A DNA stretch of 64,000 nucleotides from Streptomyces sp. ML-6 (GTDB taxonomy: Bacteria > Actinomycetota > Actinomycetes > Streptomycetales > Streptomycetaceae). Below are positions 1 to 64,000 of this stretch, piece by piece. The number at the start of each line of letters is the position of its first letter. Within the stretch, counting starts at the first letter, position 1. Below the pieces are notes generated by a model. That model was not told where the DNA came from. It searched no databases and was given only the letters and a program-made list of their open reading frames with translations. The position numbers and the translations under genes are program-made. Location: positions 5,794,501-5,858,500 of the forward strand of contig NZ_JAOTIK010000001.1 of the NCBI RefSeq assembly GCF_030116705.1. Reading direction: 5' to 3'.

Positions 1-723
1 GTCACCGGCGACCTGACCTCCGCGTTCGACTTCGGGCGCGGGCGGCGCAGGCCCGACGTGGAGCAGCCGGCCGCCATCCCGCCGTTCAGCGGGCGCTGGT
101 CGCCGAAGCCGCCGGCCGTGCAGCAGATGCCGGTGCAGGAGCCCGGCACCCGCCCGGCCCGCCCGCTGCCGTACCAGCCGGACGCGCAGGCGAAGCTGGC
201 GGACGGCGCGGTACGGGTGGACCTCAGCAACACGGGCCGCTCGTCCGCACACTTCGCGCTGTACCCGTACGCGGGCGAGTTCCCCGTGCCGCAGCACCGG
301 GACGTGCGGGGCACGGACCGGTGGACGGTGCCGCTCGCCGGCGACGCGTACCGCTTCACGGTGACGGGGCCGAACGGTTTCCGGCGCGAGTTCGCCGGGC
401 CCGCGAAGGGCGGCGCGGCGGCCGGGGCCGAGGTCGCCTCGCGGATCGACGCCCACGGGCGGAACCTGCACCTCACCCTGCGCAACACAAGCAGCACGGT
501 GCTCACCTTCGTCGTGCGCCCCCTGGGGTACGTGGACGAGGCGGACCTGCGGGGCCGGTCCCGGACCGTCAAGGTCAAGCCGGGACGCAGCCGCACCGTG
601 GTGCACTCGGCGGCCGACGCGCACGGCTGGTACGACCTGGCCGTCACCGTCGAGGGGGACGACGCCTTCCGGCGCCGCCTGATGGGGCACATCGAGAACG
701 GCCGGGCGAGCGTCTCGGGCTGA
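1..723 (+). CDS. Phosphocholine-specific phospholipase C, C-terminal part (cut by window edge)
   Basis: Only the last 240 codons are present; the reading frame is open from base 1 and ends at TGA 721-723. The part seen carries two related beta-rich segments of about 90 residues (starting near AKLADGAVRVDLSNTG and AEVASRIDAHGRNLHLTLRN), which match the paired C-terminal domains (DUF756) of non-haemolytic, phosphate-regulated bacterial phospholipases C. Full-length enzymes are about 700 residues, begin with a Tat signal and are exported, so the catalytic phosphoesterase domain lies upstream of this window. The family cleaves phosphatidylcholine to diacylglycerol and phosphocholine outside the cell. 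No terminator hairpin was noticed directly after the stop. Confidence 0.85.
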   Translation, partial: VTGDLTSAFDFGRGRRRPDVEQPAAIPPFSGRWSPKPPAVQQMPVQEPGTRPARPLPYQPDAQAKLADGAVRVDLSNTGRSSAHFALYPYAGEFPVPQHRDVRGTDRWTVPLAGDAYRFTVTGPNGFRREFAGPAKGGAAAGAEVASRIDAHGRNLHLTLRNTSSTVLTFVVRPLGYVDEADLRGRSRTVKVKPGRSRTVVHSAADAHGWYDLAVTVEGDDAFRRRLMGHIENGRASVSG

Positions 724-777
724 CGTCGGGGCCCGACGGTGGGGCGCCGACGGACGGCTCGGCGCCCCGCCCGGAGC

Positions 778-830
778 CCATATGAGCCCGTATCAGCTGA
801 TATGTGCTCCGTATAAGCCCGTACGAGTCC
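778..830. promoter_or_regulatory. Repeat-rich putative operator upstream of the MMPL gene
   Basis: This AT-richer stretch holds a perfect 12-bp palindrome TATCAGCTGATA (791-802), nested in a wider CATAT...ATATG dyad. It also holds two copies of TATRAGCCCGTA (781-792 and 811-822). It lies about 140 bp before the exporter start and is unlike its GC-rich surroundings. This is what a regulator site for an efflux gene would look like, but no regulator gene is adjacent. Confidence 0.3.
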
Positions 831-965
831 CATGTGAATAAGGCCACGAAAGGGACAAAGGATCACGATCGGCTGCCAGAGTGACAGTCCTCAGGTCATG
901 TGCTCTTTGCGGGTAATTCATGTTTTGTCCCGGCGAAGGGCCACGAACCGGCAGGGAGCACGTCC

Positions 966-3188
966 GTGGCCGCCATCGCCCGCTGGTGCATCAGGCACCG
1001 CCTCATCGCCGTCCTCATCTGGCTCGTCGCCCTCGGCGGAGCAGCCACCGCGGCGGGATTCGCGGGTTCCGCGTACTCCAACGACTACGAGGTGCCCGGC
1101 ACGGAGTCCGGCCGGGCCACCGAACTCCTCGCGAACGGCTTCACCGACCTCGGCGGGGACACGGACACCATCGTCTGGCACACCACCGACTCCACCGTGC
1201 GGGCCGACGACGTCCGCCAGACGATGACCCGGACCCTGCACGAGGTCGAGGAACTGCCCGGGGTCGGCTCGGTCACCGGACCCTACGGGGCCGCCGGCGC
1301 CGGGCAGATCAGCGAGGACGGACGCACCGCCTACGCCACGGTCACCTTCGACCGGCAGGTCGACGACATCCCGGTGGCCCAGGCACAGGCCCTCGTCGAC
1401 ACCGCGAGGGCGGCGGCCGGCGAAGACCTCCGGGTGGAGGTGGGCGGCTCGGCGGTCGCCCTCACCGAAGCGCCGTCCGTCCATCTCGGTGAGGCCGTCG
1501 GCGTCGTCGTCGCGGCGGTCGTCCTGTTCCTCGCCTTCGGCTCGCTCGCCGCCAGCATGCTGCCCATCGCCACCGCCCTCGTCTCCGTCGGCACGGCCTA
1601 CGCGGGCATCGTGCTGCTCGGCCATCTGATGACCGTCGCCGACTTCGCCCCCATGCTGGGCATGCTGATCGGGCTCGGCGTCGGCATCGACTACGCGCTG
1701 TTCATCGTCACCAGACACCGCAGAGGGCTGCGCAGGGGTCTGACGGTCACCGAGGCGGCGCAGGACGCCGTCGCGACGACCGGCCGGGCGGTGGTCTTCG
1801 CCGGGGCCACGGTCTGCATCGCCCTGCTCGGCATGCTGATCCTGCGACTCGGCTTCCTCAACGGCGTGGCCGTCGCCGCCTCGCTCACCGTCGTCCTGAC
1901 CGTGGCCGCGTCCGTGACCCTGCTCCCCGCCCTGCTGTCCTTCATCGGGATGCGGGCCCTGAGCCGGCGCGAGCGGCGCGGACTCGCCGAGCACGGGCCG
2001 CAGCCCGAACTCCCCACCGGCTTCGCCGCCCGCTGGTCGGCCTTCGTCGAACGTCACCCCAAGCTGCTCGGCGGGATCGCCGCCGTGGTGATGCTGGTCC
2101 TGGCCCTGCCCACCTTCTCGCTCCACCTGGGCAGCGCCGACCAGGGCAACAACCCCGCCTCGTCCACCACCCGGAAGGCGTACGACCTGCTGGCCGACGG
2201 CTTCGGGCCGGGCGTCAACGGGCCGCTGACGATCGTCGCCCGGCTGGACGGGGCGGACGACCGGCTGGCGATGGACGGCCTGCCCGCCACGCTGCGGGCC
2301 ACCGAGGGCGTGGCCTCGGCCGCCCCGGTCACGTACAGCGCCGACGGCGAAACGGCCTTCGTCACCGTCGTCCCGAAGACGTCGCCGCAGTCGGAGCGGA
2401 CCAGCGAGCTGGTCGACCGGCTGCGCACGGACGTGCTGCCCCAGGCCTCGCAGAACACCTCGCTCCGGGCCCATGTCGGGGGAGTGACCGCGAGCTACGA
2501 CGACTTCGCCGGGATCATCGTCGGCAAGCTCCCGCTCTTCGTCGGCGTCGTCACGGGGCTCGGCTGTCTGCTCCTGCTGCTGGCCTTCCGGTCGATCGGC
2601 ATCCCGCTGAAGGCCGCGGCGATGAACGTGGCCGCCGTGGCCTCCTCGTTCGGGGTGGTTGTCGCGGTCTTCCAGTGGGGGTGGGGGAGCGAGCTGCTGG
2701 GGCTGGGCAGCGCGGGCCCCATCGAACCGTTCCTGCCGGTGATCATGGTGTCCGTGCTCTTCGGGCTGTCCATGGACTACCAGGTGTTCCTGGTGGGGCG
2801 GATGTACGAGGAGTGGCTGGAGACCGGCGACAACTGCCGGGCGGTCCGGGTCGGCCTCGCCGAGACCGGCCGGGTGATCAACTCCGCGGCGGTGATCATG
2901 ATTTCGGTCTTCCTCGCGTTCGTCCTCAGCGGGGACCGGGTCATCGCGATGTTCGGCATCGCGCTCGCCGCCGCCGTCGCCCTCGACGCCTTCGTCCTGC
3001 GCACGCTGCTGGTCCCGGCCCTGATGCATCTGCTGGGCGGGGCGAACTGGTGGCTGCCGCGTTGGCTGGACCGGCTGCTGCCGCGGATCAGCATCGAGCC
3101 TCCCGGTCGGCCGGTGCCGCATGCGAGGATCCCGCAGGCGGCACAACCGGCCGAGGATGGGGCGGTGGGGGCCGCGAAGACGATGTGA
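966..3188 (+). CDS. MMPL/RND-family membrane transporter
   Basis: A 740-residue inner-membrane protein of the MMPL (RND superfamily) type, which exports lipids or hydrophobic molecules using the proton gradient. It has the expected two-fold layout: one membrane helix, a periplasmic loop and a bundle of helices, then the same again. The two conserved transmembrane motifs containing Asp-Tyr are GVGIDYALF near residue 242 and GLSMDYQVF near residue 604; these Asp residues relay protons in the family. GTG 966 was chosen because AGGGAG lies 7 bases upstream and the protein then begins at the conserved ARWCIRHRL start; an in-frame upstream start at 900 would add 22 unlikely residues. The substrate cannot be told. 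It stands alone, with a putative operator at 778-830. Confidence 0.9.
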   Translation: MAAIARWCIRHRLIAVLIWLVALGGAATAAGFAGSAYSNDYEVPGTESGRATELLANGFTDLGGDTDTIVWHTTDSTVRADDVRQTMTRTLHEVEELPGVGSVTGPYGAAGAGQISEDGRTAYATVTFDRQVDDIPVAQAQALVDTARAAAGEDLRVEVGGSAVALTEAPSVHLGEAVGVVVAAVVLFLAFGSLAASMLPIATALVSVGTAYAGIVLLGHLMTVADFAPMLGMLIGLGVGIDYALFIVTRHRRGLRRGLTVTEAAQDAVATTGRAVVFAGATVCIALLGMLILRLGFLNGVAVAASLTVVLTVAASVTLLPALLSFIGMRALSRRERRGLAEHGPQPELPTGFAARWSAFVERHPKLLGGIAAVVMLVLALPTFSLHLGSADQGNNPASSTTRKAYDLLADGFGPGVNGPLTIVARLDGADDRLAMDGLPATLRATEGVASAAPVTYSADGETAFVTVVPKTSPQSERTSELVDRLRTDVLPQASQNTSLRAHVGGVTASYDDFAGIIVGKLPLFVGVVTGLGCLLLLLAFRSIGIPLKAAAMNVAAVASSFGVVVAVFQWGWGSELLGLGSAGPIEPFLPVIMVSVLFGLSMDYQVFLVGRMYEEWLETGDNCRAVRVGLAETGRVINSAAVIMISVFLAFVLSGDRVIAMFGIALAAAVALDAFVLRTLLVPALMHLLGGANWWLPRWLDRLLPRISIEPPGRPVPHARIPQAAQPAEDGAVGAAKTM

Positions 3189-3189
3189 G

Positions 3190-3252
3190 CGGTCCGAGAG
3201 GTCCGAGAGGTCCGAGAGGCCCGAGAGGCCCGAGAGATCCGAGAAGTCCGAG
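3190..3252 (+). repeat. Seven tandem 9-bp repeats between MMPL and GNAT genes
   Basis: Seven head-to-tail copies of GGTCCGAGA: three exact, two GGCCCGAGA, then GATCCGAGA and AGTCCGAGA. They start one base after the MMPL stop codon and end just before the ribosome binding site AGAAGGAG of the acetyltransferase gene. A 9-bp unit keeps the frame, so the array could once have been coding. Confidence 0.85.
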
Positions 3253-3262
3253 AAGGAGCACG

Positions 3263-3817
3263 ATGTTCGCGATATCCCTGGGTGACGACGGAGCGGAACT
3301 GCGTCCGCTGGAGATCTGGCAGGCACAGGAGTTCCTCGCCCACATGGACCGGGCCCGGGAACTCGTCGATCCCTGGATCCCCTTCGCTTCCTTCGCCACC
3401 GACCTGGAGTCGGCGCGCGCCCTGCTCGGCAGGTACGCGGAGAAGCAGGCGGCCGACACGGGCCGGATCTACGGCATCTGGCTGGACGGCACGCTGGTCG
3501 GCGGCGTCCTGTTCCGGATCTTCGACGCGGAGTCGGGGAACTGCGAGGTCGGCTGCTGGCTCGAACCGGCGGCGCAGGGGCGCGGCCTGATCACCCGGGC
3601 CTCACGGAAGCTGATCGACTGGGCGGTGTACGAGCGCGGCATGCACCGGGTGGAATGGATCGCCTCCGCCGCGAACCGGCGCAGCGTCGCCGTGGCCGAG
3701 CGGCTCGGCATGAAGCGCGACGGGGTGCTGCGCGAGAGCTACCCGTACCGGGGCGAGCGGCACGACTCGGAGATCTGGTCCGTGCTGGCCCCGGAGTGGC
3801 GGGCGCGGAAGGACTGA
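3263..3817 (+). CDS. GNAT acetyltransferase, RimJ/RimL type
   Basis: A 184-residue GNAT-fold protein that transfers acetyl from acetyl-CoA to an amino group. The central WLDGTLVGGVLFRIFD strand and the GCWLEPAAQGRGLITRA acetyl-CoA loop (Q/R-x-x-G-x-G/A-like) are visible, followed by the HRVEWIASAANRRSVAVAERLG segment typical of ribosomal-protein N-acetyltransferases and their relatives. The ATG at 3263 has AGAAGGAG 5 bases upstream. The gene follows the MMPL gene by 74 bp and may be cotranscribed with it through the tandem repeat; a hairpin at 3825-3856 ends the unit. The actual acceptor is unknown. Confidence 0.85.
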   Translation: MFAISLGDDGAELRPLEIWQAQEFLAHMDRARELVDPWIPFASFATDLESARALLGRYAEKQAADTGRIYGIWLDGTLVGGVLFRIFDAESGNCEVGCWLEPAAQGRGLITRASRKLIDWAVYERGMHRVEWIASAANRRSVAVAERLGMKRDGVLRESYPYRGERHDSEIWSVLAPEWRARKD

Positions 3818-3824
3818 GGGCGGG

Positions 3825-3856
3825 GGCGCGGCGCACCGTCGAACGGGCGCCGCGCC
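3825..3856 (+). terminator. Hairpin terminator after GNAT gene
   Basis: A perfect 10-bp inverted repeat (3825-3834 with 3847-3856, GGCGCGGCGC/GCGCCGCGCC) with a 12-base loop, starting 7 bases after the stop codon. There is no long T tract, as is usual in Streptomyces. Confidence 0.6.
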
Positions 3857-3987
3857 TTGCCGGCTCATCTGTGCCGGGTTGCCTTCCCGGCGTGCCGTCC
3901 CACGGGCGCGGCGTCTTGCCGGCTGATCTGCTCCGGGCCGCCTCCCCGCCCCACGAGTGCCGCGCCTCCCCGGCTCACCTGCTCCGG
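3847..3987. repeat. Three degenerate 30-31 bp direct repeats at the 3' end of the NACHT gene
   Basis: Copies at 3847-3877, 3906-3936 and 3958-3987 share the core CGCGYCTTGCCGGCTSATCTG with scattered changes. The third copy contains the stop codon (3975-3977) of the minus-strand NACHT gene, so the gene's last codons and stop have been duplicated downstream of it. Confidence 0.75.
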
Positions 3988-6605
3988 ACCGTCTGCGCCC
4001 GCTGCGCCCCGGCACCGAACCTGGCCGGCGCGTACTTGCGCTGGTGCTCGCGGTAGGAGCGGGCGAGGTGGTGCTGGAGCCGGACGTGGCGGAACTGGTA
4101 CACCGCGCCGGCCCGGCGCAGTACGCCCCGGCGGTAGGCGTCGTCCAGGAAGGCCGACGTGTCCCGGGGCAGCTTGCCGGTCAACGGCAGCCACACCCGT
4201 GCCAGGACCAGCCACCGCCCCCAGGCGGTGAACGAGAGCGCGTACGAGCACGTGCCGCCGAGCCCGCCGACGGCGCCGATGACGATCCCGTCCTCCGTCC
4301 TCCAGATCAGGGGTCCGAGGATTCCGTCGAGCAGGTCGGTGAACAGATGCCCGCCGACCGCGATCGTCGCGGTGAGCATCGGCGCCAGTACGAGAACCTG
4401 CCGGACCACCGTCGCGCGGTTCGAGGCCAGCAGACCGGCCGGGGTCGCCGCGGAGGCCACGTCCAGCGGTGCTTCGAGGGCGGCCAGGAGCCCGAAGACC
4501 AGTCCGGCGCCCGCCCCGAAGATCAGCCCGAGGACCAGCATGTTGATGAGCGTTCTCCTGATCACCAGCTCGTCCGTGAGCGGGATTTCGTGGAACAGCC
4601 AGCTCTGGAGGGTGAAGGCGGACGCGCATCCGACGCCCATCACGGATCCGCCCAGCAGAACGGCGCCGAACCGGGCGACGAACGTACGGACCGGTCTGCG
4701 GCCGACGCCGGCGCCCGCGCCGGGCAACCGCAGCCGCAGTCGTACCCGGGCCGGTTCGAAGGCCGTGGTGCCGAACCGGGCCAGGACCGCGTGGACGCAC
4801 CCGAAGGCGAGACCGGCGGCCACTCCCAGCAAACCGCCCAGCAGGAGACCCTGACCGATCGGGAACGGCAGGTTGACCAGGTTGATGAGCCACTCGGAGA
4901 GGGTGACGCAGAGCGCCGACGCCACCACCACCGACAACAGCCGCGTGGACAGCCGCAGCGAGTCGCCGATCCGCCACCACGCGAGGTCCTGCTGGTCGCG
5001 GTCGAGCCGGGCCAGGTGGTGGGCGAGGTAGCCGAGCCAGCGCTCGGCGCGCTCCGGATCGCGGTGCCGCTCCCGGTGACCGGTGGCGCTCCGCTCGGCG
5101 ACGCGACGCCGGTAGACCGTCGGCACGAAGCCCGCCAGCAGATGCTCCTCCAGGGAGTTCTCGTCGGGGAAGAGTTCGGTGTCCAGCAGCTCGACGGGAT
5201 TCCGGTCGGGCGCCTCGCTGTACATCGTCCGCGCCAGGATGATCATGAGCGGGGTGCTCAGGACCCTGGCCAGAGGGGTGGTTTCCCCACCCTCCCGGGC
5301 GCGCAGTTCCTCCAGCACGGGGGCCCAGACCGCCGTGCTCCCGCCGTCGCCGTGGGGGACCGGCCGGGCCGTCCGGGGCAGGTAGTCGTCGAGGTCATCG
5401 AGGGTGAGGTCGGTCAGTTCGAGACCGGCGGCCCAGACCAGCGGGGCCCCGGCCTCCCGGACGGCCTCGGCGAACTCGTCGCGCCGGCTGGTCAGGACGA
5501 GCGGGATCGAGGTGGAGTTGAGTTCCTCCAGGGCCGTGCTCCGCAGCCCTTCCGCGATCTCGTCGAAGCCGTCCAGGACCGGCAGCACGAGATCCTTGTC
5601 GACCAGCGCGGTGGCCAGCGTCGACCCGTCGGGCGCCCGACGGGTGAGATGGGGGTGGTCGCGCACCAGCCGGTCGATCAGCCAGTCCCGCAGCGCGACG
5701 GCCGTGGGGTCCCAGGAACCGACGCCGAAGATCACCGGCACCCGGTCGTGCGGTGCCCGGGTCTCCAACCGGTCCAGGACGAACCTGATCGTCAGGATCG
5801 ACTTGCCGGACCCGGCCCGGCCGAGAACCACCAGCCGCTCCGAGCCGATCCGCCGGTAGACCTCCGCCACACTGCCGAGGTCGCCGCTCAGGTCCATCAG
5901 GCCCGGCGTCGCTCCCGGCGGCAACCGCTGGATGTTCACCGAATGGTCGGTCAGGGAATCGGGCGCGTCCTGCCAGCGCACCGGCAACGGGAACGGGTCG
6001 TGGACCCGGCGGTGTTCCTCCTCGCGTTGCCAACGGCGCCTGATCTCCTGCGCCAGTTCGTCGGCGGCGGCGAGGAGGGGGCCGCGTAACGGCGACGCGA
6101 AACGATCGGCCCCGGATCCCGGGCCGGACTTCCTCCGGGAAGCCGCCCCGGAACCGGGCCCGGATCCCCGTTCGGATTCCTGAGCCGGGTCCTGATCCGA
6201 TTCCCGAGCCGATTCCTGACCGGATTCCTGCTCAAGGCCCTGCCTGGAATTCTGCGCGGGAACGGATGCGGTCACGGTACTCGTCGCGGTAATCGTCGAG
6301 GAATCCGCAGCAGAATTCTCAGCGGAACTCGATGAGGGGGACTCGTCAGCCGGTTCGGAATCCCCGGAATCCGGCCCGCTCCGCGTTCCCGCGAGCAAGG
6401 CCACGAGTTTCTGGCGGTCCTCGGGTCCGGCCTCCAGGGCGTCCGCCAGCAGGTTCACCGTTCCCAGCCGGTGATCGCTGGATCTGCCCGTCTCCAGTCT
6501 GCGGATGGTGCGCACGCTCACCCCGGACCGTTCCGCCGTCTGTTCCTGCGTCAGTCCCGACCGGGTGCGCAGCCGACGCAACAACGTGCCCAGCTGATCC
6601 GCCAC
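3975..6605 (-). CDS. HTH-NACHT ATPase with six C-terminal membrane helices
   Basis: An 876-residue multidomain protein. Residues 1-60 form an XRE/Cro-type helix-turn-helix (LTQEQTAERSGVSVRTIRRLE). Residues 75-165 are a Ser/Glu/Gly-rich low-complexity linker. Residues 250-400 are a NACHT nucleotide-binding domain with Walker A GRAGSGKS (262-269) and Walker B LVLPVLDGFDEI (339-350). About six hydrophobic helices fill residues 590-820. NACHT proteins are STAND switches; bacterial members act in phage defence or transcription control, and HTH-NACHT-membrane forms are common in Streptomyces without a settled role. The start is ATG 6605. The gene stands alone, with a palindrome about 50 bp upstream (6657-6678) that could be its own operator. 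Substrate and output are unknown. Confidence 0.85.
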   Translation of the reverse strand: MADQLGTLLRRLRTRSGLTQEQTAERSGVSVRTIRRLETGRSSDHRLGTVNLLADALEAGPEDRQKLVALLAGTRSGPDSGDSEPADESPSSSSAENSAADSSTITATSTVTASVPAQNSRQGLEQESGQESARESDQDPAQESERGSGPGSGAASRRKSGPGSGADRFASPLRGPLLAAADELAQEIRRRWQREEEHRRVHDPFPLPVRWQDAPDSLTDHSVNIQRLPPGATPGLMDLSGDLGSVAEVYRRIGSERLVVLGRAGSGKSILTIRFVLDRLETRAPHDRVPVIFGVGSWDPTAVALRDWLIDRLVRDHPHLTRRAPDGSTLATALVDKDLVLPVLDGFDEIAEGLRSTALEELNSTSIPLVLTSRRDEFAEAVREAGAPLVWAAGLELTDLTLDDLDDYLPRTARPVPHGDGGSTAVWAPVLEELRAREGGETTPLARVLSTPLMIILARTMYSEAPDRNPVELLDTELFPDENSLEEHLLAGFVPTVYRRRVAERSATGHRERHRDPERAERWLGYLAHHLARLDRDQQDLAWWRIGDSLRLSTRLLSVVVASALCVTLSEWLINLVNLPFPIGQGLLLGGLLGVAAGLAFGCVHAVLARFGTTAFEPARVRLRLRLPGAGAGVGRRPVRTFVARFGAVLLGGSVMGVGCASAFTLQSWLFHEIPLTDELVIRRTLINMLVLGLIFGAGAGLVFGLLAALEAPLDVASAATPAGLLASNRATVVRQVLVLAPMLTATIAVGGHLFTDLLDGILGPLIWRTEDGIVIGAVGGLGGTCSYALSFTAWGRWLVLARVWLPLTGKLPRDTSAFLDDAYRRGVLRRAGAVYQFRHVRLQHHLARSYREHQRKYAPARFGAGAQRAQTVRSR

Positions 6606-6907
6606 TTGGACATCCTCTCCACCACCGAGCGCGGCCGGTCATGAGCCTACCGTGACGACCGGTCATGCATGGCCGGTCGTATGGCCTGTTCCCCGAGCAG
6701 CGTGAACTCCACGATCAGTGGTGCCCGGTCGGTGCGCCGACGCGGGGCGGTGCACTTCGCAGGATCTCCGAGAAGCAGAGGGAACACGCGGCCGGCCGAC
6801 GGCGGATCGTCGACGGGCCGGGGCGGACCACAGGGCCCGGACGGGCCCGGCGCCGGACCTGATCGCCTCTCATGAATTTCTCCTGCTGCGACACATGAGG
6901 AGTTGAC
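6606..6907. other. Intergenic region between the NACHT gene and a small membrane-protein gene
   Basis: About 300 bp separating divergent genes. It holds a palindrome cluster near 6633-6678 and must carry promoters for both sides. I see no convincing gene in 6690-6895; the short open frames there lack a ribosome binding site. Confidence 0.5.
6633..6678. promoter_or_regulatory. Putative operator for the HTH-NACHT protein
   Basis: A 22-bp dyad at 6657-6678 (GACCGG-N10-CCGGTC, inner bases TCATGCATGG, which are nearly symmetric) is preceded by a further half-like copy GGCCGGTCATGA at 6633-6644. It lies 52 bp upstream of the ATG of the NACHT gene, whose product has an N-terminal HTH, so autoregulation is a reasonable inference. 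Confidence 0.4.
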
Positions 6908-7132
6908 ATGGCATATCGGTTCTGGTGCGGCGAATGCGGTTTCAAGACGCCGTGGGTCAGTGAGTCCCAGGGGGCGGACCGCCAGCTCGACCACTACGAG
7001 AAACAGCACCCCGGAATTCCCCCCGGCGGCCACGTGGAGGTCAACCGGAAGAACCCGGAGGGCGGCGGATGCCTCCAGGTGCTGGGAATCGTCGTCCTTC
7101 TGCTGATCATCGCGGCCGCCTGTCAGCGATAG
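6908..7132 (+). CDS. Small zinc-ribbon-like membrane protein
   Basis: A 74-residue protein. The N-terminus (FWCGECGFKTPW) has a Cys-x2-Cys pair and a following H-x3-H segment (HYEKQHPG), suggesting a small metal-binding knuckle. The C-terminus (LQVLGIVVLLLIIAAAC) is a single hydrophobic helix. The ATG at 6908 has GAGGAG 5 bases upstream. Similar short proteins with a CGECG motif and HYxxxHPG occur widely in Streptomyces as hypothetical proteins. It lies about 100 bp before a secreted serine hydrolase gene in the same direction. The function is unknown; a membrane-anchored regulatory or assembly role is only a guess. Confidence 0.7.
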   Translation: MAYRFWCGECGFKTPWVSESQGADRQLDHYEKQHPGIPPGGHVEVNRKNPEGGGCLQVLGIVVLLLIIAAACQR

Positions 7133-7230
7133 GGGTTTCGGCCCGTCCGTTTTCGCCCGGAGTCCGGAACGAATCCGGCTTCCACCGAACAGCTGGAATG
7201 ACCGACCGACTGAGAGGGACAGAAAAGAAA

Positions 7231-8493
7231 ATGAGCATGCGTGATGTTTCCGGGGCTCGTATCCCGACGGACACCGGGGCCGTGGGTGGCGACGGCGCGG
7301 CCCGGCGCCCCTCGCCGACGCGCGGGTACTGGCGCCGGCTGCTGCCGGCGGCCACCGCGGTCTGCCTCCTGATGACCGGGGCCAGCACGGCCGTCGCCGC
7401 CGCCCCGTCCACCGGCACCTCGTCCACCGGCTCCCCGGCCGCCGCCCAGACCCCGGCCGACATCCTGCAGGCCGGGGCCCGGCAGGGGGTCGCCGACGGG
7501 TACCCGGGCGTGATCGGCATGGTCCGGCAGGGCGACACCACCCAGTACGTGCACGCGGGCGTCGGCGACCGCGCCACCAAGGGGCCCGCGGATCCGAAGG
7601 CCAAGTTCCGGATCGGCAGCAACACCAAGGCGTTCGTCTCCACCGTGCTGCTCCAACTGGAGGGCGAGAAGAAGCTCTCGCTGGACGACACCGTCGACCG
7701 GTGGCTGCCGGGTGCGGCCGCCGCCAACGGCTACGACGGCTCGAAGATCACGATCCGTCAGCTGCTCAACCACACCTCGGGCCTGCCCGACTACTTCAAG
7801 TCCCTGCAGATCAACGGGCCGTACTTCCTCAACACCAACCCGAGGGAGGTCTACCCGCCGCAGAACCTGGTCGACGTCGCCCTCGGCATGCGCGCGCCGA
7901 CCGCCGAGCCGGGCGAGAAGTTCGAGTACTCCAACACCAACTACGTACTCGCGGGCATGGTGATCAAGGCCGTCACCGGTGAGGACGCGGCCACCCAGAT
8001 CCAGCGGCGCATCATCGAACCGCTCGGTCTGCGCGACACCAGCTTCCCCACGTCCGACCCCGCGCTTTACGGCAACTACCTCCATGGTTACGTGATCCGG
8101 GCGATCCTCATCGGCGATGGAACGGTCTCCAACGTGCAGGTCTTCGGGAGCGCCGGGGCCATGGTGTCGACCATGGACGACCTGGCCGCGTTCTCCCGGG
8201 CGCTGCTGACCGGAAAGCTCCTGGCGCCCGCGCAGATGACCGAGCTCAAGACCACCGTCCCGGTGAGCGGCGACATGGGGTACGGGCTGGGCATCAGGCA
8301 GGTGAAGCTGCCCTGCGGGAAGTCGGCCTGGGGGCACAGCGGCGCGGTGCTCGGCTACTTCAGCGCGTGGCTGAGCAGTGAGGACGGCACCGAGCAGGTG
8401 GCGCACGCGAACAACGAGTTCCATCTGCTCGGCGGCACGCCGGGGCAGGCCCACACGGGCAAGGCCATGACGGATGCGTTCTGCGCGCTCTGA
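7231..8493 (+). CDS. Secreted serine beta-lactamase/D-alanyl-D-alanine carboxypeptidase family protein
   Basis: A 420-residue exported protein of the beta-lactamase/transpeptidase fold (Pfam Beta-lactamase). A Sec/Tat-like signal runs over residues 25-55 (twin Arg in GYWRRLLPAATAVCLL, then small residues). The three active-site boxes are intact: S130-N-T-K133 (nucleophile and general base), Y233-S-N and H369-S-G. It probably acts on peptidoglycan stems or D-peptides as a DD-peptidase or esterase rather than as a resistance beta-lactamase; sequence alone cannot decide. The ATG at 7231 follows an AGAAAAGAAA stretch, a weak ribosome site. A strong terminator follows at 8528-8570. Confidence 0.88.
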   Translation: MSMRDVSGARIPTDTGAVGGDGAARRPSPTRGYWRRLLPAATAVCLLMTGASTAVAAAPSTGTSSTGSPAAAQTPADILQAGARQGVADGYPGVIGMVRQGDTTQYVHAGVGDRATKGPADPKAKFRIGSNTKAFVSTVLLQLEGEKKLSLDDTVDRWLPGAAAANGYDGSKITIRQLLNHTSGLPDYFKSLQINGPYFLNTNPREVYPPQNLVDVALGMRAPTAEPGEKFEYSNTNYVLAGMVIKAVTGEDAATQIQRRIIEPLGLRDTSFPTSDPALYGNYLHGYVIRAILIGDGTVSNVQVFGSAGAMVSTMDDLAAFSRALLTGKLLAPAQMTELKTTVPVSGDMGYGLGIRQVKLPCGKSAWGHSGAVLGYFSAWLSSEDGTEQVAHANNEFHLLGGTPGQAHTGKAMTDAFCAL

Positions 8494-8527
8494 GCACCGC
8501 GACCGGAAGGGCGCTTCCCGCGCGACC

Positions 8528-8570
8528 GGGTCGTTGACGCGGCCCGGCGGCCGGGCCGCGTCAACGACCC
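8528..8570 (+). terminator. Strong 20-bp hairpin terminator
   Basis: A perfect 20-bp inverted repeat (8528-8547 with 8551-8570) with a 3-base CGG loop, 34 bp after the serine hydrolase stop. It separates that gene from the esterase gene. Confidence 0.85.
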
Positions 8571-8623
8571 CGACCGACCCCCACTCACCCGTGAGAGCCA
8601 TCCGCTCTCGGAGAGGACACCCT

Positions 8624-9727
8624 ATGAGAACGCAGCCGACCACCTGGCGGACCCGGACCCGGACGGCCGTCGCCGCCGCCGCGCTGGCCATGACCGCGAC
8701 CCTCGCGACCCCGCTCGCGCACGCCGAGGGCACCGAGGGCGCCGCCCCTCCTCCGGTGCTGTCCGACGGATTCGGCCTGACCCAGGTCGCCGGGGGCACC
8801 GAGGTGCACTCGGACAACGACTTCACCATCACCGTGACCACCTCGCAGGTGGCCGGACCGCGCAAGATCCGGATCTTCCTGCCCAGCGGCTACCGCAACG
8901 AGCCCGGCAAGCGCTGGCCGGTGACGTACTTCCTGCACGGCGGCCCCGGAAACCCGGACGACGCCGCGGCCGTCCCGGCCCTGCGCTCGGACTCGATGAT
9001 CACCGTCGTGCCGGACGGCGGCCGGAAGGGCTGGTACGCCGACTGGCTCATGCAGAACACCGCCGAGGGCGCGGCGAACTGGGAGACCTTCCACCTGAAG
9101 CAGGTCGTCCCCTTCATCGACGCGAACCTGCGCACCCTCGCCGACCGGGACCACCGGGCCGTCGTCGGCCTGTCGATGGGCGGCTTCGGCGCCCTGCACT
9201 ACGGCGAGGCCCGCCCCGACCTCTTCGGCCACGTCGCCTCGCTGTCCGGCGGCATCGACTTCGGCATGGCGGAGGTCCGCGCGGCGGTCCTGGCCACGGA
9301 GCTCAACCTGCCCGGAGCCTGGTGCGCCCTGAGCAGCTCCACCCCGCCCGGCACCGGCGAGTGCACGGGGTACGGCCCGGTCGTCGACAGCGACGCGATC
9401 TTCGGCTCCCCGTACCCGATCCTCGACGCGGACCGGATCTGGAAGGCGATCGACCCGGCCGCCCCGGTCAACCTGGCCAAGCTCGCCGACACCGACGTCA
9501 CGCTCTACACCGGTGACAACGACCTGATCGACCACTTCACCGCGATCGCCTCCAGGAACGTCAAGGCCCGCATGGACAAGCTCGGCCTGAACAGCCGCCT
9601 CGTCGACTACGGCAACGGCTCGTCGCTCTCGCCCACCTGCAACGGCGGCCACAACTACGGCTGTTGGGCACCCGCCATCGCCGACTACGTCCCCCGGCTC
9701 CAGGACTCCTTCGACCGGGCCGGCTGA
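8624..9727 (+). CDS. Secreted esterase of the antigen-85/feruloyl-esterase fold
   Basis: A 367-residue alpha/beta-hydrolase of the esterase D-like family (PF00756). An N-terminal export signal (residues 1-34, Arg-rich then ALAMTATLATPLAHA) is followed by the mature domain. The nucleophile elbow is GLSMGG with Ser184, a HGGPG oxyanion-hole-like loop lies near residue 105, and the C-terminal catalytic His is His343 in GGHNYGCW. The family includes mycolyltransferases, feruloyl esterases and S-formylglutathione hydrolases. In Streptomyces, secreted members usually hydrolyse acyl or aryl esters. The ATG at 8624 has GGAGAGGA a few bases upstream. A TGA-containing repeat and a terminator lie at its 3' end. 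Confidence 0.88.
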   Translation: MRTQPTTWRTRTRTAVAAAALAMTATLATPLAHAEGTEGAAPPPVLSDGFGLTQVAGGTEVHSDNDFTITVTTSQVAGPRKIRIFLPSGYRNEPGKRWPVTYFLHGGPGNPDDAAAVPALRSDSMITVVPDGGRKGWYADWLMQNTAEGAANWETFHLKQVVPFIDANLRTLADRDHRAVVGLSMGGFGALHYGEARPDLFGHVASLSGGIDFGMAEVRAAVLATELNLPGAWCALSSSTPPGTGECTGYGPVVDSDAIFGSPYPILDADRIWKAIDPAAPVNLAKLADTDVTLYTGDNDLIDHFTAIASRNVKARMDKLGLNSRLVDYGNGSSLSPTCNGGHNYGCWAPAIADYVPRLQDSFDRAG

Positions 9728-9787
9728 ACCGGCCAGACCGAGGCGATCAGGCTGAACCGGGCCGACTGAACCGGCCAGACCGAGGCG
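9722..9787 (+). repeat. Three direct repeats spanning the esterase stop codon
   Basis: GRCTGAACCGG-type units start at 9722, 9750 and 9764. The first and third share 22 identical bases (9724-9745 and 9766-9787). The first copy contains the esterase stop TGA (9725-9727), so the gene end has been copied downstream. Confidence 0.75.
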
Positions 9788-9802
9788 GCCCGGCCGAGGC
9801 GG

Positions 9803-9829
9803 CGGGCCCGCGTCACGCACGCGGGCCCG
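9803..9829. terminator. Bidirectional hairpin between esterase and DUF6191 genes
   Basis: A perfect 11-bp inverted repeat CGGGCCCGCGT/ACGCGGGCCCG (9803-9813, 9819-9829) with a 5-base loop, lying between two convergent genes. Confidence 0.75.
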
Positions 9830-10150
9830 TCACCCCGGGCCGGGCCCCGGGACGGCACCGGGACCGGCGGCGGGGTCCGATCCGGGATCGGGGGAGGGAT
9901 CGGGCCCCGCACCGGGGGCGGAACCGGGGTCGTCCGGGGCGGTTCTCGCCCCGGACGACCCCTCTTCCCGTGCTCCGGAGGTACCGGACGACCGGATGGT
10001 GACCTTGCCCGAGGCAAGGTCCACCGGCCCGCGGCCCGGGTCGCCGATGCCGAGGTCCACCCGGGACAGCTCCAGCCGCTTCTGCTCCTCGACGGTGTGC
10101 TTGCGGCCCGGTGCGAAGATTTCCTCGAAGAAGTTGAACACCAGCCGCAC
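9830..10150 (-). CDS. DUF6191-type small protein with acidic Pro/Gly-rich tail
   Basis: A 106-residue protein. The first ~50 residues (FFEEIFAPGRKHTVEEQKRL, then VDLGIGDPGRGPVDLASGKV) match a small conserved Streptomyces family that I recognise as DUF6191. The rest is a low-complexity Pro/Gly/Asp/Ser tail. GTG 10150 was taken as start because GGGGA lies 7 bases upstream; GTG 10141 is an alternative. It begins 23 bp after the PQQ-dehydrogenase-like gene and is probably cotranscribed with it. No catalytic motif is visible and the function is unknown. Confidence 0.65.
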   Translation of the reverse strand: MRLVFNFFEEIFAPGRKHTVEEQKRLELSRVDLGIGDPGRGPVDLASGKVTIRSSGTSGAREEGSSGARTAPDDPGSAPGAGPDPSPDPGSDPAAGPGAVPGPGPG

Positions 10151-10172
10151 GCCCTTTCCCCTGTCGTGGCCG

Positions 10173-11432
10173 CTACCGCACCTCCAGCACCAGGATCCTG
10201 TCGTCTCCAGGCTTGGGGGTGCCGCGGCCGTCCGTATTGCTCGTGACGAGCCAGAGCTTGTCCCCGCCCGCGGCGAGCACGGTGCGCAGACGGCCGTACT
10301 TCTTCTCCAGGAACGCCTGCGGGGCCGCCAGGGGTTCCCCGGTCTCCTTGCCGGACAGCGGAATGCGCCAGAGCCGCTCACCGCGCAGGCCCGCCATCCA
10401 GATCGAGCCCTTGACGAAGGCGATCCCGCTGGGGGACGCCTCGGACGGCTTCCACTGGGCCACGGGGTCGACGAAATCCTTACGGCCCGCCTCGCCCTCG
10501 ACCTCCGGCCAGCCGTAGTTCCCGGCCGGCACGATCCGGTTCAGTTCGTCCCGGCTGTCCTGCCCGAACTCCGACGCCCACAGCTGCTTGTGCCCGTCCC
10601 AGGCCAGCCCCTGCACATTGCGGTGCCCGGACGAATACACCACGGAGTCGGCCTCGGGGTTGCCGTGCAGCGGCTGCCCGTCCGGCGTCATCCGCAGGAT
10701 CTTGCCTGCCAGCGACTCCCGGTCCTGCGCGAGGCCGTCGTCCCCCGTCTCGCCGGTGCCCGCGTACAGCATGCCGTCCGGCCCGAAGGCGATCCGGCCG
10801 CCGTTGTGGATCGCGCCCTTGGGGATGCCGCGCAGGATCGTGTCCGGGGCGCCCAGCAGCCGGCCCGGCACCGTGCCGTCCTCGTCGTACTGCATGCGCG
10901 CGATGCGGTTGTCGGACTCGGTGGTGAAGTACGCGTACACCAGATGGTCCGAGGCGTACGTGGGGGAGACCGCGATCCCCAGCAGCCCGCCCTCACCGCC
11001 CGGGGCCACCCCGGGCACGGAGCCCAGCAGGGTCTTCTTCCCGCTCTTCGCGTCGATCCGGGTGATCGTGCCCTTGTCGCGCGAGGAGACCAGCAGGTCG
11101 CCGTCGGGCAGCGCCGCCAGGCCCCAGGGCGATTCCAGGCCCTCCGTGAGCGTGGAGACCACCTTCACCGAGCCCTTCGCGGGCGGCAGGGAGACCGTGG
11201 CGGACGGGGAGGGCGACGGGGACGGGGCGGCGGGGGAGGAGGCGGCCGTCGGCGTCCGGCCGGTGCCCGCCGCGCCGCCGGAACCATCCCCGGAGCACCC
11301 CGCGGTCAGCACCAGCGAACCTGCGGCCAGCGCGGCCAGCGTCCCCCGCCGCACCGCACCGCGGCGCGGGCCCCGGCACCGCCCGCCGGGCCCCGCCGGG
11401 CCCCGTACAGATCCGAACAGAACACCGCGCAC
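10173..11432 (-). CDS. PQQ-dependent sugar dehydrogenase-like lipoprotein
   Basis: A 419-residue secreted lipoprotein with a six-bladed beta-propeller of the glucose/sorbosone dehydrogenase family (GSDH, PF07995). An export signal ends in the lipobox LTAGC, followed by a Ser/Pro/Thr linker and then family signatures: GLESPWGLAALPDG, GGEGGLLGIAVSP, HNGGRIAFGPDGMLYAGTGE, YSSGHRNVQGLAWD and PAGNYGWPEVEG. Such proteins oxidise aldose sugars using PQQ outside the membrane, though many Streptomyces members are uncharacterised. GTG 11432 is preferred because AAGGGA lies 8 bases upstream and it gives a normal signal peptide; longer in-frame starts (11456, 11642) run into repeat DNA. DUF6191 follows closely. 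Confidence 0.82.
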   Translation of the reverse strand: MRGVLFGSVRGPAGPGGRCRGPRRGAVRRGTLAALAAGSLVLTAGCSGDGSGGAAGTGRTPTAASSPAAPSPSPSPSATVSLPPAKGSVKVVSTLTEGLESPWGLAALPDGDLLVSSRDKGTITRIDAKSGKKTLLGSVPGVAPGGEGGLLGIAVSPTYASDHLVYAYFTTESDNRIARMQYDEDGTVPGRLLGAPDTILRGIPKGAIHNGGRIAFGPDGMLYAGTGETGDDGLAQDRESLAGKILRMTPDGQPLHGNPEADSVVYSSGHRNVQGLAWDGHKQLWASEFGQDSRDELNRIVPAGNYGWPEVEGEAGRKDFVDPVAQWKPSEASPSGIAFVKGSIWMAGLRGERLWRIPLSGKETGEPLAAPQAFLEKKYGRLRTVLAAGGDKLWLVTSNTDGRGTPKPGDDRILVLEVR

Positions 11433-11523
11433 AGAACCGATCCCTTCGACGGACACCTGACCACTCCTCAAACACCGTCGCCCCCTTCGGGGTTCCCGGC
11501 GCCCGTCGATTGTCCCCGTCCGC

Positions 11524-11612
11524 CGCCGAAAGCGACGCCGGGAAACGGTGCTGAGAAGCGACACCCGAAAACGGCGTCGGGAAGCGACGCCCGAAAGCGA
11601 TGCCCGAAAACG
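11524..11612. repeat. Degenerate tandem repeats upstream of the PQQ-protein gene
   Basis: Four to five imperfect copies of a motif like GAAGCGACGCCCGAAAACGG lie head to tail in the gap between the aldo/keto reductase stop and the PQQ-protein start, both on the minus strand. They sit in the probable 5' region of the latter. Confidence 0.6.
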
Positions 11613-11652
11613 GAAGCCCCCGGCCGGGAAACCCGCGGCCACCCGCCGGGGT

Positions 11653-12645
11653 TCAGTCCCACGACCCCTGGGCCCCGGGCAGCCGGGCGATCTCCGCCAG
11701 GTCCCGCGCGGTCAGCTCCAGCCCGGCCGCCCCCGCGTTCTCCACCGCCCAGCGCTCCCGCTTCGTCCCCGGCACCGGCACCACGTGCGGTCCCTGCCGC
11801 AGCACCCAGGCCAGCGCCACCTGCGCGACGGTCGCCCCGTGCCGCTCGGCGACCCGCCGCAGCCCGACCACCACCGGCTGGTTCGCCGCCATCATCTCCG
11901 CCGTGAACCGGGGATGCCGGGCCCGCAGATCGTCCGGCTCGAAGCCCTGCCCCGGCGTGAGCGTGCCCGTCAGGTAGCCGCTCCCCAGCGGCATGGCCGC
12001 CAGCAGCCCCACCCCCCGCGCCGAGCACCACGGAAGCAGGGCGTCCAACGGCTCCGGGGACCAGACCGAGAACTCCGCCTGCACCGCGCTCACCGGGAAG
12101 ACCTGTTGCACCCGCTCCAGCTGACGGATCGTTTCGTCGTACATCCGCGCCCCCGGCCGCCGCGAGGCCCGCGCCCCGACCGCGCAGAGCCCGAGCGCCC
12201 GCACCTTGCCGGCGGTCACCAGCTCCGCCATCGCCCCCCAGGTCTCCTCGACCGGCACCTCGGGATCGGCCCGGTGCAACTGGTACAGGTCGATCACATC
12301 GGTCTGCAGCCGGCGCAGCGAGGCGTCACAGGCCCGCCGCACGTAACCGGGACGGCCATTGGCCACGATGTGCTGATCACCCACCAGCAGCCCGCACTTG
12401 GTGGAGACGAACGCGTCGGCCCGACGGCCCTTCAGCGCCCGCCCCACCAGCAGCTCATTGGTGAAGGGGCCGTACATGTCGGCGGTGTCGAGCAGCTGCA
12501 CCCCCGCGTCCAGCGCCGCGTGCACCGTCCGCAACGCACGGTCACCGCGTTGTTGTGACGCGCTGTACGCCCAGCTCATCGGCATGCAGCCGAGACCGAC
12601 CGCCCCCACGGCGAGCGCCGCCGCACCGAGACTCCTGCGCTCCAA
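11653..12645 (-). CDS. Aldo/keto reductase
   Basis: A 330-residue cytosolic NADPH-dependent oxidoreductase of the aldo/keto reductase superfamily. The catalytic tetrad is complete: Asp53 and Tyr58 in LLDTADMYGP, Lys83 in VSTKCG, His124 in DLYQLHRAD. The C-terminal cofactor-phosphate region VVPVPGTKRERWAVEN is present. The closest style is the AKR13-like group (yeast YakC relatives) that reduces aldehydes and ketones; the physiological substrate cannot be told. The start ATG 12645 gives the usual beta-hairpin beginning MERRSLGAAALAVGAVGLG. It is divergent from the 2-hydroxyacid dehydrogenase gene across 309 bp. Confidence 0.88.
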   Translation of the reverse strand: MERRSLGAAALAVGAVGLGCMPMSWAYSASQQRGDRALRTVHAALDAGVQLLDTADMYGPFTNELLVGRALKGRRADAFVSTKCGLLVGDQHIVANGRPGYVRRACDASLRRLQTDVIDLYQLHRADPEVPVEETWGAMAELVTAGKVRALGLCAVGARASRRPGARMYDETIRQLERVQQVFPVSAVQAEFSVWSPEPLDALLPWCSARGVGLLAAMPLGSGYLTGTLTPGQGFEPDDLRARHPRFTAEMMAANQPVVVGLRRVAERHGATVAQVALAWVLRQGPHVVPVPGTKRERWAVENAGAAGLELTARDLAEIARLPGAQGSWD

Positions 12646-12954
12646 CTCCCCGTACCCTCCCTGGGCCCCGCCACCGGACCGCCGTCCGTCGCGGACGCCC
12701 GGCGCTTCCCCGAGCTCCCGGCTCCGTCAGGGCAGGGGGGACCCCTGTCCCGGCCCCGGAACTCCCCGGCGCCCCGCGACCGCGCGCGCCGGACGCCGCA
12801 CGGCGTCCCTGCGGGCGACGACGGCAGTTCGACGACCGGGTTCGTGTCCCGCGATCACGGGACCACACCGCACCCAAAGTAACCTCTGCCGCCCGGCGTC
12901 CCTCGCGCAGCCTCCACCGATCGCCCCCGGGAGGCATGTCCTAGCCTCCTGATC
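12646..12954. other. Divergent promoter region, no gene seen
   Basis: 309 bp between the minus-strand aldo/keto reductase and the plus-strand dehydrogenase. It should contain promoters in both directions; I see no clear -10/-35 pair, hairpin or small gene. Confidence 0.4.
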
Positions 12955-13923
12955 ATGACTCCGACGAAGACTTCCGACGTGACGACAACCCCCGACGTCT
13001 GGCTGCCGTTCACCGCCGACGAGATCGACGGGCTTCCCGAAGGGCTCAACTACCGCTTCTGGGACGGCGGCCCGGACTACCCCGCCGACCCCGCCGACTG
13101 CGCCTTCTACGTCGTGCCGTACATGAAGGGGGAGGAGGTCGCGGTCCGTCCGCTCGGCGGCATGACGTCGGTCCGGGTGGTGCAGACCCTCTCGGCGGGC
13201 ATCGACCACGTCGAACCCGGTCTCGGACTGCTTCCCGCCGGGGTGCGGCTGTGCAACGCCAAGGGGGTCCACGAGGCGTCCACCGCCGAGCTCGCCCTCG
13301 CCCTGATCCTGGCCTCCCTGCGCGGCATCCCCCGCTTCGTGCACGGCCAGGACGAGGAGGAGTGGCGGTCGGGCTTCTACCCCGCGCTCGCCGACAAGTC
13401 CGTGCTGATCGTGGGCTACGGTTCGATCGGCTCCGCCATCGAGGACCGGCTCGCGCCCTTCGAGTGCGCGCGGGTGGCACGCGTCGCGCGCTCCGCGCGG
13501 ACGACCGCGCGCGGCCCCGTGCACGCACTCGACGATCTGCCCGCACTCCTGCCCGAGGCCGATGTCGTCGTCCTGTCCACCCCGCTGAACCCGTCCACGC
13601 AGGGGCTGGTGGGAGCCGGCTTCCTGGCCGCCATGCGGGACGGGGCGCTGCTCGTGAACGTCGCGCGCGGCGGCGTCGTGGACACCGCGGCGCTGCTGGC
13701 CGAACTGGAGTCCGGCCGGCTGCGCGCCGCCCTCGACGTCACCGACCCGGAACCGCTGCCCGCCGGGCACCCCCTCTGGCATGCTCCCCATGTCCTGATC
13801 ACGCCCCATGTCGGCGGCAGCACCTCGGCGTTCCTGCCGCGCGCCAAGCGGCTGATGGCCGGACAGCTGAGCCGGTTCGCCGCGGGCGAGCCGCTGCGGA
13901 ACGTCGTGCGCACCACCGAATGA
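12955..13923 (+). CDS. D-isomer-specific 2-hydroxyacid dehydrogenase
   Basis: A 322-residue NAD(P)-dependent enzyme. The Rossmann motif is VGYGSIG (153-159). The catalytic Arg238 (NVARGG), Glu266 (TDPEPL) and His285 (TPHVGG) are all present, so it should interconvert a 2-keto acid and its D-hydroxy acid. It lacks extra regulatory domains, unlike SerA at 21049. The family includes glyoxylate, hydroxypyruvate and phosphoglycerate reductases; this one most resembles the short glyoxylate/hydroxypyruvate reductase-like group, but the substrate is not certain. The ATG start lies a few bases after a run of divergent promoter DNA and has no strong ribosome site, so it may be translated from a very short leader. 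Confidence 0.87.
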   Translation: MTPTKTSDVTTTPDVWLPFTADEIDGLPEGLNYRFWDGGPDYPADPADCAFYVVPYMKGEEVAVRPLGGMTSVRVVQTLSAGIDHVEPGLGLLPAGVRLCNAKGVHEASTAELALALILASLRGIPRFVHGQDEEEWRSGFYPALADKSVLIVGYGSIGSAIEDRLAPFECARVARVARSARTTARGPVHALDDLPALLPEADVVVLSTPLNPSTQGLVGAGFLAAMRDGALLVNVARGGVVDTAALLAELESGRLRAALDVTDPEPLPAGHPLWHAPHVLITPHVGGSTSAFLPRAKRLMAGQLSRFAAGEPLRNVVRTTE

Positions 13924-13924
13924 C

Positions 13925-13956
13925 CACGCTGCGGATCCCCGTGACTGCGCAGCGTG
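13925..13956 (+). terminator. Hairpin after the 2-hydroxyacid dehydrogenase gene
   Basis: A perfect 9-bp inverted repeat CACGCTGCG/CGCAGCGTG with a 14-base loop, immediately after the stop codon and before the GGDEF/EAL gene. Confidence 0.5.
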
Positions 13957-13995
13957 CGGACAACGCCCCAGGTCGTCACGGAGAGTAGAGGAACT

Positions 13996-16900
13996 ATGTC
14001 CCTGAGTGACGACTCTGGTGTATCGTCCCGAAAGGGGCGCTGCGTCGTGGAAGGGACGGCGCCGGGGGACGCGACACGCGAGGGGGCGATGGGCGATGCA
14101 CGGCCGATGGGTGGACGATCCGACACCACGGGGCAGTCGACGGGGACCGGCGGGGCGCCGGGTGAGGGCACATCCGGCGGTATCGGGGTCGCGCCGGTGA
14201 GCGCGCCGGTCGACGCCCTCGGCGCGCTCCTCTCCCGCCGGTCGGCCGCGTGCGGCCCCTCCGCCCTGTTCTGGCAGCTCCTGCTCGGCTTCCTCTGCGC
14301 CGGTTATGCCGTGGGCGCGGCCCTCGGCTGGGGATCACGCCAACTGTCGGTCTTCATGGGCGACTTCGGCCTCAGCGCGGCCGCGCTGATCGCCGCCGTC
14401 TCCTGCTTCCTCTACGCGCGCGCCGTCGGCAGCCGGTTCCGGCCGGCCTGGCTGCTGTTCTCGTTCTCCTCGCTCATGGCCGCCGGGGGCAACGCGGTCT
14501 GGGGCTGGTACGAGGTCGTGCTCGGGCGCGAGGTGCCCACCCCCTCCGCGGCCGACGCCCTCTTCCTCTGCTTCGCGCCGCCCGCCATCGTCGGGCTGCT
14601 CGTCCTCGCCAAGCGCCCGGTCACCAGAGCCGGCTGGGTCTGTCTCGCGCTGGACGCCTGGCTGATCGGCGGCTCGCTCCTCACGCTCTCCTGGAGCCTC
14701 GCCCTCGCCCACACCGCCCACCTGGCGGACGCCGAGGGCCCGAGCGTGGCCCGCGCGGCGCTCTCGCTGGCCTACCCGCTGCTCGACATCGTGCTGGTCT
14801 CCATGGTGCTCGCCCTGCACTTCCGGCGGGTCGGCGCCGACCGTTCCGCGGTGAACACCGCCGTGGCCGCGCTCGCCGTGACAGTCCTGTCCGACGCCCT
14901 GTTCACCTCGCCGCTGCTGCGGCAGAGCTACCACTCCGGACAGTTGCTGGACGCGGGCTGGTTCGCCGGTTCCCTGCTCCTCGCGTACGCCCCCTGGGGT
15001 GCCAACAGAGCGGCGGACAACGCTGTCCCGCCACCGGAGCCCCCGCAGTCCGCCAGCCGCCCCGTCGCGAGTTCTCTGGCCGCGCTGACGCCGTACCTCG
15101 CGGCCGCCGTCTGCACCCTCGGCATCCTCCACAACGTCATCGAGGGCCGCCGGGTGGACCGCGTCGTGGTCCTCACCGGCTGCGCGGTGGTGCTCGCCCT
15201 GGTGGTCCGGCAGGGCATCATGCTCGTCGACAACATCGCCCTCACCCAGGAACTGGCGCAGAAGGAGAACCACTTCCGCTCCCTGGTGCAGGGCTCCAGC
15301 GACGTCATCATGATCGCCGCCCCCACCGGCGTCCTGCGCTACGTCAGCCCCGCCGCCGCCGGGGTGTACGGGCGCGACGCCGACGAGCTGGTCGGGGCCG
15401 AGCTCTCCTCGATCATCCATCCGGACGACCTGGGGCGGGTGGTCCACGAAGTGCGCCGGTTCCTCGCCGCCCCGCCGGGCGAGGAACCCACCACCCGCAT
15501 CGAGTGCCGCTTCCGCTCGGGCACGGGCGACTGGCTCAACGTCGAGTCCACCGTCAACCGCCATCAGGGCGGCCTGATCCTCAACAGCCGCGACGTCACC
15601 GAACGGGTGCGGCTGCAGGCCCAGTTGCAGCACAACGCCGAGCACGACCCGCTCACCGACCTGCCCAACCGCGCCCTGTTCACCAAGCGGGTCCGTCAGG
15701 CCCTCGGCGGCCGGCGGGCCGGTGACCAGGGCACGGCCGTGCTCTTCATCGACCTCGACGGCTTCAAATCGGTCAACGACCGCCTCGGCCACCAGACGGG
15801 CGACGAACTCCTCGTCCAGGCCGCCCACCGCCTCCAGCAGTCCGTCCGGTCCGGCGACACCGCGGCCCGGCTCGGCGGCGACGAGTTCGCGGCGATCATC
15901 CTCGGCGACGGCACCCGCGACCAGGGCGCCCGGGAGTGCCAGGTCCACGAGATCGCCGACCGGCTGCGCGTCACCCTCTCCCAGCCGTACCGGATCGGCG
16001 GCGGGGACGTGCGGGTCGCCGCCTCCATCGGGGTCGCCTTCGCCGAGCCCGGCATCAGCCCCAGCGACCTCATGCGCAACGCCGACCTCGCCATGTACCG
16101 CGCCAAGGCGGGCGGCAAGAACCGCGTCGAGCTGTACGCCCCGCAGATGCAGGCCGAGGTCGTGCGCCGCTCCGAGCTCTCCGCCCGGCTGCGCACCGCA
16201 CTGCGCGACGGCGAGTTCGCCCTGCTCCACCAGCCCGTGGTGCACCTCGCCAGTGGCACGGTCGCCGCCGTCACCGCCCAGGCCCGCTGGCGCTCCGCCC
16301 AGGGCATCCTGTTCACCCCGGCCGAGTTCCTCCGCGTCGCCGAGGACAACGACCGCACCGCCGAACTCGGCCGCTGGCTCCTGGAGGAGGCCGTCGCACA
16401 GGCCGCCGAACGGGCGAGGGCGGGGCACCCGGTCCCCGTGACCGTGCGGCTCCCCGCCCGCAGACTCCTCGACAAGGGGCTCCCGTTCAGCTCCGTCGAG
16501 GCGCTGCTCACCCGGCACGGCCTGCCCTCCGGAGCCCTCATGATCGAAGTCGCCGACAGCGACCCCCGGATCTCCTTCGACGAACTGGAGCAACGCCTCG
16601 TGGCCCTGCGCCGCCTCGGTGTCCGCATCGCGCTCGACGGCTTCGGCAGCGGCTACGCCGCGATCAACGCCCTGCGCCGGCTCCCCATCGACGTACTGAA
16701 ACTCGACCGCGGCCTCGTCGACGGCGTCGTGGAGTCCGCCCGGCTGCACAAGATCACCAGCGGTCTCCTGCGGATCGCCTGCGATCTCGGCATGCAGTCC
16801 GTGGCCGACGGGGTGGATGCGCCGGAGCAGGTCCTCGCGCTGCGCGCCATGGGCTGCACGCACGGCCAGGGGATGGCGTTCTCCGGCCCGCTCGACGAGT

Positions 16901-17031
16901 ACCGGCTGCGCCGCGCCCTGGCCCGCGGCGAGTTCCCGGTGCCCGGCACCGGCACCGGGAGACCGGTTCTGACCGGGGGTTTCACCCGTTCGGGCGGTTC
17001 ACATGTCGAGACGACCGTCCCACCCACTTGA
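13996..17031 (+). CDS. Membrane-bound GGDEF/EAL protein with PAS domain
   Basis: A 1011-residue cyclic-di-GMP signalling protein. After an ~80-residue polar N-terminus come about 10 membrane helices (residues 90-420), a PAS domain (430-550), a GGDEF domain and an EAL-like domain. The GGDEF box is intact (GGDEF 627-631) and preceded by the inhibitory-site RxxD (RSGD), so diguanylate cyclase activity is likely. The EAL motif is replaced by AQA near residue 760 (VTAQARW) and the DDFG box reads LDGFG, so phosphodiesterase activity is probably lost. ATG 13996 has AGAGGA 4-5 bases upstream. From memory, a protein of this type sits next to ilvB in S. coelicolor. It controls c-di-GMP, hence development, in Streptomyces generally. 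Confidence 0.88.
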   Translation: MSLSDDSGVSSRKGRCVVEGTAPGDATREGAMGDARPMGGRSDTTGQSTGTGGAPGEGTSGGIGVAPVSAPVDALGALLSRRSAACGPSALFWQLLLGFLCAGYAVGAALGWGSRQLSVFMGDFGLSAAALIAAVSCFLYARAVGSRFRPAWLLFSFSSLMAAGGNAVWGWYEVVLGREVPTPSAADALFLCFAPPAIVGLLVLAKRPVTRAGWVCLALDAWLIGGSLLTLSWSLALAHTAHLADAEGPSVARAALSLAYPLLDIVLVSMVLALHFRRVGADRSAVNTAVAALAVTVLSDALFTSPLLRQSYHSGQLLDAGWFAGSLLLAYAPWGANRAADNAVPPPEPPQSASRPVASSLAALTPYLAAAVCTLGILHNVIEGRRVDRVVVLTGCAVVLALVVRQGIMLVDNIALTQELAQKENHFRSLVQGSSDVIMIAAPTGVLRYVSPAAAGVYGRDADELVGAELSSIIHPDDLGRVVHEVRRFLAAPPGEEPTTRIECRFRSGTGDWLNVESTVNRHQGGLILNSRDVTERVRLQAQLQHNAEHDPLTDLPNRALFTKRVRQALGGRRAGDQGTAVLFIDLDGFKSVNDRLGHQTGDELLVQAAHRLQQSVRSGDTAARLGGDEFAAIILGDGTRDQGARECQVHEIADRLRVTLSQPYRIGGGDVRVAASIGVAFAEPGISPSDLMRNADLAMYRAKAGGKNRVELYAPQMQAEVVRRSELSARLRTALRDGEFALLHQPVVHLASGTVAAVTAQARWRSAQGILFTPAEFLRVAEDNDRTAELGRWLLEEAVAQAAERARAGHPVPVTVRLPARRLLDKGLPFSSVEALLTRHGLPSGALMIEVADSDPRISFDELEQRLVALRRLGVRIALDGFGSGYAAINALRRLPIDVLKLDRGLVDGVVESARLHKITSGLLRIACDLGMQSVADGVDAPEQVLALRAMGCTHGQGMAFSGPLDEYRLRRALARGEFPVPGTGTGRPVLTGGFTRSGGSHVETTVPPT

Positions 17032-17064
17032 CATGGTGAGTGCGTCGGAGAGAGGGTCATTGCC

Positions 17065-17106
17065 ATGCGCACCCGAATTCTCGTACTTGGAAAGCGCGTC
17101 GGCTGA
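17065..17106 (+). CDS. ilvB leader peptide (MRTRILVLGKRVG)
   Basis: A 13-codon open frame with an AGAGAGGG ribosome site about 9 bases upstream. Codons 5-8 are Ile-Leu-Val-Leu, the end products of the operon downstream. It lies directly upstream of an intrinsic terminator (17153-17186) and 145 bp before ilvB, so its job is to stall ribosomes when branched-chain aminoacyl-tRNAs are scarce and so prevent termination. Confidence 0.8.
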   Translation: MRTRILVLGKRVG

Positions 17107-17186
17107 AGCAGAGTCCCTCGCTCGACACTCTGCAGGACCCCACCGACGCGCTCCCCTCGCTTGCCTCACGGCACGAGGGGTTTTTT
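17095..17186 (+). promoter_or_regulatory. Transcription attenuator of the ilvBNC operon
   Basis: Three pairings are visible. (a) CGCGTCGG at 17095-17102, the end of the leader peptide frame, pairs with CCGACGCG at 17143-17150. (b) GCAGAGT 17108-17114 pairs with ACTCTGC 17127-17133. (c) The terminator CCCCTCG 17153-17159 / CGAGGGG 17174-17180 is followed by six T (17181-17186). Segment 17114-17120 (TCCCTCG) can alternatively pair with the 3' arm of the terminator. This is the classical design of ribosome-mediated attenuation, known for ilvB leaders in actinobacteria. Confidence 0.75.
17153..17186 (+). terminator. Intrinsic terminator within the ilvB leader
   Basis: A 7-bp G/C stem followed by TTTTTT, a true Rho-independent form that is uncommon in Streptomyces except in attenuators. 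Confidence 0.85.
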
Positions 17187-17250
17187 GTTGCACTGACACC
17201 AGGCAAAACATCTCAAAAAACCCGCAAGAACCCTCAGCTTCGAGAAGAGA

Positions 17251-19107
17251 ATGCCGATGACCGAGCAGGCCACCGGGGCCCACCACCCCCAGCCGCGGGC
17301 CCGTAACGGCGGGTCCCCCGCCGCCACCGTCGAGCACGTCACGGGCGCGCAGTCCCTCGTCCGCTCCCTGGAGGAAGTGGGCGCCGACACGGTATTCGGC
17401 ATTCCCGGCGGCGCCATCCTCCCGGCGTACGACCCGATGATGGACTCCACCCGGGTCCGCCACGTCCTGGTCCGCCACGAGCAGGGCGCCGGACACGCCG
17501 CCACCGGCTACGCCCAGGCGACCGGCAGGGTCGGCGTCTGCATGGCCACCTCGGGCCCCGGCGCCACCAACCTGGTCACGCCGATCGCCGACGCCCACAT
17601 GGACTCCGTCCCGCTGGTCGCGATCACCGGCCAGGTCGCCTCCAGCGCCATCGGGACGGACGCCTTCCAGGAAGCCGACATCTGCGGCATCACGATGCCG
17701 GTCACCAAGCACAACTTCCTGGTCACCAGGGCCGAGGACATCCCGCACACGATCGCCGAGGCGTTCCACATCGCCTCCACCGGCCGTCCGGGCCCGGTCC
17801 TCGTCGACATCGCCAAGGACGCCCTCCAGGCGAAGACCACGTTCAGCTGGCCGCCCACCCAGGACCTGCCCGGCTACCGCCCGGTCACCAAGCCGCACGC
17901 CAAGCAGATCCGCGAGGCCGCCAAGCTGATCGTCCAGGCCCGCCGCCCGGTGCTCTACGTCGGCGGCGGCGTCATCAAGGCCGGGGCCACCGCCGAGCTG
18001 AAGGTCCTCGCCGAGCTCACCGGAGCGCCCGTCACCACCACGCTGATGGCGCTCGGCGCATTCCCCGACAGCCACCCGCTGCACGTCGGAATGCCGGGCA
18101 TGCACGGTGCGGTCACCGCCGTCACCGCGCTGCAGAAGGCCGACCTGATCGTCGCCGTCGGAGCCCGTTTCGACGACCGCGTCACCGGCAAGCTGGACAG
18201 CTTCGCCCCGTACGCCAAGATCGTCCACGCCGACATCGACCCGGCCGAGATCGGCAAGAACCGCGCCGCCGACGTCCCGATCGTGGGCGACGCCCGCGAG
18301 GTCCTGGCCGACCTGGTCCAGGCCGTCCAGGCCGAGCACACCGACGGCCACGTCGGCGACTACGACGCCTGGTGGAAGGACCTCGACCGCTGGCGCGACA
18401 CCTACCCGCTCGGCTACGACCTGCCCGAGGACGGCAGCCTCTCGCCGCAGCAGGTCATCCAGCGCATCGGACAGCTCGCCCCCGAGGGCACGATCTTCGC
18501 GGCGGGCGTCGGCCAGCACCAGATGTGGGCCTCGCACTTCATCCAGTACGAGCAGCCCGCCACCTGGCTGAACTCCGGCGGCGCCGGAACGATGGGGTAC
18601 GCGGTCCCGGCCGCGATGGGTGCCAAGGCCGGCATGCCCGACCGCACCGTCTGGGCGATCGACGGCGACGGCTGCTTCCAGATGACCAACCAGGAACTCA
18701 CCACCTGCGCGCTCAACAACATCCCGATCAAGGTCGCGATCATCAACAACGGCGCGCTCGGGATGGTCCGCCAGTGGCAGACCCTGTTCTACAACCAGCG
18801 GTACTCCAACACCGTCCTGCACTCCGGGGCCGACACCGAGGGCGCCCCGGCGAAGGGCACCCGCGTCCCGGACTTCGTCAAGCTGTCCGAGGCCATGGGC
18901 TGCCACGCGATCCGCTGCGAGGACCCGGCCGACCTGGACAAGGTCATCGAAGAGGCCAACTCCATCAACGACCGCCCCGTCGTGATCGACTTCATCGTCC
19001 ACGAGGACGCCATGGTGTGGCCGATGGTCGCCGCCGGTACCTCGAACGACGAGGTCATGGCCGCCCGCGGGGTCCGCCCCGACTTCGGCGACAACGAAGA
19101 CGACTGA
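17251..19107 (+). CDS. ilvB: Acetolactate (acetohydroxyacid) synthase large subunit
   Basis: The 618-residue catalytic subunit of acetohydroxyacid synthase. It condenses two pyruvates to acetolactate (Val/Leu), or pyruvate with 2-oxobutyrate (Ile), using thiamine diphosphate, Mg and FAD. The ThDP-activating Glu77 lies in [15 protein letters not shown], and the Mg/ThDP motif GDG...NN is near residues 471-500. The middle FAD domain is present ([12 protein letters not shown]). ATG 17251 is used; ATG 17257, 6 bases on, fits the GAAGAGA ribosome site better and may be the true start ([10 protein letters not shown]). It is followed by ilvN after 22 bp and by ilvC, and is controlled by the leader attenuator upstream. 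Confidence 0.97.
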
Positions 19108-19129
19108 GAGACAGAGAGAGACCGACTCC

Positions 19130-19657
19130 ATGTCCACCAAGCACACGCTCTCCGTCCTGGTCGAGAACAAGCCCGGTGTCCTCGCCCGGATCACCGCCCT
19201 GTTCTCCCGCCGCGGCTTCAACATCGACTCGCTCGCGGTCGGTACCACCGAACACCCCGACATCTCCCGCATCACCATCGTCGTGAGTGTCGAGGACCTG
19301 CCACTGGAGCAGGTGACCAAGCAGCTCAACAAGCTGGTCAACGTCCTGAAGATCGTCGAACTCGAGCCGTCCGCTGCGATCCAGCGCGAGCTCGTCCTGG
19401 TGAAGGTCCGCGCCGACAACGAGACCCGCTCCCAGATCGTCGAGATCGTCAAGCTGTTCCGGGCCAAGACCGTGGACGTCTCCCCCGAGGCCGTCACGAT
19501 CGAGGCGACCGGCGGCGCCGACAAGCTGGAGGCCATGCTCAAGATGCTGGAGCAGTACGGCATCAAGGAGCTGGTCCAGTCGGGCACCATCGCCATAGGG
19601 CGCGGCGCGCGCTCGATCACCGACCGTTCGCTGCGCGCCCTGGACCGTACGGCGTAG
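19130..19657 (+). CDS. ilvN: Acetolactate synthase small regulatory subunit
   Basis: The 175-residue regulatory partner of IlvB. The N-terminal ACT domain (HTLSVLVENKPGVLARITALF) binds valine for feedback inhibition; a second, C-terminal ACT-like half (ELVLVKVRADNETRSQIVEIV) follows. Binding to IlvB raises catalytic activity and confers valine sensitivity. The length is normal for the family. It lies 22 bp after ilvB, with purine-rich GAGAGACAGAGAGAG just upstream as ribosome site. A short GGACCC/GGGTCC hairpin follows its stop, but ilvC lies only 114 bp on and is likely to be in the same transcript at least in part. Confidence 0.96.
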   Translation: MSTKHTLSVLVENKPGVLARITALFSRRGFNIDSLAVGTTEHPDISRITIVVSVEDLPLEQVTKQLNKLVNVLKIVELEPSAAIQRELVLVKVRADNETRSQIVEIVKLFRAKTVDVSPEAVTIEATGGADKLEAMLKMLEQYGIKELVQSGTIAIGRGARSITDRSLRALDRTA

Positions 19658-20773
<1,116 letters not shown>

Positions 20774-20779
20774 CACCGG

Positions 20780-20817
20780 CGCCCCGGGGGCGGGCCCTGC
20801 GGCCCGCCCCCGGGGCG
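20780..20817 (+). terminator. Terminator of the ilvBNC operon
   Basis: A perfect 17-bp GC inverted repeat (20780-20796 with 20801-20817) with a CTGC loop, starting 7 bases after the ilvC stop. Confidence 0.85.
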
Positions 20818-21048
20818 TTCCCGTCGTTCCACCGCCGGAAGAAGCGGCGCGCCGTACGTGTGTACAAGTCGTCCACCCCCGTGTGGGTGATCCTTCCGAG
20901 GGGGCGCAGTGCGCCTCCGGTCACATGACTACACTGCTCCACACATACACGCGTCAGGCCCACAGTGTCGTGCGTCTTCCACGCGGCAAGCCCCTCCACG
21001 CCTGCGGCCGTCGGGACGGCCGTCCGCACTGGAACTGTGAGGACTCAC

Positions 21049-22641
21049 GTGAGCTCGAAACCTGTCGTACTCATCGCTGAAGAGCTGTCGCCCGCCACGG
21101 TTGACGCCCTGGGCCCGGACTTCGAGATCCGGCACTGCAACGGCGCGGACCGCGCCGAGCTCCTCCCGGCGATCGCCGACGTCGACGCCATCCTGGTCCG
21201 CTCGGCCACCAAGGTCGACGCCGAGGCCATCGCCGCCGCCGGGAAGCTGAAGGTCGTCGCACGCGCGGGCGTCGGTCTGGACAACGTGGACGTCTCCGCC
21301 GCCACCAAGGCGGGCGTGATGGTCGTCAACGCCCCGACCTCCAACATCGTCACCGCCGCCGAGCTGGCCTGCGGTCTGCTGGTCGCCACCGCGCGCAACA
21401 TCCCGCAGGCCAACACCGCCCTCAAGAACGGCGAGTGGAAGCGCTCGAAGTACACCGGCGTCGAGCTGAGCGAGAAGACCCTCGGCGTCGTCGGCCTCGG
21501 CCGGATCGGCGTCCTGGTCGCCCAGCGCATGTCGGCCTTCGGCATGAAGATCGTCGCGTACGACCCCTACGTGCAGCCCGCGCGGGCCGCGCAGATGGGC
21601 GTCAAGCTCCTCTCGCTCGACGAGCTGCTGGAGGTCGCCGACTTCATCACCGTGCACCTGCCCAAGACCCCCGAGACGATCGGCCTGATCGGCGACGAGG
21701 CGCTGCACAAGGTGAAGCCCTCGGTGCGCATCGTCAACGCCGCGCGCGGCGGCATCGTCGACGAGGCGGCACTCGCCTCCGCGCTCAAGGAGGGCCGCGT
21801 CGCGGGCGCCGGCCTCGACGTGTACGCGAAGGAGCCCTGCACGGACTCCCCGCTGTTCGCGTTCGACCAGGTCGTCTGCACCCCGCACCTCGGCGCCTCC
21901 ACCGACGAGGCCCAGGAGAAGGCGGGCATCGCGGTCGCCAAGTCCGTGCGCCTGGCCCTCGCCGGCGAGCTCGTGCCGGACGCGGTCAACGTCCAGGGCG
22001 GCGTGATCGCCGAGGACGTGCGTCCGGGCCTGCCGCTCGCCGAGAAGCTCGGCCGGATCTTCACCGCGCTCGCGGGCGAGGTCGCGGTCCGCCTCGACGT
22101 CGAGGTGTACGGCGAGATCACCCAGCACGACGTCAAGGTGCTCGAACTCTCCGCGCTCAAGGGCGTGTTCGAGGACGTCGTCGACGAGACCGTGTCGTAC
22201 GTGAACGCCCCGCTCTTCGCGCAGGAGCGCGGTGTCGAGGTCCGTCTCACCACCAGCTCCGAGTCGCCCGACCACCGCAACGTGGTCACCGTCCGCGGCA
22301 CGCTCTCGGGCGGCGAGGAGGTCGCGGTCTCCGGCACGCTGGCCGGCCCCAAGCACCTCCAGAAGATCGTCGCCGTCGGCGAGTACGACGTGGACCTGGC
22401 GCTGGCCGACCACATGGTCGTGCTGCGCTACGAGGACCGCCCCGGCGTCGTCGGCACGGTCGGCCGGATCCTCGGCGAGGCCGGCCTGAACATCGCGGGC
22501 ATGCAGGTCTCGCGGACGGGCGCGGGCGGCGAGGCGCTGGTCGTGCTCACCGTCGACGACGACGTCCCGGCCGCGGTGCTCGCCGAGATCTCCTCGGAGA
22601 TCGGTGCCGCCTCGGCCCGCACGGTGAACCTGACCGACTGA
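21049..22641 (+). CDS. serA: D-3-phosphoglycerate dehydrogenase
   Basis: A 530-residue enzyme that oxidises 3-phosphoglycerate to phosphohydroxypyruvate, the first step of serine synthesis. It is the long, Mycobacterium-type form. The catalytic and NAD domains (VVGLGRIGVLVAQRM) carry Arg in NAARGGIVDE, Glu in YAKEPCTDS and His in TPHLGAST. An intervening domain follows (about 320-450), then a C-terminal ACT domain (LRYEDRPGVVGTVGRILGE) that senses serine. GTG 21049 has TGAGGACT upstream and gives the conserved SSKPVVLIAEELSPATVDALG start. It has its own transcription unit after the ilvC terminator. The 231-bp upstream region is a likely promoter; I see no riboswitch class in it. Confidence 0.96.
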   Translation: MSSKPVVLIAEELSPATVDALGPDFEIRHCNGADRAELLPAIADVDAILVRSATKVDAEAIAAAGKLKVVARAGVGLDNVDVSAATKAGVMVVNAPTSNIVTAAELACGLLVATARNIPQANTALKNGEWKRSKYTGVELSEKTLGVVGLGRIGVLVAQRMSAFGMKIVAYDPYVQPARAAQMGVKLLSLDELLEVADFITVHLPKTPETIGLIGDEALHKVKPSVRIVNAARGGIVDEAALASALKEGRVAGAGLDVYAKEPCTDSPLFAFDQVVCTPHLGASTDEAQEKAGIAVAKSVRLALAGELVPDAVNVQGGVIAEDVRPGLPLAEKLGRIFTALAGEVAVRLDVEVYGEITQHDVKVLELSALKGVFEDVVDETVSYVNAPLFAQERGVEVRLTTSSESPDHRNVVTVRGTLSGGEEVAVSGTLAGPKHLQKIVAVGEYDVDLALADHMVVLRYEDRPGVVGTVGRILGEAGLNIAGMQVSRTGAGGEALVVLTVDDDVPAAVLAEISSEIGAASARTVNLTD

Positions 22642-22720
22642 CCGGTCCCGGCTCCAGCACGTACCCGGAATCCGGACAACCGTCTTATACGGACGTCTGG
22701 GCGCCGGGTACGCTGCTGTC

Positions 22721-23302
22721 ATGGGACACCGTGAGGACCTGCTCGAAGGCGCCAAGCGCTGCCTGCTGGAGAAGGGATACGCGCGGACGACGGCGCGCGA
22801 CGTCGTGGCCGCCTCCGGCACGAACCTCGCCTCCATCGGCTACCACTACGGCTCCAAGGAGGCTCTGCTCAACCTCGCCTTCCTCAAGGTGACGGAGGAG
22901 TGGGGCGATGCGCTCACCGAGAAGCGGGACGCGGACGGCGACGGGGCGTCCCGGCCGCCGCTCGACCAGTTCCGCGACACCTGGCAGCGGGTGATCGACG
23001 GCTTCGAGGAGACCCGGCCTGTCTGGCGGCTCCAGATGGAGGTCGTCTCCCGGATCGACCAGGACCCGGAGCTGCGGAAGGCCCTGCTGGGCCCGCAGCG
23101 CGAGGGCCGCGGGAGTCTTGCCGGGAACATGCTCGGCATCGACCCGGAGAAGGACCCCGAGAAGGCGCGGGTGGCCGGGCTGTTCTGCCAGGCGCTGCTC
23201 ACGGGCGTGATGGTGCAGTGGCTGATGGACGGCGAATCCGCGCCGTCCGCACAGGATCTGACGGATGGTCTGCAGGCGGTACTGGAGGGGTGGGAGTCCT
23301 GA
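22721..23302 (+). CDS. TetR-family transcriptional regulator
   Basis: A 193-residue repressor-type protein. The N-terminal HTH (CLLEKGYARTTARDVVAASGTNLASIGYHYGSKEALL) is the standard TetR fold; the C-terminal ligand domain is unremarkable. The ATG start at 22721 lies 79 bp after serA in the same direction. It has no adjacent enzyme or transporter gene that would reveal its target, so the regulated gene and ligand are unknown. A hairpin with an 8-bp stem (23342-23362) follows. Confidence 0.87.
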   Translation: MGHREDLLEGAKRCLLEKGYARTTARDVVAASGTNLASIGYHYGSKEALLNLAFLKVTEEWGDALTEKRDADGDGASRPPLDQFRDTWQRVIDGFEETRPVWRLQMEVVSRIDQDPELRKALLGPQREGRGSLAGNMLGIDPEKDPEKARVAGLFCQALLTGVMVQWLMDGESAPSAQDLTDGLQAVLEGWES

Positions 23303-23341
23303 CCGTGCCGGGGGCGGGGGCGCCCCGGTCCGGCGGCACGG

Positions 23342-23362
23342 CGGAACCGTGCGGCGGTTCCG
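23342..23362 (+). terminator. Hairpin after the TetR gene
   Basis: CGGAACCG (23342-23349) and CGGTTCCG (23355-23362) form an 8-bp stem with a 5-base loop. A weaker CGTGCCG/CGGCACG pair lies just upstream. Confidence 0.5.
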
Positions 23363-23462
23363 GGCGACGAAGGGGGAGCAGGGACATGAACGACAGGGTG
23401 CGGGGCCTTCGGGCCTCCCGGCCGGAGCGGGTCGGGGGATGCGGGGGCGGGAGGCGCCCGGC

Positions 23463-24071
23463 ATGCGCCGGACACCGGTCGCCGAGGCCGGTGCGGCTCA
23501 CGGAACCGCTTCCCGGAGCGACGGCCCCGACCCGCCGGACCGCCCCGTGAGCGCCCGCGCCGGGGAGACCTTCGCCCTCGCCCGAGCACTGGCCGACGTC
23601 CGGGAACTGCTGGCCGGCCCGGTGCCGGAGGCCGGTCCCACCGTGGCCGAGGGCGAGCCGGGCACGGGGGAGTGGACCACCACCACCGGCCCGGGATTCC
23701 GCATCGTCCCGCTCTGGGAGGGCGACTCGCTGACCGGCGTGCACGGACCCGAGTGGAACGAGGCCGTGGACGCGTCCGAGTCCCATCTCGCCGATCTGGC
23801 GGCGGAGTTGGACCGCGAGTGGGGTCCGCGCCGGGTGGTGCCCCTGCACGTGCCGATGCTGCGCCGCCAACGGGGCGTCCAGGTCGAGCCGCTGTTCGAG
23901 GCGCTGTTCTCCGAGGACCTCTACGGGGACCTGACGGTCTGGGGTCCGGTCGTCGGCACCGGCCGCTGGGTCGCGCTGGGCGTGGGCCACAGCGACGGGG
24001 ACGCGCCGCTGGTGCTGGCCGCCCTCGTCAGCCTCCGGCCCGTCACCGCCCCGGACACCGACGACGGGTGA
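23463..24071 (+). CDS. Conserved hypothetical protein (start uncertain, possible frameshift)
   Basis: About 202 residues from ATG 23463, which has GGGAGG 8 bases upstream. From residue 29 (SARAGETFALARALADVRELL) to the end it is well-ordered, with an alternating hydrophobic pattern and a TVWGPVVGTGRWVALGVGHSDGD core. I do not recognise a named domain. The first ~28 residues are low-complexity. A stronger ribosome site (GGGGGAG) precedes ATG 23386 in another frame, which stays open to 23550 and overlaps. A +1/-1 change in the G-rich stretch 23415-23460 would join the two. GTG 23547 is a further start option. No function is proposed. Confidence 0.6.
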   Translation: MRRTPVAEAGAAHGTASRSDGPDPPDRPVSARAGETFALARALADVRELLAGPVPEAGPTVAEGEPGTGEWTTTTGPGFRIVPLWEGDSLTGVHGPEWNEAVDASESHLADLAAELDREWGPRRVVPLHVPMLRRQRGVQVEPLFEALFSEDLYGDLTVWGPVVGTGRWVALGVGHSDGDAPLVLAALVSLRPVTAPDTDDG

Positions 24072-24097
24072 CCGGGGCCGGCCGGTGATCCAGGACG

Positions 24098-25273
24098 TCA
24101 GGACGTCGGCGGGGCCGCCGGGCCCCGGACGGTCCGCAGGCGCGCGGTCTTGAGCGCCATGTGGAGCAGCAGCCGGTCCTCGCCGTCGTTCAGGTCGAGT
24201 CCGGTGAGCTGCTGGATCCGGGAGAGCCGGTAGTACAGCGTCTGGCGGTGGACGCCCAGCTCGGCGGCGGTCCGGGAGGCCTGGCCCGCGCAGTCGAGGA
24301 ACACCTCGGCGGTGTGGGCCAGCTCCTTGTGCGCGGGGGTGAGCAGGGCGCGGACGGCGAAGTCCGCGGCCGCCCCCGCCGGAAGCGCGGTCAACAGCCG
24401 GTACGGGCCGATCGCGGGCCAACCGGCGATCGGGCCGAAGCGGGACTCGGCCGCCGCGGCGCGGGCCGCGCCCGCCGCCTCGTGCCAGGCCGCGCCCAGG
24501 TCCGCGAGGCCCCGGCGGGGGGCGGAGATCCCGGCGGTGGCGTCCCGGCCGACGGTGGAACGCAGCCGCTCCGCAGCGGTGAGGGCCGGTGCGAGGACCT
24601 CGGCCGAGCGCAGCCGGACCAGCGTGGCCAGCGCCGGGAGCCCGGCGTCCGGGAGCGGGACGGAGGCCAGCGCCGCAGCCGACGGCACCGTACGGACCGA
24701 CGGCGGTTCGTCCGGCCACGGCGTCACGCACACCACCGCGTGCAGCCCCTCCGCGTCCGGCCCCAGCGCCTCGTGCAGCGCGGCCACCGCCATGTCGCGC
24801 TGCCAGCCCCGCCCCGCGGTCAGGACCGCGCCGAACTCGCGGGACGGGTCCGAGCCCGCCCGCGCCTCGGCGGCGAGCAGCGCCCCGATCCGGGCCGCCA
24901 CCTCCATCGCCGCCTTCAGCTGCTCGTCGGTCGGCCCCGGCTCGGCGTCGAGCAGCCACACGTAACCGAGCACGGCGCTCCGATGGCGTACGGGAAGACA
25001 GAGCCGGTCCCGGAAGACCCCGGCCTCCGGGGCGGCCGGGATGCGGACCGGGCCGGTGGCGCGCGTGATGCCGAAGCCCTCGAACCAGGCGCGGACCGCG
25101 GGGGTGGAGCGGCGGGTCAGGATCGAGCGGGTGCGGACCGGGTCCATCGCGCTGTCGTCGTCGCTGTCGTGCGCGCCGAAGGCGACCAGCGCGAAATCCC
25201 GGTCCTCCAGCGTCGCCGGAGCGCCGAGCAGGCCGGAGATCTCGTCCACCAGCTCCTGGTAATCGCCCTTCAC
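24098..25273 (-). CDS. PucR/CdaR-type regulator, divergent from proline catabolic genes
   Basis: A 391-residue regulator. A GAF-like N-terminal half is followed by a C-terminal PucR HTH (HTH_30) with [34 protein letters not shown], the family's signature. Related Streptomyces and Corynebacterium regulators activate proline dehydrogenase genes when proline is present. Here the gene is transcribed away from proline dehydrogenase across 178 bp that contains an 18-bp palindrome (25293-25310), so it is the probable activator of the pair at 25452-28062. ATG 25273 is the only good start. Confidence 0.85.
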
Positions 25274-25292
25274 CCGGCCATTCTCGCACCCC

Positions 25293-25310
25293 CTCAGACA
25301 AATGTCTGAG
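25293..25310. promoter_or_regulatory. Palindrome between the PucR regulator and proline dehydrogenase
   Basis: CTCAGACA-AA-TGTCTGAG is a perfect 8-bp dyad with a 2-base centre, 20 bp upstream of the regulator ATG. It is a candidate operator for the PucR protein. A possible -10 TAGATT for the proline dehydrogenase gene lies at 25365-25370. Confidence 0.5.
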
Positions 25311-25451
25311 AACCGGGGAACGGATGCGTGACAGCTGTCGATGGCACACGATCGGGGAGATCCTTAGATTTCACGGTGGTTCTCCGTGCCGTACCGGTCT
25401 GTTCCCCATGTCCCGGTATGGCCTTCGTTCGTACTTTCCGTGGAGGTGCCC

Positions 25452-26378
25452 GTGCTGGGTCCCGTGATTCTCGCCGCGTCCCGCAGCGACAAGATGCGTC
25501 GTTTCGTCTCGGCGGCACCTGGCACCAAGCAGGTCGTCGACCGGTTCATCGCCGGTGAGACCGTCGACCAGGTCGTCCCGGTCATCGAGGACGCCGCCGC
25601 CAAGGGCCTCGAGGTCACCCTCGACGTGGTGGGCGAGGACATCACCACCCGCGAGCAGGCCGCCGCCGCCCGGGACGCCTACCTGGAGCTGATCGAGCGC
25701 CTCAAGGGCCTGGACCTGGGCACCAGGGCCGAGATGTCCGTCAAGCTCTCCATGTTCGGCCAGGCGCTGGAGGGCGGGCACGAGCTGGCGCTCGCCAACG
25801 TCCGCCCGGTCGTCGAGGCCGCCGCCGCGATCGGCACCACGGTCACCCTGGACGCCGAGGACCACACCACCCTCGACTCGATGTTCGCCATCCACGAGGA
25901 GCTGCGGAAGGACTTCCCGCAGACCGGCTGTGTGATCCAGGCCTACCTGTTCCGCACCGAGGAGGACGCCCGCCGCCTGGCCGCCGCCGGCAGCCGCGTC
26001 CGCATAGTGAAGGGCGCCTACAAGGAGCCCGCCTCCGTCGCTTACCAGGACAAGGCCGAGATCGACAAGGCGTACGTCCGCATCCTCAAGACCCTGATGG
26101 AGGGCGAGGGTTACCCGATGATCGGGTCCCACGACCCGCGTCTGATCGCCATCGCCCAGGAGCTGGGACGCAAGGCAGGGCGCAAACTGGACGAGTACGA
26201 GTTCCAGATGCTGTACGGCATCCGCAGCGACGAGCACCTCCGCCTCGCGGCCGAGGGCCACCGGATGCGGGTCTACACCGCGTACGGCACCGACTGGTAC
26301 GGCTACTTCATGCGCCGTCTCGCGGAGAAGCCGGCGAACCTGATGTTCTTCGGCCGTTCCATCCTCACCAAGGGCTGA
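25452..26378 (+). CDS. Proline dehydrogenase (monofunctional)
   Basis: A 308-residue FAD-dependent enzyme that oxidises proline to 1-pyrroline-5-carboxylate and passes electrons to the respiratory chain. The beta8/alpha8 barrel signatures are visible: TLDAEDHTT, VIQAYLFRTEEDARRL, RIVKGAYKEP and the C-terminal MLYGIRSDEHLRLAAEGH with RVYTAYGTDWYGYFMRR, which binds the substrate carboxylate. The length matches the short Thermus/Deinococcus-type enzyme. GTG 25452 has GGAGG 5 bases upstream and gives the expected LGPVILAASRSDKMRRFVS start. It is 52 bp from the P5C dehydrogenase gene, forming a two-gene catabolic operon. Confidence 0.94.
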   Translation: MLGPVILAASRSDKMRRFVSAAPGTKQVVDRFIAGETVDQVVPVIEDAAAKGLEVTLDVVGEDITTREQAAAARDAYLELIERLKGLDLGTRAEMSVKLSMFGQALEGGHELALANVRPVVEAAAAIGTTVTLDAEDHTTLDSMFAIHEELRKDFPQTGCVIQAYLFRTEEDARRLAAAGSRVRIVKGAYKEPASVAYQDKAEIDKAYVRILKTLMEGEGYPMIGSHDPRLIAIAQELGRKAGRKLDEYEFQMLYGIRSDEHLRLAAEGHRMRVYTAYGTDWYGYFMRRLAEKPANLMFFGRSILTKG

Positions 26379-26430
26379 ACCGGCCCCAGGCCGCCCCCAT
26401 CCCCGCCGACACCAAGGAGACAAGGCACTC

Positions 26431-28062
26431 ATGGACGCTGTGACCCAGGTTCCCGCGCCGGTCAACGAGCCGGTCCACTCCTACGCCCCGGGAAGCCCGG
26501 AGCGTGCCCGCCTGGAGGTGAAGCTCAAGGAGCTCGCCGAGAACCCGATCGACCTTCCGATGACCATCGGCGGCGAGAAGCGGATGGGTGGCGGCGAGCG
26601 CTTCGACGTCGTGCAGCCGCACAACCACAAGGCCGTCATCGGCACCTTCGCCAACGCCACGCAGAAGGACGCGCAGGACGCGATCGACGCCGCGCTGGCC
26701 GCCGCCCCGGCGTGGCGCGCGATGTCCTTCGACGACCGCGCCGCGATCATCCTGCGCGCCGCCGAGCTGCTGGCCGGCCCGTGGCGCGAGACGATGGCCG
26801 CCTCCACGATGCTCGGCCAGTCCAAGACCGCCCAGCAGGCCGAGATCGACACCCCCTGCGAGCTCGTCGACTTCTGGCGCTTCAACGTGCACTACGCGCG
26901 CCAGATCCTGGCCGAGCAGCCCCCGGCCAACGCGCCGGGCGTGTGGAACCGCATGGACCACCGCCCGCTGGAGGGCTTCGTCTACGCGATCACGCCGTTC
27001 AACTTCACGGCCATCGCGGGCAACCTGCCCACCGCCCCCGCCCTCATGGGCAACGTCGTGGTGTGGAAGCCGTCCCCGACGCAGACCCACGCCGCCGTGC
27101 TGCTGATGCAGCTCCTGGAGGAGGCCGGCCTGCCCAAGGGCGTCATCAACCTGGTGACCGGCGACGGCATCGCCGTCTCCGAGGTGGCCCTGAACCACCG
27201 CGACCTGGCCGGCATCCACTTCACCGGCTCGACCCCCACCTTCCAGCACCTGTGGAAGACGGTCGGCAACAACATCGCCAACTACCGCACCTACCCGCGG
27301 CTCGTCGGCGAGACCGGCGGCAAGGACTTCGTCGTCGCCCACCCGTCGGCCGACCACGCCGTCCTGAAGACCGCGCTGACCCGCGGCTCCTTCGAGTTCC
27401 AGGGCCAGAAGTGTTCGGCCTCCTCCCGGGCGTACATCCCGGCCTCCATCTGGAACTCCGGTTTCAAGGAGAAGTTCGCCGCCGAGGTCGACTCCATCAC
27501 CATGGGTGACGTCACCGACCTGTCGAACTTCATCGGCGCCGTCATCGACGACCGCTCCTTCGCCAAGAACAAGGCCGCGATCGACCGCGCCAAGTCGGAC
27601 CCGTCCTGCACGATCATCGCGGGCGGCACGTACGACGACTCGGTGGGCTACTTCGTCCGCCCGACCGTCATCGAGTGCACCGACCCGGCCAACGAGGTCT
27701 TCACGACCGAGTACTTCGGCCCGATCCTCGCCGTGCACGTCTACGAGGACGACAAGTACGACGAGATGCTGGAGCAGATGGAGTCGGTCTCCGACTACGC
27801 GCTGACCGGCTCCGTCATCGCGAACGACCGCGCCGCGGCCGCGCACACGATGGAGAAGCTGCGGTACGCCGCGGGCAACTTCTACATCAACGACAAGTCG
27901 ACCGGCGCCGTCGTCGGCCAGCAACCCTTCGGCGGCGGCCGTGCCTCGGGCACGAACGACAAGGCGGGTGCCCCGCAGAACCTCCAGCGCTGGACGCTGA
28001 CCCGGGCCATCAAGGAGACGCTGGTCCCGCCGACCGACTACACCTACCCCCACCAGGGCTGA
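26431..28062 (+). CDS. pruA: 1-pyrroline-5-carboxylate dehydrogenase
   Basis: A 543-residue NAD-dependent aldehyde dehydrogenase that converts glutamate semialdehyde/P5C to glutamate, completing proline breakdown. The catalytic Cys328 lies in FEFQGQKCSASSRAY and the general base Glu294 in RLVGETGGKD. The P5C-dehydrogenase-specific N-terminus (PIDLPMTIGGEKRMGGGE) and the C-terminal FGGGRASGTNDKAGAPQNL are present. ATG 26431 has AAGGAGA upstream. It is cotranscribed with proline dehydrogenase. Two strong hairpins follow, the second shared with the convergent nitroreductase region. Confidence 0.95.
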   Translation: MDAVTQVPAPVNEPVHSYAPGSPERARLEVKLKELAENPIDLPMTIGGEKRMGGGERFDVVQPHNHKAVIGTFANATQKDAQDAIDAALAAAPAWRAMSFDDRAAIILRAAELLAGPWRETMAASTMLGQSKTAQQAEIDTPCELVDFWRFNVHYARQILAEQPPANAPGVWNRMDHRPLEGFVYAITPFNFTAIAGNLPTAPALMGNVVVWKPSPTQTHAAVLLMQLLEEAGLPKGVINLVTGDGIAVSEVALNHRDLAGIHFTGSTPTFQHLWKTVGNNIANYRTYPRLVGETGGKDFVVAHPSADHAVLKTALTRGSFEFQGQKCSASSRAYIPASIWNSGFKEKFAAEVDSITMGDVTDLSNFIGAVIDDRSFAKNKAAIDRAKSDPSCTIIAGGTYDDSVGYFVRPTVIECTDPANEVFTTEYFGPILAVHVYEDDKYDEMLEQMESVSDYALTGSVIANDRAAAAHTMEKLRYAAGNFYINDKSTGAVVGQQPFGGGRASGTNDKAGAPQNLQRWTLTRAIKETLVPPTDYTYPHQG

Positions 28063-28068
28063 CACCCC

Positions 28069-28095
28069 CGGGGCGCCGCCACCCCCGGCGCCCCG
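28069..28095 (+). terminator. Terminator of the proline catabolic operon
   Basis: A perfect 10-bp inverted repeat CGGGGCGCCG/CGGCGCCCCG with a 7-base loop, 6 bases after the pruA stop. Confidence 0.8.
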
Positions 28096-28104
28096 CCGTG
28101 AACT

Positions 28105-28142
28105 CCGCCTCCCGACCGGTTCCCCTGCCGGCCGGGAGGCGG
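28105..28142. terminator. Second, bidirectional hairpin
   Basis: A 15-bp inverted repeat with one mismatch (28105-28119 with 28128-28142) and an 8-base loop, between convergent genes. Confidence 0.7.
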
Positions 28143-28248
28143 TTTCCATGTTCCGGCGCCTTCTCCCGGAGTCTTGTTCCCAGAGCCCTGTCCCGGCGTC
28201 TTGTGCCGGAACCTTTCGGAGGGGCCCGGAAGGCTCCGGGACCGGAGA

Positions 28249-28971
28249 TCAGATTTCCACGAGCACCTGGTCCAGCGACTTGCGCACCAGGTCCGGCACC
28301 TGGCAGTCCTCGGCCGGATACCCGACCGGGATCACCGCGAACGCCTTCTCGTTCTCCGGGCGGCCGAGCACCTCGCGCAGGAACCGCATCGGGCTCGGGG
28401 TGTGGACCAGCGCCGCCAGACCTGCCAGGTGCAGGGCGGTCAGCAGCATCCCGACGGCGATCCCGACCGACTCGTCGACGTAGTAGTGCTTGTGCTTCGT
28501 GCCGTCCTCGCCCACCCAGTACCTCTGCTGGAACACCACGACCAGGGCCGGGGCGTCCGTCATGTGGGCCTTGACGGCGTCCGTGCCCAGCGGGCGCAGC
28601 GCCGCCAGCCACTCCTCGCCGAGCCGCCCGTCGTAACTGATCCGCTCCTCGTGCTCGGCCGCCTCCCGGATGCGCCGCCGCACCTCGGGGTCCTTGACCA
28701 GGACGAAGGTCCACGGCTGCTGGTGCGCCCCGGACGGGGCGGTCGCGGCGCAGGCGATCGCGTCCCGGACGACCTGCTCGGGCACGGGATCGGACGAGAA
28801 CCGGCGTACGGTCCTGCGCCCGTCCATCCGCAGGCGCAGACGGGCGGCGCGCGCGAGCGACTCGTCGGCCGCGATCCGCTCGGGGCGGTAGGGGACCGGC
28901 CGGTAGGGCTCGCCGTGGACGGGCGTCCACCGCGGGGGCACGGGTACGGGTGTGGCTGTGGTGTCGGACAT
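28249..28971 (-). CDS. Nitroreductase-family FMN oxidoreductase
   Basis: A 240-residue flavoprotein of the nitroreductase superfamily. The FMN-binding RRTVRRFSSDPVPEQVVRDAI segment and ATAPSGAHQQPWTFVLVKD loop are characteristic. The later segments VGIAVGMLLTALHLAGLAAL and VIPVGYPAEDCQVP resemble the iodotyrosine-deiodinase/BluB-like subgroup, where NAD(P)H-reduced FMN reduces or dehalogenates small aromatics. The substrate is not evident. The start ATG 28971 is followed by a Pro-rich stretch. The gene is a single unit, convergent with pruA and followed on the same strand by the terminator pair. Confidence 0.87.
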   Translation of the reverse strand: MSDTTATPVPVPPRWTPVHGEPYRPVPYRPERIAADESLARAARLRLRMDGRRTVRRFSSDPVPEQVVRDAIACAATAPSGAHQQPWTFVLVKDPEVRRRIREAAEHEERISYDGRLGEEWLAALRPLGTDAVKAHMTDAPALVVVFQQRYWVGEDGTKHKHYYVDESVGIAVGMLLTALHLAGLAALVHTPSPMRFLREVLGRPENEKAFAVIPVGYPAEDCQVPDLVRKSLDQVLVEI

Positions 28972-29052
28972 GCGGGCAGTGTGCCGGGCGGAGGCAGGTC
29001 CGGACCAGGGTTTCGCCGGACAGAACCGGCGCGGCCGTCGGTCAGTGTCCGC

Positions 29053-30261
29053 TCAGCCCCAGCCCGTGACGATCAGCGAGAGCCCCGTCGTGAAGCCGCC
29101 GCCCAGCAGGACCAGGTAGCGGCCGTAGTGGCGGCGGTGGCGGCGCATCAGCAGGCCGAAGGCCGCGAAACCGAGGCCGACCGTCAGGGTCCGGGAGCCG
29201 CGGGCCGTCGCCGACGCGGCGAGCCAGTCGGCCGTCGGCACCCCCGCGCGCCCCGCCTCCGCCCCGTACACCTTGAACGGAATGCCGTTCCACGGCTGGT
29301 GGCGCACCGCGGACGCGCCCTCCAGGGCGAGTGCGTGACGCACCTCGGCCCGCATCCGGTCCGTGGTCAGCGGCGCGGGCAACTGCACACCGGCCGAGGC
29401 CAGTTGGAGGGCGAGCAGGCCACCGGCCAGGCTCCCGGCCAGGGCGCCCAGCGACAGCCTGAGCGCCGCCCCCGGCACCGCCACGCAGACCGCGCCCAGC
29501 AGCAGCTCCGGCATCAGCGGCCAGCTCAGCGCCTCCGCCAGCGCCCACAGGAACGCCAGCGGGACGCCCCACCGCGAGGCGGCGACCGCCGCCACCCGGC
29601 GCCGCGTCGCGGAGTCCCGCAGCGGCTCGGCGACCGTACGCCGGTGCAGCGCCACCACCGCCTCGCGGGCCTCCCGCGGGCCGGCCGCCGGCGGCAGCGG
29701 ATCACCGATCGCCACCCGCACCAGCGCCGGGCGCAGCCTGCCGTGCTTCGGCAGCAGCCGGTCCGTGCCCGCGATCCCCACCGGCACCACCGGGACGCCC
29801 GCCCGCTCGGCCAGCACCAGCGCGCCCCGGTGGAAGGAGCCCGGCTCGCCGTCCCGGCCCCGGGTGCCTTCCGGGAACAGGACGACCGCCCGGCCCGCGC
29901 GGAGCTCGTCCGCCATGGCCAGCAGGTCGTCCATGCCGCCGCCGCGGCGCCGGACCGGGAACCCGGCGGCGAGCCTGCGGCAGATCCGGCGCCGCCACGG
30001 CGAGGCGAACCAGTAGTCCGCCGCCGCCCCGATCGCCGGGGTGTGCCGGGCGTCGAGCGCGGCGAGGAGCGCCGCCGTGTCGGCGTGCGAGGAGTGGTTG
30101 GCGACGACGACACAGCCGCCGCGGGGCAGCCGGCCGCGCCGCTCCACCCCACCGGTGAGGCTGAGGACGCCCCACCACAGTCCGCGCCGGAGCGCGGCGG
30201 AGAACCGGCCACGGACGGGCGGCGCGATCCGGTCGCGGACGCGGGGAAGGGTGGAGGTCAT
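29053..30261 (-). CDS. 1-acyl-glycerol-3-phosphate acyltransferase with membrane C-terminal domain
   Basis: A 402-residue membrane-bound acyltransferase. The PlsC domain is complete: H56-x4-D61 (NHSSHAD), the FPEGTRG motif at 129-135 and the later VPVVPVGIAGTDRLL. It should transfer an acyl chain to lysophosphatidic acid or a related acceptor. The remaining ~200 residues form a hydrophobic domain absent from minimal PlsC enzymes. The start overlaps the stop of the upstream cytidylyltransferase gene (ATGA), so the two are translationally coupled. It is the last gene of a three-gene lipid operon. Confidence 0.87.
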   Translation of the reverse strand: MTSTLPRVRDRIAPPVRGRFSAALRRGLWWGVLSLTGGVERRGRLPRGGCVVVANHSSHADTAALLAALDARHTPAIGAAADYWFASPWRRRICRRLAAGFPVRRRGGGMDDLLAMADELRAGRAVVLFPEGTRGRDGEPGSFHRGALVLAERAGVPVVPVGIAGTDRLLPKHGRLRPALVRVAIGDPLPPAAGPREAREAVVALHRRTVAEPLRDSATRRRVAAVAASRWGVPLAFLWALAEALSWPLMPELLLGAVCVAVPGAALRLSLGALAGSLAGGLLALQLASAGVQLPAPLTTDRMRAEVRHALALEGASAVRHQPWNGIPFKVYGAEAGRAGVPTADWLAASATARGSRTLTVGLGFAAFGLLMRRHRRHYGRYLVLLGGGFTTGLSLIVTGWG

Positions 30262-31118
30262 GTCATCACCATCGCCAGGAGGAGAGCCACCAGCAGGGAG
30301 TCGATCCGGTCGAGGAGGCCGCCGAAGCCGGGCAGCCAGTCGCCCGCGTCCTTCACCCCCGACTCGCGCTTGACCATCGATTCGAGGAGGTCGCCGAGGA
30401 CGCAGCCGCCGAGCACCGCGGCCCACAGCGGGAACGTGAACGCGCCGAGCACGAGCAGCGGCAGGGCCGTGGCCACCGCCGCGCCGAGCACGCCCGCCCA
30501 GGTCTTGTTGGGGGAGAGCGGCGAGAGCGGCCGGGCGAGCGGACCGCGGCGTCCCAGCGCCGTGCCGCCGCACCAGGCGCCGACGTCGCCGAGCGCCACC
30601 GCGAGCCCCACCGCGACACCGGTCTCGCCGAGCGTCACCAGACCGGTCAGGGCGACCGGGATCCACAGCAGCCCGAAGGCGGTGCGGGCGGTGCGGGTGA
30701 AGCCGGTCCGGTCGTCCCCGGCCAGCACCGGCGGAAGCGCGGCCGCGACCAGCAGCAGCGCCGCCGCCCGCACGTCGAGGACCTCCGGCCCCAGCCACGC
30801 CAGCGCGGGAAGCACCACCGAGGCCGCCACCAGCACCGCGAGGTCGCCGCGCCGCAGCCCCGCCATCCGGGCGAACTCGCCCGCCGCGACCACCCCGAGC
30901 CCGGCGGCCAGCACGAACGTGCCGCCACCGCCCAGGAAGTACGCCCCCAGGAAGACCGGCGCCACCAGGGCCCAGGTGCGCCACCGCTTGCGCAGCTCGG
31001 CCCGCATCCGGACCTTCGACGGCAGTACCGCGACGGCGACCCCGCCCGCCCCCAGCACCCCCGCGACCAGCGGCACGGCCCGCGCCGCCGCCTCCTCGGC
31101 GATCAGTACGGCGCTCAT
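30258..31118 (-). CDS. Phosphatidate cytidylyltransferase (CdsA-type)
   Basis: A 286-residue polytopic membrane protein that makes CDP-diacylglycerol from phosphatidate and CTP. The family signature near the C-terminus is clear: SMVKRESGVKDAGDWLPGFG followed by GLLDRIDS. One signature residue differs: the usual His before the Gly-Gly pair is Phe here (PGFGG for PxHGG). About eight helices precede it. It overlaps the genes on both sides by 4 bases (ATGA), indicating a tightly coupled operon. It may be a second copy serving a dedicated lipid rather than the housekeeping CdsA. Confidence 0.87.
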   Translation of the reverse strand: MSAVLIAEEAAARAVPLVAGVLGAGGVAVAVLPSKVRMRAELRKRWRTWALVAPVFLGAYFLGGGGTFVLAAGLGVVAAGEFARMAGLRRGDLAVLVAASVVLPALAWLGPEVLDVRAAALLLVAAALPPVLAGDDRTGFTRTARTAFGLLWIPVALTGLVTLGETGVAVGLAVALGDVGAWCGGTALGRRGPLARPLSPLSPNKTWAGVLGAAVATALPLLVLGAFTFPLWAAVLGGCVLGDLLESMVKRESGVKDAGDWLPGFGGLLDRIDSLLVALLLAMVMT

Positions 31119-31687
31119 GCCAACTCCCGCCACAGACCTGCCAGCCGGAGCACCGCGGTCAGCAGCGAACCGGCGGCGATCACGATCAGGACGGGCACGG
31201 CCCAGCCGCTCGCCGCGGCGACCACCACCAGCAGACAGCGCTCGGTCTTGCCGACCGGGCCGCCGTTGCGCCGGGGCGTGCCCGCCGCGGCACCGGCCAG
31301 CGACACCCAGGACGGCAGCGTCGCCGCGAGCCCGGCCACCGCCACCAGCCACAGCGGGGCGAGCGTCAGGAACCCGGCCAGCACGACCAGGTCCGCCACC
31401 CGGTCCCCGAGCTCGTTGAGCACCGCGCCGCGCCTGGTCGTCCGGCCCGTGTCGCGGGCCAGCGCGCCGTCCAGGTTGGCGAAGGCGAGCCGGGCCGCGA
31501 GGAGCACGGCGACCGGCAGGGCCGCGGGGCCGGCGGGCAGCAGGGCCAGCGCGGCGGCGGCACCGGCGGCCGAGACCACCCCGGCCGCGGTGAGGGCGTC
31601 GGGCGACACCCCCCGACGGGCAAGCGAGGCGCGGGCACCGGAGAGCCGGTCCGCGTACCAGGGCTTGAGAGCGTAGAGGCCGTTCAT
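31115..31687 (-). CDS. CDP-alcohol phosphatidyltransferase family protein
   Basis: A 190-residue membrane enzyme that joins an alcohol to a CDP-lipid. The signature runs from D73-G-x2-A-R78, through x8, to Gly87-x3-Asn91-x3-Asp95. The third Asp of the consensus is Asn91 here, an unusual change at a metal site; a further Asp99 follows. It has five to six helices. ATG 31687 is chosen because GAGGG lies 8 bases upstream and it begins MNGLYALKPWYA; GTG 31711 is possible. It is the first gene of the operon with CdsA-type and PlsC-type enzymes, so together they could make one phospholipid from acyl-CoA onward. The alcohol is unknown. Confidence 0.85.
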   Translation of the reverse strand: MNGLYALKPWYADRLSGARASLARRGVSPDALTAAGVVSAAGAAAALALLPAGPAALPVAVLLAARLAFANLDGALARDTGRTTRRGAVLNELGDRVADLVVLAGFLTLAPLWLVAVAGLAATLPSWVSLAGAAAGTPRRNGGPVGKTERCLLVVVAAASGWAVPVLIVIAAGSLLTAVLRLAGLWRELA

Positions 31688-32143
31688 GGCTTCAACCCTC
31701 GTGCGAAGCACAATCGTTCGACACGTGGTGAGTACTCAAATACGACTGAGTACCTGGGGGCGTGCGCCCGGGCATTCGGGCGGAGGGTGTGACCCTCCTC
31801 GCACCTGTGTCCTGGTCGACCGCCTCACCCCCTCCGACCAGGGGCGATGGGCTGACGTACGGCCTCTGGCCGGGCGATCGGGGGCGGTTCGGCGCACACC
31901 TCCGTCTCAGATAGTAGGAAGTCCGAGTAATTGTGGAGACAGACCGGCCGGGCTGCCCTAGCTTTGTAGGAGCCGAACGTCTCGCTGGAACCAGCGACTG
32001 GCGGTCCTGAGCTCGCGCCCCGTGCAGGCAATCCCTGCGGCGCCCGCCTCCGCCCCTTCCGGCACCTCGAAATCCTGATCTCGACATCACCCTCACGATT
32101 TTTCGATCTCGAAATCCTCGCGATCTCAAGGAGTCGATCCACC
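31688..32143. other. Long divergent intergenic region with repeats
   Basis: 456 bp between the lipid operon and a 42-residue gene. It is less GC-rich than its surroundings. It contains TGAGTACT/TGAGTAC direct repeats (around 31729-31755), a CGCTGG-AA-CCAGCG hairpin near 31983-31996, and two copies of CTCGAAATCCT in the last 80 bp before the small gene. It probably carries promoters in both directions and a long 5' leader. No further gene was recognised. Confidence 0.4.
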
Positions 32144-32272
32144 ATGGCCGAGACGACCGTCCGCCGCGTCCGCCGTACCCACCGCCCGACCGAGTCGGAG
32201 CGCCGGAACGCCGCCGCCGCCCTGCAGCGCGCCCTCGACCGCCGGGACAACGGCGGTTCCACGGGGCACTGA
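32144..32272 (+). CDS. Small basic protein of 42 residues
   Basis: An open frame of 42 codons starting at ATG 32144, with AAGGAG 10 bases upstream. The sequence is strongly basic and probably helical (TVRRVRRTHRPTESERRNAA, then a helix ALQRALDRRD, ending GGSTGH). Third codon positions are almost all G or C, as in real genes here. I recall near-identical short proteins annotated as hypothetical across Streptomyces at this position before leuB. A terminator-like structure follows at 32326-32362. The function is unknown; its size and charge would allow binding to nucleic acid or to a partner protein. Confidence 0.65.
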   Translation: MAETTVRRVRRTHRPTESERRNAAAALQRALDRRDNGGSTGH

Positions 32273-32325
32273 CACCGCCTTCCGGCGCCGGTCCGGCAGG
32301 ACCGGCCGTCGAGCGCCACCACCGA

Positions 32326-32362
32326 CCGACCGGCCTCGGGGGCCGGTCGGCTCCCGAGGCCG
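32326..32362 (+). terminator. Overlapping, mutually exclusive hairpins after the small gene
   Basis: CCGACCGGCC (32326-32335) pairs perfectly with GGCCGGTCGG (32341-32350). CGGCCTCGGG (32331-32340) pairs perfectly with CCCGAGGCCG (32353-32362). The two stems share bases and cannot form together. Confidence 0.6.
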
Positions 32363-32510
32363 GCCGCGTTTGCGGGCCGGCCTACGGACGTCAGGTGCCG
32401 ACCGGGCCGACGCCCCTGTGGAATGGCTGAGCAGTGCACGTACGGCTCTCCGTGCGTCCATATGGCGGACGCCGTATGTCATGAGGTGGGACGAGCAGTA
32501 AGGTGCGGAC

Positions 32511-33551
32511 ATGTCTCGCAGCATCAATCTCGCAGTGATCCCCGGTGACGGAATCGGCCAGGAGGTCGTGGCCCAGGGCCTCAAGGTCCTCAGGGCCGTG
32601 CTTCCGCAGGATGTGAAGCTGGAGACCAAGGAGTACGACCTTGGTGCCCGGCGCTGGCACCGCACCGGCGAAACCCTCCCGGACGCGGAGCTCGAAGCCC
32701 TCAAGGAGCACGACGCCATCCTGCTCGGCGCGATCGGTGACCCCTCCGTGCCGTCCGGGGTCCTGGAGCGCGGGCTCCTGCTGAAGCTGCGGTTCGCCTT
32801 CGACCACTTCATCAACCTGAGGCCGTCGAAGCTCTTCCCGAACACCGCGACCCCGCTGGCCGGCCGCCCGGACATCGACTTCGTCGTCGTCCGCGAGGGC
32901 ACCGAGGGCCCCTACACGGGCAACGGCGGCTCGCTGCGCACCGGCACCCCGGCCGAGATCGCCACCGAGGTCAGCGTCAACACCGCGTACGGCGTCGAGC
33001 GCGTCGTCCGGGACGCGTTCGAGCGGGCGAACGCCCGCCCCCGCAAGAAGCTGACGCTGGTGCACAAGAACAACGTCCTGGTGTACGCGGGCCACATGTG
33101 GAAGAACATCTTCGACCGCGTCGCGACCGAATACCCCGAGGTCACCACGGACTACCTGCACGTCGACGCGGCGACGATCTTCTTCGTCACCCAGCCGGAG
33201 CGCTTCGACGTCATCGTCACCGACAACCTCTTCGGCGACATCCTCACCGACCTCGCCGCCGCCGTGACCGGTGGCATCGGCCTGGCCGCCTCCGGCAACA
33301 TCAACCCGACGGGCGCCTTCCCGTCGATGTTCGAACCGGTCCACGGCTCCGCCCCCGACATCGCGGGGCAGGGCAAGGCCGACCCGACCGCCACGATCCT
33401 CTCCGTCGCCCTCCTGCTGCGCCACCTCGGTCACGAGGCCGAGGCCGTGCGCATCGAGGACGCCGTCTCCGCCGACCTCGCGGAGCGCGACGGTACGGCC
33501 CGCACGACCGAACAGATCGGCGACGCGCTGGCGGTACGCGTAGCGGGCTGA
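32511..33551 (+). CDS. leuB: 3-isopropylmalate dehydrogenase
   Basis: A 346-residue NAD-dependent decarboxylating dehydrogenase that turns 3-isopropylmalate to 2-oxoisocaproate in leucine synthesis; in organisms with CimA it can also process 3-methylmalate for isoleucine. Signatures: [34 protein letters not shown], the substrate Lys/Asp in HKNNVL and [23 protein letters not shown], and the adenine-binding [18 protein letters not shown]. This is the actinobacterial type, slightly shorter than the E. coli enzyme. It is followed by a terminator (33573-33601) and then ilvE in its own unit. Confidence 0.95.
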
Positions 33552-33572
33552 CCCGACGACTTCCCTCACGAG

Positions 33573-33601
33573 GCCGCCGGGTGGCGACAGCACCCGGCGG
33601 C
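33573..33601 (+). terminator. Terminator of leuB
   Basis: A perfect 11-bp inverted repeat GCCGCCGGGTG/CACCCGGCGGC with a 7-base loop, followed by TTCTCCTGT. Confidence 0.8.
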
Positions 33602-33656
33602 TTCTCCTGTGCGGCGCCGGGTGCCACCATCGACCACTGGACCGCATTCGCGTCAT

Positions 33657-33685
33657 TTCGTGCCAGGCTGCCCCGGAGCGATAAT
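33657..33685 (+). promoter_or_regulatory. Probable ilvE promoter
   Basis: GATAAT (33680-33685) is a close match to the -10 consensus. TTCGTG lies 17 bp upstream (33657-33662) as a weak -35. It is about 105 bp before the ilvE start and after the leuB terminator. Confidence 0.5.
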
Positions 33686-33791
33686 CGAACGGGGCCGCGA
33701 CTCGTGCTGAAGCTCGGACGTCCTAGTACCTGCCCGGCAGGAGAGGCGTGAGGGCGGTCCCCCACACACGACAGGTGAAGGACACGCACTC

Positions 33792-34880
33792 ATGACGACG
33801 CCCACGATCGAGCTCAAGCCCTCCGCGAACCCGTTGTCCGACGCGGAGCGCGAGGCGCACATGGCCAACCCCGGATTCGGTCGCCGCTTCACCGACCACA
33901 TGGTGACGATCCGGTGGACCGAGGGCCGCGGCTGGCACGACGGCCAGCTCATCCCCTACGGCCCGCTCTCGCTCGACCCCGCGACCACCGTGTTCCACTA
34001 CGCGCAGGAGATCTTCGAGGGCCTCAAGGCCTACCGCCGGCCCGACGGCAGTGTCGCCACGTTCCGCCCCGAGGCCAACGCCCGGCGCTTCCAGGCCTCG
34101 GCACGCCGCCTGGCCATGCCGGAGCTGCCCGTCGAGACCTTCATCGAGGCGTGCGACCTGCTGGTCCGGCAGGACAACGCCTGGGTTCCCCCGCACGGCG
34201 GCGAGGAGTCCCTCTACCTGCGCCCGTTCATGATCGCGACCGAGGTCGGCCTCGGGGTGAAGCCCGCCAACGAGTACCTGTTCGTGGTGATCGCCTCGCC
34301 CGCCGGCGCGTACTTCCCCGGCGGTGTGAAGCCGGTCTCCATCTGGCTCTCCGAGAACCGGGTGCGCGCCGTCCCCGGCGGCGTGGGCGACGCCAAGACC
34401 GGCGGCAACTACGCCGCGTCCCTCCTCGCCCAGGCCGAGGCCAGTGCCAAGGGCTGCGACCAGGTCGCCTACCTCGACGCGGTCGAGCACAAGTGGGTCG
34501 AGGAGCTCGGCGGCATGAACCTGTACTTCGTGTACGGGAACAGGATCGTCACCCCGGCGCTGACCGGCTCCCTGCTCGCCGGCGTCACCCGTGACTCGCT
34601 GCTCCAGGTCGCCCGCGACCTCGGCTACGAGTCCGAGGAGGGCCGCGTCTCCATCGACCAGTGGCGCGCCGACACCGAGAACGGCACCCTCACCGAGGTC
34701 TTCGCCTGCGGCACCGCGGCCGTCATCACCCCCGTCGGCACCGTCAAGTCCGAGGGCGGCGAGTGGACCCAGAGCGGGGGCGAGCCCGGCGAGGTCACGA
34801 TGAAGCTGCGCGAGCGGCTGCTGGACATCCAGCGCGGGGTCGTCGAGGACACCCACGGCTGGATGCACCCGCTCGGCTGA
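33792..34880 (+). CDS. ilvE: Branched-chain amino acid aminotransferase
   Basis: A 362-residue PLP enzyme of fold type IV that performs the last step of Ile, Val and Leu synthesis with glutamate as amino donor, and the first step of their breakdown. The PLP-binding Lys202 lies in [14 protein letters not shown]. Other marks are [40 protein letters not shown] and [18 protein letters not shown] 33792 has GTGAAGGA upstream. The length is usual for the actinobacterial/eukaryotic-like branch. It has a separate transcription unit with a probable promoter at 33657-33685 and a strong terminator at 34981-35016. Confidence 0.95.
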
Positions 34881-34980
34881 GGAAGCCCGAGGGCCCGGCC
34901 GTCCGGCCGGAGCCGCGCGACGCACCTGCGCAGGGCCGCGTACGACGCCCGCGCGCGGAGCCGCGCACGACACACACGCA

Positions 34981-35016
34981 CAGGGCCGCGCCCGGCCGTC
35001 GCCGGGCGCGGCCCTG
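34981..35016 (+). terminator. Strong 16-bp hairpin after ilvE
   Basis: CAGGGCCGCGCCCGGC (34981-34996) pairs perfectly with 35001-35016, with a 4-base loop. Upstream, 34908-34990 contains two imperfect copies of a CGGAGCCGCGC...AGGGCCGCG unit. Confidence 0.8.
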
Positions 35017-35116
35017 CGCGTTCCCGGGGCTCCTGGGGCGCCGGAGGGCCGGGAGCGGCGGCCCCGTGGCCGGGGCGGGCGGCGTCCGGCTGTGACGGGG
35101 GCGACACCCGTCCTTG

Positions 35117-35157
35117 TTTGAGCATCACTCTAACCCCAGGTTAGAGTGCTGCTCAAA
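35117..35157. promoter_or_regulatory. 41-bp dyad operator overlapping the urease-cluster promoter
   Basis: TTTGAGCATCACTCTAAC (35117-35134) is the inverted repeat of 35140-35157 with one mismatch and a 5-base centre. Within it lie TTGAGC (35118-35123) and TAGAGT (35142-35147), separated by 18 bp, a good -35/-10 pair. A repressor binding this dyad would cover the promoter. It is AT-rich in a GC-rich setting, 18 bp before the ureAB start. The TetR gene at 38578 in the same cluster is the natural candidate. Confidence 0.7.
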
Positions 35158-35175
35158 ACCGGGAGGTACGGAGAC

Positions 35176-35856
35176 GTGCGACTGACCCCTACGGAACGCG
35201 ACCGGCTGCTGCTCTTCGGCGCGGCCGAACTGGCCCGGGCCCGCCGCGCCCGGGGGCTGAGACTCAATGTCCCCGAGGCGACCGCGCTGATCGCGGACAC
35301 GGTCTGCGAGGCCGCCCGGGACGGGCTCCGGCTGGCGGAGGCCATCGAGGCCGCCCGCTCGGTGCTCGGCCCCGACGACGTGCTGCCCGGCGTGGCCGAC
35401 GTCGTCACCGAGGTCCACGTGGAGGCCGTCTTCGACGACGGCTCGCGGCTCGCCGTGGTCCCCGCCCCGCTGGGCGGGAGCCTCGGCGACCGGGCGCCCG
35501 GGGCCGTCCTCCCCGGACCCGCCGGGCCCGGGCCGGAACCCGCCGTACGGCTGGAGGTCCGCAACACCGCGACCGTGCCGGTCTCCGTGACCTCGCACTA
35601 CCACTTCTTCGAGGCCAACCCGCGGCTCGACTTCGACCGCTCGGCCGCGTACGGGATGCGGCTGTGCGTCCCTGCCGGGTCCTCCGTCCGCTTCGGGCCG
35701 GGGGAGTCGGTCGAGGTGGGGCTCGTGCCCATCGGCGGGGACCGGATCGCGATCGGCTTCGCCGGGCTGGTCGACGGCCCGCTCGACGCGCCCGGCGCGC
35801 GGGAAGAGGCCCTGCGGCGCGCCGCGGCCTGCGGATACCTGGGAGCAGGACGATGA
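35176..35856 (+). CDS. ureAB: Fused urease gamma/beta subunit (divergent urease)
   Basis: 226 residues. The first ~100 match urease gamma (RLTPTERDRLLLFGAAELAR, then LRLNVPEATALIADTVCEAARDG). After a Pro/Gly linker the rest matches urease beta (NTATVPVSVTSHYHFFEANPRLDFDR, then GMRLCVPAGSSVRFGPGE). Gamma-beta fusions are normal in some ureases (for example Helicobacter). GTG 35176 has GGAGG upstream and gives the standard RLTPTERD start. It overlaps ureC by 4 bases. The subunits scaffold the nickel-containing UreC. The accessory genes ureD, E, F and G are absent here. Confidence 0.9.
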   Translation: MRLTPTERDRLLLFGAAELARARRARGLRLNVPEATALIADTVCEAARDGLRLAEAIEAARSVLGPDDVLPGVADVVTEVHVEAVFDDGSRLAVVPAPLGGSLGDRAPGAVLPGPAGPGPEPAVRLEVRNTATVPVSVTSHYHFFEANPRLDFDRSAAYGMRLCVPAGSSVRFGPGESVEVGLVPIGGDRIAIGFAGLVDGPLDAPGAREEALRRAAACGYLGAGR

Positions 35857-37541
35857 GCATCGACCCGTACGAGTACGCCTCCGTGCACGGCCCGCGCGCC
35901 GGGGACCGGGTCAGGCTCGGCGACAGCGGGCTGACCGTCCGCGTCGAGTCCGACGCGCAGGCGTACGGCGAGGAGTTCCTCGCCGGATTCGGCAAGACCG
36001 CCCGCGACGGGCTGCACCTCAAGGCCGCCGCCGTCCGCGACACCTGCGACGTCGTCATCAGCAACGTGCTGGTCATCGACGCCGTGCAGGGCATCCGCAA
36101 GGTCTCGATCGGCATCCGCGAGGGCCGGATCTCGGCGATCGGCCGGGCCGGCAACCCCGACACCCTCGACGGCGTGGACGTCGTCGTCGGCACGGGCACG
36201 ACGATCGTCTCCGGCGAGGGCATGATCGCGACGGCGGGCGCCGTCGACACCCACGTCCACCTGCTCTCGCCGCGGATCATGGAGGCGTCCCTCGCCTCCG
36301 GCGTCACCACGATCATCGGCCAGGAGTTCGGCCCGGTCTGGGGCGTCGGCGTCAACTCGCCCTGGGCGCTGCGCCACGCCTTCAACGCCTTCGACGCCTG
36401 GCCGGTCAACATCGGCTTCCTGGGCCGCGGTTCCTCCTCCCACGGGGCGCCGCTGGTCGAGGCGCTCGCGGAGGGCGGGGCCTGCGGATTCAAGGTCCAC
36501 GAGGACATGGGCGCCCACACCCGCGCCCTGGACACCGCGCTGCGGGTCGCCGAGGAACACGACGTCCAGGTCGCCCTGCACAGCGACGGGCTGAACGAGT
36601 GCCTGTCGGTCGAGGACACCCTGCGCGTCCTGGAGGGCCGCACGATCCACGCCTTCCACATCGAGGGCTGCGGCGGCGGACACGTCCCCAACGTCCTGAA
36701 GATGGCCGGTGTGCCGAACGTCATCGGCTCGTCCACCAACCCGACCCTGCCCTTCGGCCGGGACGCCGTCGCCGAGCACTACGGGATGATCGTCTCCGTC
36801 CACGACCTCAAGACGGACCTGCCGGGCGACGCCGCCATGGCCCGTGACCGCATCCGGGCCGGGACGATGGGCGCCGAGGACGTGCTGCACGACCTGGGCG
36901 CCATCGGCATCACCTCCTCCGACGCCCAGGGCATGGGCCGGGCCGGCGAGACGGTGCGCCGCACCTTCGCCATGGCCGGGAAGATGAAGGCCGAGTTCGG
37001 CCCGATGGACGGCGACGGCCCCGACGACGACAACGCCCGGGTGCTGCGCTACATCGCCAAGCTCACCATCAACCCCGCCATCGCCCACGGCCTCGCGCAC
37101 GAGGTCGGCTCCATCGAGACCGGCAAGCTCGCCGACATCGTGCTGTGGCGGCCCGAGTTCTTCGGCGCCAAGCCGCAACTGGTGCTCAAGGCCGGCTTCC
37201 CCGCGTACGGCGTCACCGGCGACCCGAACGCCGCCACCGACACCTGCGAACCGCTCGTGCTCGGACCGCAGTTCGGGGCGTACGGGGCGACCGCCGCCGA
37301 CCTCTCCGTCGCCTTCGTCTCCCGGGCCGCGACCCAGCTCGGGGCGGACTCGATGCCCACCCGCCGGCGCCGCGTCGGGGTGCACGGCACCCGGGGCATC
37401 GGCCCCGGCGACCTCGTGCACAACTCCCGCACCGGAGAGGTCGCCGTGGACGCCCGCAGCGGCCTGGTCACCCTGGACGGCGACCCGCTGCGCTCCGAGC
37501 CCGCCGACTCCGTCTCCCTCAACCGCCTCTACTTCCTCTGA
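35853..37541 (+). CDS. ureC: Urease alpha-like subunit with altered active-site flap
   Basis: A 562-residue metal-dependent amidohydrolase. Nickel ligands of classical urease are kept: HxH in VDTHVHLLSP, the Lys to be carbamylated in GFKVHEDMG, His in ALHSDGLNE, His in HAFHIEGCGGGH and Asp in TSSDAQGMGRAGE. The flap differs. Aligned without gaps from EH(308-309) to RIR, the normal Met-Val-Cys-His-His becomes Val-Ser-Val316-His317-Asp318, so the flap Cys is Val and the second His is Asp. The Trp of HEDWG is Met. It is therefore probably an active hydrolase with changed substrate fit, or a poor urease. Agmatine deiminase follows after 19 bp. Maturation proteins would have to come from elsewhere. 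Confidence 0.88.
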   Translation: MSIDPYEYASVHGPRAGDRVRLGDSGLTVRVESDAQAYGEEFLAGFGKTARDGLHLKAAAVRDTCDVVISNVLVIDAVQGIRKVSIGIREGRISAIGRAGNPDTLDGVDVVVGTGTTIVSGEGMIATAGAVDTHVHLLSPRIMEASLASGVTTIIGQEFGPVWGVGVNSPWALRHAFNAFDAWPVNIGFLGRGSSSHGAPLVEALAEGGACGFKVHEDMGAHTRALDTALRVAEEHDVQVALHSDGLNECLSVEDTLRVLEGRTIHAFHIEGCGGGHVPNVLKMAGVPNVIGSSTNPTLPFGRDAVAEHYGMIVSVHDLKTDLPGDAAMARDRIRAGTMGAEDVLHDLGAIGITSSDAQGMGRAGETVRRTFAMAGKMKAEFGPMDGDGPDDDNARVLRYIAKLTINPAIAHGLAHEVGSIETGKLADIVLWRPEFFGAKPQLVLKAGFPAYGVTGDPNAATDTCEPLVLGPQFGAYGATAADLSVAFVSRAATQLGADSMPTRRRRVGVHGTRGIGPGDLVHNSRTGEVAVDARSGLVTLDGDPLRSEPADSVSLNRLYFL

Positions 37542-37560
37542 CACCCCTCCAGGACACCTC

Positions 37561-38574
37561 ATGACCTTCCGCATGCCGCCCGAGTGGGCCCCGCACGAAC
37601 GCACCTGGATGGCCTGGCCCGGCCCCAACCCCACCTTCGGCACCGGCGCCGAACTGGCCGCGGCCCGCGACGCCTGGGCCACCGTGGCCCGCGCCGTCCG
37701 CCGCTTCGAACCCGTCACGATGGTCGTCGGCCCCGGCCAGGAGGACGGCGCCCGCGCCCTCCTCGGCCCGGACATCGAGCTCGCCGTCCGCCCCCTGGAC
37801 GACGCCTGGATGCGGGACATCGGCCCCACCTTCGTCACCGACGGACGGCAACTGGCCGCCGTGGACTGGACGTTCAACGGCTGGGGCGCCCAGGGCTGGG
37901 CCCGCTGGGAGCACGACCGGCACATCGCCCGCTCCGTCGCCGAACTCGCCGACGTACCCGTGCACGGCTCCCGCCTGGTCAACGAGGGCGGCGCCCTCCA
38001 CGTCGACGGCGAGGGCACCGTCCTGCTCACCGAGACCGTCCAGCTCGGCAAGGAACGCAACCCCGACTGGACCCGCGAGCAGGTCGAGGCCGAGATCCAC
38101 GCCCGGCTCGGCACCGAGAAGGCCATCTGGCTGCCGCGCGGACTGTCCGGCGACTACGGCACGTACGGCACCCTCGGCCACGTCGACATCGTCGCCGCCT
38201 TCGCCCGCCCCGGCACCGTCGTCGTCCACGTCCAGCCCGACCCGGCCCACCCCGACCACGAGATCACCCGCGAGACCGTCCGCATCCTGCGCGGGGCCAC
38301 CGACGCCCGGGGCCGCTCCCTGGAGGTCGTCGAGGTCGAGGCACCCACCGTGCTGAAGGCCGACGGGGAGTGGGTCGACTACTCCTACATCAACCACTAC
38401 CTCTGCAACGGCGGCGTCGTCCTGTGCGCCTTCGACGACCCGCGCGACCAGGAGGCGGCGGAGATCTTCGGCGAACTCTTCCCCGACCGTACGGTGACGC
38501 TCGTCGACGCCCGTACCATCTTTGCCGGCGGTGGAGGCATCCACTGCATCACCCAGCAGCAGCCGAAGGTCTGA
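37561..38574 (+). CDS. aguA: Agmatine deiminase
   Basis: A 337-residue enzyme of the peptidylarginine-deiminase fold that hydrolyses agmatine to N-carbamoylputrescine and ammonia. Catalytic residues are visible: Asp in DAWMRDIGPTFV, Glu in LVNEGGALHVDG, His in GTYGTLGHVDIVAAF and the nucleophile Cys329 in GGGGIHCITQQQP. The N-terminal MPPEWAPHERTWMAWP is characteristic. It lies 19 bp after ureC and 3 bp before the TetR gene, so all are one operon. No N-carbamoylputrescine amidohydrolase (AguB) gene is nearby, which makes the adjacent urease-like enzyme a candidate for the next step; this is inference. Confidence 0.93.
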   Translation: MTFRMPPEWAPHERTWMAWPGPNPTFGTGAELAAARDAWATVARAVRRFEPVTMVVGPGQEDGARALLGPDIELAVRPLDDAWMRDIGPTFVTDGRQLAAVDWTFNGWGAQGWARWEHDRHIARSVAELADVPVHGSRLVNEGGALHVDGEGTVLLTETVQLGKERNPDWTREQVEAEIHARLGTEKAIWLPRGLSGDYGTYGTLGHVDIVAAFARPGTVVVHVQPDPAHPDHEITRETVRILRGATDARGRSLEVVEVEAPTVLKADGEWVDYSYINHYLCNGGVVLCAFDDPRDQEAAEIFGELFPDRTVTLVDARTIFAGGGGIHCITQQQPKV

Positions 38575-38577
38575 AAC

Positions 38578-39183
38578 GTGTCCCCCGCGCCACGCCGTCG
38601 CAACACCGCCCCGCCCCGTGAGGAACTGCTGGCCGCAGCCATGGCCACCATCGCCGAACGGGGGCTCGACGGCCTCACCATGGCCGGGCTCGGCCGCGAG
38701 GTCGGCATGAGCAGCGGACACCTCCTCTACTACTTCCACACCAAGGACGAGCTGCTGCTCCAGACCCTGGAGTGGAGCGAGGGACGGCTCGGCACGCGGC
38801 GGCGCGCCCTGCTCGCGGGGCGGGCGACGGCCCGCGAACGGCTCCACGGATACATCGACCTGTACCTCCCCGACGGCGACCGCGACCCGCACTGGACGCT
38901 CTGGCTGGAGGTGTGGAACCGCTCGCGGGCCGCGGACGACGACGCGCGCGCCCGGCAGGCCGCCATCGAGGACGCCTGGCACCGCGACCTGGTGGCCCTG
39001 GTGCGGGAGGGCATCGCGGGCGGCGAGTTCCGCGCCGTCGACGCCGAACGGTTCGCGACCCGGCTGCGCGCCCTGCTCGACGGCTTCAGCGTCCACGTCG
39101 CGGTCGGCATCCCCGGCACGGGACGTTCCCGGGTCCTCGCCGAGGCGGGGGAGTTCGTCGAGGAATCGCTCGCCGCCCGCTGA
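38578..39183 (+). CDS. TetR-family regulator of the urease/agmatine cluster
   Basis: A 201-residue regulator. N-terminal HTH: MATIAERGLDGLTMAGLGREVGMSSGHLLYYFHTKDELL. The C-terminal half (LWLEVWNRSRAADDDARARQ, then ALLDGFSVHVAVG) resembles BetI-like TetR proteins that sense small cations such as betaine aldehyde. GTG 38578 starts 3 bases after the aguA stop, so it is coexpressed. It probably represses the cluster promoter at 35117-35157 and possibly the transporter gene 98 bp downstream. The ligand is likely to be agmatine or a related compound, by context only. Confidence 0.88.
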   Translation: MSPAPRRRNTAPPREELLAAAMATIAERGLDGLTMAGLGREVGMSSGHLLYYFHTKDELLLQTLEWSEGRLGTRRRALLAGRATARERLHGYIDLYLPDGDRDPHWTLWLEVWNRSRAADDDARARQAAIEDAWHRDLVALVREGIAGGEFRAVDAERFATRLRALLDGFSVHVAVGIPGTGRSRVLAEAGEFVEESLAAR

Positions 39184-39281
39184 CGCGCACCGGCCCGTGA
39201 ACGAAACGCACATAAGTACGCGCGATCGTTGCGCACGGCGCCCTTGTTCAGGCCCTCGCCCGTCGGGCACGGTGGCGGACC

Positions 39282-40616
39282 ATGGGACGAGAGCAGTGGA
39301 AGAAGATCTGGGTCGGCTCGGCCGGCAACATGGTCGAGTGGTTCGACTGGTTCGTGTACGCCACCTTCGCGGTCTACTTCGCGGATTCGTTCTTCCCCGA
39401 GGGCAACGAGACCGCCAACCTGATGAACACCATGGGCATCTTCGCCGTCGGCTTCTTCATGCGGCCGGTCGGCGGCTGGCTGCTCGGCCGGATCGGTGAC
39501 CGCAGAGGACGCAAGGCCGCGCTCACCCTCACCGTCACCCTCATGTCGGCCTCCGCGATCCTCATCGCCGTCGCACCGACGTACGACGTCGCGGGATACG
39601 GCGGCGTCGCCGTCCTGCTGGTGGCCCGGCTGCTCCAGGGCCTGTCCGTCGGGGGCGAGTACGCCGCCAGCGCCACCTACCTCACCGAGGCGTCCGCCCC
39701 CGAACGGCGCGGCTTCGCCTCCAGCTTCCAGTACGTGTCCATGACCGCGGGACAGCTGGTCGGCCTCGGCCTCCAGATCGTCCTGCAACGCAACATGTCC
39801 GAGGCGGCCCTGCACGACTGGGGCTGGCGCATCCCGTTCGTCGTCGGCGCGCTCGGCGCCGGAATCGTCTTCTACCTGCGCCGCAACATGCTGGAGACCG
39901 AGGTCTACGCGGAGTCCGGCGCCGCCGGTCAGGAGGACCGGGGCACCCTGAAGGCGCTGTGGCGGCACCGGCGCGAGGCGCTCCTCGTGATGGCGCTGAC
40001 CATGGGCGGGACCGTCGCCTACTACACGTACACGACCTACCTCACCAAGTTCCTCTCCAAGAGCGCCGGCATGGAGAAGTCCACCGCCTCGCTCGTCAGC
40101 TTCTGCGCCCTGTTCGTCTTCATGTGCCTCCAGCCGCTGGCCGGGATGCTCTCCGACCGGGTCGGCCGCCGCCCGCTGCTGATCGGCTTCGCCATCGGCT
40201 CCACCTTCCTGACCGTGCCGATCATGACCATGCTCAAGCACGCGGGCACGTTCTGGCCCGCCTTCGGACTGGCGCTGCTCGCCCTGGTGATCGTCACCGG
40301 CTACACCTCGATCAACGCCTGCGTGAAGGCGGAGCTGTTCCCGACCGGCATCCGCGCCCTGGGCGTCGCCCTCCCGTACGCCCTGGCCAACGCGCTCTTC
40401 GGCGGCACCGCCGAGTACGTGGCGCTCTGGTTCAAGAAGGCGGGCGTCGAGTCCGGCTTCTACTGGTACGTGGCGGGCTGCGCCGCGGTCTCCCTGGTGG
40501 TCTACCTGACCATGCGCGAGACCCGGGACATCGACCTGGGCCGGATCGGCAGCAAGGACGCGGACCGGGCCGGTGCGCACCGGCCCGGGGCGACCAGCGT
40601 CACCCCCGCGCCCTGA
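39282..40616 (+). CDS. MFS transporter of the metabolite:H+ symporter (MHS) family
   Basis: A 444-residue inner-membrane carrier with 12 predicted helices. MHS features: SAGNMVEWFDWFVYATFAVYF at the start, GRIGDRRGRK in the 2-3 loop, VGGEYAASATYLTEASAPERRG after helix 4 and SDRVGRRPLL in the second half. The family imports small charged solutes with protons (proline/betaine, 2-oxoglutarate, shikimate, citrate). Placed behind agmatine deiminase and its TetR gene, it probably brings in the cluster's substrate. The ribosome site before ATG 39282 is weak (GGTGGCGG). Its 3' end runs into a four-copy tandem repeat. Confidence 0.88.
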   Translation: MGREQWKKIWVGSAGNMVEWFDWFVYATFAVYFADSFFPEGNETANLMNTMGIFAVGFFMRPVGGWLLGRIGDRRGRKAALTLTVTLMSASAILIAVAPTYDVAGYGGVAVLLVARLLQGLSVGGEYAASATYLTEASAPERRGFASSFQYVSMTAGQLVGLGLQIVLQRNMSEAALHDWGWRIPFVVGALGAGIVFYLRRNMLETEVYAESGAAGQEDRGTLKALWRHRREALLVMALTMGGTVAYYTYTTYLTKFLSKSAGMEKSTASLVSFCALFVFMCLQPLAGMLSDRVGRRPLLIGFAIGSTFLTVPIMTMLKHAGTFWPAFGLALLALVIVTGYTSINACVKAELFPTGIRALGVALPYALANALFGGTAEYVALWFKKAGVESGFYWYVAGCAAVSLVVYLTMRETRDIDLGRIGSKDADRAGAHRPGATSVTPAP

Positions 40617-40720
40617 CGGGGGCGACCGGCATCACCCCCGCGTCCTGACCAGGGGCGATCGGCGTCACATCCTGCGCCCTGGCGGGGGCGACCGGCGCCC
40701 GCCCGCATCCTGAGACGGGG
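40587..40720 (+). repeat. Four tandem 32-33 bp repeats spanning the MFS stop codon
   Basis: Units start with GGGGCGAYC at 40587, 40619, 40652 and 40685. The first contains the final codons and the TGA (40614-40616) of the transporter gene; units two and four also contain an in-place TGA. Divergence between units is moderate. Confidence 0.8.
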
Positions 40721-40723
40721 AGG

Positions 40724-40761
40724 GGCACGGAGGCGGCCCTGTGCAAGACTGCCTCCGTGCC
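40724..40761 (+). terminator. Hairpin upstream of the cimA leader
   Basis: GGCACGGAGGC (40724-40734) pairs perfectly with GCCTCCGTGCC (40751-40761) with a 16-base loop. It could end transcription from the MFS gene, or be the first structure of the cimA leader RNA. Confidence 0.6.
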
Positions 40762-40771
40762 TTCGTCCGTC

Positions 40772-40807
40772 ATGATTATCGGCAGCAGGCGCGCCGGTCC
40801 GCAGTGA
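40772..40807 (+). CDS. cimA leader peptide (MIIGSRRAGPQ)
   Basis: An 11-codon frame, Met-Ile-Ile followed by Gly-Ser-Arg-Arg, ending 55 bp before an intrinsic terminator. GTG 40757 in the same frame would give a 16-residue version starting VPSSVMIIG. Two tandem Ile codons upstream of the gene that commits carbon to isoleucine fit an attenuation sensor. No strong ribosome site is visible, which lowers confidence. Confidence 0.55.
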   Translation: MIIGSRRAGPQ

Positions 40808-40862
40808 CCGCCCCGCACCATCACGTGCGACGCGGCCACCGTGCCCCAGACCCGCGCGCAGA

Positions 40863-40888
40863 CCTCTCGCACCCGCGAGGGGTTTTTT
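40863..40888 (+). terminator. Intrinsic terminator in the cimA leader
   Basis: CCTCTCGC (40863-40870) pairs with GCGAGGGG (40875-40882) with one G-U pair, followed directly by TTTTTT and then CGTTTT. It lies 105 bp before cimA and closely resembles the ilvB attenuator terminator at 17153-17186. Confidence 0.8.
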
Positions 40889-40992
40889 CGTTTTCCGGCC
40901 CTCACCTCGGCCGGGCGAGGCGCACGCGGAATGATGGGGGCAAGTGGAGCCAGAACGTCCGGATCCGCTCATCCGACAGGAGTCAGACCAGC

Positions 40993-42600
40993 ATGACCAC
41001 CAAGGCCAAGGCCACCGACGACAGCTTCCACGTCTTCGACACCACACTGCGCGACGGAGCCCAGCGTGAAGGCATCAACCTGACGGTCGCGGACAAGCTG
41101 ACCATCGCCCGGCACCTGGACGACTTCGGCGTCGGCTTCATCGAGGGCGGCTGGCCCGGCGCCAACCCCCGCGACACCGAGTTCTTCGCCCGCGCGCGGC
41201 AGGAGATCGAGTTCGAGAACGCCGAACTGGTCGCCTTCGGCGCCACCCGCAGGGCCGGCGGCAGGGCCGCCGAGGACCCCCAGGTCAAGGCCCTGCTGGA
41301 ATCCGGCGCCCCGGTGATCACGCTGGTCGCCAAGTCCCACGACCGCCACGTGGAACTCGCACTGCGCACCACGCTGGAGGAGAACCTGGAGATGGTCCGC
41401 GACACCGTCTCCTTCCTCCGGGAGCAGGGCCGCCGGGTCTTCGTCGACTGCGAGCACTTCTTCGACGGCTACCGCGCCAACCCCGAGTACGCCAAGTCCG
41501 TCGTCCGCGCCGCCGCCGAGGCGGGCGCCGACGTCGTCATCCTCTGCGACACCAACGGCGGCATGCTCCCCGCCCAGGTCCACGCGGTCGTCTCCACCGT
41601 CCTCGCAGACACCGGCGCCCGGCTCGGCATCCACGCCCAGGACGACACCGGCTGCGCCGTCGCCAACACCCTCGCCGCCGTCGACGCGGGCGCCACCCAC
41701 GTCCAGTGCACCGCCAACGGCTACGGCGAACGGGTCGGCAACGCCAACCTCTTCCCCGTCGTCGCCGCGCTGGAACTCAAGTACGGCAAGAGCGTCCTCC
41801 CCGAGGGCGCCCTCGCCGACATGACCCGCGTCTCGCACGCCATCGCCGAGGTCGTCAATCTGACGCCCTCCACCCACCAGCCCTATGTGGGTGTATCCGC
41901 CTTCGCCCACAAGGCCGGACTGCACGCCTCCGCGATCAAGGTCGACCCCGATCTGTACCAGCACATCGACCCCGCCCTGGTCGGCAACACGATGCGGATG
42001 CTCGTCTCCGACATGGCGGGCCGCGCCTCCATCGAGCTCAAGGGCAAGGAGCTCGGCATCGACCTCGGCGGCGACCGCGAGCTCGTCGGCCGGGTCGTGG
42101 AGCGGGTCAAGGAGCGCGAGCTCAAGGGCTACAGCTACGAGGCCGCCGACGCCTCCTTCGAACTGCTGCTGCGCGCCGAGGCCGAGGGCCGCCCCCGCCG
42201 CTACTTCCGCACCGAGTCCTGGCGCGCCATCGTCGAGAACCGCCCCGACGGCACGCACGCCAACGAGGCGACCGTGAAGCTCTGGGCCAAGGGCGAGCGG
42301 ATCGTCGCCACCGCCGAGGGCAACGGCCCGGTCAACGCCCTCGACCGGGCGCTGCGGGTCGCCCTCGAACGGCTCCACCCGCAGCTCGCCAAGCTGGAGC
42401 TGACCGACTACAAGGTCCGCATCCTGGAGGGCCGCACCGGCACCGAGTCCACCACCCGCGTCCTCATCACCACGGCCGACGGCACCGGCGAATGGTCCAC
42501 GGTCGGCGTCGCCGACAACGTCATCGCCGCGTCCTGGCAGGCGCTGGAGGACGCGTACACCTACGGCCTCCTGCGGGCCGGCGTCGAGCCCACGGAATAA
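40993..42600 (+). CDS. cimA: (R)-citramalate synthase
   Basis: A 535-residue enzyme that condenses pyruvate and acetyl-CoA to citramalate, starting the threonine-independent route to isoleucine. The HMGL-like barrel begins at FDTTLRDGAQREGINLTVADK (metal-binding Asp16, Arg20), and NGYGERVGNANL follows. The C-terminal LeuA-type allosteric domain starts about residue 420. The length and the insertion typical of CimA (SHDRHVELALRTTLEENLEMV) favour CimA over 2-isopropylmalate synthase. The second metal site reads H214-A-Q216-D-D rather than the common HxHND. ATG 40993 has CAGGAG 10 bases upstream. It is preceded by an Ile-codon attenuator, so isoleucine supply should control it. Confidence 0.92.
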   Translation: MTTKAKATDDSFHVFDTTLRDGAQREGINLTVADKLTIARHLDDFGVGFIEGGWPGANPRDTEFFARARQEIEFENAELVAFGATRRAGGRAAEDPQVKALLESGAPVITLVAKSHDRHVELALRTTLEENLEMVRDTVSFLREQGRRVFVDCEHFFDGYRANPEYAKSVVRAAAEAGADVVILCDTNGGMLPAQVHAVVSTVLADTGARLGIHAQDDTGCAVANTLAAVDAGATHVQCTANGYGERVGNANLFPVVAALELKYGKSVLPEGALADMTRVSHAIAEVVNLTPSTHQPYVGVSAFAHKAGLHASAIKVDPDLYQHIDPALVGNTMRMLVSDMAGRASIELKGKELGIDLGGDRELVGRVVERVKERELKGYSYEAADASFELLLRAEAEGRPRRYFRTESWRAIVENRPDGTHANEATVKLWAKGERIVATAEGNGPVNALDRALRVALERLHPQLAKLELTDYKVRILEGRTGTESTTRVLITTADGTGEWSTVGVADNVIAASWQALEDAYTYGLLRAGVEPTE

Positions 42601-42641
42601 CCACCGGGCGGACGGGCCCCGCGCGTCGCCCGGCGCCGCGC

Positions 42642-42774
42642 GGGGCCTGCCGGGAACAACGGGGGACGGGGCCCGTCGGGAACAACGGGGGACGGGGCCC
42701 GTCGGGAGCGGGCGGGGCGCGGGGCCCGTCGGGAGCGGGCGCCGCGCGGGGCCTGCTGGGAACGGACGGGACGC
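42642..42774. repeat. Five tandem 26-27 bp repeats between cimA and a convergent gene
   Basis: Units starting GGGGCCYGYYGGGA at 42642, 42668, 42694, 42721 and 42748. The second and third are nearly identical (…CGTCGGGAACAACGGGG / CGTCGGGAGCGGG…). They fill the space between the cimA stop and the stop of the gene on the other strand. Confidence 0.8.
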
Positions 42775-42778
42775 GGGA

Positions 42779-43261
42779 CTACCCCATGACCTCGCGGGTC
42801 GCGTCGAGGAACGCCGACCGGTTGATCTCCAGGAGGTCCCGCAGGCTCTCGTTGTCGCCGTCGGGCAGTCCGTGCCACACGGTCCGGTTGAGGTCGAGGA
42901 AGTGCGCGTGCGCGACCTCGTGCACGGACGCGGGGAACTGGACGCGCAGGAGGCGGTCCGCGACCCAGAACCGGGACATGACGTCCCGGGCCGTGAGGTA
43001 CCAGTCGTCGGTGTCCTCCCACGCGGACGGCCGGGTGTAGGCGCAGCGCTCGGCCTCCGCCGAGACCTCGATGAACCGCTCCAGCAGCGCCAGCCGTTCC
43101 GCGCGCCGGGTCTCCGACAGCGCGATCCGCTGCCGCTCCTGCTCGGTGCGTTCCGCCGACTGCTGGGTCCGGTGCTGGACGAGGTAGGACAGCACGCCGC
43201 CGAGGGCGACGCCGCCCAACGATATGAGTGACACCCAGACTTGACCTGCCATGGCGGTCAT
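42779..43261 (-). CDS. Small membrane-anchored protein with coiled-coil-like region
   Basis: 160 residues. One N-terminal membrane helix (QVWVSLISLGGVALGGVLSYLV) is followed by a charged helical stretch (HRTQQSAERTEQERQRIALS, continuing to RRAERLALLERFIEVSAEAER) and a mixed C-terminal part. Similar single-helix proteins of ~160 residues are frequent hypothetical proteins in Streptomyces; I do not recognise a named domain. ATG 43261 is used; ATG 43252, three codons in, is possible. It is convergent with cimA, with a tandem repeat between, and lies 188 bp from the divergent TPM-like gene. The function is unknown. Confidence 0.7.
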   Translation of the reverse strand: MTAMAGQVWVSLISLGGVALGGVLSYLVQHRTQQSAERTEQERQRIALSETRRAERLALLERFIEVSAEAERCAYTRPSAWEDTDDWYLTARDVMSRFWVADRLLRVQFPASVHEVAHAHFLDLNRTVWHGLPDGDNESLRDLLEINRSAFLDATREVMG

Positions 43262-43449
43262 CGTTCCACAGTCCGGTTCCCGGTCCGGGCCCTCCGGACA
43301 CTTCCGTCGGTCGGTCGGCCGGCCGGCGCCGCCCGCCGCCCGGCTGGTTACGGACGACACCGGCCGAGGGGGAGGCCCGGCGGGCAGGTCGCGGAACAGG
43401 AGGCCCGGACGACAGCGCACGAGCGTCCCGTCCGGGTTAGCTTCGAAGT

Positions 43450-44871
43450 ATGCGGAACAGAAGGTTCCCGTCCCTGTCGGCCGGTCTGCTGCTGACCCTC
43501 GCGGCGGCCGTCCTCGGCACGGCACCCGGTACGCCCGCGACGACCGGTGCCGCCGAGGCCGGCTCCGCCGCGGCCGGTACGTCCGTCGTCGGCTCCGCCA
43601 CCGTCCGCGCCGCCACGATCGACGAGGTCGCGCAGGCGCTGCGCAGGAGCCCGGTGTACGTCGACCCGGCCGCGGCCGAGCAGCTCTCCCCGGCGCAGGC
43701 CGCCGCGCTCACGAAGAAGATCAAGGACGCCGACAAACCCGTGTTCGTGGCGGTACTGCCCCGGACCGAGGCGTTCCCCGAACAGGACCTGCTGCCCACC
43801 CTGCGCACCGGCACCGGAATCACCGGTGTCTACGCCGTCCGTCTCGGCGACGCGTTCGACGCGGGCGCCGACCCGCAGGTGATGCCCACCCGGGCGGTCG
43901 ACAACCTCACCACCGCGGTGAAGGCGCCCGGCACGGCCACCGACGCCGCGACCCAGCTGAACGCTTTCGTCGACCGGGCGCTCGAACAGGCCCGCGGCAG
44001 CGCCCCCGCCTCCTGGGGCGCCCCGCCCGGCGGAGACCCGTCGTCCATCACCGCGCTGATCGTGGTCGGCGGCATCCTGGTACTGGGCGGCGGCACGGCC
44101 TACGGCGTCGTCCGCCGCAACCGCAGGCGCAAGGAGGAAGAGGAACGAGCCGCCCTCGACAAGCTCCGGGTCGTCGTGGACGAGGACATCACCGCGTACG
44201 GCGAGACCCTGGACCGGCTCGACTTCCACCCCGCGGAACCGGGCGCCGACGACCTCATGCGCGCGGACTACGAACGGGCACTGGACTCCTACGAGACCGC
44301 GAAGTCCCGCATGGCCGCCGCCCGCCACCCGTCCGACGTGCGCGAGGTCACCCGGGCCCTGGAGGACGGCCGGTTCTCCCTGGCCGTCCTGGAGGCCCGC
44401 CGGGCCGGCCGCGAGCCGCCCGCCCGCCGCCCGCCGTGCTTCTTCGACCCGCGCCACGGCCCCTCGGTCACCGACGTCCGGTGGTCCCCGGCCGGCGGCA
44501 CGGCCCGCGAGATCCCGGTCTGCGCGGTGGACGGGACCAGGCTGCGCGCGGGCGAGGAACCCCTCGGCCGCACCGTCGACACCGGGGACGGACGCCGCCC
44601 GTACTGGGAGGCGGGCCCGGCGTACGGCCCCTGGGCGGGCGGCTACTTCGGCGGCGGGCTGCTCCCCGGACTGCTCGCCGGCACGATGCTCGGCTCCATG
44701 CTGTCGACCCCGGCGTACGCGGCGGAGTACGGCGGCGGCGACTTCGGCCCCGGCGAATGGAGCGGCGGGGACTTCTCCGGAGCGGACTTCGATTCCTCGG
44801 GCTTCGACGGCGGCGGCTTCGGCGGCGGCGACTTCGGAGGGGGCGGAGGCTTCGACGGCGGCGGGTTCTGA
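43450..44871 (+). CDS. Exported membrane protein with TPM-like domain and Gly-rich tail
   Basis: 473 residues. An N-terminal signal peptide (RRFPSLSAGLLLTLAAAVLG) and a periplasmic/extracellular domain of ~150 residues (IDEVAQALRRSPVYVDPAAAEQL, then DKPVFVAVLPRTEAF) are followed by one membrane helix (ITALIVVGGILVLGGGTAYG). Next come a basic charged cytoplasmic helix (RRNRRRKEEEER) and a region with two Cys-containing stretches. The protein ends in an extreme Gly/Phe/Asp tail (repeats of GGxF from about residue 420). The layout resembles TPM-domain proteins, some of which help photosystem repair or form membrane complexes; the role in Streptomyces is unknown. The ribosome site before ATG 43450 is weak. 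Confidence 0.75.
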   Translation: MRNRRFPSLSAGLLLTLAAAVLGTAPGTPATTGAAEAGSAAAGTSVVGSATVRAATIDEVAQALRRSPVYVDPAAAEQLSPAQAAALTKKIKDADKPVFVAVLPRTEAFPEQDLLPTLRTGTGITGVYAVRLGDAFDAGADPQVMPTRAVDNLTTAVKAPGTATDAATQLNAFVDRALEQARGSAPASWGAPPGGDPSSITALIVVGGILVLGGGTAYGVVRRNRRRKEEEERAALDKLRVVVDEDITAYGETLDRLDFHPAEPGADDLMRADYERALDSYETAKSRMAAARHPSDVREVTRALEDGRFSLAVLEARRAGREPPARRPPCFFDPRHGPSVTDVRWSPAGGTAREIPVCAVDGTRLRAGEEPLGRTVDTGDGRRPYWEAGPAYGPWAGGYFGGGLLPGLLAGTMLGSMLSTPAYAAEYGGGDFGPGEWSGGDFSGADFDSSGFDGGGFGGGDFGGGGGFDGGGF

Positions 44872-44923
44872 GCCCCCGGTGGCGGCCTCTCGTGCGGGTG
44901 CGATTCGTGCTAGACCTGAAGTT

Positions 44924-47920
44924 ATGTCTGGTATCGGCCGATTCCGGGCGCGGCTGGGACGGTCCGTCCGGCCATCGCATCGGCATGAGGGGGATCGCCC
45001 GGCCCGAGCCGCTTCCACGCCGGCCGGCCGGGCCCCGGACCGCCGCCCCCGGGGCGGTGGCCTGCGATCGCTGTTCACCGTGCGCACCGTGGCCGGCCAG
45101 GTCTTCTGCCTCGTGCTCCTCCTCGTCCTGCTGCTCGTCACGGCGGGCATGGTCGCCCTGTTCGTGCAGGGCCGCCAGGACAGCATGGACGAGGCCCGCG
45201 CCCGTACCCTGAGCGTGGCCGAGACCTTCGCCCACTCGCCGGGCGTCGTGCCCGCGCTGGAGAGCGCGAACCCCACCGCGATCCTGCAGCCGCACGCCGA
45301 GCAGGTCCGTGAGCAGACCCGGGTGGAGTACGTCGTCGTCGCCAACACGCGCGGCATCCGCTACACCCATCCCGACCCCGAACGGATCGGCAAGCACTTC
45401 GTGGGCCCGTACAAGGAGGCGCTGGACGGGGAGGGCTTCACTCGGACCTTCGCCGGAATCCACGGCCCCTCCGTCAACTCCGTGGTGCCCATCGAACGGT
45501 CCGACGGCACGGTCATCGGCCTGGTCTCCGTGGGGATCAGCGTCGAGACGGTGAACAGCGCGGCGGACCGCTCCATCCCGCCGAGCCTGGCGGTCGCGGC
45601 GATCGCCCTCGCCCTCACCACGGGCGCCGCCGCCCTGGTCACCAGGCGACTGCGCCGTCAGACCCACGGGCTCGAACCGGCCGAGATGACCCGCATGTAC
45701 GAGCACCACGACGCGGTGCTGCACGCGGTCCGCGAGGGCGTCCTCATCCTCGACGCCGACCACCGGCTGACCCTCGCCAACGACGAGGCCCGCCGCCTGC
45801 TCGACCTTCCCCCGGACGCCGAGGGCCGGGCGGTCACGGAGCTCGGCCTCGCCCCCGGCACGGCGGCCCTGCTCGCCTCCGGCGGGAGCGTCAGCGACGA
45901 GGTGCTGCGCTCCGGCAACCGGCTGCTGGCCGTGAACCTGCGCCCGACCGACGAGCGCGGCGGACCGCCCGGCACGGTGGTGACCCTGCGCGACACCACG
46001 GAACTGCGCGCCGTGACCGGGCAGGCGGAGTCCGTGACCGAACGGCTGCTGCTCCTCTACGAGGCGAGCGCCCGGATCGGCACCACCCTGGACGTGACCC
46101 GGACGGCCCAGGAGCTGGCGGACGTGGCCACGCCCGGCTTCGCCGACGCCACGACCGTGGACCTGGTCGGCCCGTTGCCGCAGGGCGAGGACCCGGCCGT
46201 GTCGGCCGACGGGGGGCTGGAGATGCGGCGCACCGCCATCGCGGCCCCGGAGAGGGGCCAACCCCTGTACCCGCTCGGCCGGAAGGTCGGCTTCGTGCCC
46301 TCCCGGACCAGGGCCGTGCACGTGCGGCTCGACGCGGAGGACCTGGAGCACGAGGTCGTCGCCCGGATAGGGCGGCGGTACTGGGACCCCGAGCGGGTCC
46401 GGAACCTCATGGACCACGGGTTCCACTCGATGATCTCCGTACCGCTGCACGCCCGCGGAGTCATCCTGGGACTGGTGAACTTCTGGCGGATGGACGACTC
46501 GGAACGGTTCGACGACGACGACCTGTCCTTCGCCGAGGAACTGGTGGCCCGCGCGGCCGTCAGCCTGGACAACGCCCGCCGCTACACCCGCGAGCACGAG
46601 ATGGCCGTGACCCTGCAGCGCAACCTGCTGCCGCGCGGGGTGCCCGACCAGAGTGCCCTCGACGTCGCCCACCGCTACCTCCCGGCGCGGGCCGGGGTGG
46701 GCGGCGACTGGTACGACGTGATCCCGCTGTCCGGCGCCCGGGTCGCGCTGGTCGTCGGCGACGTGGTCGGCCACGGGGTGCACGCCGCGGCCACCATGGG
46801 GCGGCTGCGCACCGGCATCCACAACTTCTCCGCGCTGGACCTCGCCCCCGACGAGCTGCTCGGCCACCTCGACGAACTGGTCGCCCGGATCGACCGGGAG
46901 GAGGCCGCCGCCGACGGCGGCGTCGAGATCGCCGGGGCCACCTGCCTGTACGCGATCTACGACGGCGTGTCCGGGAACTGCGCGGTGGCCAGGGCGGGCC
47001 ATCCCGCGCCGCTGCTGGTGCTGCCCGACGGCACCGTCGAGTGCCCCGACGTCCCGGCCGGACTCCCGCTCGGCGTCGGCAGCATGCCCTTCGAGGCGAC
47101 CGAGTTCCACGTACCGGAGGGCAGCCGTCTGGTGCTCTACACGGACGGTCTGGTCGAGGGGCGGGCCCGGGACATCGAGACCGGCCTGGAGCTGCTGCGC
47201 GACTGCCTCGTCGGCCGTGACCGGACGCCCGAGCAGACCTGCGACGACGTGCTGGCCGCGATGCTGCCCGAGCAGCCGGGCGACGACGTCGCCCTGCTCG
47301 TGGCCCGTACCCACGTCCTCGACCCGGATCAGGTCGCGCGCTGGCCGGTGGCCACCGACCCGGCGGCCGTCGCCGGGGTGCGCAAGAAGGTCGCCCAGTG
47401 GCTCACCGCCCGGGGTCTTTACGAGGAGGCGTTCACCACCGAACTGATCCTCAGCGAACTGGTCACCAACGCGGTGCGCTATGGCGAGGGCCCCATCGAG
47501 GTGCGCCTGCTGTACGACCGCAACCTGATCTGCGAGGTCTCCGACACCAGCAGCACCGCCCCGCACCTGCGGTACGCGGCGACGACGGACGAGGGCGGCC
47601 GGGGCCTGTTCCTCGTCGCCCAGTTCGCCGCACGCTGGGGCACCCGCTACACGGAGACCGGCAAGGTCATCTGGTCGGAGCAGACGGTCGGCGAGTCGGA
47701 CGGGGAGGGCCCGGTGGGGGCGGGCCTGTTCGGCGACGACCTGTTCGGCGACGACGAGGCGGACGGCGTGGACGAGGCGGACGGCGGGGCGCCGGACGAG
47801 GGCGCGCGTGGTGACGGTGCGCGTGGTGAGGACGTGCGTGGTGAGGGCGCGCGTGGTGATGGTGCGCTCGGCGGAGGTGTGTTCAGCGGCGGGTCCTCGG
47901 GCCGTCCGGATCCTCGGTGA
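44924..47920 (+). CDS. Sensor with PAS, GAF, SpoIIE phosphatase and HATPase domains
   Basis: A 998-residue signalling protein. One membrane helix (residues ~50-75), an extracellular Cache-like sensor domain (80-215), a second helix, PAS (245-345), GAF (365-540), a PP2C/SpoIIE phosphatase (560-770; motifs GVGGDWYDVI, VVGDVVGHGVHAA, LVLYTDGLVEG, GDDVALLVA) and a C-terminal HATPase_c kinase-like domain (790-915; LILSELVTNAVRYG, DEGGRGLFLVAQFA). Such proteins control anti-sigma/anti-anti-sigma switches. A further ~70-residue tail is acidic and repetitive (GARGDGARGEDVRGEG). ATG 44924 gives MSGIGRFRARLG. The partner anti-sigma antagonist is not in this window. Confidence 0.9.
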   Translation: MSGIGRFRARLGRSVRPSHRHEGDRPARAASTPAGRAPDRRPRGGGLRSLFTVRTVAGQVFCLVLLLVLLLVTAGMVALFVQGRQDSMDEARARTLSVAETFAHSPGVVPALESANPTAILQPHAEQVREQTRVEYVVVANTRGIRYTHPDPERIGKHFVGPYKEALDGEGFTRTFAGIHGPSVNSVVPIERSDGTVIGLVSVGISVETVNSAADRSIPPSLAVAAIALALTTGAAALVTRRLRRQTHGLEPAEMTRMYEHHDAVLHAVREGVLILDADHRLTLANDEARRLLDLPPDAEGRAVTELGLAPGTAALLASGGSVSDEVLRSGNRLLAVNLRPTDERGGPPGTVVTLRDTTELRAVTGQAESVTERLLLLYEASARIGTTLDVTRTAQELADVATPGFADATTVDLVGPLPQGEDPAVSADGGLEMRRTAIAAPERGQPLYPLGRKVGFVPSRTRAVHVRLDAEDLEHEVVARIGRRYWDPERVRNLMDHGFHSMISVPLHARGVILGLVNFWRMDDSERFDDDDLSFAEELVARAAVSLDNARRYTREHEMAVTLQRNLLPRGVPDQSALDVAHRYLPARAGVGGDWYDVIPLSGARVALVVGDVVGHGVHAAATMGRLRTGIHNFSALDLAPDELLGHLDELVARIDREEAAADGGVEIAGATCLYAIYDGVSGNCAVARAGHPAPLLVLPDGTVECPDVPAGLPLGVGSMPFEATEFHVPEGSRLVLYTDGLVEGRARDIETGLELLRDCLVGRDRTPEQTCDDVLAAMLPEQPGDDVALLVARTHVLDPDQVARWPVATDPAAVAGVRKKVAQWLTARGLYEEAFTTELILSELVTNAVRYGEGPIEVRLLYDRNLICEVSDTSSTAPHLRYAATTDEGGRGLFLVAQFAARWGTRYTETGKVIWSEQTVGESDGEGPVGAGLFGDDLFGDDEADGVDEADGGAPDEGARGDGARGEDVRGEGARGDGALGGGVFSGGSSGRPDPR

Positions 47921-48027
47921 TCCGCACCCGCTGGGGTGCGTCCCGTCCGCGCCGGCGCCGGCGCACCTCCCGCCCCCCGGTGGGGGAGGGAAGGGCGGGC
48001 GGGGATGCTCGGGTCGGTGCGCGTGCT

Positions 48028-48083
48028 GTACGGCGTGGTGCGTTCCGTACGGTGCGGTGCGTCGTCCCGTACGGCGCGGTGCG
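48028..48083. repeat. Three 15-bp repeats between convergent genes
   Basis: GTACGGYGYGGTGCG at 48028-48042, 48047-48061 and 48069-48083, just downstream of the yceI stop codon and in the gap after the SpoIIE gene. Confidence 0.7.
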
Positions 48084-48093
48084 ACGGGGGTCG

Positions 48094-48717
48094 TCAGGCC
48101 TGCGGGGCGGCGGCCTTGATGGCGGAGATGTCGAAGGTGAGCTTGACCTTGTCGCTGACCATCACGCCGCCGGTCTCCAGCGCCGCGTTCCAGGTCAGGC
48201 CCCAGTCGGAGCGCAGGATGGTCGCGCTGCCCTCGAAGCCGACGCGCTCGTTGCCGTAGACGTCGGTGGCGGAGCCGTTGAACTCCAGGTCGATGGAGAG
48301 CGGGCGCGTGATGTCCTTGATCGTGAGGTCGCCGGTGACGCGGTAGTCGTCGCCGCCGAGCTGCTCGGCCTTGGTGGAGCGGAACGTCATGAGGGGGAAC
48401 TTCTCGGCGTCGAAGAAGTCGCCGCTGACCAGGTGGGCGTCGCGGTCGGCGATGCCGGTGTCGACGCTGGCGATCCGGATGTCGATCGAGGCGGTGGAGT
48501 TCGCCGGGTCGGAGCCGTCCAGCTTCAGGGTGCCCTCGTGGTCGCCGAAGGTGCCGCGCACGTTGGTGACCATGGCGTGGCGCACGATGAAGCCGATGCT
48601 GCTGTGGGCCGGGTCGATCGTGTAGTCACCGGTGAGGGCGGCCAGCGCCGGGTCCACGGCGGGGGTGGCGGTGGCGGCCGGGACGTTGTTGTTGTTCTTG
48701 CGGTTGAACAGAGCCAT
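48094..48717 (-). CDS. YceI-family lipocalin-like protein
   Basis: A 207-residue YceI-domain protein: DYTIDPAHSSIGFIVRHAMVTNVRGTFGDHEG and later DLTIKDITRPLSIDLEFNG. The family forms an eight-stranded barrel that binds isoprenoids or other hydrophobic molecules and is induced by acid or stress in other bacteria. There is no signal peptide; the N-terminal ~25 residues are Asn/Ala-rich (FNRKNNNNVPAATATPA). The ATG has GAGGAGGA upstream. Its promoter is clear (48803-48831) and overlaps a TTGAAC direct repeat that may bind a MarR-type regulator. Confidence 0.9.
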   Translation of the reverse strand: MALFNRKNNNNVPAATATPAVDPALAALTGDYTIDPAHSSIGFIVRHAMVTNVRGTFGDHEGTLKLDGSDPANSTASIDIRIASVDTGIADRDAHLVSGDFFDAEKFPLMTFRSTKAEQLGGDDYRVTGDLTIKDITRPLSIDLEFNGSATDVYGNERVGFEGSATILRSDWGLTWNAALETGGVMVSDKVKLTFDISAIKAAAPQA

Positions 48718-49090
48718 GGCTCCTCCTCGGGAAACATGATCGAGCTGGGGGAGCGCGATCGAGCGGGGGTCGAAGTCATTGTTTATTCTTCAACGAGATT
48801 GACTGTAGCGATATCTAGTTCAATGTTCAACATCTAGGAACGAGTGATTCCGGATCGAGGTGTCCGGGGTGGCTGCGGGCCGTGCGTCCGGGGCGACCGT
48901 GGGCCCCTGCATCAGGGGCGAGTGCGGGCCGCGCACCGGGGGCGGATGTGGGTCATGCGTCGGGGGTGGTGAACGGCGCCGGAACGGCGGGACAACTCCC
49001 GCCCGATCCCTGCTCCCCTCTGGCGGACGCGCGTAGAGCTCGGGCAGTATCTGCATGTCTTTGTTTGTCATGAGCAGGAGGAGTCCCCCC
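48718..49090. other. Divergent promoter region of yceI and the M15-like gene
   Basis: 373 bp. The section 48780-48840 is AT-rich and holds the yceI promoter and two TTGAAC repeats. The section 48860-48960 has degenerate repeats of a GCGGGCCGTGCGTC-type unit. A ribosome site AGGAGGAG precedes the plus-strand gene. No other gene was recognised. Confidence 0.5.
48803..48831 (-). promoter_or_regulatory. yceI promoter with TTGAAC repeats
   Basis: On the minus strand, -35 TTGAAC (48831-48826), a 17-bp spacer and -10 TACAGT (48808-48803), about 85 bp before the ATG. A second TTGAAC lies inside the spacer (48824-48819), making TTGAACATTGAAC, a likely regulator site. Confidence 0.65.
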
Positions 49091-49615
49091 ATGGTGTCCC
49101 GTATGACACTGCGCCCCGCCCTGACTGCCCTCGCCCTCGTCCTCGGCGTGCTCTTCGCCCCGGGCGTCGGCGTCCTCGGCAGCGGTGCCACCCAGGCCCA
49201 CGCCGTCACCAAGCTCACCCACTCCCAGGCCACCGCCCGGTTCAGTTCCTCCGGGATCACCTGGTCCTCGTCCGGCGGCTGCTCCAACCGCAACGTCGCG
49301 ACCTGCACTTCGTTCGACCAGCTCAACCTGGCCACCGCCCAGGGCGCCCAGACCCTCAGGAGCGCCACGGGCTGCGCGCTGAACATCACCGGCGGCACCG
49401 AGACCGGGCACGCCAGTGGCACGTACTCGCACTGGAACGGCTACAAGCTCGACTTCGGCAAGTCGAGCTGCCTCACGAACTACGTCCACAACACCTTCAC
49501 CTACATCGGGGTGCGCGGCGACGGGGCTCCCCAGTACAAGGCGGGCTCCGGCAACATCTACGCCGACGAGGGCAACCACTGGGACGTGACGTACTACAAC
49601 TGCGGCGGCTGCTGA
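49091..49615 (+). CDS. Secreted M15-like zinc peptidase domain protein
   Basis: 174 residues with a signal peptide (residues 1-36, ending AHA). The mature part has four to six Cys and the arrangement SHWNGYKLDF (His-x6-Asp) followed 45 residues later by HWDVTYY. This matches the zinc-binding pattern of M15 D-Ala-D-Ala peptidases and phage/VanY-like enzymes, in which His, Asp and a final His hold the metal. It may therefore cut peptidoglycan cross-bridges, though it is short for the family. ATG 49091 has AGGAGGAG 7 bases upstream. It is a single-gene unit. Confidence 0.65.
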   Translation: MVSRMTLRPALTALALVLGVLFAPGVGVLGSGATQAHAVTKLTHSQATARFSSSGITWSSSGGCSNRNVATCTSFDQLNLATAQGAQTLRSATGCALNITGGTETGHASGTYSHWNGYKLDFGKSSCLTNYVHNTFTYIGVRGDGAPQYKAGSGNIYADEGNHWDVTYYNCGGC

Positions 49616-49873
49616 CCTCCGCACCGCGCACGCCCGCACGAGTGCCCCCGTTCCGCCGGGACGGGGGCACTCGTGCATGGTCATGATCATGTCGGCAATG
49701 AGTCGGGGGTGAAGTCTGCCCGGTCCGGGCAGTGCGCCGGGCGCCGCCTCCTGGCATGATCCCTCGCCGCCGGACAGCATGCGGCGGTGCGGGATCGGAC
49801 GCGCCGCCAACTCCCGTGCGACCGACCGGTGCACGAGGCGTCCGGCCGTTCCCGAACAGAGGTAGGTACCCAC

Positions 49874-50788
49874 GTGAGACTGACCCGTGCGGCGCTGGCC
49901 GTGGCCGCAGGCACCCTGGCCCCGGCCCTGCTGCTCTCCACCCCGTCCTTTGCCGCCGCACAGCCGGCCCCTTCCCCGGCCGCCACCACGACGGCCCCCG
50001 ACGCGGGCCCGGCCGAGGACTCCCCCTACGACTCGATGACGGAGGAGGAACTCCGCGCCGAGATCGCCCGCATCCTGGCCGACCCCGAGAGCGGCAGGGG
50101 CGTGCTCCGTGAGGCCCAGGAGGCCATGGACGGCACGATCGACGACATGCGGTACTTCCTGGAGACCGGCTGGGCGATTGCTCAGGCGGAGGATGACCGG
50201 GTGGCGGTCGCGCGGATTCTCGCGGACCCGAACATCGGGAAGGCGGTGTACCGGGAGGCGCAGAAGGCCTTGGACGGCACGGCCGAGGACGTGCGCTACT
50301 TCCTGGAGACCGGCTGGGCGATTGCTCAGGCGGAGGATGACCGGGTGGCGGTCGCGCGGATTCTCGCGGACCCGAACATCGGGAAGGCGGTGTACCGGGA
50401 GGCGCAGAAGGCCTTGGACGGCACGGCCGAGGACGTGCGCTACTTCCTGGAGACCGGCTGGGCGATTGCTCAGGCGGAGGATGACCGGGTGGCGGTCGCG
50501 CGGATTCTCGCGGACCCGAACATCGGGAAGGCGGTGTACCGGGAGGCGCAGAAGGCCTTGGACGGCACGGCCGAGGACGTGCGCTACTTCCTGGAGACCG
50601 GACTCCGGCTTGCCCAGGCGGAGGACGACCGGGTGGCGATCGCGCGCATCCTGGCCGACCCCGGCATCAGCGACGCCCTGCGCGCGGCGGCCGAGGAGGC
50701 CATCGACGGCACCCCGGAGGAACTGCGTCACTTCCTGGAAGTCGGCCAGTACGAGGCGGACGGCCGGACCCCGCCGACCTCGGGCTGA
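49874..50788 (+). CDS. Secreted ALF-repeat protein with three identical 48-residue repeats
   Basis: 304 residues with a signal peptide (RLTRAALAVAAGTLAPALLL...AAA) and an Ala/Pro/Thr linker. The rest is a string of helical repeats, each reading like AEDDRVAVARILADPNIGKA, then VYREAQKALDGTAEDVRYFL. They match the short actinobacterial ALF repeats (PF03752) found in secreted proteins, function unknown. There are about five units; the middle three are identical in protein and DNA. GTG 49874 starts the signal peptide. The repeat DNA uses more non-GC third bases (ATT, TTG) than the rest of the gene. A perfect 12-bp terminator follows at 50864-50889. Confidence 0.8.
   Translation: MRLTRAALAVAAGTLAPALLLSTPSFAAAQPAPSPAATTTAPDAGPAEDSPYDSMTEEELRAEIARILADPESGRGVLREAQEAMDGTIDDMRYFLETGWAIAQAEDDRVAVARILADPNIGKAVYREAQKALDGTAEDVRYFLETGWAIAQAEDDRVAVARILADPNIGKAVYREAQKALDGTAEDVRYFLETGWAIAQAEDDRVAVARILADPNIGKAVYREAQKALDGTAEDVRYFLETGLRLAQAEDDRVAIARILADPGISDALRAAAEEAIDGTPEELRHFLEVGQYEADGRTPPTSG
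50161..50592 (+). repeat. Three exact tandem 144-bp repeats inside the ALF-repeat gene
   Basis: 50161-50304, 50305-50448 and 50449-50592 appear identical base for base (48 codons each). The flanking units encode similar protein but differ in DNA, so the three copies arose recently or are kept equal by recombination. Confidence 0.9.
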
Positions 50789-50863
50789 CCCCGCCCCGGC
50801 CCGTGCGCCCGGTCCGCTCCTGCGGCGGCCCGTGCGCACGGGGCGGGCGGGTCGGCACCCCTC

Positions 50864-50889
50864 AGGCCCCGGCCCTCGGGCCGGGGCCT
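50864..50889 (+). terminator. Terminator after the ALF-repeat gene
   Basis: AGGCCCCGGCCC/GGGCCGGGGCCT, a perfect 12-bp stem with a 2-base centre, followed by TCGCAC; it may also serve the convergent DinB gene. Confidence 0.8.
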
Positions 50890-50918
50890 TCGCACCGCCC
50901 CTCCCCGTACCGTTCCCG

Positions 50919-51488
50919 CTACTGCCCCACCCTGCCGTCGACGCACTCGCGCAACAGGTCGGCGTGCCCGCAGTGGCGGGCGTACTCCTCGATCCGGTGC
51001 ACCATCAGCTCCCGGACCGAGGTCCGGTCCTTCCCCAGCCGCTCGCCCAGATCCGGATGCGCGGCCAACGCGGCGTCGGTCGCGGCCTGTTCGCGTTCCA
51101 GGTCCGCGTACGCGGCGTCCACCACGGCCTGGTCGGCGACGGCCTCGTCGAAGTCCGCGTCGCGCCTGCCGTACAGCTTCGGCAGCGGATCGCCGTCACT
51201 GATCCAGTTGCGCCAGTCCCGCTCCACCTCGGCCAGGTGCCGGACCAGGCCGAGCAGCGACATCGTCGACGGCGGAACCGACCGCCGGGCCAACTGCTCG
51301 GGGTCCAGGCCCTCGCACTTCATCCGCAGGGTCATCCGATACCCCGACAGGAAGTCGTCCAGCGTGGCGAGTTCGCCTTCCGGGCTCGCCCCGTCGTTGT
51401 CACGGGGATCGTCATCGGGGTCGGCCCACATGTCGGGGTAGACGGTCGCCTGGGTCCATCGCGCGGGTTGATCGTTCATGCGTGCCAT
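50919..51488 (-). CDS. DinB/DUF664-family protein
   Basis: A 189-residue four-helix-bundle protein of the DinB/mycothiol-transferase-like superfamily (DUF664). Marks: LDDFLSGYRMTLRMKCEGLD, LLGLVRHLAEVERDW (metal-binding His) and RELMVHRIEEYARHCGHADLLRE with two further His. Many members use mycothiol or another thiol to modify toxic compounds; the substrate here is unknown. ATG 51488 is used; ATG 51479 three codons in is an alternative, and neither has a strong ribosome site. Confidence 0.82.
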   Translation of the reverse strand: MARMNDQPARWTQATVYPDMWADPDDDPRDNDGASPEGELATLDDFLSGYRMTLRMKCEGLDPEQLARRSVPPSTMSLLGLVRHLAEVERDWRNWISDGDPLPKLYGRRDADFDEAVADQAVVDAAYADLEREQAATDAALAAHPDLGERLGKDRTSVRELMVHRIEEYARHCGHADLLRECVDGRVGQ

Positions 51489-51620
51489 GTTCGTCCGCGG
51501 GGCCCGGACCCGCCAGCCATTTGCAGGCGAACGACGCGCACGCGCCTCCTGCGACACCCACGGGCCTCCTGCGACTCGCGCGACGGCCGGCGGCGACGAC
51601 GCGCGTGCGAGGATGGGCCC

Positions 51621-52652
51621 ATGCGGTCGAGAATGCCCTTCGGGGAGGAACTGCGGGCCGAACTCGGCGTGCCGAGCAGGGCAGTCCGGCTGGACAGCAG
51701 CCCCCGGTCACGAGTGTGGCGGGCCGAGCTGTCCGGTACGCCCGTGGTGGTCAAGCAGCTGATCGACGGCCCGGAGGCCACCGAGAGGTACGCGCGCGAG
51801 GTGGCCGCGCTGCGCCTCGCGTCCCGGGTCGATCCGCCCGTGGTCCCGACGCTCCTCGGCACCGACCCGGAGGCACGGGTCCTGGTCCTCGAACACGTGG
51901 AGCACCGGCCGCCCCGCGAGGACTGGGTGATCGACTACGCCACGGCACTGGCCCGGCTCCACGCGGCCACAAACGCCGACGACGCGGGCAAGCTGCCCGC
52001 CTGGTCCGGCCCGACCCGGAAGGACATCGACTCCTTCCTCGCCCTCGCCGCGACGCTCGACGTCGCGGTGCCGTCCGGCGTACGGACCGAACTCGAAGGG
52101 CTCCTGGATCGTCTGACCCGCCCCCGGGGCCAGGCCCTGCTGCACGGCGACCCCTGCCCCGGCAACGACATGCACACCGGCGACGGCGTCCGGTTCATCG
52201 ACTTCGAGCAGGCCGCCCTGGGCGACGGCCTCGTGGAACTCGCCTACCTCCGCATCGGCTTCCCGACCTGCTGGTGCTCCACCGCCCCGCCCCCACCCCT
52301 GCTGGCCGAGGCGGAGACCGCCTACCGCACGACATGGCGCGACGTCACGGGTACCGACGCCCCGGACGACCTCACCGACGCCTGCGCCGGCTGGCTCCTG
52401 CGGGGCGACGCCCTGGTCCAGCGGGCCCACCGGGGAACCACCGACCACCTGGCCCGGCTCCCGCACAGGGACTGGAAATGGGGCCCGGCAACGGCCCGGC
52501 AACGACTCGTCCACCGCCTCGGAACCGTCAGCCGGATGACCGACGGCGGCGGCAGCGCTCTCGAAGAGCTGGGACGACTTGCCGAGGCCCTCCGGCAACG
52601 CATGCTCACCCGATGGCCCGGACTCCGCCCCTTGCCCTCACAACGACCGTAG
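51621..52652 (+). CDS. Aminoglycoside phosphotransferase/choline kinase-like protein
   Basis: A 343-residue kinase-fold protein (APH family). Lys in GTPVVVKQLID acts as ATP anchor. The catalytic loop is H175-G-D177-x4-N182 (LLHGDPCPGND) and the metal Asp lies in FIDFEQAALGDGLVELAYLR near residue 194. The family phosphorylates aminoglycosides, homoserine, choline or other small hydroxyl compounds, and many members are not resistance enzymes. The N-terminal ~30 residues are variable. ATG 51621 follows GCGAGGA. Divergent from the DinB gene across 132 bp. Confidence 0.8.
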   Translation: MRSRMPFGEELRAELGVPSRAVRLDSSPRSRVWRAELSGTPVVVKQLIDGPEATERYAREVAALRLASRVDPPVVPTLLGTDPEARVLVLEHVEHRPPREDWVIDYATALARLHAATNADDAGKLPAWSGPTRKDIDSFLALAATLDVAVPSGVRTELEGLLDRLTRPRGQALLHGDPCPGNDMHTGDGVRFIDFEQAALGDGLVELAYLRIGFPTCWCSTAPPPPLLAEAETAYRTTWRDVTGTDAPDDLTDACAGWLLRGDALVQRAHRGTTDHLARLPHRDWKWGPATARQRLVHRLGTVSRMTDGGGSALEELGRLAEALRQRMLTRWPGLRPLPSQRP

Positions 52653-53236
52653 GGGAGCACCGGCCCGGGACCCGGCCAGGACGCGGCGCATTCTGCGGAT
52701 ACAGGAACAACTCACATACAAAACAGCAAAGCTGTTGAGTCGTCATAAAACCTACGGGTGAGAAGCGTTGAGTACCTGACCTCCGGTCTGATGCTGCCTC
52801 AGTCGCCAATTCCCTGATGGTTACACAGAGTTGCTTTTTGTGACTTCACTCGACAAGGGATGGAGTCGGTCGCCCCTCTCTGTTCTGGTGGCCATCGGTC
52901 CAAGAGGTGCCCGTGTGCGCTATCCGGTGGAGCTTGATGCGGGGTGAACGGGATTCGCGTTGCGGAACACGGGGCGGCGTGGGGCGGGGGCTTCGGTGGT
53001 TGGGGTGCGGGGCGTCGGGAGGCGAGGCGCCCTGTCGGGGGCGAAAACCCCCAAGGATTTTTAGACTTCACGGTCTGTTTTTTTGCGCCCGGGGGATCTC
53101 GTCCCGCTTGCGGGCGAGGCTCCTTCGCTGCCGCAACTCGCCCATGAAGTGACCCGGATCACTCTTGACCGGTTCTGATCATGCCTCGATATTTGGCTGA
53201 CTTTTGTGGAATCCGTGTGGGGTTGGGGTGGGATCT
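52653..53236. other. Low-GC intergenic stretch, no clear gene
   Basis: 584 bp, clearly richer in A/T than the rest of the window around 52690-52860 and 53040-53230. Features: a hairpin AACAGC-AAA-GCTGTT (52722-52736), TTGAGT repeats near 52735-52776, GGGGG-CGAAAA-CCCCC (53038-53053), AGAC...GTCT followed by seven T (53064-53085, terminator-like) and CTCGTCCCGC/GCGGGCGAG (53098-53119). It reads like the remains of inserted DNA or a complex regulatory region for the LamG gene. Confidence 0.5.
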
Positions 53237-55162
53237 GTGAACGATTGGTTGTGGCGTCGAGCGCGTCACGGTGTGTGCGCGCTGGCTGTCACCGTCACGG
53301 TGGCGGGCTCGCTTCCTGCTCTGGCCTCGCAAGCCGTGGCATCACCCCCGTCTCCCGGGGGAGTTGTGGAGGAGCGCACCGAGCGGGAGGCGGCGCCCAA
53401 GCCCCCGACCATCACGTTCGACCCCACCGGCCCGTACACCCCGTGCACGGCGAACTCCTGTGTCCCGGGAGGCAAGCCCGGCCAGGCGGGGTCCTTCACT
53501 CTCGGCCCGGCGGCGGGGGACGTCAACACCGCGTACCGGTACAAGCTCTCCACCGATGACTCGTGGTCGCCCTACATCCCCGGGGCGACCGTGAAGATCG
53601 CTCCGGTACCCCCGAGATCGGGTCTGATAACCCTGCAGGTGGAAGCGAAGGACGCGCACGGTCCCGGCGCCGCCAACTCCGTCGACTTCGCCGTCAAGGA
53701 GGGCGACGGACCGGTCGGACGATGGAACTTCCACGACGCGGGCGACGAGGCGATCGACTCCTCCACCACCGACCCGCAGCTCCAGGACAACGCCACCCTG
53801 GCCGGCGGCGCGGCCCGAACCGGCCAGGGGCGCCGTGGTGAGATCACGGTCACCCCGGCCACGGACACCACTCCGGTGGAGAAGGTGACGGACAGCGGCC
53901 TCGCCCTCGACGGCACCACCGGCCACGCCGCGACAGCCGGCCCCGTCGTCGACACCCGTGCCTCGTACACGGTGGCCGCATGGGTCCGCCTGGGCACGGA
54001 TTCGCGGGACGCCACCGTGATGGGGCAGAACGGTGCGAACCGCAGTCCGTTCCTCCTGGGCTACGAGCAGAGCACCAAGAAGTGGTCGTTCCGCGAGGCG
54101 GACAGCGACGCACCCACCGGAGATGCGGTGTCCTACCAGCGGGTCACCTCCAAGAACCAGGCCGTTCCGAAGGTGTGGACCCATCTGGCGGGCGTGTTCA
54201 ACTCCGTCGACAACACGATCAGCCTGTACGTCAACGGCGAGCTCCAGGGCACCACCCCGTTCACGACGGCCTGGGCGGCGACCGGTCCGCTGCAGATCGG
54301 CCGCGTTCAGTCGGCCGGTATGTACACGGATTACTTCCCGGGCGTGATCGATGAAGTGGCGGTGTGGCAGGAGGCACTGACCGAGGTACAGGTGAAGCAG
54401 GAGAGCAAGCTCCTCGGCGCGGACGGAAAGCCGTCCGCGGAACTCGTCGCCTCATGGAACCCCGCTCAAGCCACTGGTACCTCGCTGCCCAACAACGCAC
54501 CGGCTTACGACGGCGCCCTGTCGCTCTCCTCGGGCGCCTCGCTGGTCGACGGCAAGCTGGTGCTGGACGGCAGGTCGGGTGCCGGGAGCACACCGGGTCC
54601 TGTGATCGATGACTCGGGTTCGTTCACGGTGACGGCGCAGGCGCTCGTCGACGGGGCAGCGATCATGGAGAAGCCGAACGGCTACAAGGCCCAGATCCTC
54701 GGACAGCGCACGGCCACCGGATCTTCTTGGAGTCTGTGGTTCGAGAAGACCGGCATCGTTCAGGAACCGGAGCTCGACGAGGACGGCGAACTGGTCCTCG
54801 ACGAGAACGGCAATCCCGTGACCAAGCCGGTGCCGGTCGGGCGTTGGCACTTCGGCCGCCTGACCGCAGACGGCACAGGGACATCGGTCGTCAGCAAGGA
54901 TGAAGCCGCCCTGGACTCCGAGGTCCGTCTCACCGGTGTCTACGACGCGCAAGACGGAACCATTGAGCTCTATCTCGCTGCGAATCCTCAAAGCGGCGGG
55001 AACACGCCCTACACCGCACAGGTCGGCAGCGGTGAGTTCTCCGTCGGCAAGGGATACCTCGGATCCTGGGGCAACTACCTGCCCGGGCGGATCGGCGACA
55101 TCCGGATCTGGGCAGGAGCGCTGAGCGACGCAGGCCAAGTGAGCGACATCGTCGGTACCTGA
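53237..55162 (+). CDS. Secreted protein with two LamG-like domains
   Basis: 641 residues. A signal peptide (residues 1-40: WRRARHGVCALAVTVTVAGSLPALA) is followed by a short linker and an Ig-like or fibronectin-like region (PTITFDPTGPYTP, then NSVDFAVKEGDG). Two concanavalin/LamG jelly-roll domains follow, roughly 165-410 (YTVAAWVRLGTD, LYVNGELQGTTPF, VIDEVAVWQEALTEVQV) and 420-640 (FTVTAQALVDG, GRIGDIRIWAGAL). They bind carbohydrate or mediate adhesion. In many Streptomyces homologues such domains sit in the middle of much larger proteins, so this may be a shortened version with the signal joined to the core. GTG 53237 is preferred over TTG 53204. Confidence 0.78.
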   Translation: MNDWLWRRARHGVCALAVTVTVAGSLPALASQAVASPPSPGGVVEERTEREAAPKPPTITFDPTGPYTPCTANSCVPGGKPGQAGSFTLGPAAGDVNTAYRYKLSTDDSWSPYIPGATVKIAPVPPRSGLITLQVEAKDAHGPGAANSVDFAVKEGDGPVGRWNFHDAGDEAIDSSTTDPQLQDNATLAGGAARTGQGRRGEITVTPATDTTPVEKVTDSGLALDGTTGHAATAGPVVDTRASYTVAAWVRLGTDSRDATVMGQNGANRSPFLLGYEQSTKKWSFREADSDAPTGDAVSYQRVTSKNQAVPKVWTHLAGVFNSVDNTISLYVNGELQGTTPFTTAWAATGPLQIGRVQSAGMYTDYFPGVIDEVAVWQEALTEVQVKQESKLLGADGKPSAELVASWNPAQATGTSLPNNAPAYDGALSLSSGASLVDGKLVLDGRSGAGSTPGPVIDDSGSFTVTAQALVDGAAIMEKPNGYKAQILGQRTATGSSWSLWFEKTGIVQEPELDEDGELVLDENGNPVTKPVPVGRWHFGRLTADGTGTSVVSKDEAALDSEVRLTGVYDAQDGTIELYLAANPQSGGNTPYTAQVGSGEFSVGKGYLGSWGNYLPGRIGDIRIWAGALSDAGQVSDIVGT

Positions 55163-55187
55163 CCTCGCTGTCCCACACCTGACCGGA

Positions 55188-55223
55188 AGTGGCGGGGCCG
55201 CCTTCCAGGGCGGCCCCGCCACT
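55188..55223. terminator. Strong hairpin after the LamG gene
   Basis: AGTGGCGGGGCCGCC (55188-55202) pairs perfectly with 55209-55223 (15 bp) with a 6-base loop. Confidence 0.85.
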
Positions 55224-55307
55224 GAATCCGGTGATCGGCTGCCCCGGTCCCGTGCATGGCGATATGGGAGTGTGGCTCGATGGCGCGGGGACGTAGAGTT
55301 CCTGGCC

Positions 55308-55820
55308 ATGACTGTGCTGCGTGGTGCTTCCGTCTCCCTTCGGCCCACTGTTCGCGAGGACGTTCCCGCCCTGGCCGCCATTCGGGCCACTCCCGAGGTG
55401 CGGGCGCGATGGAGGGGTGGGGACGATCTCGAGGCGGAGATCTCGGCCGACCTCGAAGACTCCGACAGCCGGCATCTGACCATCGAGTACCAGCAGCGGA
55501 TCGTCGGCATGATTCAGTGGCACGCCGAGGAAGAGCCCGACTACCGGCACGCCGGCATCGACCTCTTTCTCGATCCCGCCGTGCACGGCAGGGGGTTGGG
55601 CACCGACGCCGTGCGGACGTTGGCCCGCCATCTTGTCGACGACCACGACTACCACCGACTGGTCATCGATCCGGCAGCCGACAACGCGGTGGCGATCCGC
55701 TGCTACAGCAAGGTGGGTTTCCGGCCGGTCGGCGTCATGCGGCAGTACGAGCGTGACATGGACGGCACTTGGCACGACGGCCTCCTGATGGACCTTCTGG
55801 CTGCCGAACTGGTGCGCTGA
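55308..55820 (+). CDS. GNAT acetyltransferase, AAC(6')-like
   Basis: A 170-residue GNAT protein. Strand-loop marks: VSLRPTVREDVPALAAIRAT, YQQRIVGMIQWHAEEEPDYR, the acetyl-CoA loop DPAVHGRGLGTDAVRTL and the C-terminal NAVAIRCYSKVGFRPVG and RYERD-like MRQYERDMDGTWHDGLLMDLL. These fit the AAC(6')-type group, which acetylates aminoglycosides or other amines; a resistance role is not implied. ATG 55308 gives TVLRGASVSLRPT. There is no visible ribosome site beyond GAGTTCC, suggesting a very short leader. Confidence 0.83.
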   Translation: MTVLRGASVSLRPTVREDVPALAAIRATPEVRARWRGGDDLEAEISADLEDSDSRHLTIEYQQRIVGMIQWHAEEEPDYRHAGIDLFLDPAVHGRGLGTDAVRTLARHLVDDHDYHRLVIDPAADNAVAIRCYSKVGFRPVGVMRQYERDMDGTWHDGLLMDLLAAELVR

Positions 55821-56118
55821 CCGGAGCCTGCCCGGCGGCCCGAGCGCCGGCGCTCGCCCCTCGCCCCTCGCCCCTCGCGAAGGTGCGGGCCGGGCAATGG
55901 CCCCGCAGGCTTTCCTGCCGACGGTCGGTGTCCAGCCGGGACTGTGGCCGGTCGCTCCGACAAACGGCAACGATCTCCCCGAGCGATCCTTTCCCTGGTC
56001 GGAGTGGGTCGACCCTTGCGGAACTCCGGGCGCCTCCGGACCCCGGCCGCACGCTTGCCCGGGGGTGCCGCGAGTGTCCCGGCCTCGTCTGCTCCTGCCC
56101 CGGCGGCATCCTGACGAG
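55821..56118. other. Intergenic stretch without a recognised gene
   Basis: Contains three copies of the 7-bp unit CGCCCCT (about 55855-55876) directly after the GNAT gene. The rest has no ribosome site, no conserved protein in any frame that I recognise and no clear hairpin. Confidence 0.4.
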
Positions 56119-56149
56119 CCTTGAACTTCACAGGGTGTTGACTTCAAGG
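56119..56149. promoter_or_regulatory. MerR-type dyad
   Basis: CCTTGAA-N17-TTCAAGG with further internal symmetry (ACTTCA...TGACTT). Its length and form match operators of MerR-family regulators, which sit in long promoter spacers. No MerR gene is in the window. It lies 58 bp upstream of the membrane protein gene at 56208. Confidence 0.5.
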
Positions 56150-56207
56150 AGGGGGAGAAGGTTGGGTCACGCTCACCGAGATTTCGGGAATGCTCCGGGA
56201 GGTTGGC

Positions 56208-56723
56208 ATGCAGTGGTCGGCAGTCCTCGGGTACGGCCTGGGCCACGGGCTGGTGCTGAGCGTGCTGTTCACTGCGGCGGTGTTCGCCGGAGCCGCCATG
56301 AGCAGGGACTTCCTGCTGGACGACTATCCCCCCGCGATCCAGCGTCGGTACGGCAGACCCAAGAGCGCCCGCGGCCGCCGGGTGGCGTTGCTCTTCGGCG
56401 TGTTCATCTGGGCCGTCTGCGGCCTTCCCCTGATGATCGGGGCGATGGTCGGTCTCGACGGCGCACTGCACGAGGGCCTGGATTTCTTGTCCGCGGCTGT
56501 TTGTGCGGCCCTCGTCTTCGCCACGTTGACGGTCTGGGACCTTGTCGTCCTCGACTGGATCATCTTCGCCGGACTGCGCCCGCGCCTGCTGGTTCTTCCC
56601 GGTACGGAGGGCATGGCCGAGTACCGTGACCTCCGGTTCCACCTCGGTGCCGCCCTCAAGGGCAGCCCGCTGATCGTTGTCGTGGGGCTACTCACCGGAG
56701 GCATCGCCACCCTGATCACCTGA
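56208..56723 (+). CDS. Four-helix hypothetical membrane protein
   Basis: 171 residues with about four membrane helices (AVLGYGLGHGLVLSVLFTAAV, RVALLFGVFIWAVCGLPLMI, FLSAAVCAALVFATLTVWDLVV and GSPLIVVVGLLTGGIATLIT). A conserved-looking WDLVVLDWIIFAGLRPRLLVLPGTEG segment lies between helices 3 and 4. I do not recognise a family name. ATG 56208 has GGGAGG 5 bases upstream; ATG 56190 is possible. Because a MerR-type dyad lies just upstream, the protein may be induced by a small molecule or metal; its activity is unknown. Confidence 0.7.
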   Translation: MQWSAVLGYGLGHGLVLSVLFTAAVFAGAAMSRDFLLDDYPPAIQRRYGRPKSARGRRVALLFGVFIWAVCGLPLMIGAMVGLDGALHEGLDFLSAAVCAALVFATLTVWDLVVLDWIIFAGLRPRLLVLPGTEGMAEYRDLRFHLGAALKGSPLIVVVGLLTGGIATLIT

Positions 56724-56780
56724 AGGCAAGAGCAGAGGGGCCTGTTCCCTTTCCTGAGCCCGTATCCGGGAAGCACAATG

Positions 56781-56812
56781 CCCCGCCGGGGCCGGCCCGA
56801 GGGGCGGCGGGG
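56781..56812. terminator. Bidirectional hairpin between convergent genes
   Basis: CCCCGCCG (56781-56788) and CGGCGGGG (56805-56812) form an 8-bp stem; alternative GC pairings exist inside. It lies between the membrane protein and DUF397 genes. Confidence 0.6.
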
Positions 56813-56838
56813 CGGGGCGGGGGTGGTTGCGGGGCTTC

Positions 56839-57102
56839 TCAGACCGTGGCGTTCAGGAAGGCGGTCCAGGCGGCGGGGGGAACGGTAAGGACGGGGCCGT
56901 CGGTTACCTTGGAGTCGCGGATGTGGACGGCGGCGGGGTGGGGGGCCACCTCCACGCAGTCGCCGCCCTGGTCGCTGCTGTAGCTCGACTTGCGCCAGTT
57001 GTAGGCGACTTCGAGGCAGGCGCCGCCTTGGTCGCTGCTGTAGCTGGACTTGAACCAGGCGAGGACGGCGGTACGAGGGGCCGGGTGTGCTGCGCGGGTC
57101 AT
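56839..57102 (-). CDS. Tandem DUF397 protein
   Basis: An 87-residue protein with two DUF397 motifs: WFKSSYSSDQGGACLEVAY and WRKSSYSSDQGGDCVEVAP, followed by the usual VHIRDSKVTDGPVLTVPPAAWTAFL ending. DUF397 proteins are small partners of DUF5753/Scr1-type HTH regulators in Streptomyces and act like an antagonist or co-regulator in developmental control (WhiJ/BldB-like systems). The start overlaps the stop of the HTH gene (ATGA), so the pair is translationally coupled. Two near-identical copies of the motif within one small protein are unusual; most have one. Confidence 0.87.
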   Translation of the reverse strand: MTRAAHPAPRTAVLAWFKSSYSSDQGGACLEVAYNWRKSSYSSDQGGDCVEVAPHPAAVHIRDSKVTDGPVLTVPPAAWTAFLNATV

Positions 57103-57923
57103 GTCTCTCCAAGCAGTTCGTCCAGTAGGCGTGCGCTCGCCCCGACGGAGAGCGCCTGCGAACGCAGCATCCCACATTTCTGCTGGAGCACACTGACGTC
57201 ATCTGGATCCTCGTGCAGGTAGCTGGTCAACTGACCCTCCACGTAGACGAGGTGGTCGTGGTTGGGGGTTTCCAGCAGCACCATCGGGCCCGCCAGCCCG
57301 GCATGCTTCGGCAGTTTCATCGGCATGATCTGGAGGTCCAGGAACGGGAGTTCCATGCATTGACGCAGATGCCGGATCTGGTTCCGCAGCACGGCGGGGT
57401 CGCCGATCTCGCTGCGCAGAATGCTCTCCTCCAGCAGGAAGTGGAGCATGGGGCGGGGCTTGCGGCTGAGCAGCTTCTGCCGGTCGAGCCGGTCCGTCAC
57501 CCACTCCTCCCGCTCGTCCTCTTCGAGGGGCGGGTAGAGGCAGGAGAAGAGGAAGCGGGCGTACTCCTCGGTCTGGAGCAGTCCCGGCACCACCTGGTTC
57601 TCGTACCAGAACAGCGACACCGCGTTCTGCTCGTACTCCACGAAGTTCTGCACGAACGCCGGGAACCGCTCCTTCAGCGGCACCTTCTCCACCGCGACCC
57701 GCAACGCCCCCTTTGTCTCCAGCAGTTCGTCCAGCTGGATCGCGAAGTCCAGCTGGAGCGTCCTGCGGCCCTGTTCGATCGACGCGATCGTGTCCTCGCC
57801 CACGGAGCACCGGTCGGCCAGTGACACCTGCGTCATCCGGGCCGCCTTGCGGAACATTGCCAACTGGGCGCCGATCAGGTGCCAGGAGGTGATCTGCTTG
57901 CTCTTCTTCTCTGCCGTTTGCAT
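57099..57923 (-). CDS. XRE-family regulator with DUF5753 (WhiJ-like)
   Basis: 274 residues. The N-terminal HTH (LGAQLAMFRKAARMTQVSLADRCSVGEDTIASIEQGRR-like) is followed by the DUF5753 sensor domain (FWYENQVVPGLLQTEEYARFL, RLDRQKLLSRKPRPMLHFLLEE, LPKHAGLAGPMVLLETP). It is the regulator of a DUF397 pair; together with the divergent ATPase gene it forms the three-gene set seen many times in Streptomyces genomes. ATG 57923 has GGGGAGAGG upstream. DNA target and signal are unknown. Confidence 0.88.
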   Translation of the reverse strand: MQTAEKKSKQITSWHLIGAQLAMFRKAARMTQVSLADRCSVGEDTIASIEQGRRTLQLDFAIQLDELLETKGALRVAVEKVPLKERFPAFVQNFVEYEQNAVSLFWYENQVVPGLLQTEEYARFLFSCLYPPLEEDEREEWVTDRLDRQKLLSRKPRPMLHFLLEESILRSEIGDPAVLRNQIRHLRQCMELPFLDLQIMPMKLPKHAGLAGPMVLLETPNHDHLVYVEGQLTSYLHEDPDDVSVLQQKCGMLRSQALSVGASARLLDELLGET

Positions 57924-58034
57924 GAGCTGCCTCTCCCCGTTGCGAACCCCGAATGACCCGTCAGAAGCCGTACGAATGCGTTGTACGGCCCCACTCGGTG
58001 CTCAACGCTAGTGACTTTGTGTGACGTTGTGTGC

Positions 58035-58460
58035 GTGAACGAAACAACTCAACTCCCCTGTTTTCGTGAGACGTTCCACCGCCGGGAGCTTCGCGCCGTG
58101 CCGCTCGTACGGCAGTTCGTGCGCGAGGCTCTCGTCGACTGGGCGTGCGATGTCCGGGCCGACGACGTGCTGCTCTGCGTGAGCGAACTCGTCACCAACG
58201 CCGTGCTGCACGGAGTCCCGCCCGGCCGTGGTTTTCGTGTGCACCTCTCCTGGGAGGAGGTCGGTGGTCTTCTGCGCGTCGAGGTCCACGACAGCGGTGA
58301 CGGGGAGGCCCGTGCCCGTGATTCCTGGGCGACGCCCGACGAGGAGGGCGGGCGCGGGCTGCTGCTGGTCGCGGCGCTCGCCGACAAGTGGGGGGTGGGG
58401 GAGCGGAACCCGGGAAAGGTGGTGTGGTGCGAGTTCGGGGCGGGGGACGCAAGCGGATGA
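58035..58460 (+). CDS. HATPase_c anti-sigma-type regulator
   Basis: A 141-residue GHKL ATPase/serine kinase-like protein of the RsbW/SpoIIAB type: ADDVLLCVSELVTNAVLHG (N box), VEVHDSGDGE (G1) and DEEGGRGLLLVAALADKWG (G2). It lacks a histidine and probably acts by binding and phosphorylating protein partners. It belongs with the divergent DUF5753/DUF397 pair. GTG 58035 was chosen; other in-frame GTGs lie a few codons upstream. Only 111 bp separates it from the HTH gene, so one region controls both. Confidence 0.83.
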   Translation: MNETTQLPCFRETFHRRELRAVPLVRQFVREALVDWACDVRADDVLLCVSELVTNAVLHGVPPGRGFRVHLSWEEVGGLLRVEVHDSGDGEARARDSWATPDEEGGRGLLLVAALADKWGVGERNPGKVVWCEFGAGDASG

Positions 58461-58623
58461 AGTGCTGCATACCCCCACGATGTGCTCGGGGCATCGGAGC
58501 TGGTCGGGGGGCGAGACACAAGATCGGCGGGGTCTACCGGTTCCGGTCGCGGGTGGGATACCCCTGGAGCGGCGGCCCCGGCCGGGCCGTTCCCCATGGA
58601 CGTGAAGTGGAAGGACCCCTGTG

Positions 58624-59496
58624 ATGGACAGCTGGTACGTGGACGACCGCTGCACCAACTGCGATGTCGCCCGGCAGTTCGCACCCGAGCTGATCGGCGA
58701 GGAGGGCGGGGCGTCGCGCATCCTGCGGCAGCCGGAGGACGAGGCGGAGAGCCGGCGCTTACACGCCGCCGTCTTCGCCTGCCACACCCGCTCGATCCGC
58801 CCCGCGTCCGGGCAGCCGGACCCGGCACTCGACCCGTTCCCGATGGCGCTGGACGACGGTGTGCTGGTGTGCGGGCACAACTCCCCGCACACCGCCGGTG
58901 CCAACTCCTACCTGCTGCGACGGCCCTCCGGCACGGCCATGATGATCGACACCCCGCGCTGGAGCCCCAAGCTCGCCGAGCGGTACGTGGCGGCCACGGG
59001 CCCCGTCACCGACGTACTGCTCACCCACCGCGACCACGCCGCGCACGGCCGCCGTTACGCCGACCACTTCGGCGCCCGGCTGTGGATCCACGAGGGCGAC
59101 CTCGACGCGGCACCGGACGCGGACCGGGTGATCAAGGGACTCGACCCGGTGGAGGTCGGCGAGGGCGTCACCGCCCACCCGCTGCCCGGTCACACCCGGG
59201 GCAGTGTGCTCTACCTCGCGGACGACCGGTACTGCTTCACCGGCGACAGCTTCTACTGGTCACGCACGACCGAGGACCTCGAGGTCGCGGAGAGCGTGAC
59301 CTGGTACTCCATCGAGGAGCTGGCCGCCTCCCTGGCGAGGACGGCGGGGCAGTTGCGGTTCGAGTGGGTGCTGCCCGGCCACGGCGACCGGCGGCGCCTG
59401 GACGCCGACGAGATGTCCCGGCGGCTGCACGCGCTGGCGGAACGCACGGCGCTGCTGGAGCCCCGGCCGATCGACTTCACTGCCCTCCGCTGGTGA
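58624..59496 (+). CDS. MBL-fold hydrolase with N-terminal Cys motif; contains a TTA codon
   Basis: 290 residues. An N-terminal degenerate ferredoxin-like part (CTNCDVARQFAP) is followed by a metallo-beta-lactamase fold: NSPHTAGANSYLLRRPSG, the metal motif THRDHAAHG (a variant of HxHxDH), PLPGHTRGSVLYL, FTGDSFYW and VLPGHGDRRR. The reaction is probably hydrolysis of a thioester, lactone or phosphoester; the substrate is unknown. Codon 46 (58759-58761) is TTA, read only by the bldA tRNA in Streptomyces, so full expression should wait for late growth. ATG 58624 fits GGAAGGA better than GTG 58621. Confidence 0.83.
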   Translation: MDSWYVDDRCTNCDVARQFAPELIGEEGGASRILRQPEDEAESRRLHAAVFACHTRSIRPASGQPDPALDPFPMALDDGVLVCGHNSPHTAGANSYLLRRPSGTAMMIDTPRWSPKLAERYVAATGPVTDVLLTHRDHAAHGRRYADHFGARLWIHEGDLDAAPDADRVIKGLDPVEVGEGVTAHPLPGHTRGSVLYLADDRYCFTGDSFYWSRTTEDLEVAESVTWYSIEELAASLARTAGQLRFEWVLPGHGDRRRLDADEMSRRLHALAERTALLEPRPIDFTALRW

Positions 59497-59502
59497 GCGA
59501 TG

Positions 59503-59576
59503 TGCCCCGGCGCGTTCACCTCAGCGGGGTACGCGCCCCGGAGCGTTCATCCCGGCCGCGCGCGCCGGAGCGCTCA
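59503..59576. repeat. Three 16-bp repeats spanning the sigma factor stop codon
   Basis: YGCSCCGGMGCGYTCA at 59503-59518, 59534-59549 and 59561-59576. The third includes the TCA (59574-59576) that is the sigma-gene stop on the minus strand; all three end in TCA. Confidence 0.8.
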
Positions 59577-60518
59577 ACTCGGCCTCCACAGACGGAGCTT
59601 CTCCGGATTGCGGACCACCCAGATCCGGTGCGCCCGGCCGTCGGAGGCGTCGAACGCGGCCACGGTCGCGGTGACACCCCCGTACTGGGCGACCAGGCCG
59701 GGCGCACCGGCCACCGAACGCTCCAGGAGCCGCAGCCCCGGCGCCTTGTCGGCGATCGTGATCATGTACTGGGCGATGCGCGCGCCGCCCTCGACCGGGC
59801 GCAGCACGGTGCCGACCAGGCCGCCGCCGTCGGCGGTCATCACGGCGTCGGGGTCGAGGAGGTTGACGAGGGCCGTGATGTCCTTGGCCTCCCACGCCTC
59901 CTTGACGTGCCGCACCACCTCGGCCCGCCCCGCCGTCGAAGTCGCGGGGGCGCGCTCGGCACGCATCCGCCGCCGGGCCGAACTCGCCAGCTCCCGGCAG
60001 GCCCCGGGGGTGCGGCCGACGATCCCGGCGATCTCGGCGAAGGAGTAGCGGAACACGTCGTGCAGCACGAAAGCGACCCGCTCGGCGGGCGTCATCGACT
60101 CCAGCACGACGAGGAAGGCCATGGTCACCGACTCGTCCAGGGCGATCCGGTCGGCGGGGTCGGCGGTGTCGGTGCCGAGCCCGCCGCCGGCCCACTGCCC
60201 GTGGTCGGGCAGCGGCTCGGGCAGCCACGGGCCGACGTAGCGCTCGCGCCGGACCCGTGCCGAGCCGAGCACGTCCAGGCAGATGCGCCCGGTCACCGTC
60301 GTCAGCCAGGCGCCGGGGGACGCGACGGCCTCGCGCCTGCCCCGCGGCTGCGCGTACCAACGGGCGTACGCCTCCTGTACGGCGTCCTCGGCCTCGGCCA
60401 CCGAACCGAGCAACCGGTAGGCGATACCGATCAGTTGGTGCCGCTCGCCCGCGACATCCACCGCGCCCGGCTCGCCTGCGACGTCCGCCGTGCCCCGCTC
60501 AGGTACACCCCTGGTCAT
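59574..60518 (-). CDS. ECF41 (SigJ-type) RNA polymerase sigma factor
   Basis: 314 residues. Region 2 (LIGIAYRLLGSVAEAEDAVQEAYARW, then AWLTTVTGRICLDVL) and region 4 (MTPAERVAFVLHDVFRYSFAEIAGIVG) are joined by the linker WLPEPL, a hallmark of the ECF41 group. A C-terminal SnoaL-like domain follows (DGGGLVGTVLRPVEG ... WVVRNPEKLRLW). In ECF41 proteins this domain, not a separate anti-sigma factor, controls activity. ATG 60518 has AGGGGGGAA upstream. Usually such genes sit beside an oxidoreductase or carboxymuconolactone-decarboxylase-like gene; here the divergent neighbour is a small membrane protein. Its signal and regulon are unknown. Confidence 0.9.
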   Translation of the reverse strand: MTRGVPERGTADVAGEPGAVDVAGERHQLIGIAYRLLGSVAEAEDAVQEAYARWYAQPRGRREAVASPGAWLTTVTGRICLDVLGSARVRRERYVGPWLPEPLPDHGQWAGGGLGTDTADPADRIALDESVTMAFLVVLESMTPAERVAFVLHDVFRYSFAEIAGIVGRTPGACRELASSARRRMRAERAPATSTAGRAEVVRHVKEAWEAKDITALVNLLDPDAVMTADGGGLVGTVLRPVEGGARIAQYMITIADKAPGLRLLERSVAGAPGLVAQYGGVTATVAAFDASDGRAHRIWVVRNPEKLRLWRPS

Positions 60519-60617
60519 GACCGTTCCCCCCTGGCCCGTCGTTCTCCCACCTTGCATTTCGTGGGCCTGCGTCGTCGGACCGGTGAGACCTTATCGATCC
60601 ACCGAGGGGACGGCATC

Positions 60618-61052
60618 ATGACGACTCGGACGACGAGCGCGACGGACGCGACGAGCACTACGAGTACGACGGAAACGACAATCGCGGCGCGGCGCATCGC
60701 CGTGTTCCTGCGGACGTCGGTCGTTCTCCAGACCCTGACCCTCTTCCTCCAGGCGGTCAGCGCCGGTGTGCTGCTGTCCTCCTCGCACAGCGGCCTCCTG
60801 CACGACGTCGGGGCGCGCGTGATGTACGGGGCGTCGATGCTGTACCTGCTCGCGGCGGTACTGGCCTGGCGGCCGGGCGGCGGTTCGCCCCGCCCCATCG
60901 GGTACGCGGCCGGCTTCCTCGTCCTCGCATCGGTGCAGGTCGTGCTCGGCATCGCGCACGTCCCGTCGGTCCATGTCCCGCTGGGCGTCCTGATGTTCGG
61001 CCTGAGCGTGCTGGTGCTGGCCCGCCGGGACACGGGGGCGGCGCGCGGCTAG
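60618..61052 (+). CDS. Small four-helix membrane protein, divergent from ECF41 sigma gene
   Basis: 144 residues: a Thr/Ser-rich N-terminus (TTRTTSATDATSTTSTTETT) and four hydrophobic helices (FLRTSVVLQTLTLFLQAVSAG, VMYGASMLYLLAAVLAW, YAAGFLVLASVQVVLGIA, VPLGVLMFGLSVLVLARR). It resembles DoxX-like or other small polytopic proteins but lacks a clear signature. The ATG has GAGGGGA upstream. It starts 100 bp from the divergent sigma gene, so it is a candidate target of that factor. Confidence 0.75.
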   Translation: MTTRTTSATDATSTTSTTETTIAARRIAVFLRTSVVLQTLTLFLQAVSAGVLLSSSHSGLLHDVGARVMYGASMLYLLAAVLAWRPGGGSPRPIGYAAGFLVLASVQVVLGIAHVPSVHVPLGVLMFGLSVLVLARRDTGAARG

Positions 61053-61199
61053 GGCCTGTCCGGGCGATCTCCGTGATGCGGTCGACCGTCTGGACACCTC
61101 AATCCGGGACATCGGGCAGAGCCCGGCGCCAGGCCACGACGTTGTCAGTCCCCGCCGCTACCGTTCGCCCGTTCATGATCTTCAGGGAGGGGTGGTTCG

Positions 61200-61673
61200 G
61201 TGGGTGCCAGCGGATGGGACTACGTCACCAGGTACGACGGCGACGTCGAGGCGGCCTTGGCGACATTGCAGGCCAGGGTGTTCCAGGAGGAGTACGGCGA
61301 TGATGCCCGATACCGAAGTCTGGAGGACCTCTACGAGGACGAGGAGTTCATGGGGGCCGAGGGCACCCATACGATCCTCGACATCGACAGGGTTGTTGCC
61401 ACGGATGACCCGCCGACGGGCTCCGGTATCGCTGACCACGGCACCCTGCGCCCTCTGGCTCTCAACCGTGTGATGCACCACTTCGGCACGAACCGCCCGT
61501 CGGTCGAGCAGTACGAGGAACTTGCTGCTGCTGCCAATGAGGCTGCGAGCCATGAGGAGCACGAGCAAAGCCTGCTCGGCGAGTGTCAGATGCGGTGGAC
61601 CGGTTACTACGTTGTCCTCTACTCCGGTGACAGGCCGACTCACCTGGGAATCTTCGGATTCTCAGGAGACTAG
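61200..61673 (+). CDS. Conserved Streptomyces hypothetical protein
   Basis: 157 residues beginning GASGWDYVTRYDGDVEAALATLQARVFQ and ending IFGFSGD. The opening motif (GWDYxTxYxxDVxxAL) and final GFSGD recur in a family of unnamed proteins that I recall from many Streptomyces genomes. It is acidic, with no membrane helix or catalytic motif that I can see. GTG 61200 has GGGAGGGG 7 bases upstream. Its stop codon interleaves with the last codon of the decayed SARP gene on the other strand. Confidence 0.65.
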   Translation: MGASGWDYVTRYDGDVEAALATLQARVFQEEYGDDARYRSLEDLYEDEEFMGAEGTHTILDIDRVVATDDPPTGSGIADHGTLRPLALNRVMHHFGTNRPSVEQYEELAAAANEAASHEEHEQSLLGECQMRWTGYYVVLYSGDRPTHLGIFGFSGD

Positions 61674-62748
61674 GGCCGGTCCTGCGGAGCATGCGACTGA
61701 CCCTGAACCGCCCCGGGTTCGGCCGACACCCGGTCGTGACCGACGGCGCGGACCAGGATCTGGCGGGCCTCTTCATCACGGAGCGTGTCAAGGGCCAAGT
61801 ATTGGCAGCCGTGCGTAGCGGTCAGGCCGCCCAGGTGGCTGCGGCTGGTGACGATAACCGTGCACGTGGCACTGCCGGGCAGCAGCGGGCGGACATGGTC
61901 GGCGTTGCGGGCGTTGTCCAGCACGATCAGCATGCGCCGATCGGCGACCAGGGACCGAAACAGCCCGGCCTGGGTCTCAGGGTCGGCTGGCATGTTCTCG
62001 GGCTCGGTGCCGAGTGCGTCGAGGAAGCCGCGTAACACCATGTCAGGCGGCATCGGCCCGGTGGATGGGTCGAAACCACTTAGAGGGGCATAGAGCTGTC
62101 CATCGGGAAACCGATCGAGATTCTCATGGGCCCAGGGTAGCGCCAGCATGAGTTGACCGGTCATCCGCTCATCCAGCGGATGGGCCTCAGCCCGAGTGAA
62201 CAATTCGGCTGGTATCCGGTCATGCTGTCCCCGGCACAGCCGGATGTCGGCCAGGTCCAACTGAGCGGACAGCCGCTCCCGATTGAGGAAGTCTCGCTGC
62301 GCGTTGAACCATGGGGTGTCCACCCCGGCGTACGTCTGCCCGCGCCACAGCCCCAGCGCCTCTTCCCATAACGAGGCCGCTTGCTCCTCGTCGGGAACCG
62401 CGCGGGCCTGATCGACCAGGTCACGGAACCGATGCACATCCACCGCCCCGGCCTGCACCATCAGCCGGTAACCGCCCTGGTCCCGCACGATGTCCACCCC
62501 GACCCCGGACAGCACCCGCCGCAACCGGGACACATACCCGTACAGCGCTTCCCGGTCACGACCTGCTGTTTCCGCACCCCACGCCCGATCCACCAGGACA
62601 TCCGCCGACACCACACCCTCGGCATCGGCGAGGAACGCCCCAGCACCCACCGCTGCCGAGCATGCCCCACATCCACCGGCACCCCGTCCCGCCACACCGC
62701 GATGGCGCCCAGGACCCCGAACTGCACCGCGACATTCTCTCCAGTCAT
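61670..62748 (-). pseudogene. Decayed SARP/AfsR-type regulator (BTAD-NB-ARC), frameshifted and shortened
   Basis: Pieces of an AfsR-like activator remain. From ATG 62748 one frame encodes MTGENVAVQFGVLGAIAVWR and then RQRWVLG. The next part, AFLADAEGVVSADVLVDRAWG with the BTAD domain, continues in another frame. One G missing from the run near 62632-62636 (four G instead of five) explains this. After MTGQLMLAL the text jumps to WAHENLDRFPDGQLY, so the linker and the NB-ARC P-loop are gone. The end is cut soon after EARQILVRAVGHDRVSAEP. A TTA codon (62369-62371 on the complement) is present. Such proteins switch on antibiotic clusters. Confidence 0.8.
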
Positions 62749-63115
62749 GGCCACGTCACTACGCCTATCCGCCGCTGACCACCTGGTACAGCCCGGTTCC
62801 AGACTTCCCGAAGGTTTCCCGCAGGCCGCCCCGGCACGGTGAGAACACAACACCCGCCCGGGACCTGAAGGAACCGGGTCGACGGTGCTGGGCGCTGAGC
62901 ACGTACTGCTCGCTTGTTGTGGGAACTCAGGGGGGCGGGGGGCGGACTCGTCCGTCTCCGCAGCCAAGACGGCACGGTCAGGCCGCAGCCGCGACCTTGC
63001 CGCTCAACCGAGCTCAACAAGTGACACACATTAGTTCCTGTCAAGAAAGAGAGACCAACATCCCCCACTTGCTGGACTGACATTGCGGTACACCACCGGG
63101 CAGAGAGGAAACGGG
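62749..63115. other. Intergenic region upstream of the LanKC gene
   Basis: 367 bp between the SARP remnant and the lanthipeptide synthetase. It contains a run GGGGGGCGGGGGGCGG (62931-62946) and a modest AT-rich part (63010-63060) where a promoter is likely. An AGAAAGAGAG sequence near 63045 is followed by no usual start codon. No precursor-peptide gene is visible here. Confidence 0.4.
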
Positions 63116-64000
63116 ATGGAAGCCGAGTACGAGGCCTTCTGCGCCAAGGACCCGCACTTCTACGACAAGATCGACGACGGTGCGGAGGAACGGCTCTTCG
63201 CACCTCTCAGCGAGAGCGCGACCCCGGTGGGCTGGCAGCGGATCACCGTATGGGGCTGGGTCAACTACCAGCCGCGCGGTGCCCACACTCCGATGCAGGG
63301 CTGGAAGATCCATGTCTCCTCGTCGGTCGGACGGGCCGAGGAAGTCGTTCAGTTGGTCTTCGACTACTGCGTCCGCCGTGCTGTCCCGTTCAAGCTGGTG
63401 CCCAGCCCCTGGGAGTACCACCGGCGCAACAGGAAGTACGCGGAGCGAGCGGGAAGCGGAAAGCTCGCCACCATCTATCCGCTGAACGAAGCGCAGTTGG
63501 AGTCGCTCGTCACCGAGCTTGGGGAACTGCTCCATGATGTCCAGGGGCCGTACATTCTCAGCGATCTACGCTGGATGGACACCCCGGTCTACGTCCGCTA
63601 CGGGGCTTTCAGTATGCGCCGGGTGAAGTCGGCGAACGGCCGCGAGGTCATGGCGATCGAGGACGCCGACGGCAACCTCGTGCCCGACCACAGGGGGCCG
63701 GTCTTTTCGATACCGGAGTGGGTGACGCTGCCCGACTTCCTGCGGCCTGCACTGGAGCGCCGCAATGCCTCCCGGATCGACGACCTTCCGTACGAGATAA
63801 CGGCGGCTCTCCACTACTCGAACGGCGGCGGCGTCTACGAGGCACGCGAGAAGAGCACGGGTACGAAGGTAATCGTGAAGGAGGCGCGACCCCATGCCGG
63901 TCTGGACGTTTCGGGCAACGACGCGGTGTTCCGGCTGCGTCGCGAGCGGGATGCCCTCAGCAGGCTGAGCGGGCTGCCGAGGGTACCGCAGCTCAAAGGC
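63116..64000 (+). CDS. Class III lanthipeptide synthetase LanKC, N-terminal part (cut by window edge)
   Basis: 295 codons are open from ATG 63116 (GAGAGGAA ribosome site about 6 bases upstream) to the window end. The N-terminus matches RamC/AmfT-type LanKC enzymes: EAFCAKDPHFYDKIDD, WKIHVSSSVGRAEEVVQLVF, FKLVPSPWEYHRRNRKYAER, SGKLATIYPLNEAQLESLV, GPYILSDLRWMDTPVYVRYG. It then enters a kinase domain (GGGVYEAREKSTGTKVIVKEARP with the ATP-binding Lys). The missing part should hold the rest of the kinase and the cyclase domain. The family phosphorylates and cyclises precursor peptides such as SapB/AmfS, which help aerial hyphae form. Precursor and exporter genes should lie downstream. Confidence 0.83.
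   Translation, partial: MEAEYEAFCAKDPHFYDKIDDGAEERLFAPLSESATPVGWQRITVWGWVNYQPRGAHTPMQGWKIHVSSSVGRAEEVVQLVFDYCVRRAVPFKLVPSPWEYHRRNRKYAERAGSGKLATIYPLNEAQLESLVTELGELLHDVQGPYILSDLRWMDTPVYVRYGAFSMRRVKSANGREVMAIEDADGNLVPDHRGPVFSIPEWVTLPDFLRPALERRNASRIDDLPYEITAALHYSNGGGVYEAREKSTGTKVIVKEARPHAGLDVSGNDAVFRLRRERDALSRLSGLPRVPQLKG

Follow-up and report, generated by a model that had tools for sequence, protein, structure and literature searches.

A urease-like enzyme paired with a PF04371 deiminase in Streptomyces: a candidate two-step module for guanidino breakdown

What does a urease look-alike do when its genes are joined to that of a deiminase? The question is raised by a tightly packed operon, in the order ureAB-ureC-deiminase-tetR, in the 9.1-Mb genome of the soil bacterium Streptomyces sp. 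ML-6; the window analysed is a stretch of 64,000 nucleotides of this genome. The reading favored here, with a probability of about 0.6, comes from comparisons of sequence and gene order: the operon would specify a two-step module for the breakdown of a guanidino compound. The deiminase would act first, converting R-NH-C(=NH)-NH2 to a monosubstituted urea (a ureido compound) and ammonia. UreABC2, a putative urease-fold amidohydrolase made up of UreAB and the alpha subunit UreC2, would then split this product by hydrolysis into CO2, a second ammonia and the amine R-NH2. TetR would keep the operon repressed from a conserved operator as long as no compound of the pathway is there.

The answer bears on how genomes are read, as ureC genes are commonly taken as evidence of ureolysis. 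The closest relatives of UreC2 are named urease subunit alpha in the sources, and a passage of a cave Streptomyces study (PMC5489568) counts ure(AB)C as a functional urease cluster. Should urea not be a substrate of UreC2, the number of urea users among Streptomyces and small-genome Actinomycetota has been set too high. If the two-step reading is true, the operon encodes an enzyme that has a urease fold, acts on a new substrate and possibly reaches its metal centre by another route, and it supplies a second step for guanidine deiminases in genomes without AguB.

The gene families of the operon were confirmed with NCBIfam and Pfam. The ureAB and ureC genes overlap by 4 bp, and gaps of 19 bp and 3 bp separate ureC from the deiminase gene and the latter from tetR, in agreement with the initial annotation, which had these genes overlapping or less than 20 bp apart. 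A gene for an MHS-type carrier follows tetR after 98 bp, also as described there. The further claim that this carrier belongs to the system did not survive comparison with relatives: it is present in only 19 of 80 related loci, an NCS1-type permease being found in 50 of the 80, and thus it is not a core part. The operon is flanked by genes that we take to be ilvE-like and cimA-like, and these flanking genes are conserved in relatives. Some relatives have secreted propeller-like genes in the tetR-cimA interval; these were judged, from sequence only, to be unrelated.

Table. Positions of the operon genes, operator copies and two diagnostic sites within the window
Feature	Position	Strand	Evidence
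Operator copy 1, 17-bp palindrome	35117..35133	.	motif counts in window and relatives
Operator copy 2, 17-bp palindrome	35141..35157	.	motif counts in window and relatives
ureAB, fused urease gamma/beta subunit	35176..35856	+	NF009671, 315.8 bits (cut-off 243)
ureC2, urease-like alpha subunit	35853..37541	+	passes subfamily model NF009686; below urease equivalog TIGR01792
Remodelled substrate loop GQEFGPVWGVGVNSPW	36318..36365	+	UreC residues 156-171; alignment to 1EJW
PF04371 deiminase, agmatine-deiminase-like	37561..38574	+	NCBIfam, Pfam
Gly203, aligned to Asp220 of Medicago agmatine deiminase	38167..38169	+	alignment; neighbouring insertion, match alignment-dependent
tetR, BetI-like regulator	38578..39183	+	NCBIfam, Pfam
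MHS-type carrier, outside conserved set	39282..40616	+	NCBIfam; count in relatives

The operon encodes all three urease subunits, UreA and UreB being fused, and the two proteins score above the cut-offs of urease subfamily models. UreC scores 749.8 bits on the broader model NF009686 (cut-off 354) and 645.9 bits on the urease equivalog TIGR01792, under its cut-off of 680. Alignment to Klebsiella aerogenes urease (1EJW) showed that the metal ligands H134, H136, K217, H246, H272 and D360 are kept, as are H219, H320 and R336; the roles given to these residues are those that we take them to have in urease. The fused UreAB, the metal ligands with the carbamylated-lysine position, and H219, H320 and R336 are common to the window proteins and to urease (UreABC with UreDEFG, EC 3.5.1.5). 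The substrate loop, however, is different. The canonical GGGTGPAxGTxATTCTPG is absent and is replaced by GQEFGPVWGVGVNSPW, which is 4 residues shorter. In addition, W222 is changed to Met, C319 to Val, H321 to Asp, S361 to Ala and A363 to Gly.

All 124 close relatives of the window UreC (at least 76% identity) share the altered substrate loop, whose core GQExGPxWGVGVN is invariant in them together with the ligands, and the metal ligands and the catalytic H320 are kept in 124 of 124. The signature varies little in relatives as distant as 51% identity; among the matches listed it was found in 120 of 120 and in 119 of 120 proteins, with three named Candidatus Nanopelagicales among them. When 62 selected UreC proteins were put in a tree, a branch with a support of 100/100 set the 28 UreC2 rows apart from the others. 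The flap residue Cys319 is usually changed in UreC2 and is kept in a few members (e.g. L220, L202 and L209). A363G, S361A or an altered C319 occur singly in some ureases outside the group (L095, L099, L101, L107 and L109-L111), so the loop and W222 are its marking features. UreC2 is a distinct clade with a remodelled substrate loop and intact metal ligands, and the divergence of this urease that had been noted from the window sequence is substantiated by the replaced loop, the changes at C319 and W222 and the score below the TIGR01792 cut-off.

The partner enzyme is the only PF04371 protein of the window genome. Like AguA, it has the PF04371 fold and the catalytic Cys, His, Asp and Glu, but it scores only 303.4 bits on the agmatine deiminase equivalog TIGR03380 (cut-off 381.8). 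Asp220, an amine contact in the Medicago agmatine deiminase according to an excerpt of PMC6447857, falls in a column that is Gly in the window protein and in 124 of 124 deiminase relatives at 60% identity or more, a match that depends on the alignment as an insertion lies alongside. The Enterococcus AguA likewise is without Asp in this column. The Asn363 column is Gly in the window protein and in all 124 relatives, and the lid loop has 8-10 residues in deiminases of the window type vs 26 in the plant agmatine deiminases. With Asp220 and the lid loop missing, the predicted specificity for agmatine is doubtful; agmatine is a possible substrate of the Streptomyces deiminase, not a favored one. 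The earlier naming of this gene as aguA thus holds for the family and its catalytic residues, and not for the equivalog.

The pairing of UreC2 with a deiminase recurs widely. Among 150 Streptomycetaceae genomes (UreC2 scored as present at 76% identity or more, the deiminase at 65% or more), 98 have both, 44 have neither, 7 have the deiminase only and one (G458) has UreC2 only, far beyond chance (Fisher p 2.6e-29, kinship ignored). In five of the seven deiminase-only genomes the deiminase gene lies at or adjoining a contig end; two of these, G421 and G436, show the 3' end of UreC at the edge, and the other three are G442, G448 and G107. Of the other two, G520 has ilvE directly before the deiminase gene and no ureABC2 there, and no UreC was found within 15 kb in G399. 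Streptomyces loci with a deiminase and without ureABC2 also exist (L007, L008 and L027; L014 retains a ureC remnant). The set of 80 loci was fetched through the deiminase and hence favors it. A ureC match of more than 400 residues is present in 72 of these loci, always on the same strand as the deiminase gene and 11-206 bp ahead of it, and 76 have tetR. The linkage of urease and deiminase proposed from the window is therefore matched by co-occurrence, and the gene order, whose absence elsewhere had been named as grounds for rejecting the proposal, is held in relatives.

A further set was chosen without regard to the deiminase: the 29 UreC2 loci from outside the Streptomycetaceae that were found through UreC (E <=1e-165) among 394 genomes of the class. 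A deiminase gene lies in the flanking DNA that was fetched (about 7 kb in most cases, shorter in several) in 12 of these 29 vs 0 of 46 canonical loci (Fisher p 2.0e-6) and 2 of 12 loci with other divergent ureC genes. Two loci (L211, L212) have the alternative order deiminase-ureAB-ureC, and UreC2 pairs with several different deiminase subfamilies. Second clusters in Streptomycetaceae combine UreABC2 with at least two deiminases and a Dpp/Opp-like ABC transporter; no transporter part tested reached a curated cut-off, and the best-scoring models included those for nickel and peptides. Since the pairing recurs in related bacteria, the role of the urease look-alike is probably to finish guanidine breakdown and not to degrade ordinary urea.

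No ureD, ureE, ureF or ureG gene lies beside the window operon. The initial annotation was correct about this absence at the locus, but it does not extend to the genome, which has two other ureC genes (the second is L114), each followed by UreF-, UreG- and UreD-like genes; the two UreG and two UreD of the genome adjoin these two ureC genes. Accessory genes were surveyed in 30 UreC2 genomes, the 29 from outside the family and the window genome. Multiple ureC matches over the cut-off were found in eight, precisely those in which UreD and UreG exceed theirs. The other 22 genomes (93-100% complete) have UreC2 as their only ureC; they have no UreD, and no UreG over the cut-off (Fisher p 1.7e-7 for the split, kinship ignored). 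Two of the single-ureC genomes have a lesser UreG match: one truncated at a contig start in G769 (199.7 bits, cut-off 204.2) and a weak one in G556 (46.3 bits). Thus UreC2 seems, from these gene inventories, to be independent of the UreD/UreG nickel-delivery system, and UreABC2 perhaps uses a metal other than nickel. The iron urease UreA2B2 is not known to need accessory proteins. Its structures 3QGA and 3QGK were among the structure matches, and the Helicobacter enzyme, as described in part of PMC11541087, is a precedent for a urease-fold enzyme with a non-nickel metal. The urease fold is common to both enzymes; the metal ligands alone do not tell the metal of UreABC2.

The dyad noted earlier before the operon resolves into a 17-bp palindrome, with just two copies in the whole window, both before ureAB (0.05 expected by chance). 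Allowing up to 4 mismatches in 17, the motif occurs in the 300 bp before ureAB at 69 of 72 relative loci vs 27 of 1,420 control windows taken at random from the same loci. Six of the 7 loci in a further family (f89), most of which have a divergently oriented tetR, carry the motif too. It was not found in the second-cluster loci or several other-genus loci tested (e.g. L147, L148, L152, L154, L158, L161 and L162). A whole-genome search with the dyad core gave the window copy, at zero mismatches, as its sole match, a reversed control pattern matching equally often at up to 3 mismatches. A conserved local operator and a tetR gene accompany the operon, in line with the initial annotation, and the TetR protein presumably binds this operator.

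The two-step module has in its favor the co-occurrence, the deiminase genes near UreC2 outside the family, the alternative gene order, the second clusters, the clade signature, the operator and the absence of an AguB over the cut-off; counted against it are the UreC2 genomes without PF04371, the deiminase-only Streptomyces, the passing of urease subfamily models and the occurrence of A363G and S361A elsewhere. One rival keeps the two steps and names the compounds: the deiminase is AguA and UreABC2 an N-carbamoylputrescine hydrolase, giving a further route from agmatine to putrescine. Known routes have this form. In AguA-AguB and AguA-AguY, as set out in part of PMC12283126, a deiminase is followed by a non-homologous ureido hydrolase encoded side by side with it; the second enzyme here differs in having a urease fold. 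That 2025 AguY paper gives three known agmatine-to-putrescine routes, and the word urease is nowhere in it. No AguB (TIGR03381) was found over the cut-off in the 150 Streptomycetaceae or the 30 UreC2 genomes, in agreement with the earlier statement that N-carbamoylputrescine amidohydrolase is missing; no amidase adjoins the deiminase gene within the window. The best match in the window genome reaches 259.6 bits (cut-off 410.25), and an AguB elsewhere was set aside as the second step on this ground, though homologues of about 260 bits could still act. In L199, UreC2 has a true agmatine deiminase 2 kb away, scoring 533 bits against a cut-off of 381.8; deiminases like it are also near UreC2 in L197 and L198. 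The window deiminase, however, is below that cut-off, and Asp220, in its alignment-dependent column, and the lid are gone in all 124 relatives; the partner's substrate seems to vary by lineage, and the agmatine route is unlikely. N-carbamoylputrescine, the substrate proposed initially, is weakened to one candidate, while the accompanying suggestion of another substituted urea may well fit.

It is less likely again that UreABC2 is an ordinary urease degrading urea made by the deiminase, e.g. from free guanidine. The retained ligands, H219, H320 and R336 and the subfamily scores of UreAB and UreC agree with such an enzyme; the loop change throughout the close relatives, the UreC score under the equivalog cut-off, the 22 genomes with UreC2 and without UreD or over-cut-off UreG, and the two other ureases with accessory genes in the window genome speak against it. 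There is a slim chance that the pairing is incidental: UreABC2 would in general work with an Amidohydro_3 partner or a different ureido source, and the deiminase would serve a pathway of its own while sharing the regulation. Relatives of two Amidohydro_3 proteins are encoded at 12 of 17 deiminase-less UreC2 loci (three of these genes were checked for the Pfam family). Canonical ureC loci have such a gene in 0 of 46 cases, and the other divergent ones in 2 of 12. However, UreC2 almost never occurs without the deiminase in Streptomycetaceae, and its partners come from several deiminase subfamilies.

A strict need of UreC2 for a deiminase is ruled out, as 8 of the 29 UreC2 genomes have no PF04371 gene anywhere; the deiminase is therefore not the sole source for UreC2, and UreABC2 is not deiminase-dependent everywhere. 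A shared reading is that different sources supply UreABC2 with ureido compounds. Several of the Amidohydro_3-type loci also have PotABCD-like genes; the ATPase of L202 narrowly passed the polyamine subfamily cut-off (356.4 vs 355.6 bits), and the binding protein was far below its own. In its widest form the proposal has somewhat under even odds: UreABC2 would be a widespread actinobacterial urease-fold subfamily, annotated as urease, that hydrolyses monosubstituted ureas as the second step after PF04371 or Amidohydro_3 enzymes and matures without UreD/UreG, perhaps with another metal.

The counterparts of the window genes in S. coelicolor are, by their names and position, presumably SCO5525-SCO5528. 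Earlier papers treat these separately, as a urease and as an arginine-pathway homologue: SCO5525-5526 is reported as a ure(AB)C-only cluster (PMC2492869) and as urea-utilising, and SCO5527 as a homologue of the arginine decarboxylase pathway, with no ArgR effect (PMC3293853). In the open-licence PMC literature (titles and abstract openings, with subscription journals outside it), nothing was found that describes the UreC2-deiminase pairing or the clade. The name SCO5526 is applied to nrdABS in PMC4991794, apparently a slip.

The deiminase and tetR are retained at four Streptomyces loci (L007, L008, L014 and L027) from which ureAB-ureC2 is absent, and at L014 a 3' remnant of ureC is still present. 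A deiminase also lies near 2 of the 12 other divergent ureC genes, which are neither UreC2 nor canonical. These two non-UreC2 genes carry the substrate loops IQDFGPVWNLG (locus L228, deiminase at 448 bp) and TAGFEEPP (locus L224, deiminase at 607 bp).

An NCS1-type permease gene was found in 50 of the 80 loci fetched through the deiminase, frequently close to ureAB and on the opposite strand.

Features located in loci from other genomes
Feature	Locus and position	Strand	Remark
NCS1-type permease	L014:6109-7578	-	scores under family cut-offs
749-residue frame	L204:12811-15060	-	matches both large and medium subunits of diol/glycerol dehydratase

Second clusters in Streptomycetaceae (loci L147, L148, L152, L154, L214-L219, L222 and L223) contain UreABC2 or UreC2 accompanied by at least two diverged deiminases per cluster; TetR-like genes are also present, as is a Dpp/Opp-like ABC transporter. 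Locus L150 has the same gene set but no UreC within the stretch read.

UreABC2 is also encoded close to the dehydratase-like frame of L204. The ureC of L262, from the Streptomyces genome G497, was placed on a very long branch of the UreC tree, and an Amidohydro_3 relative lies close to it.
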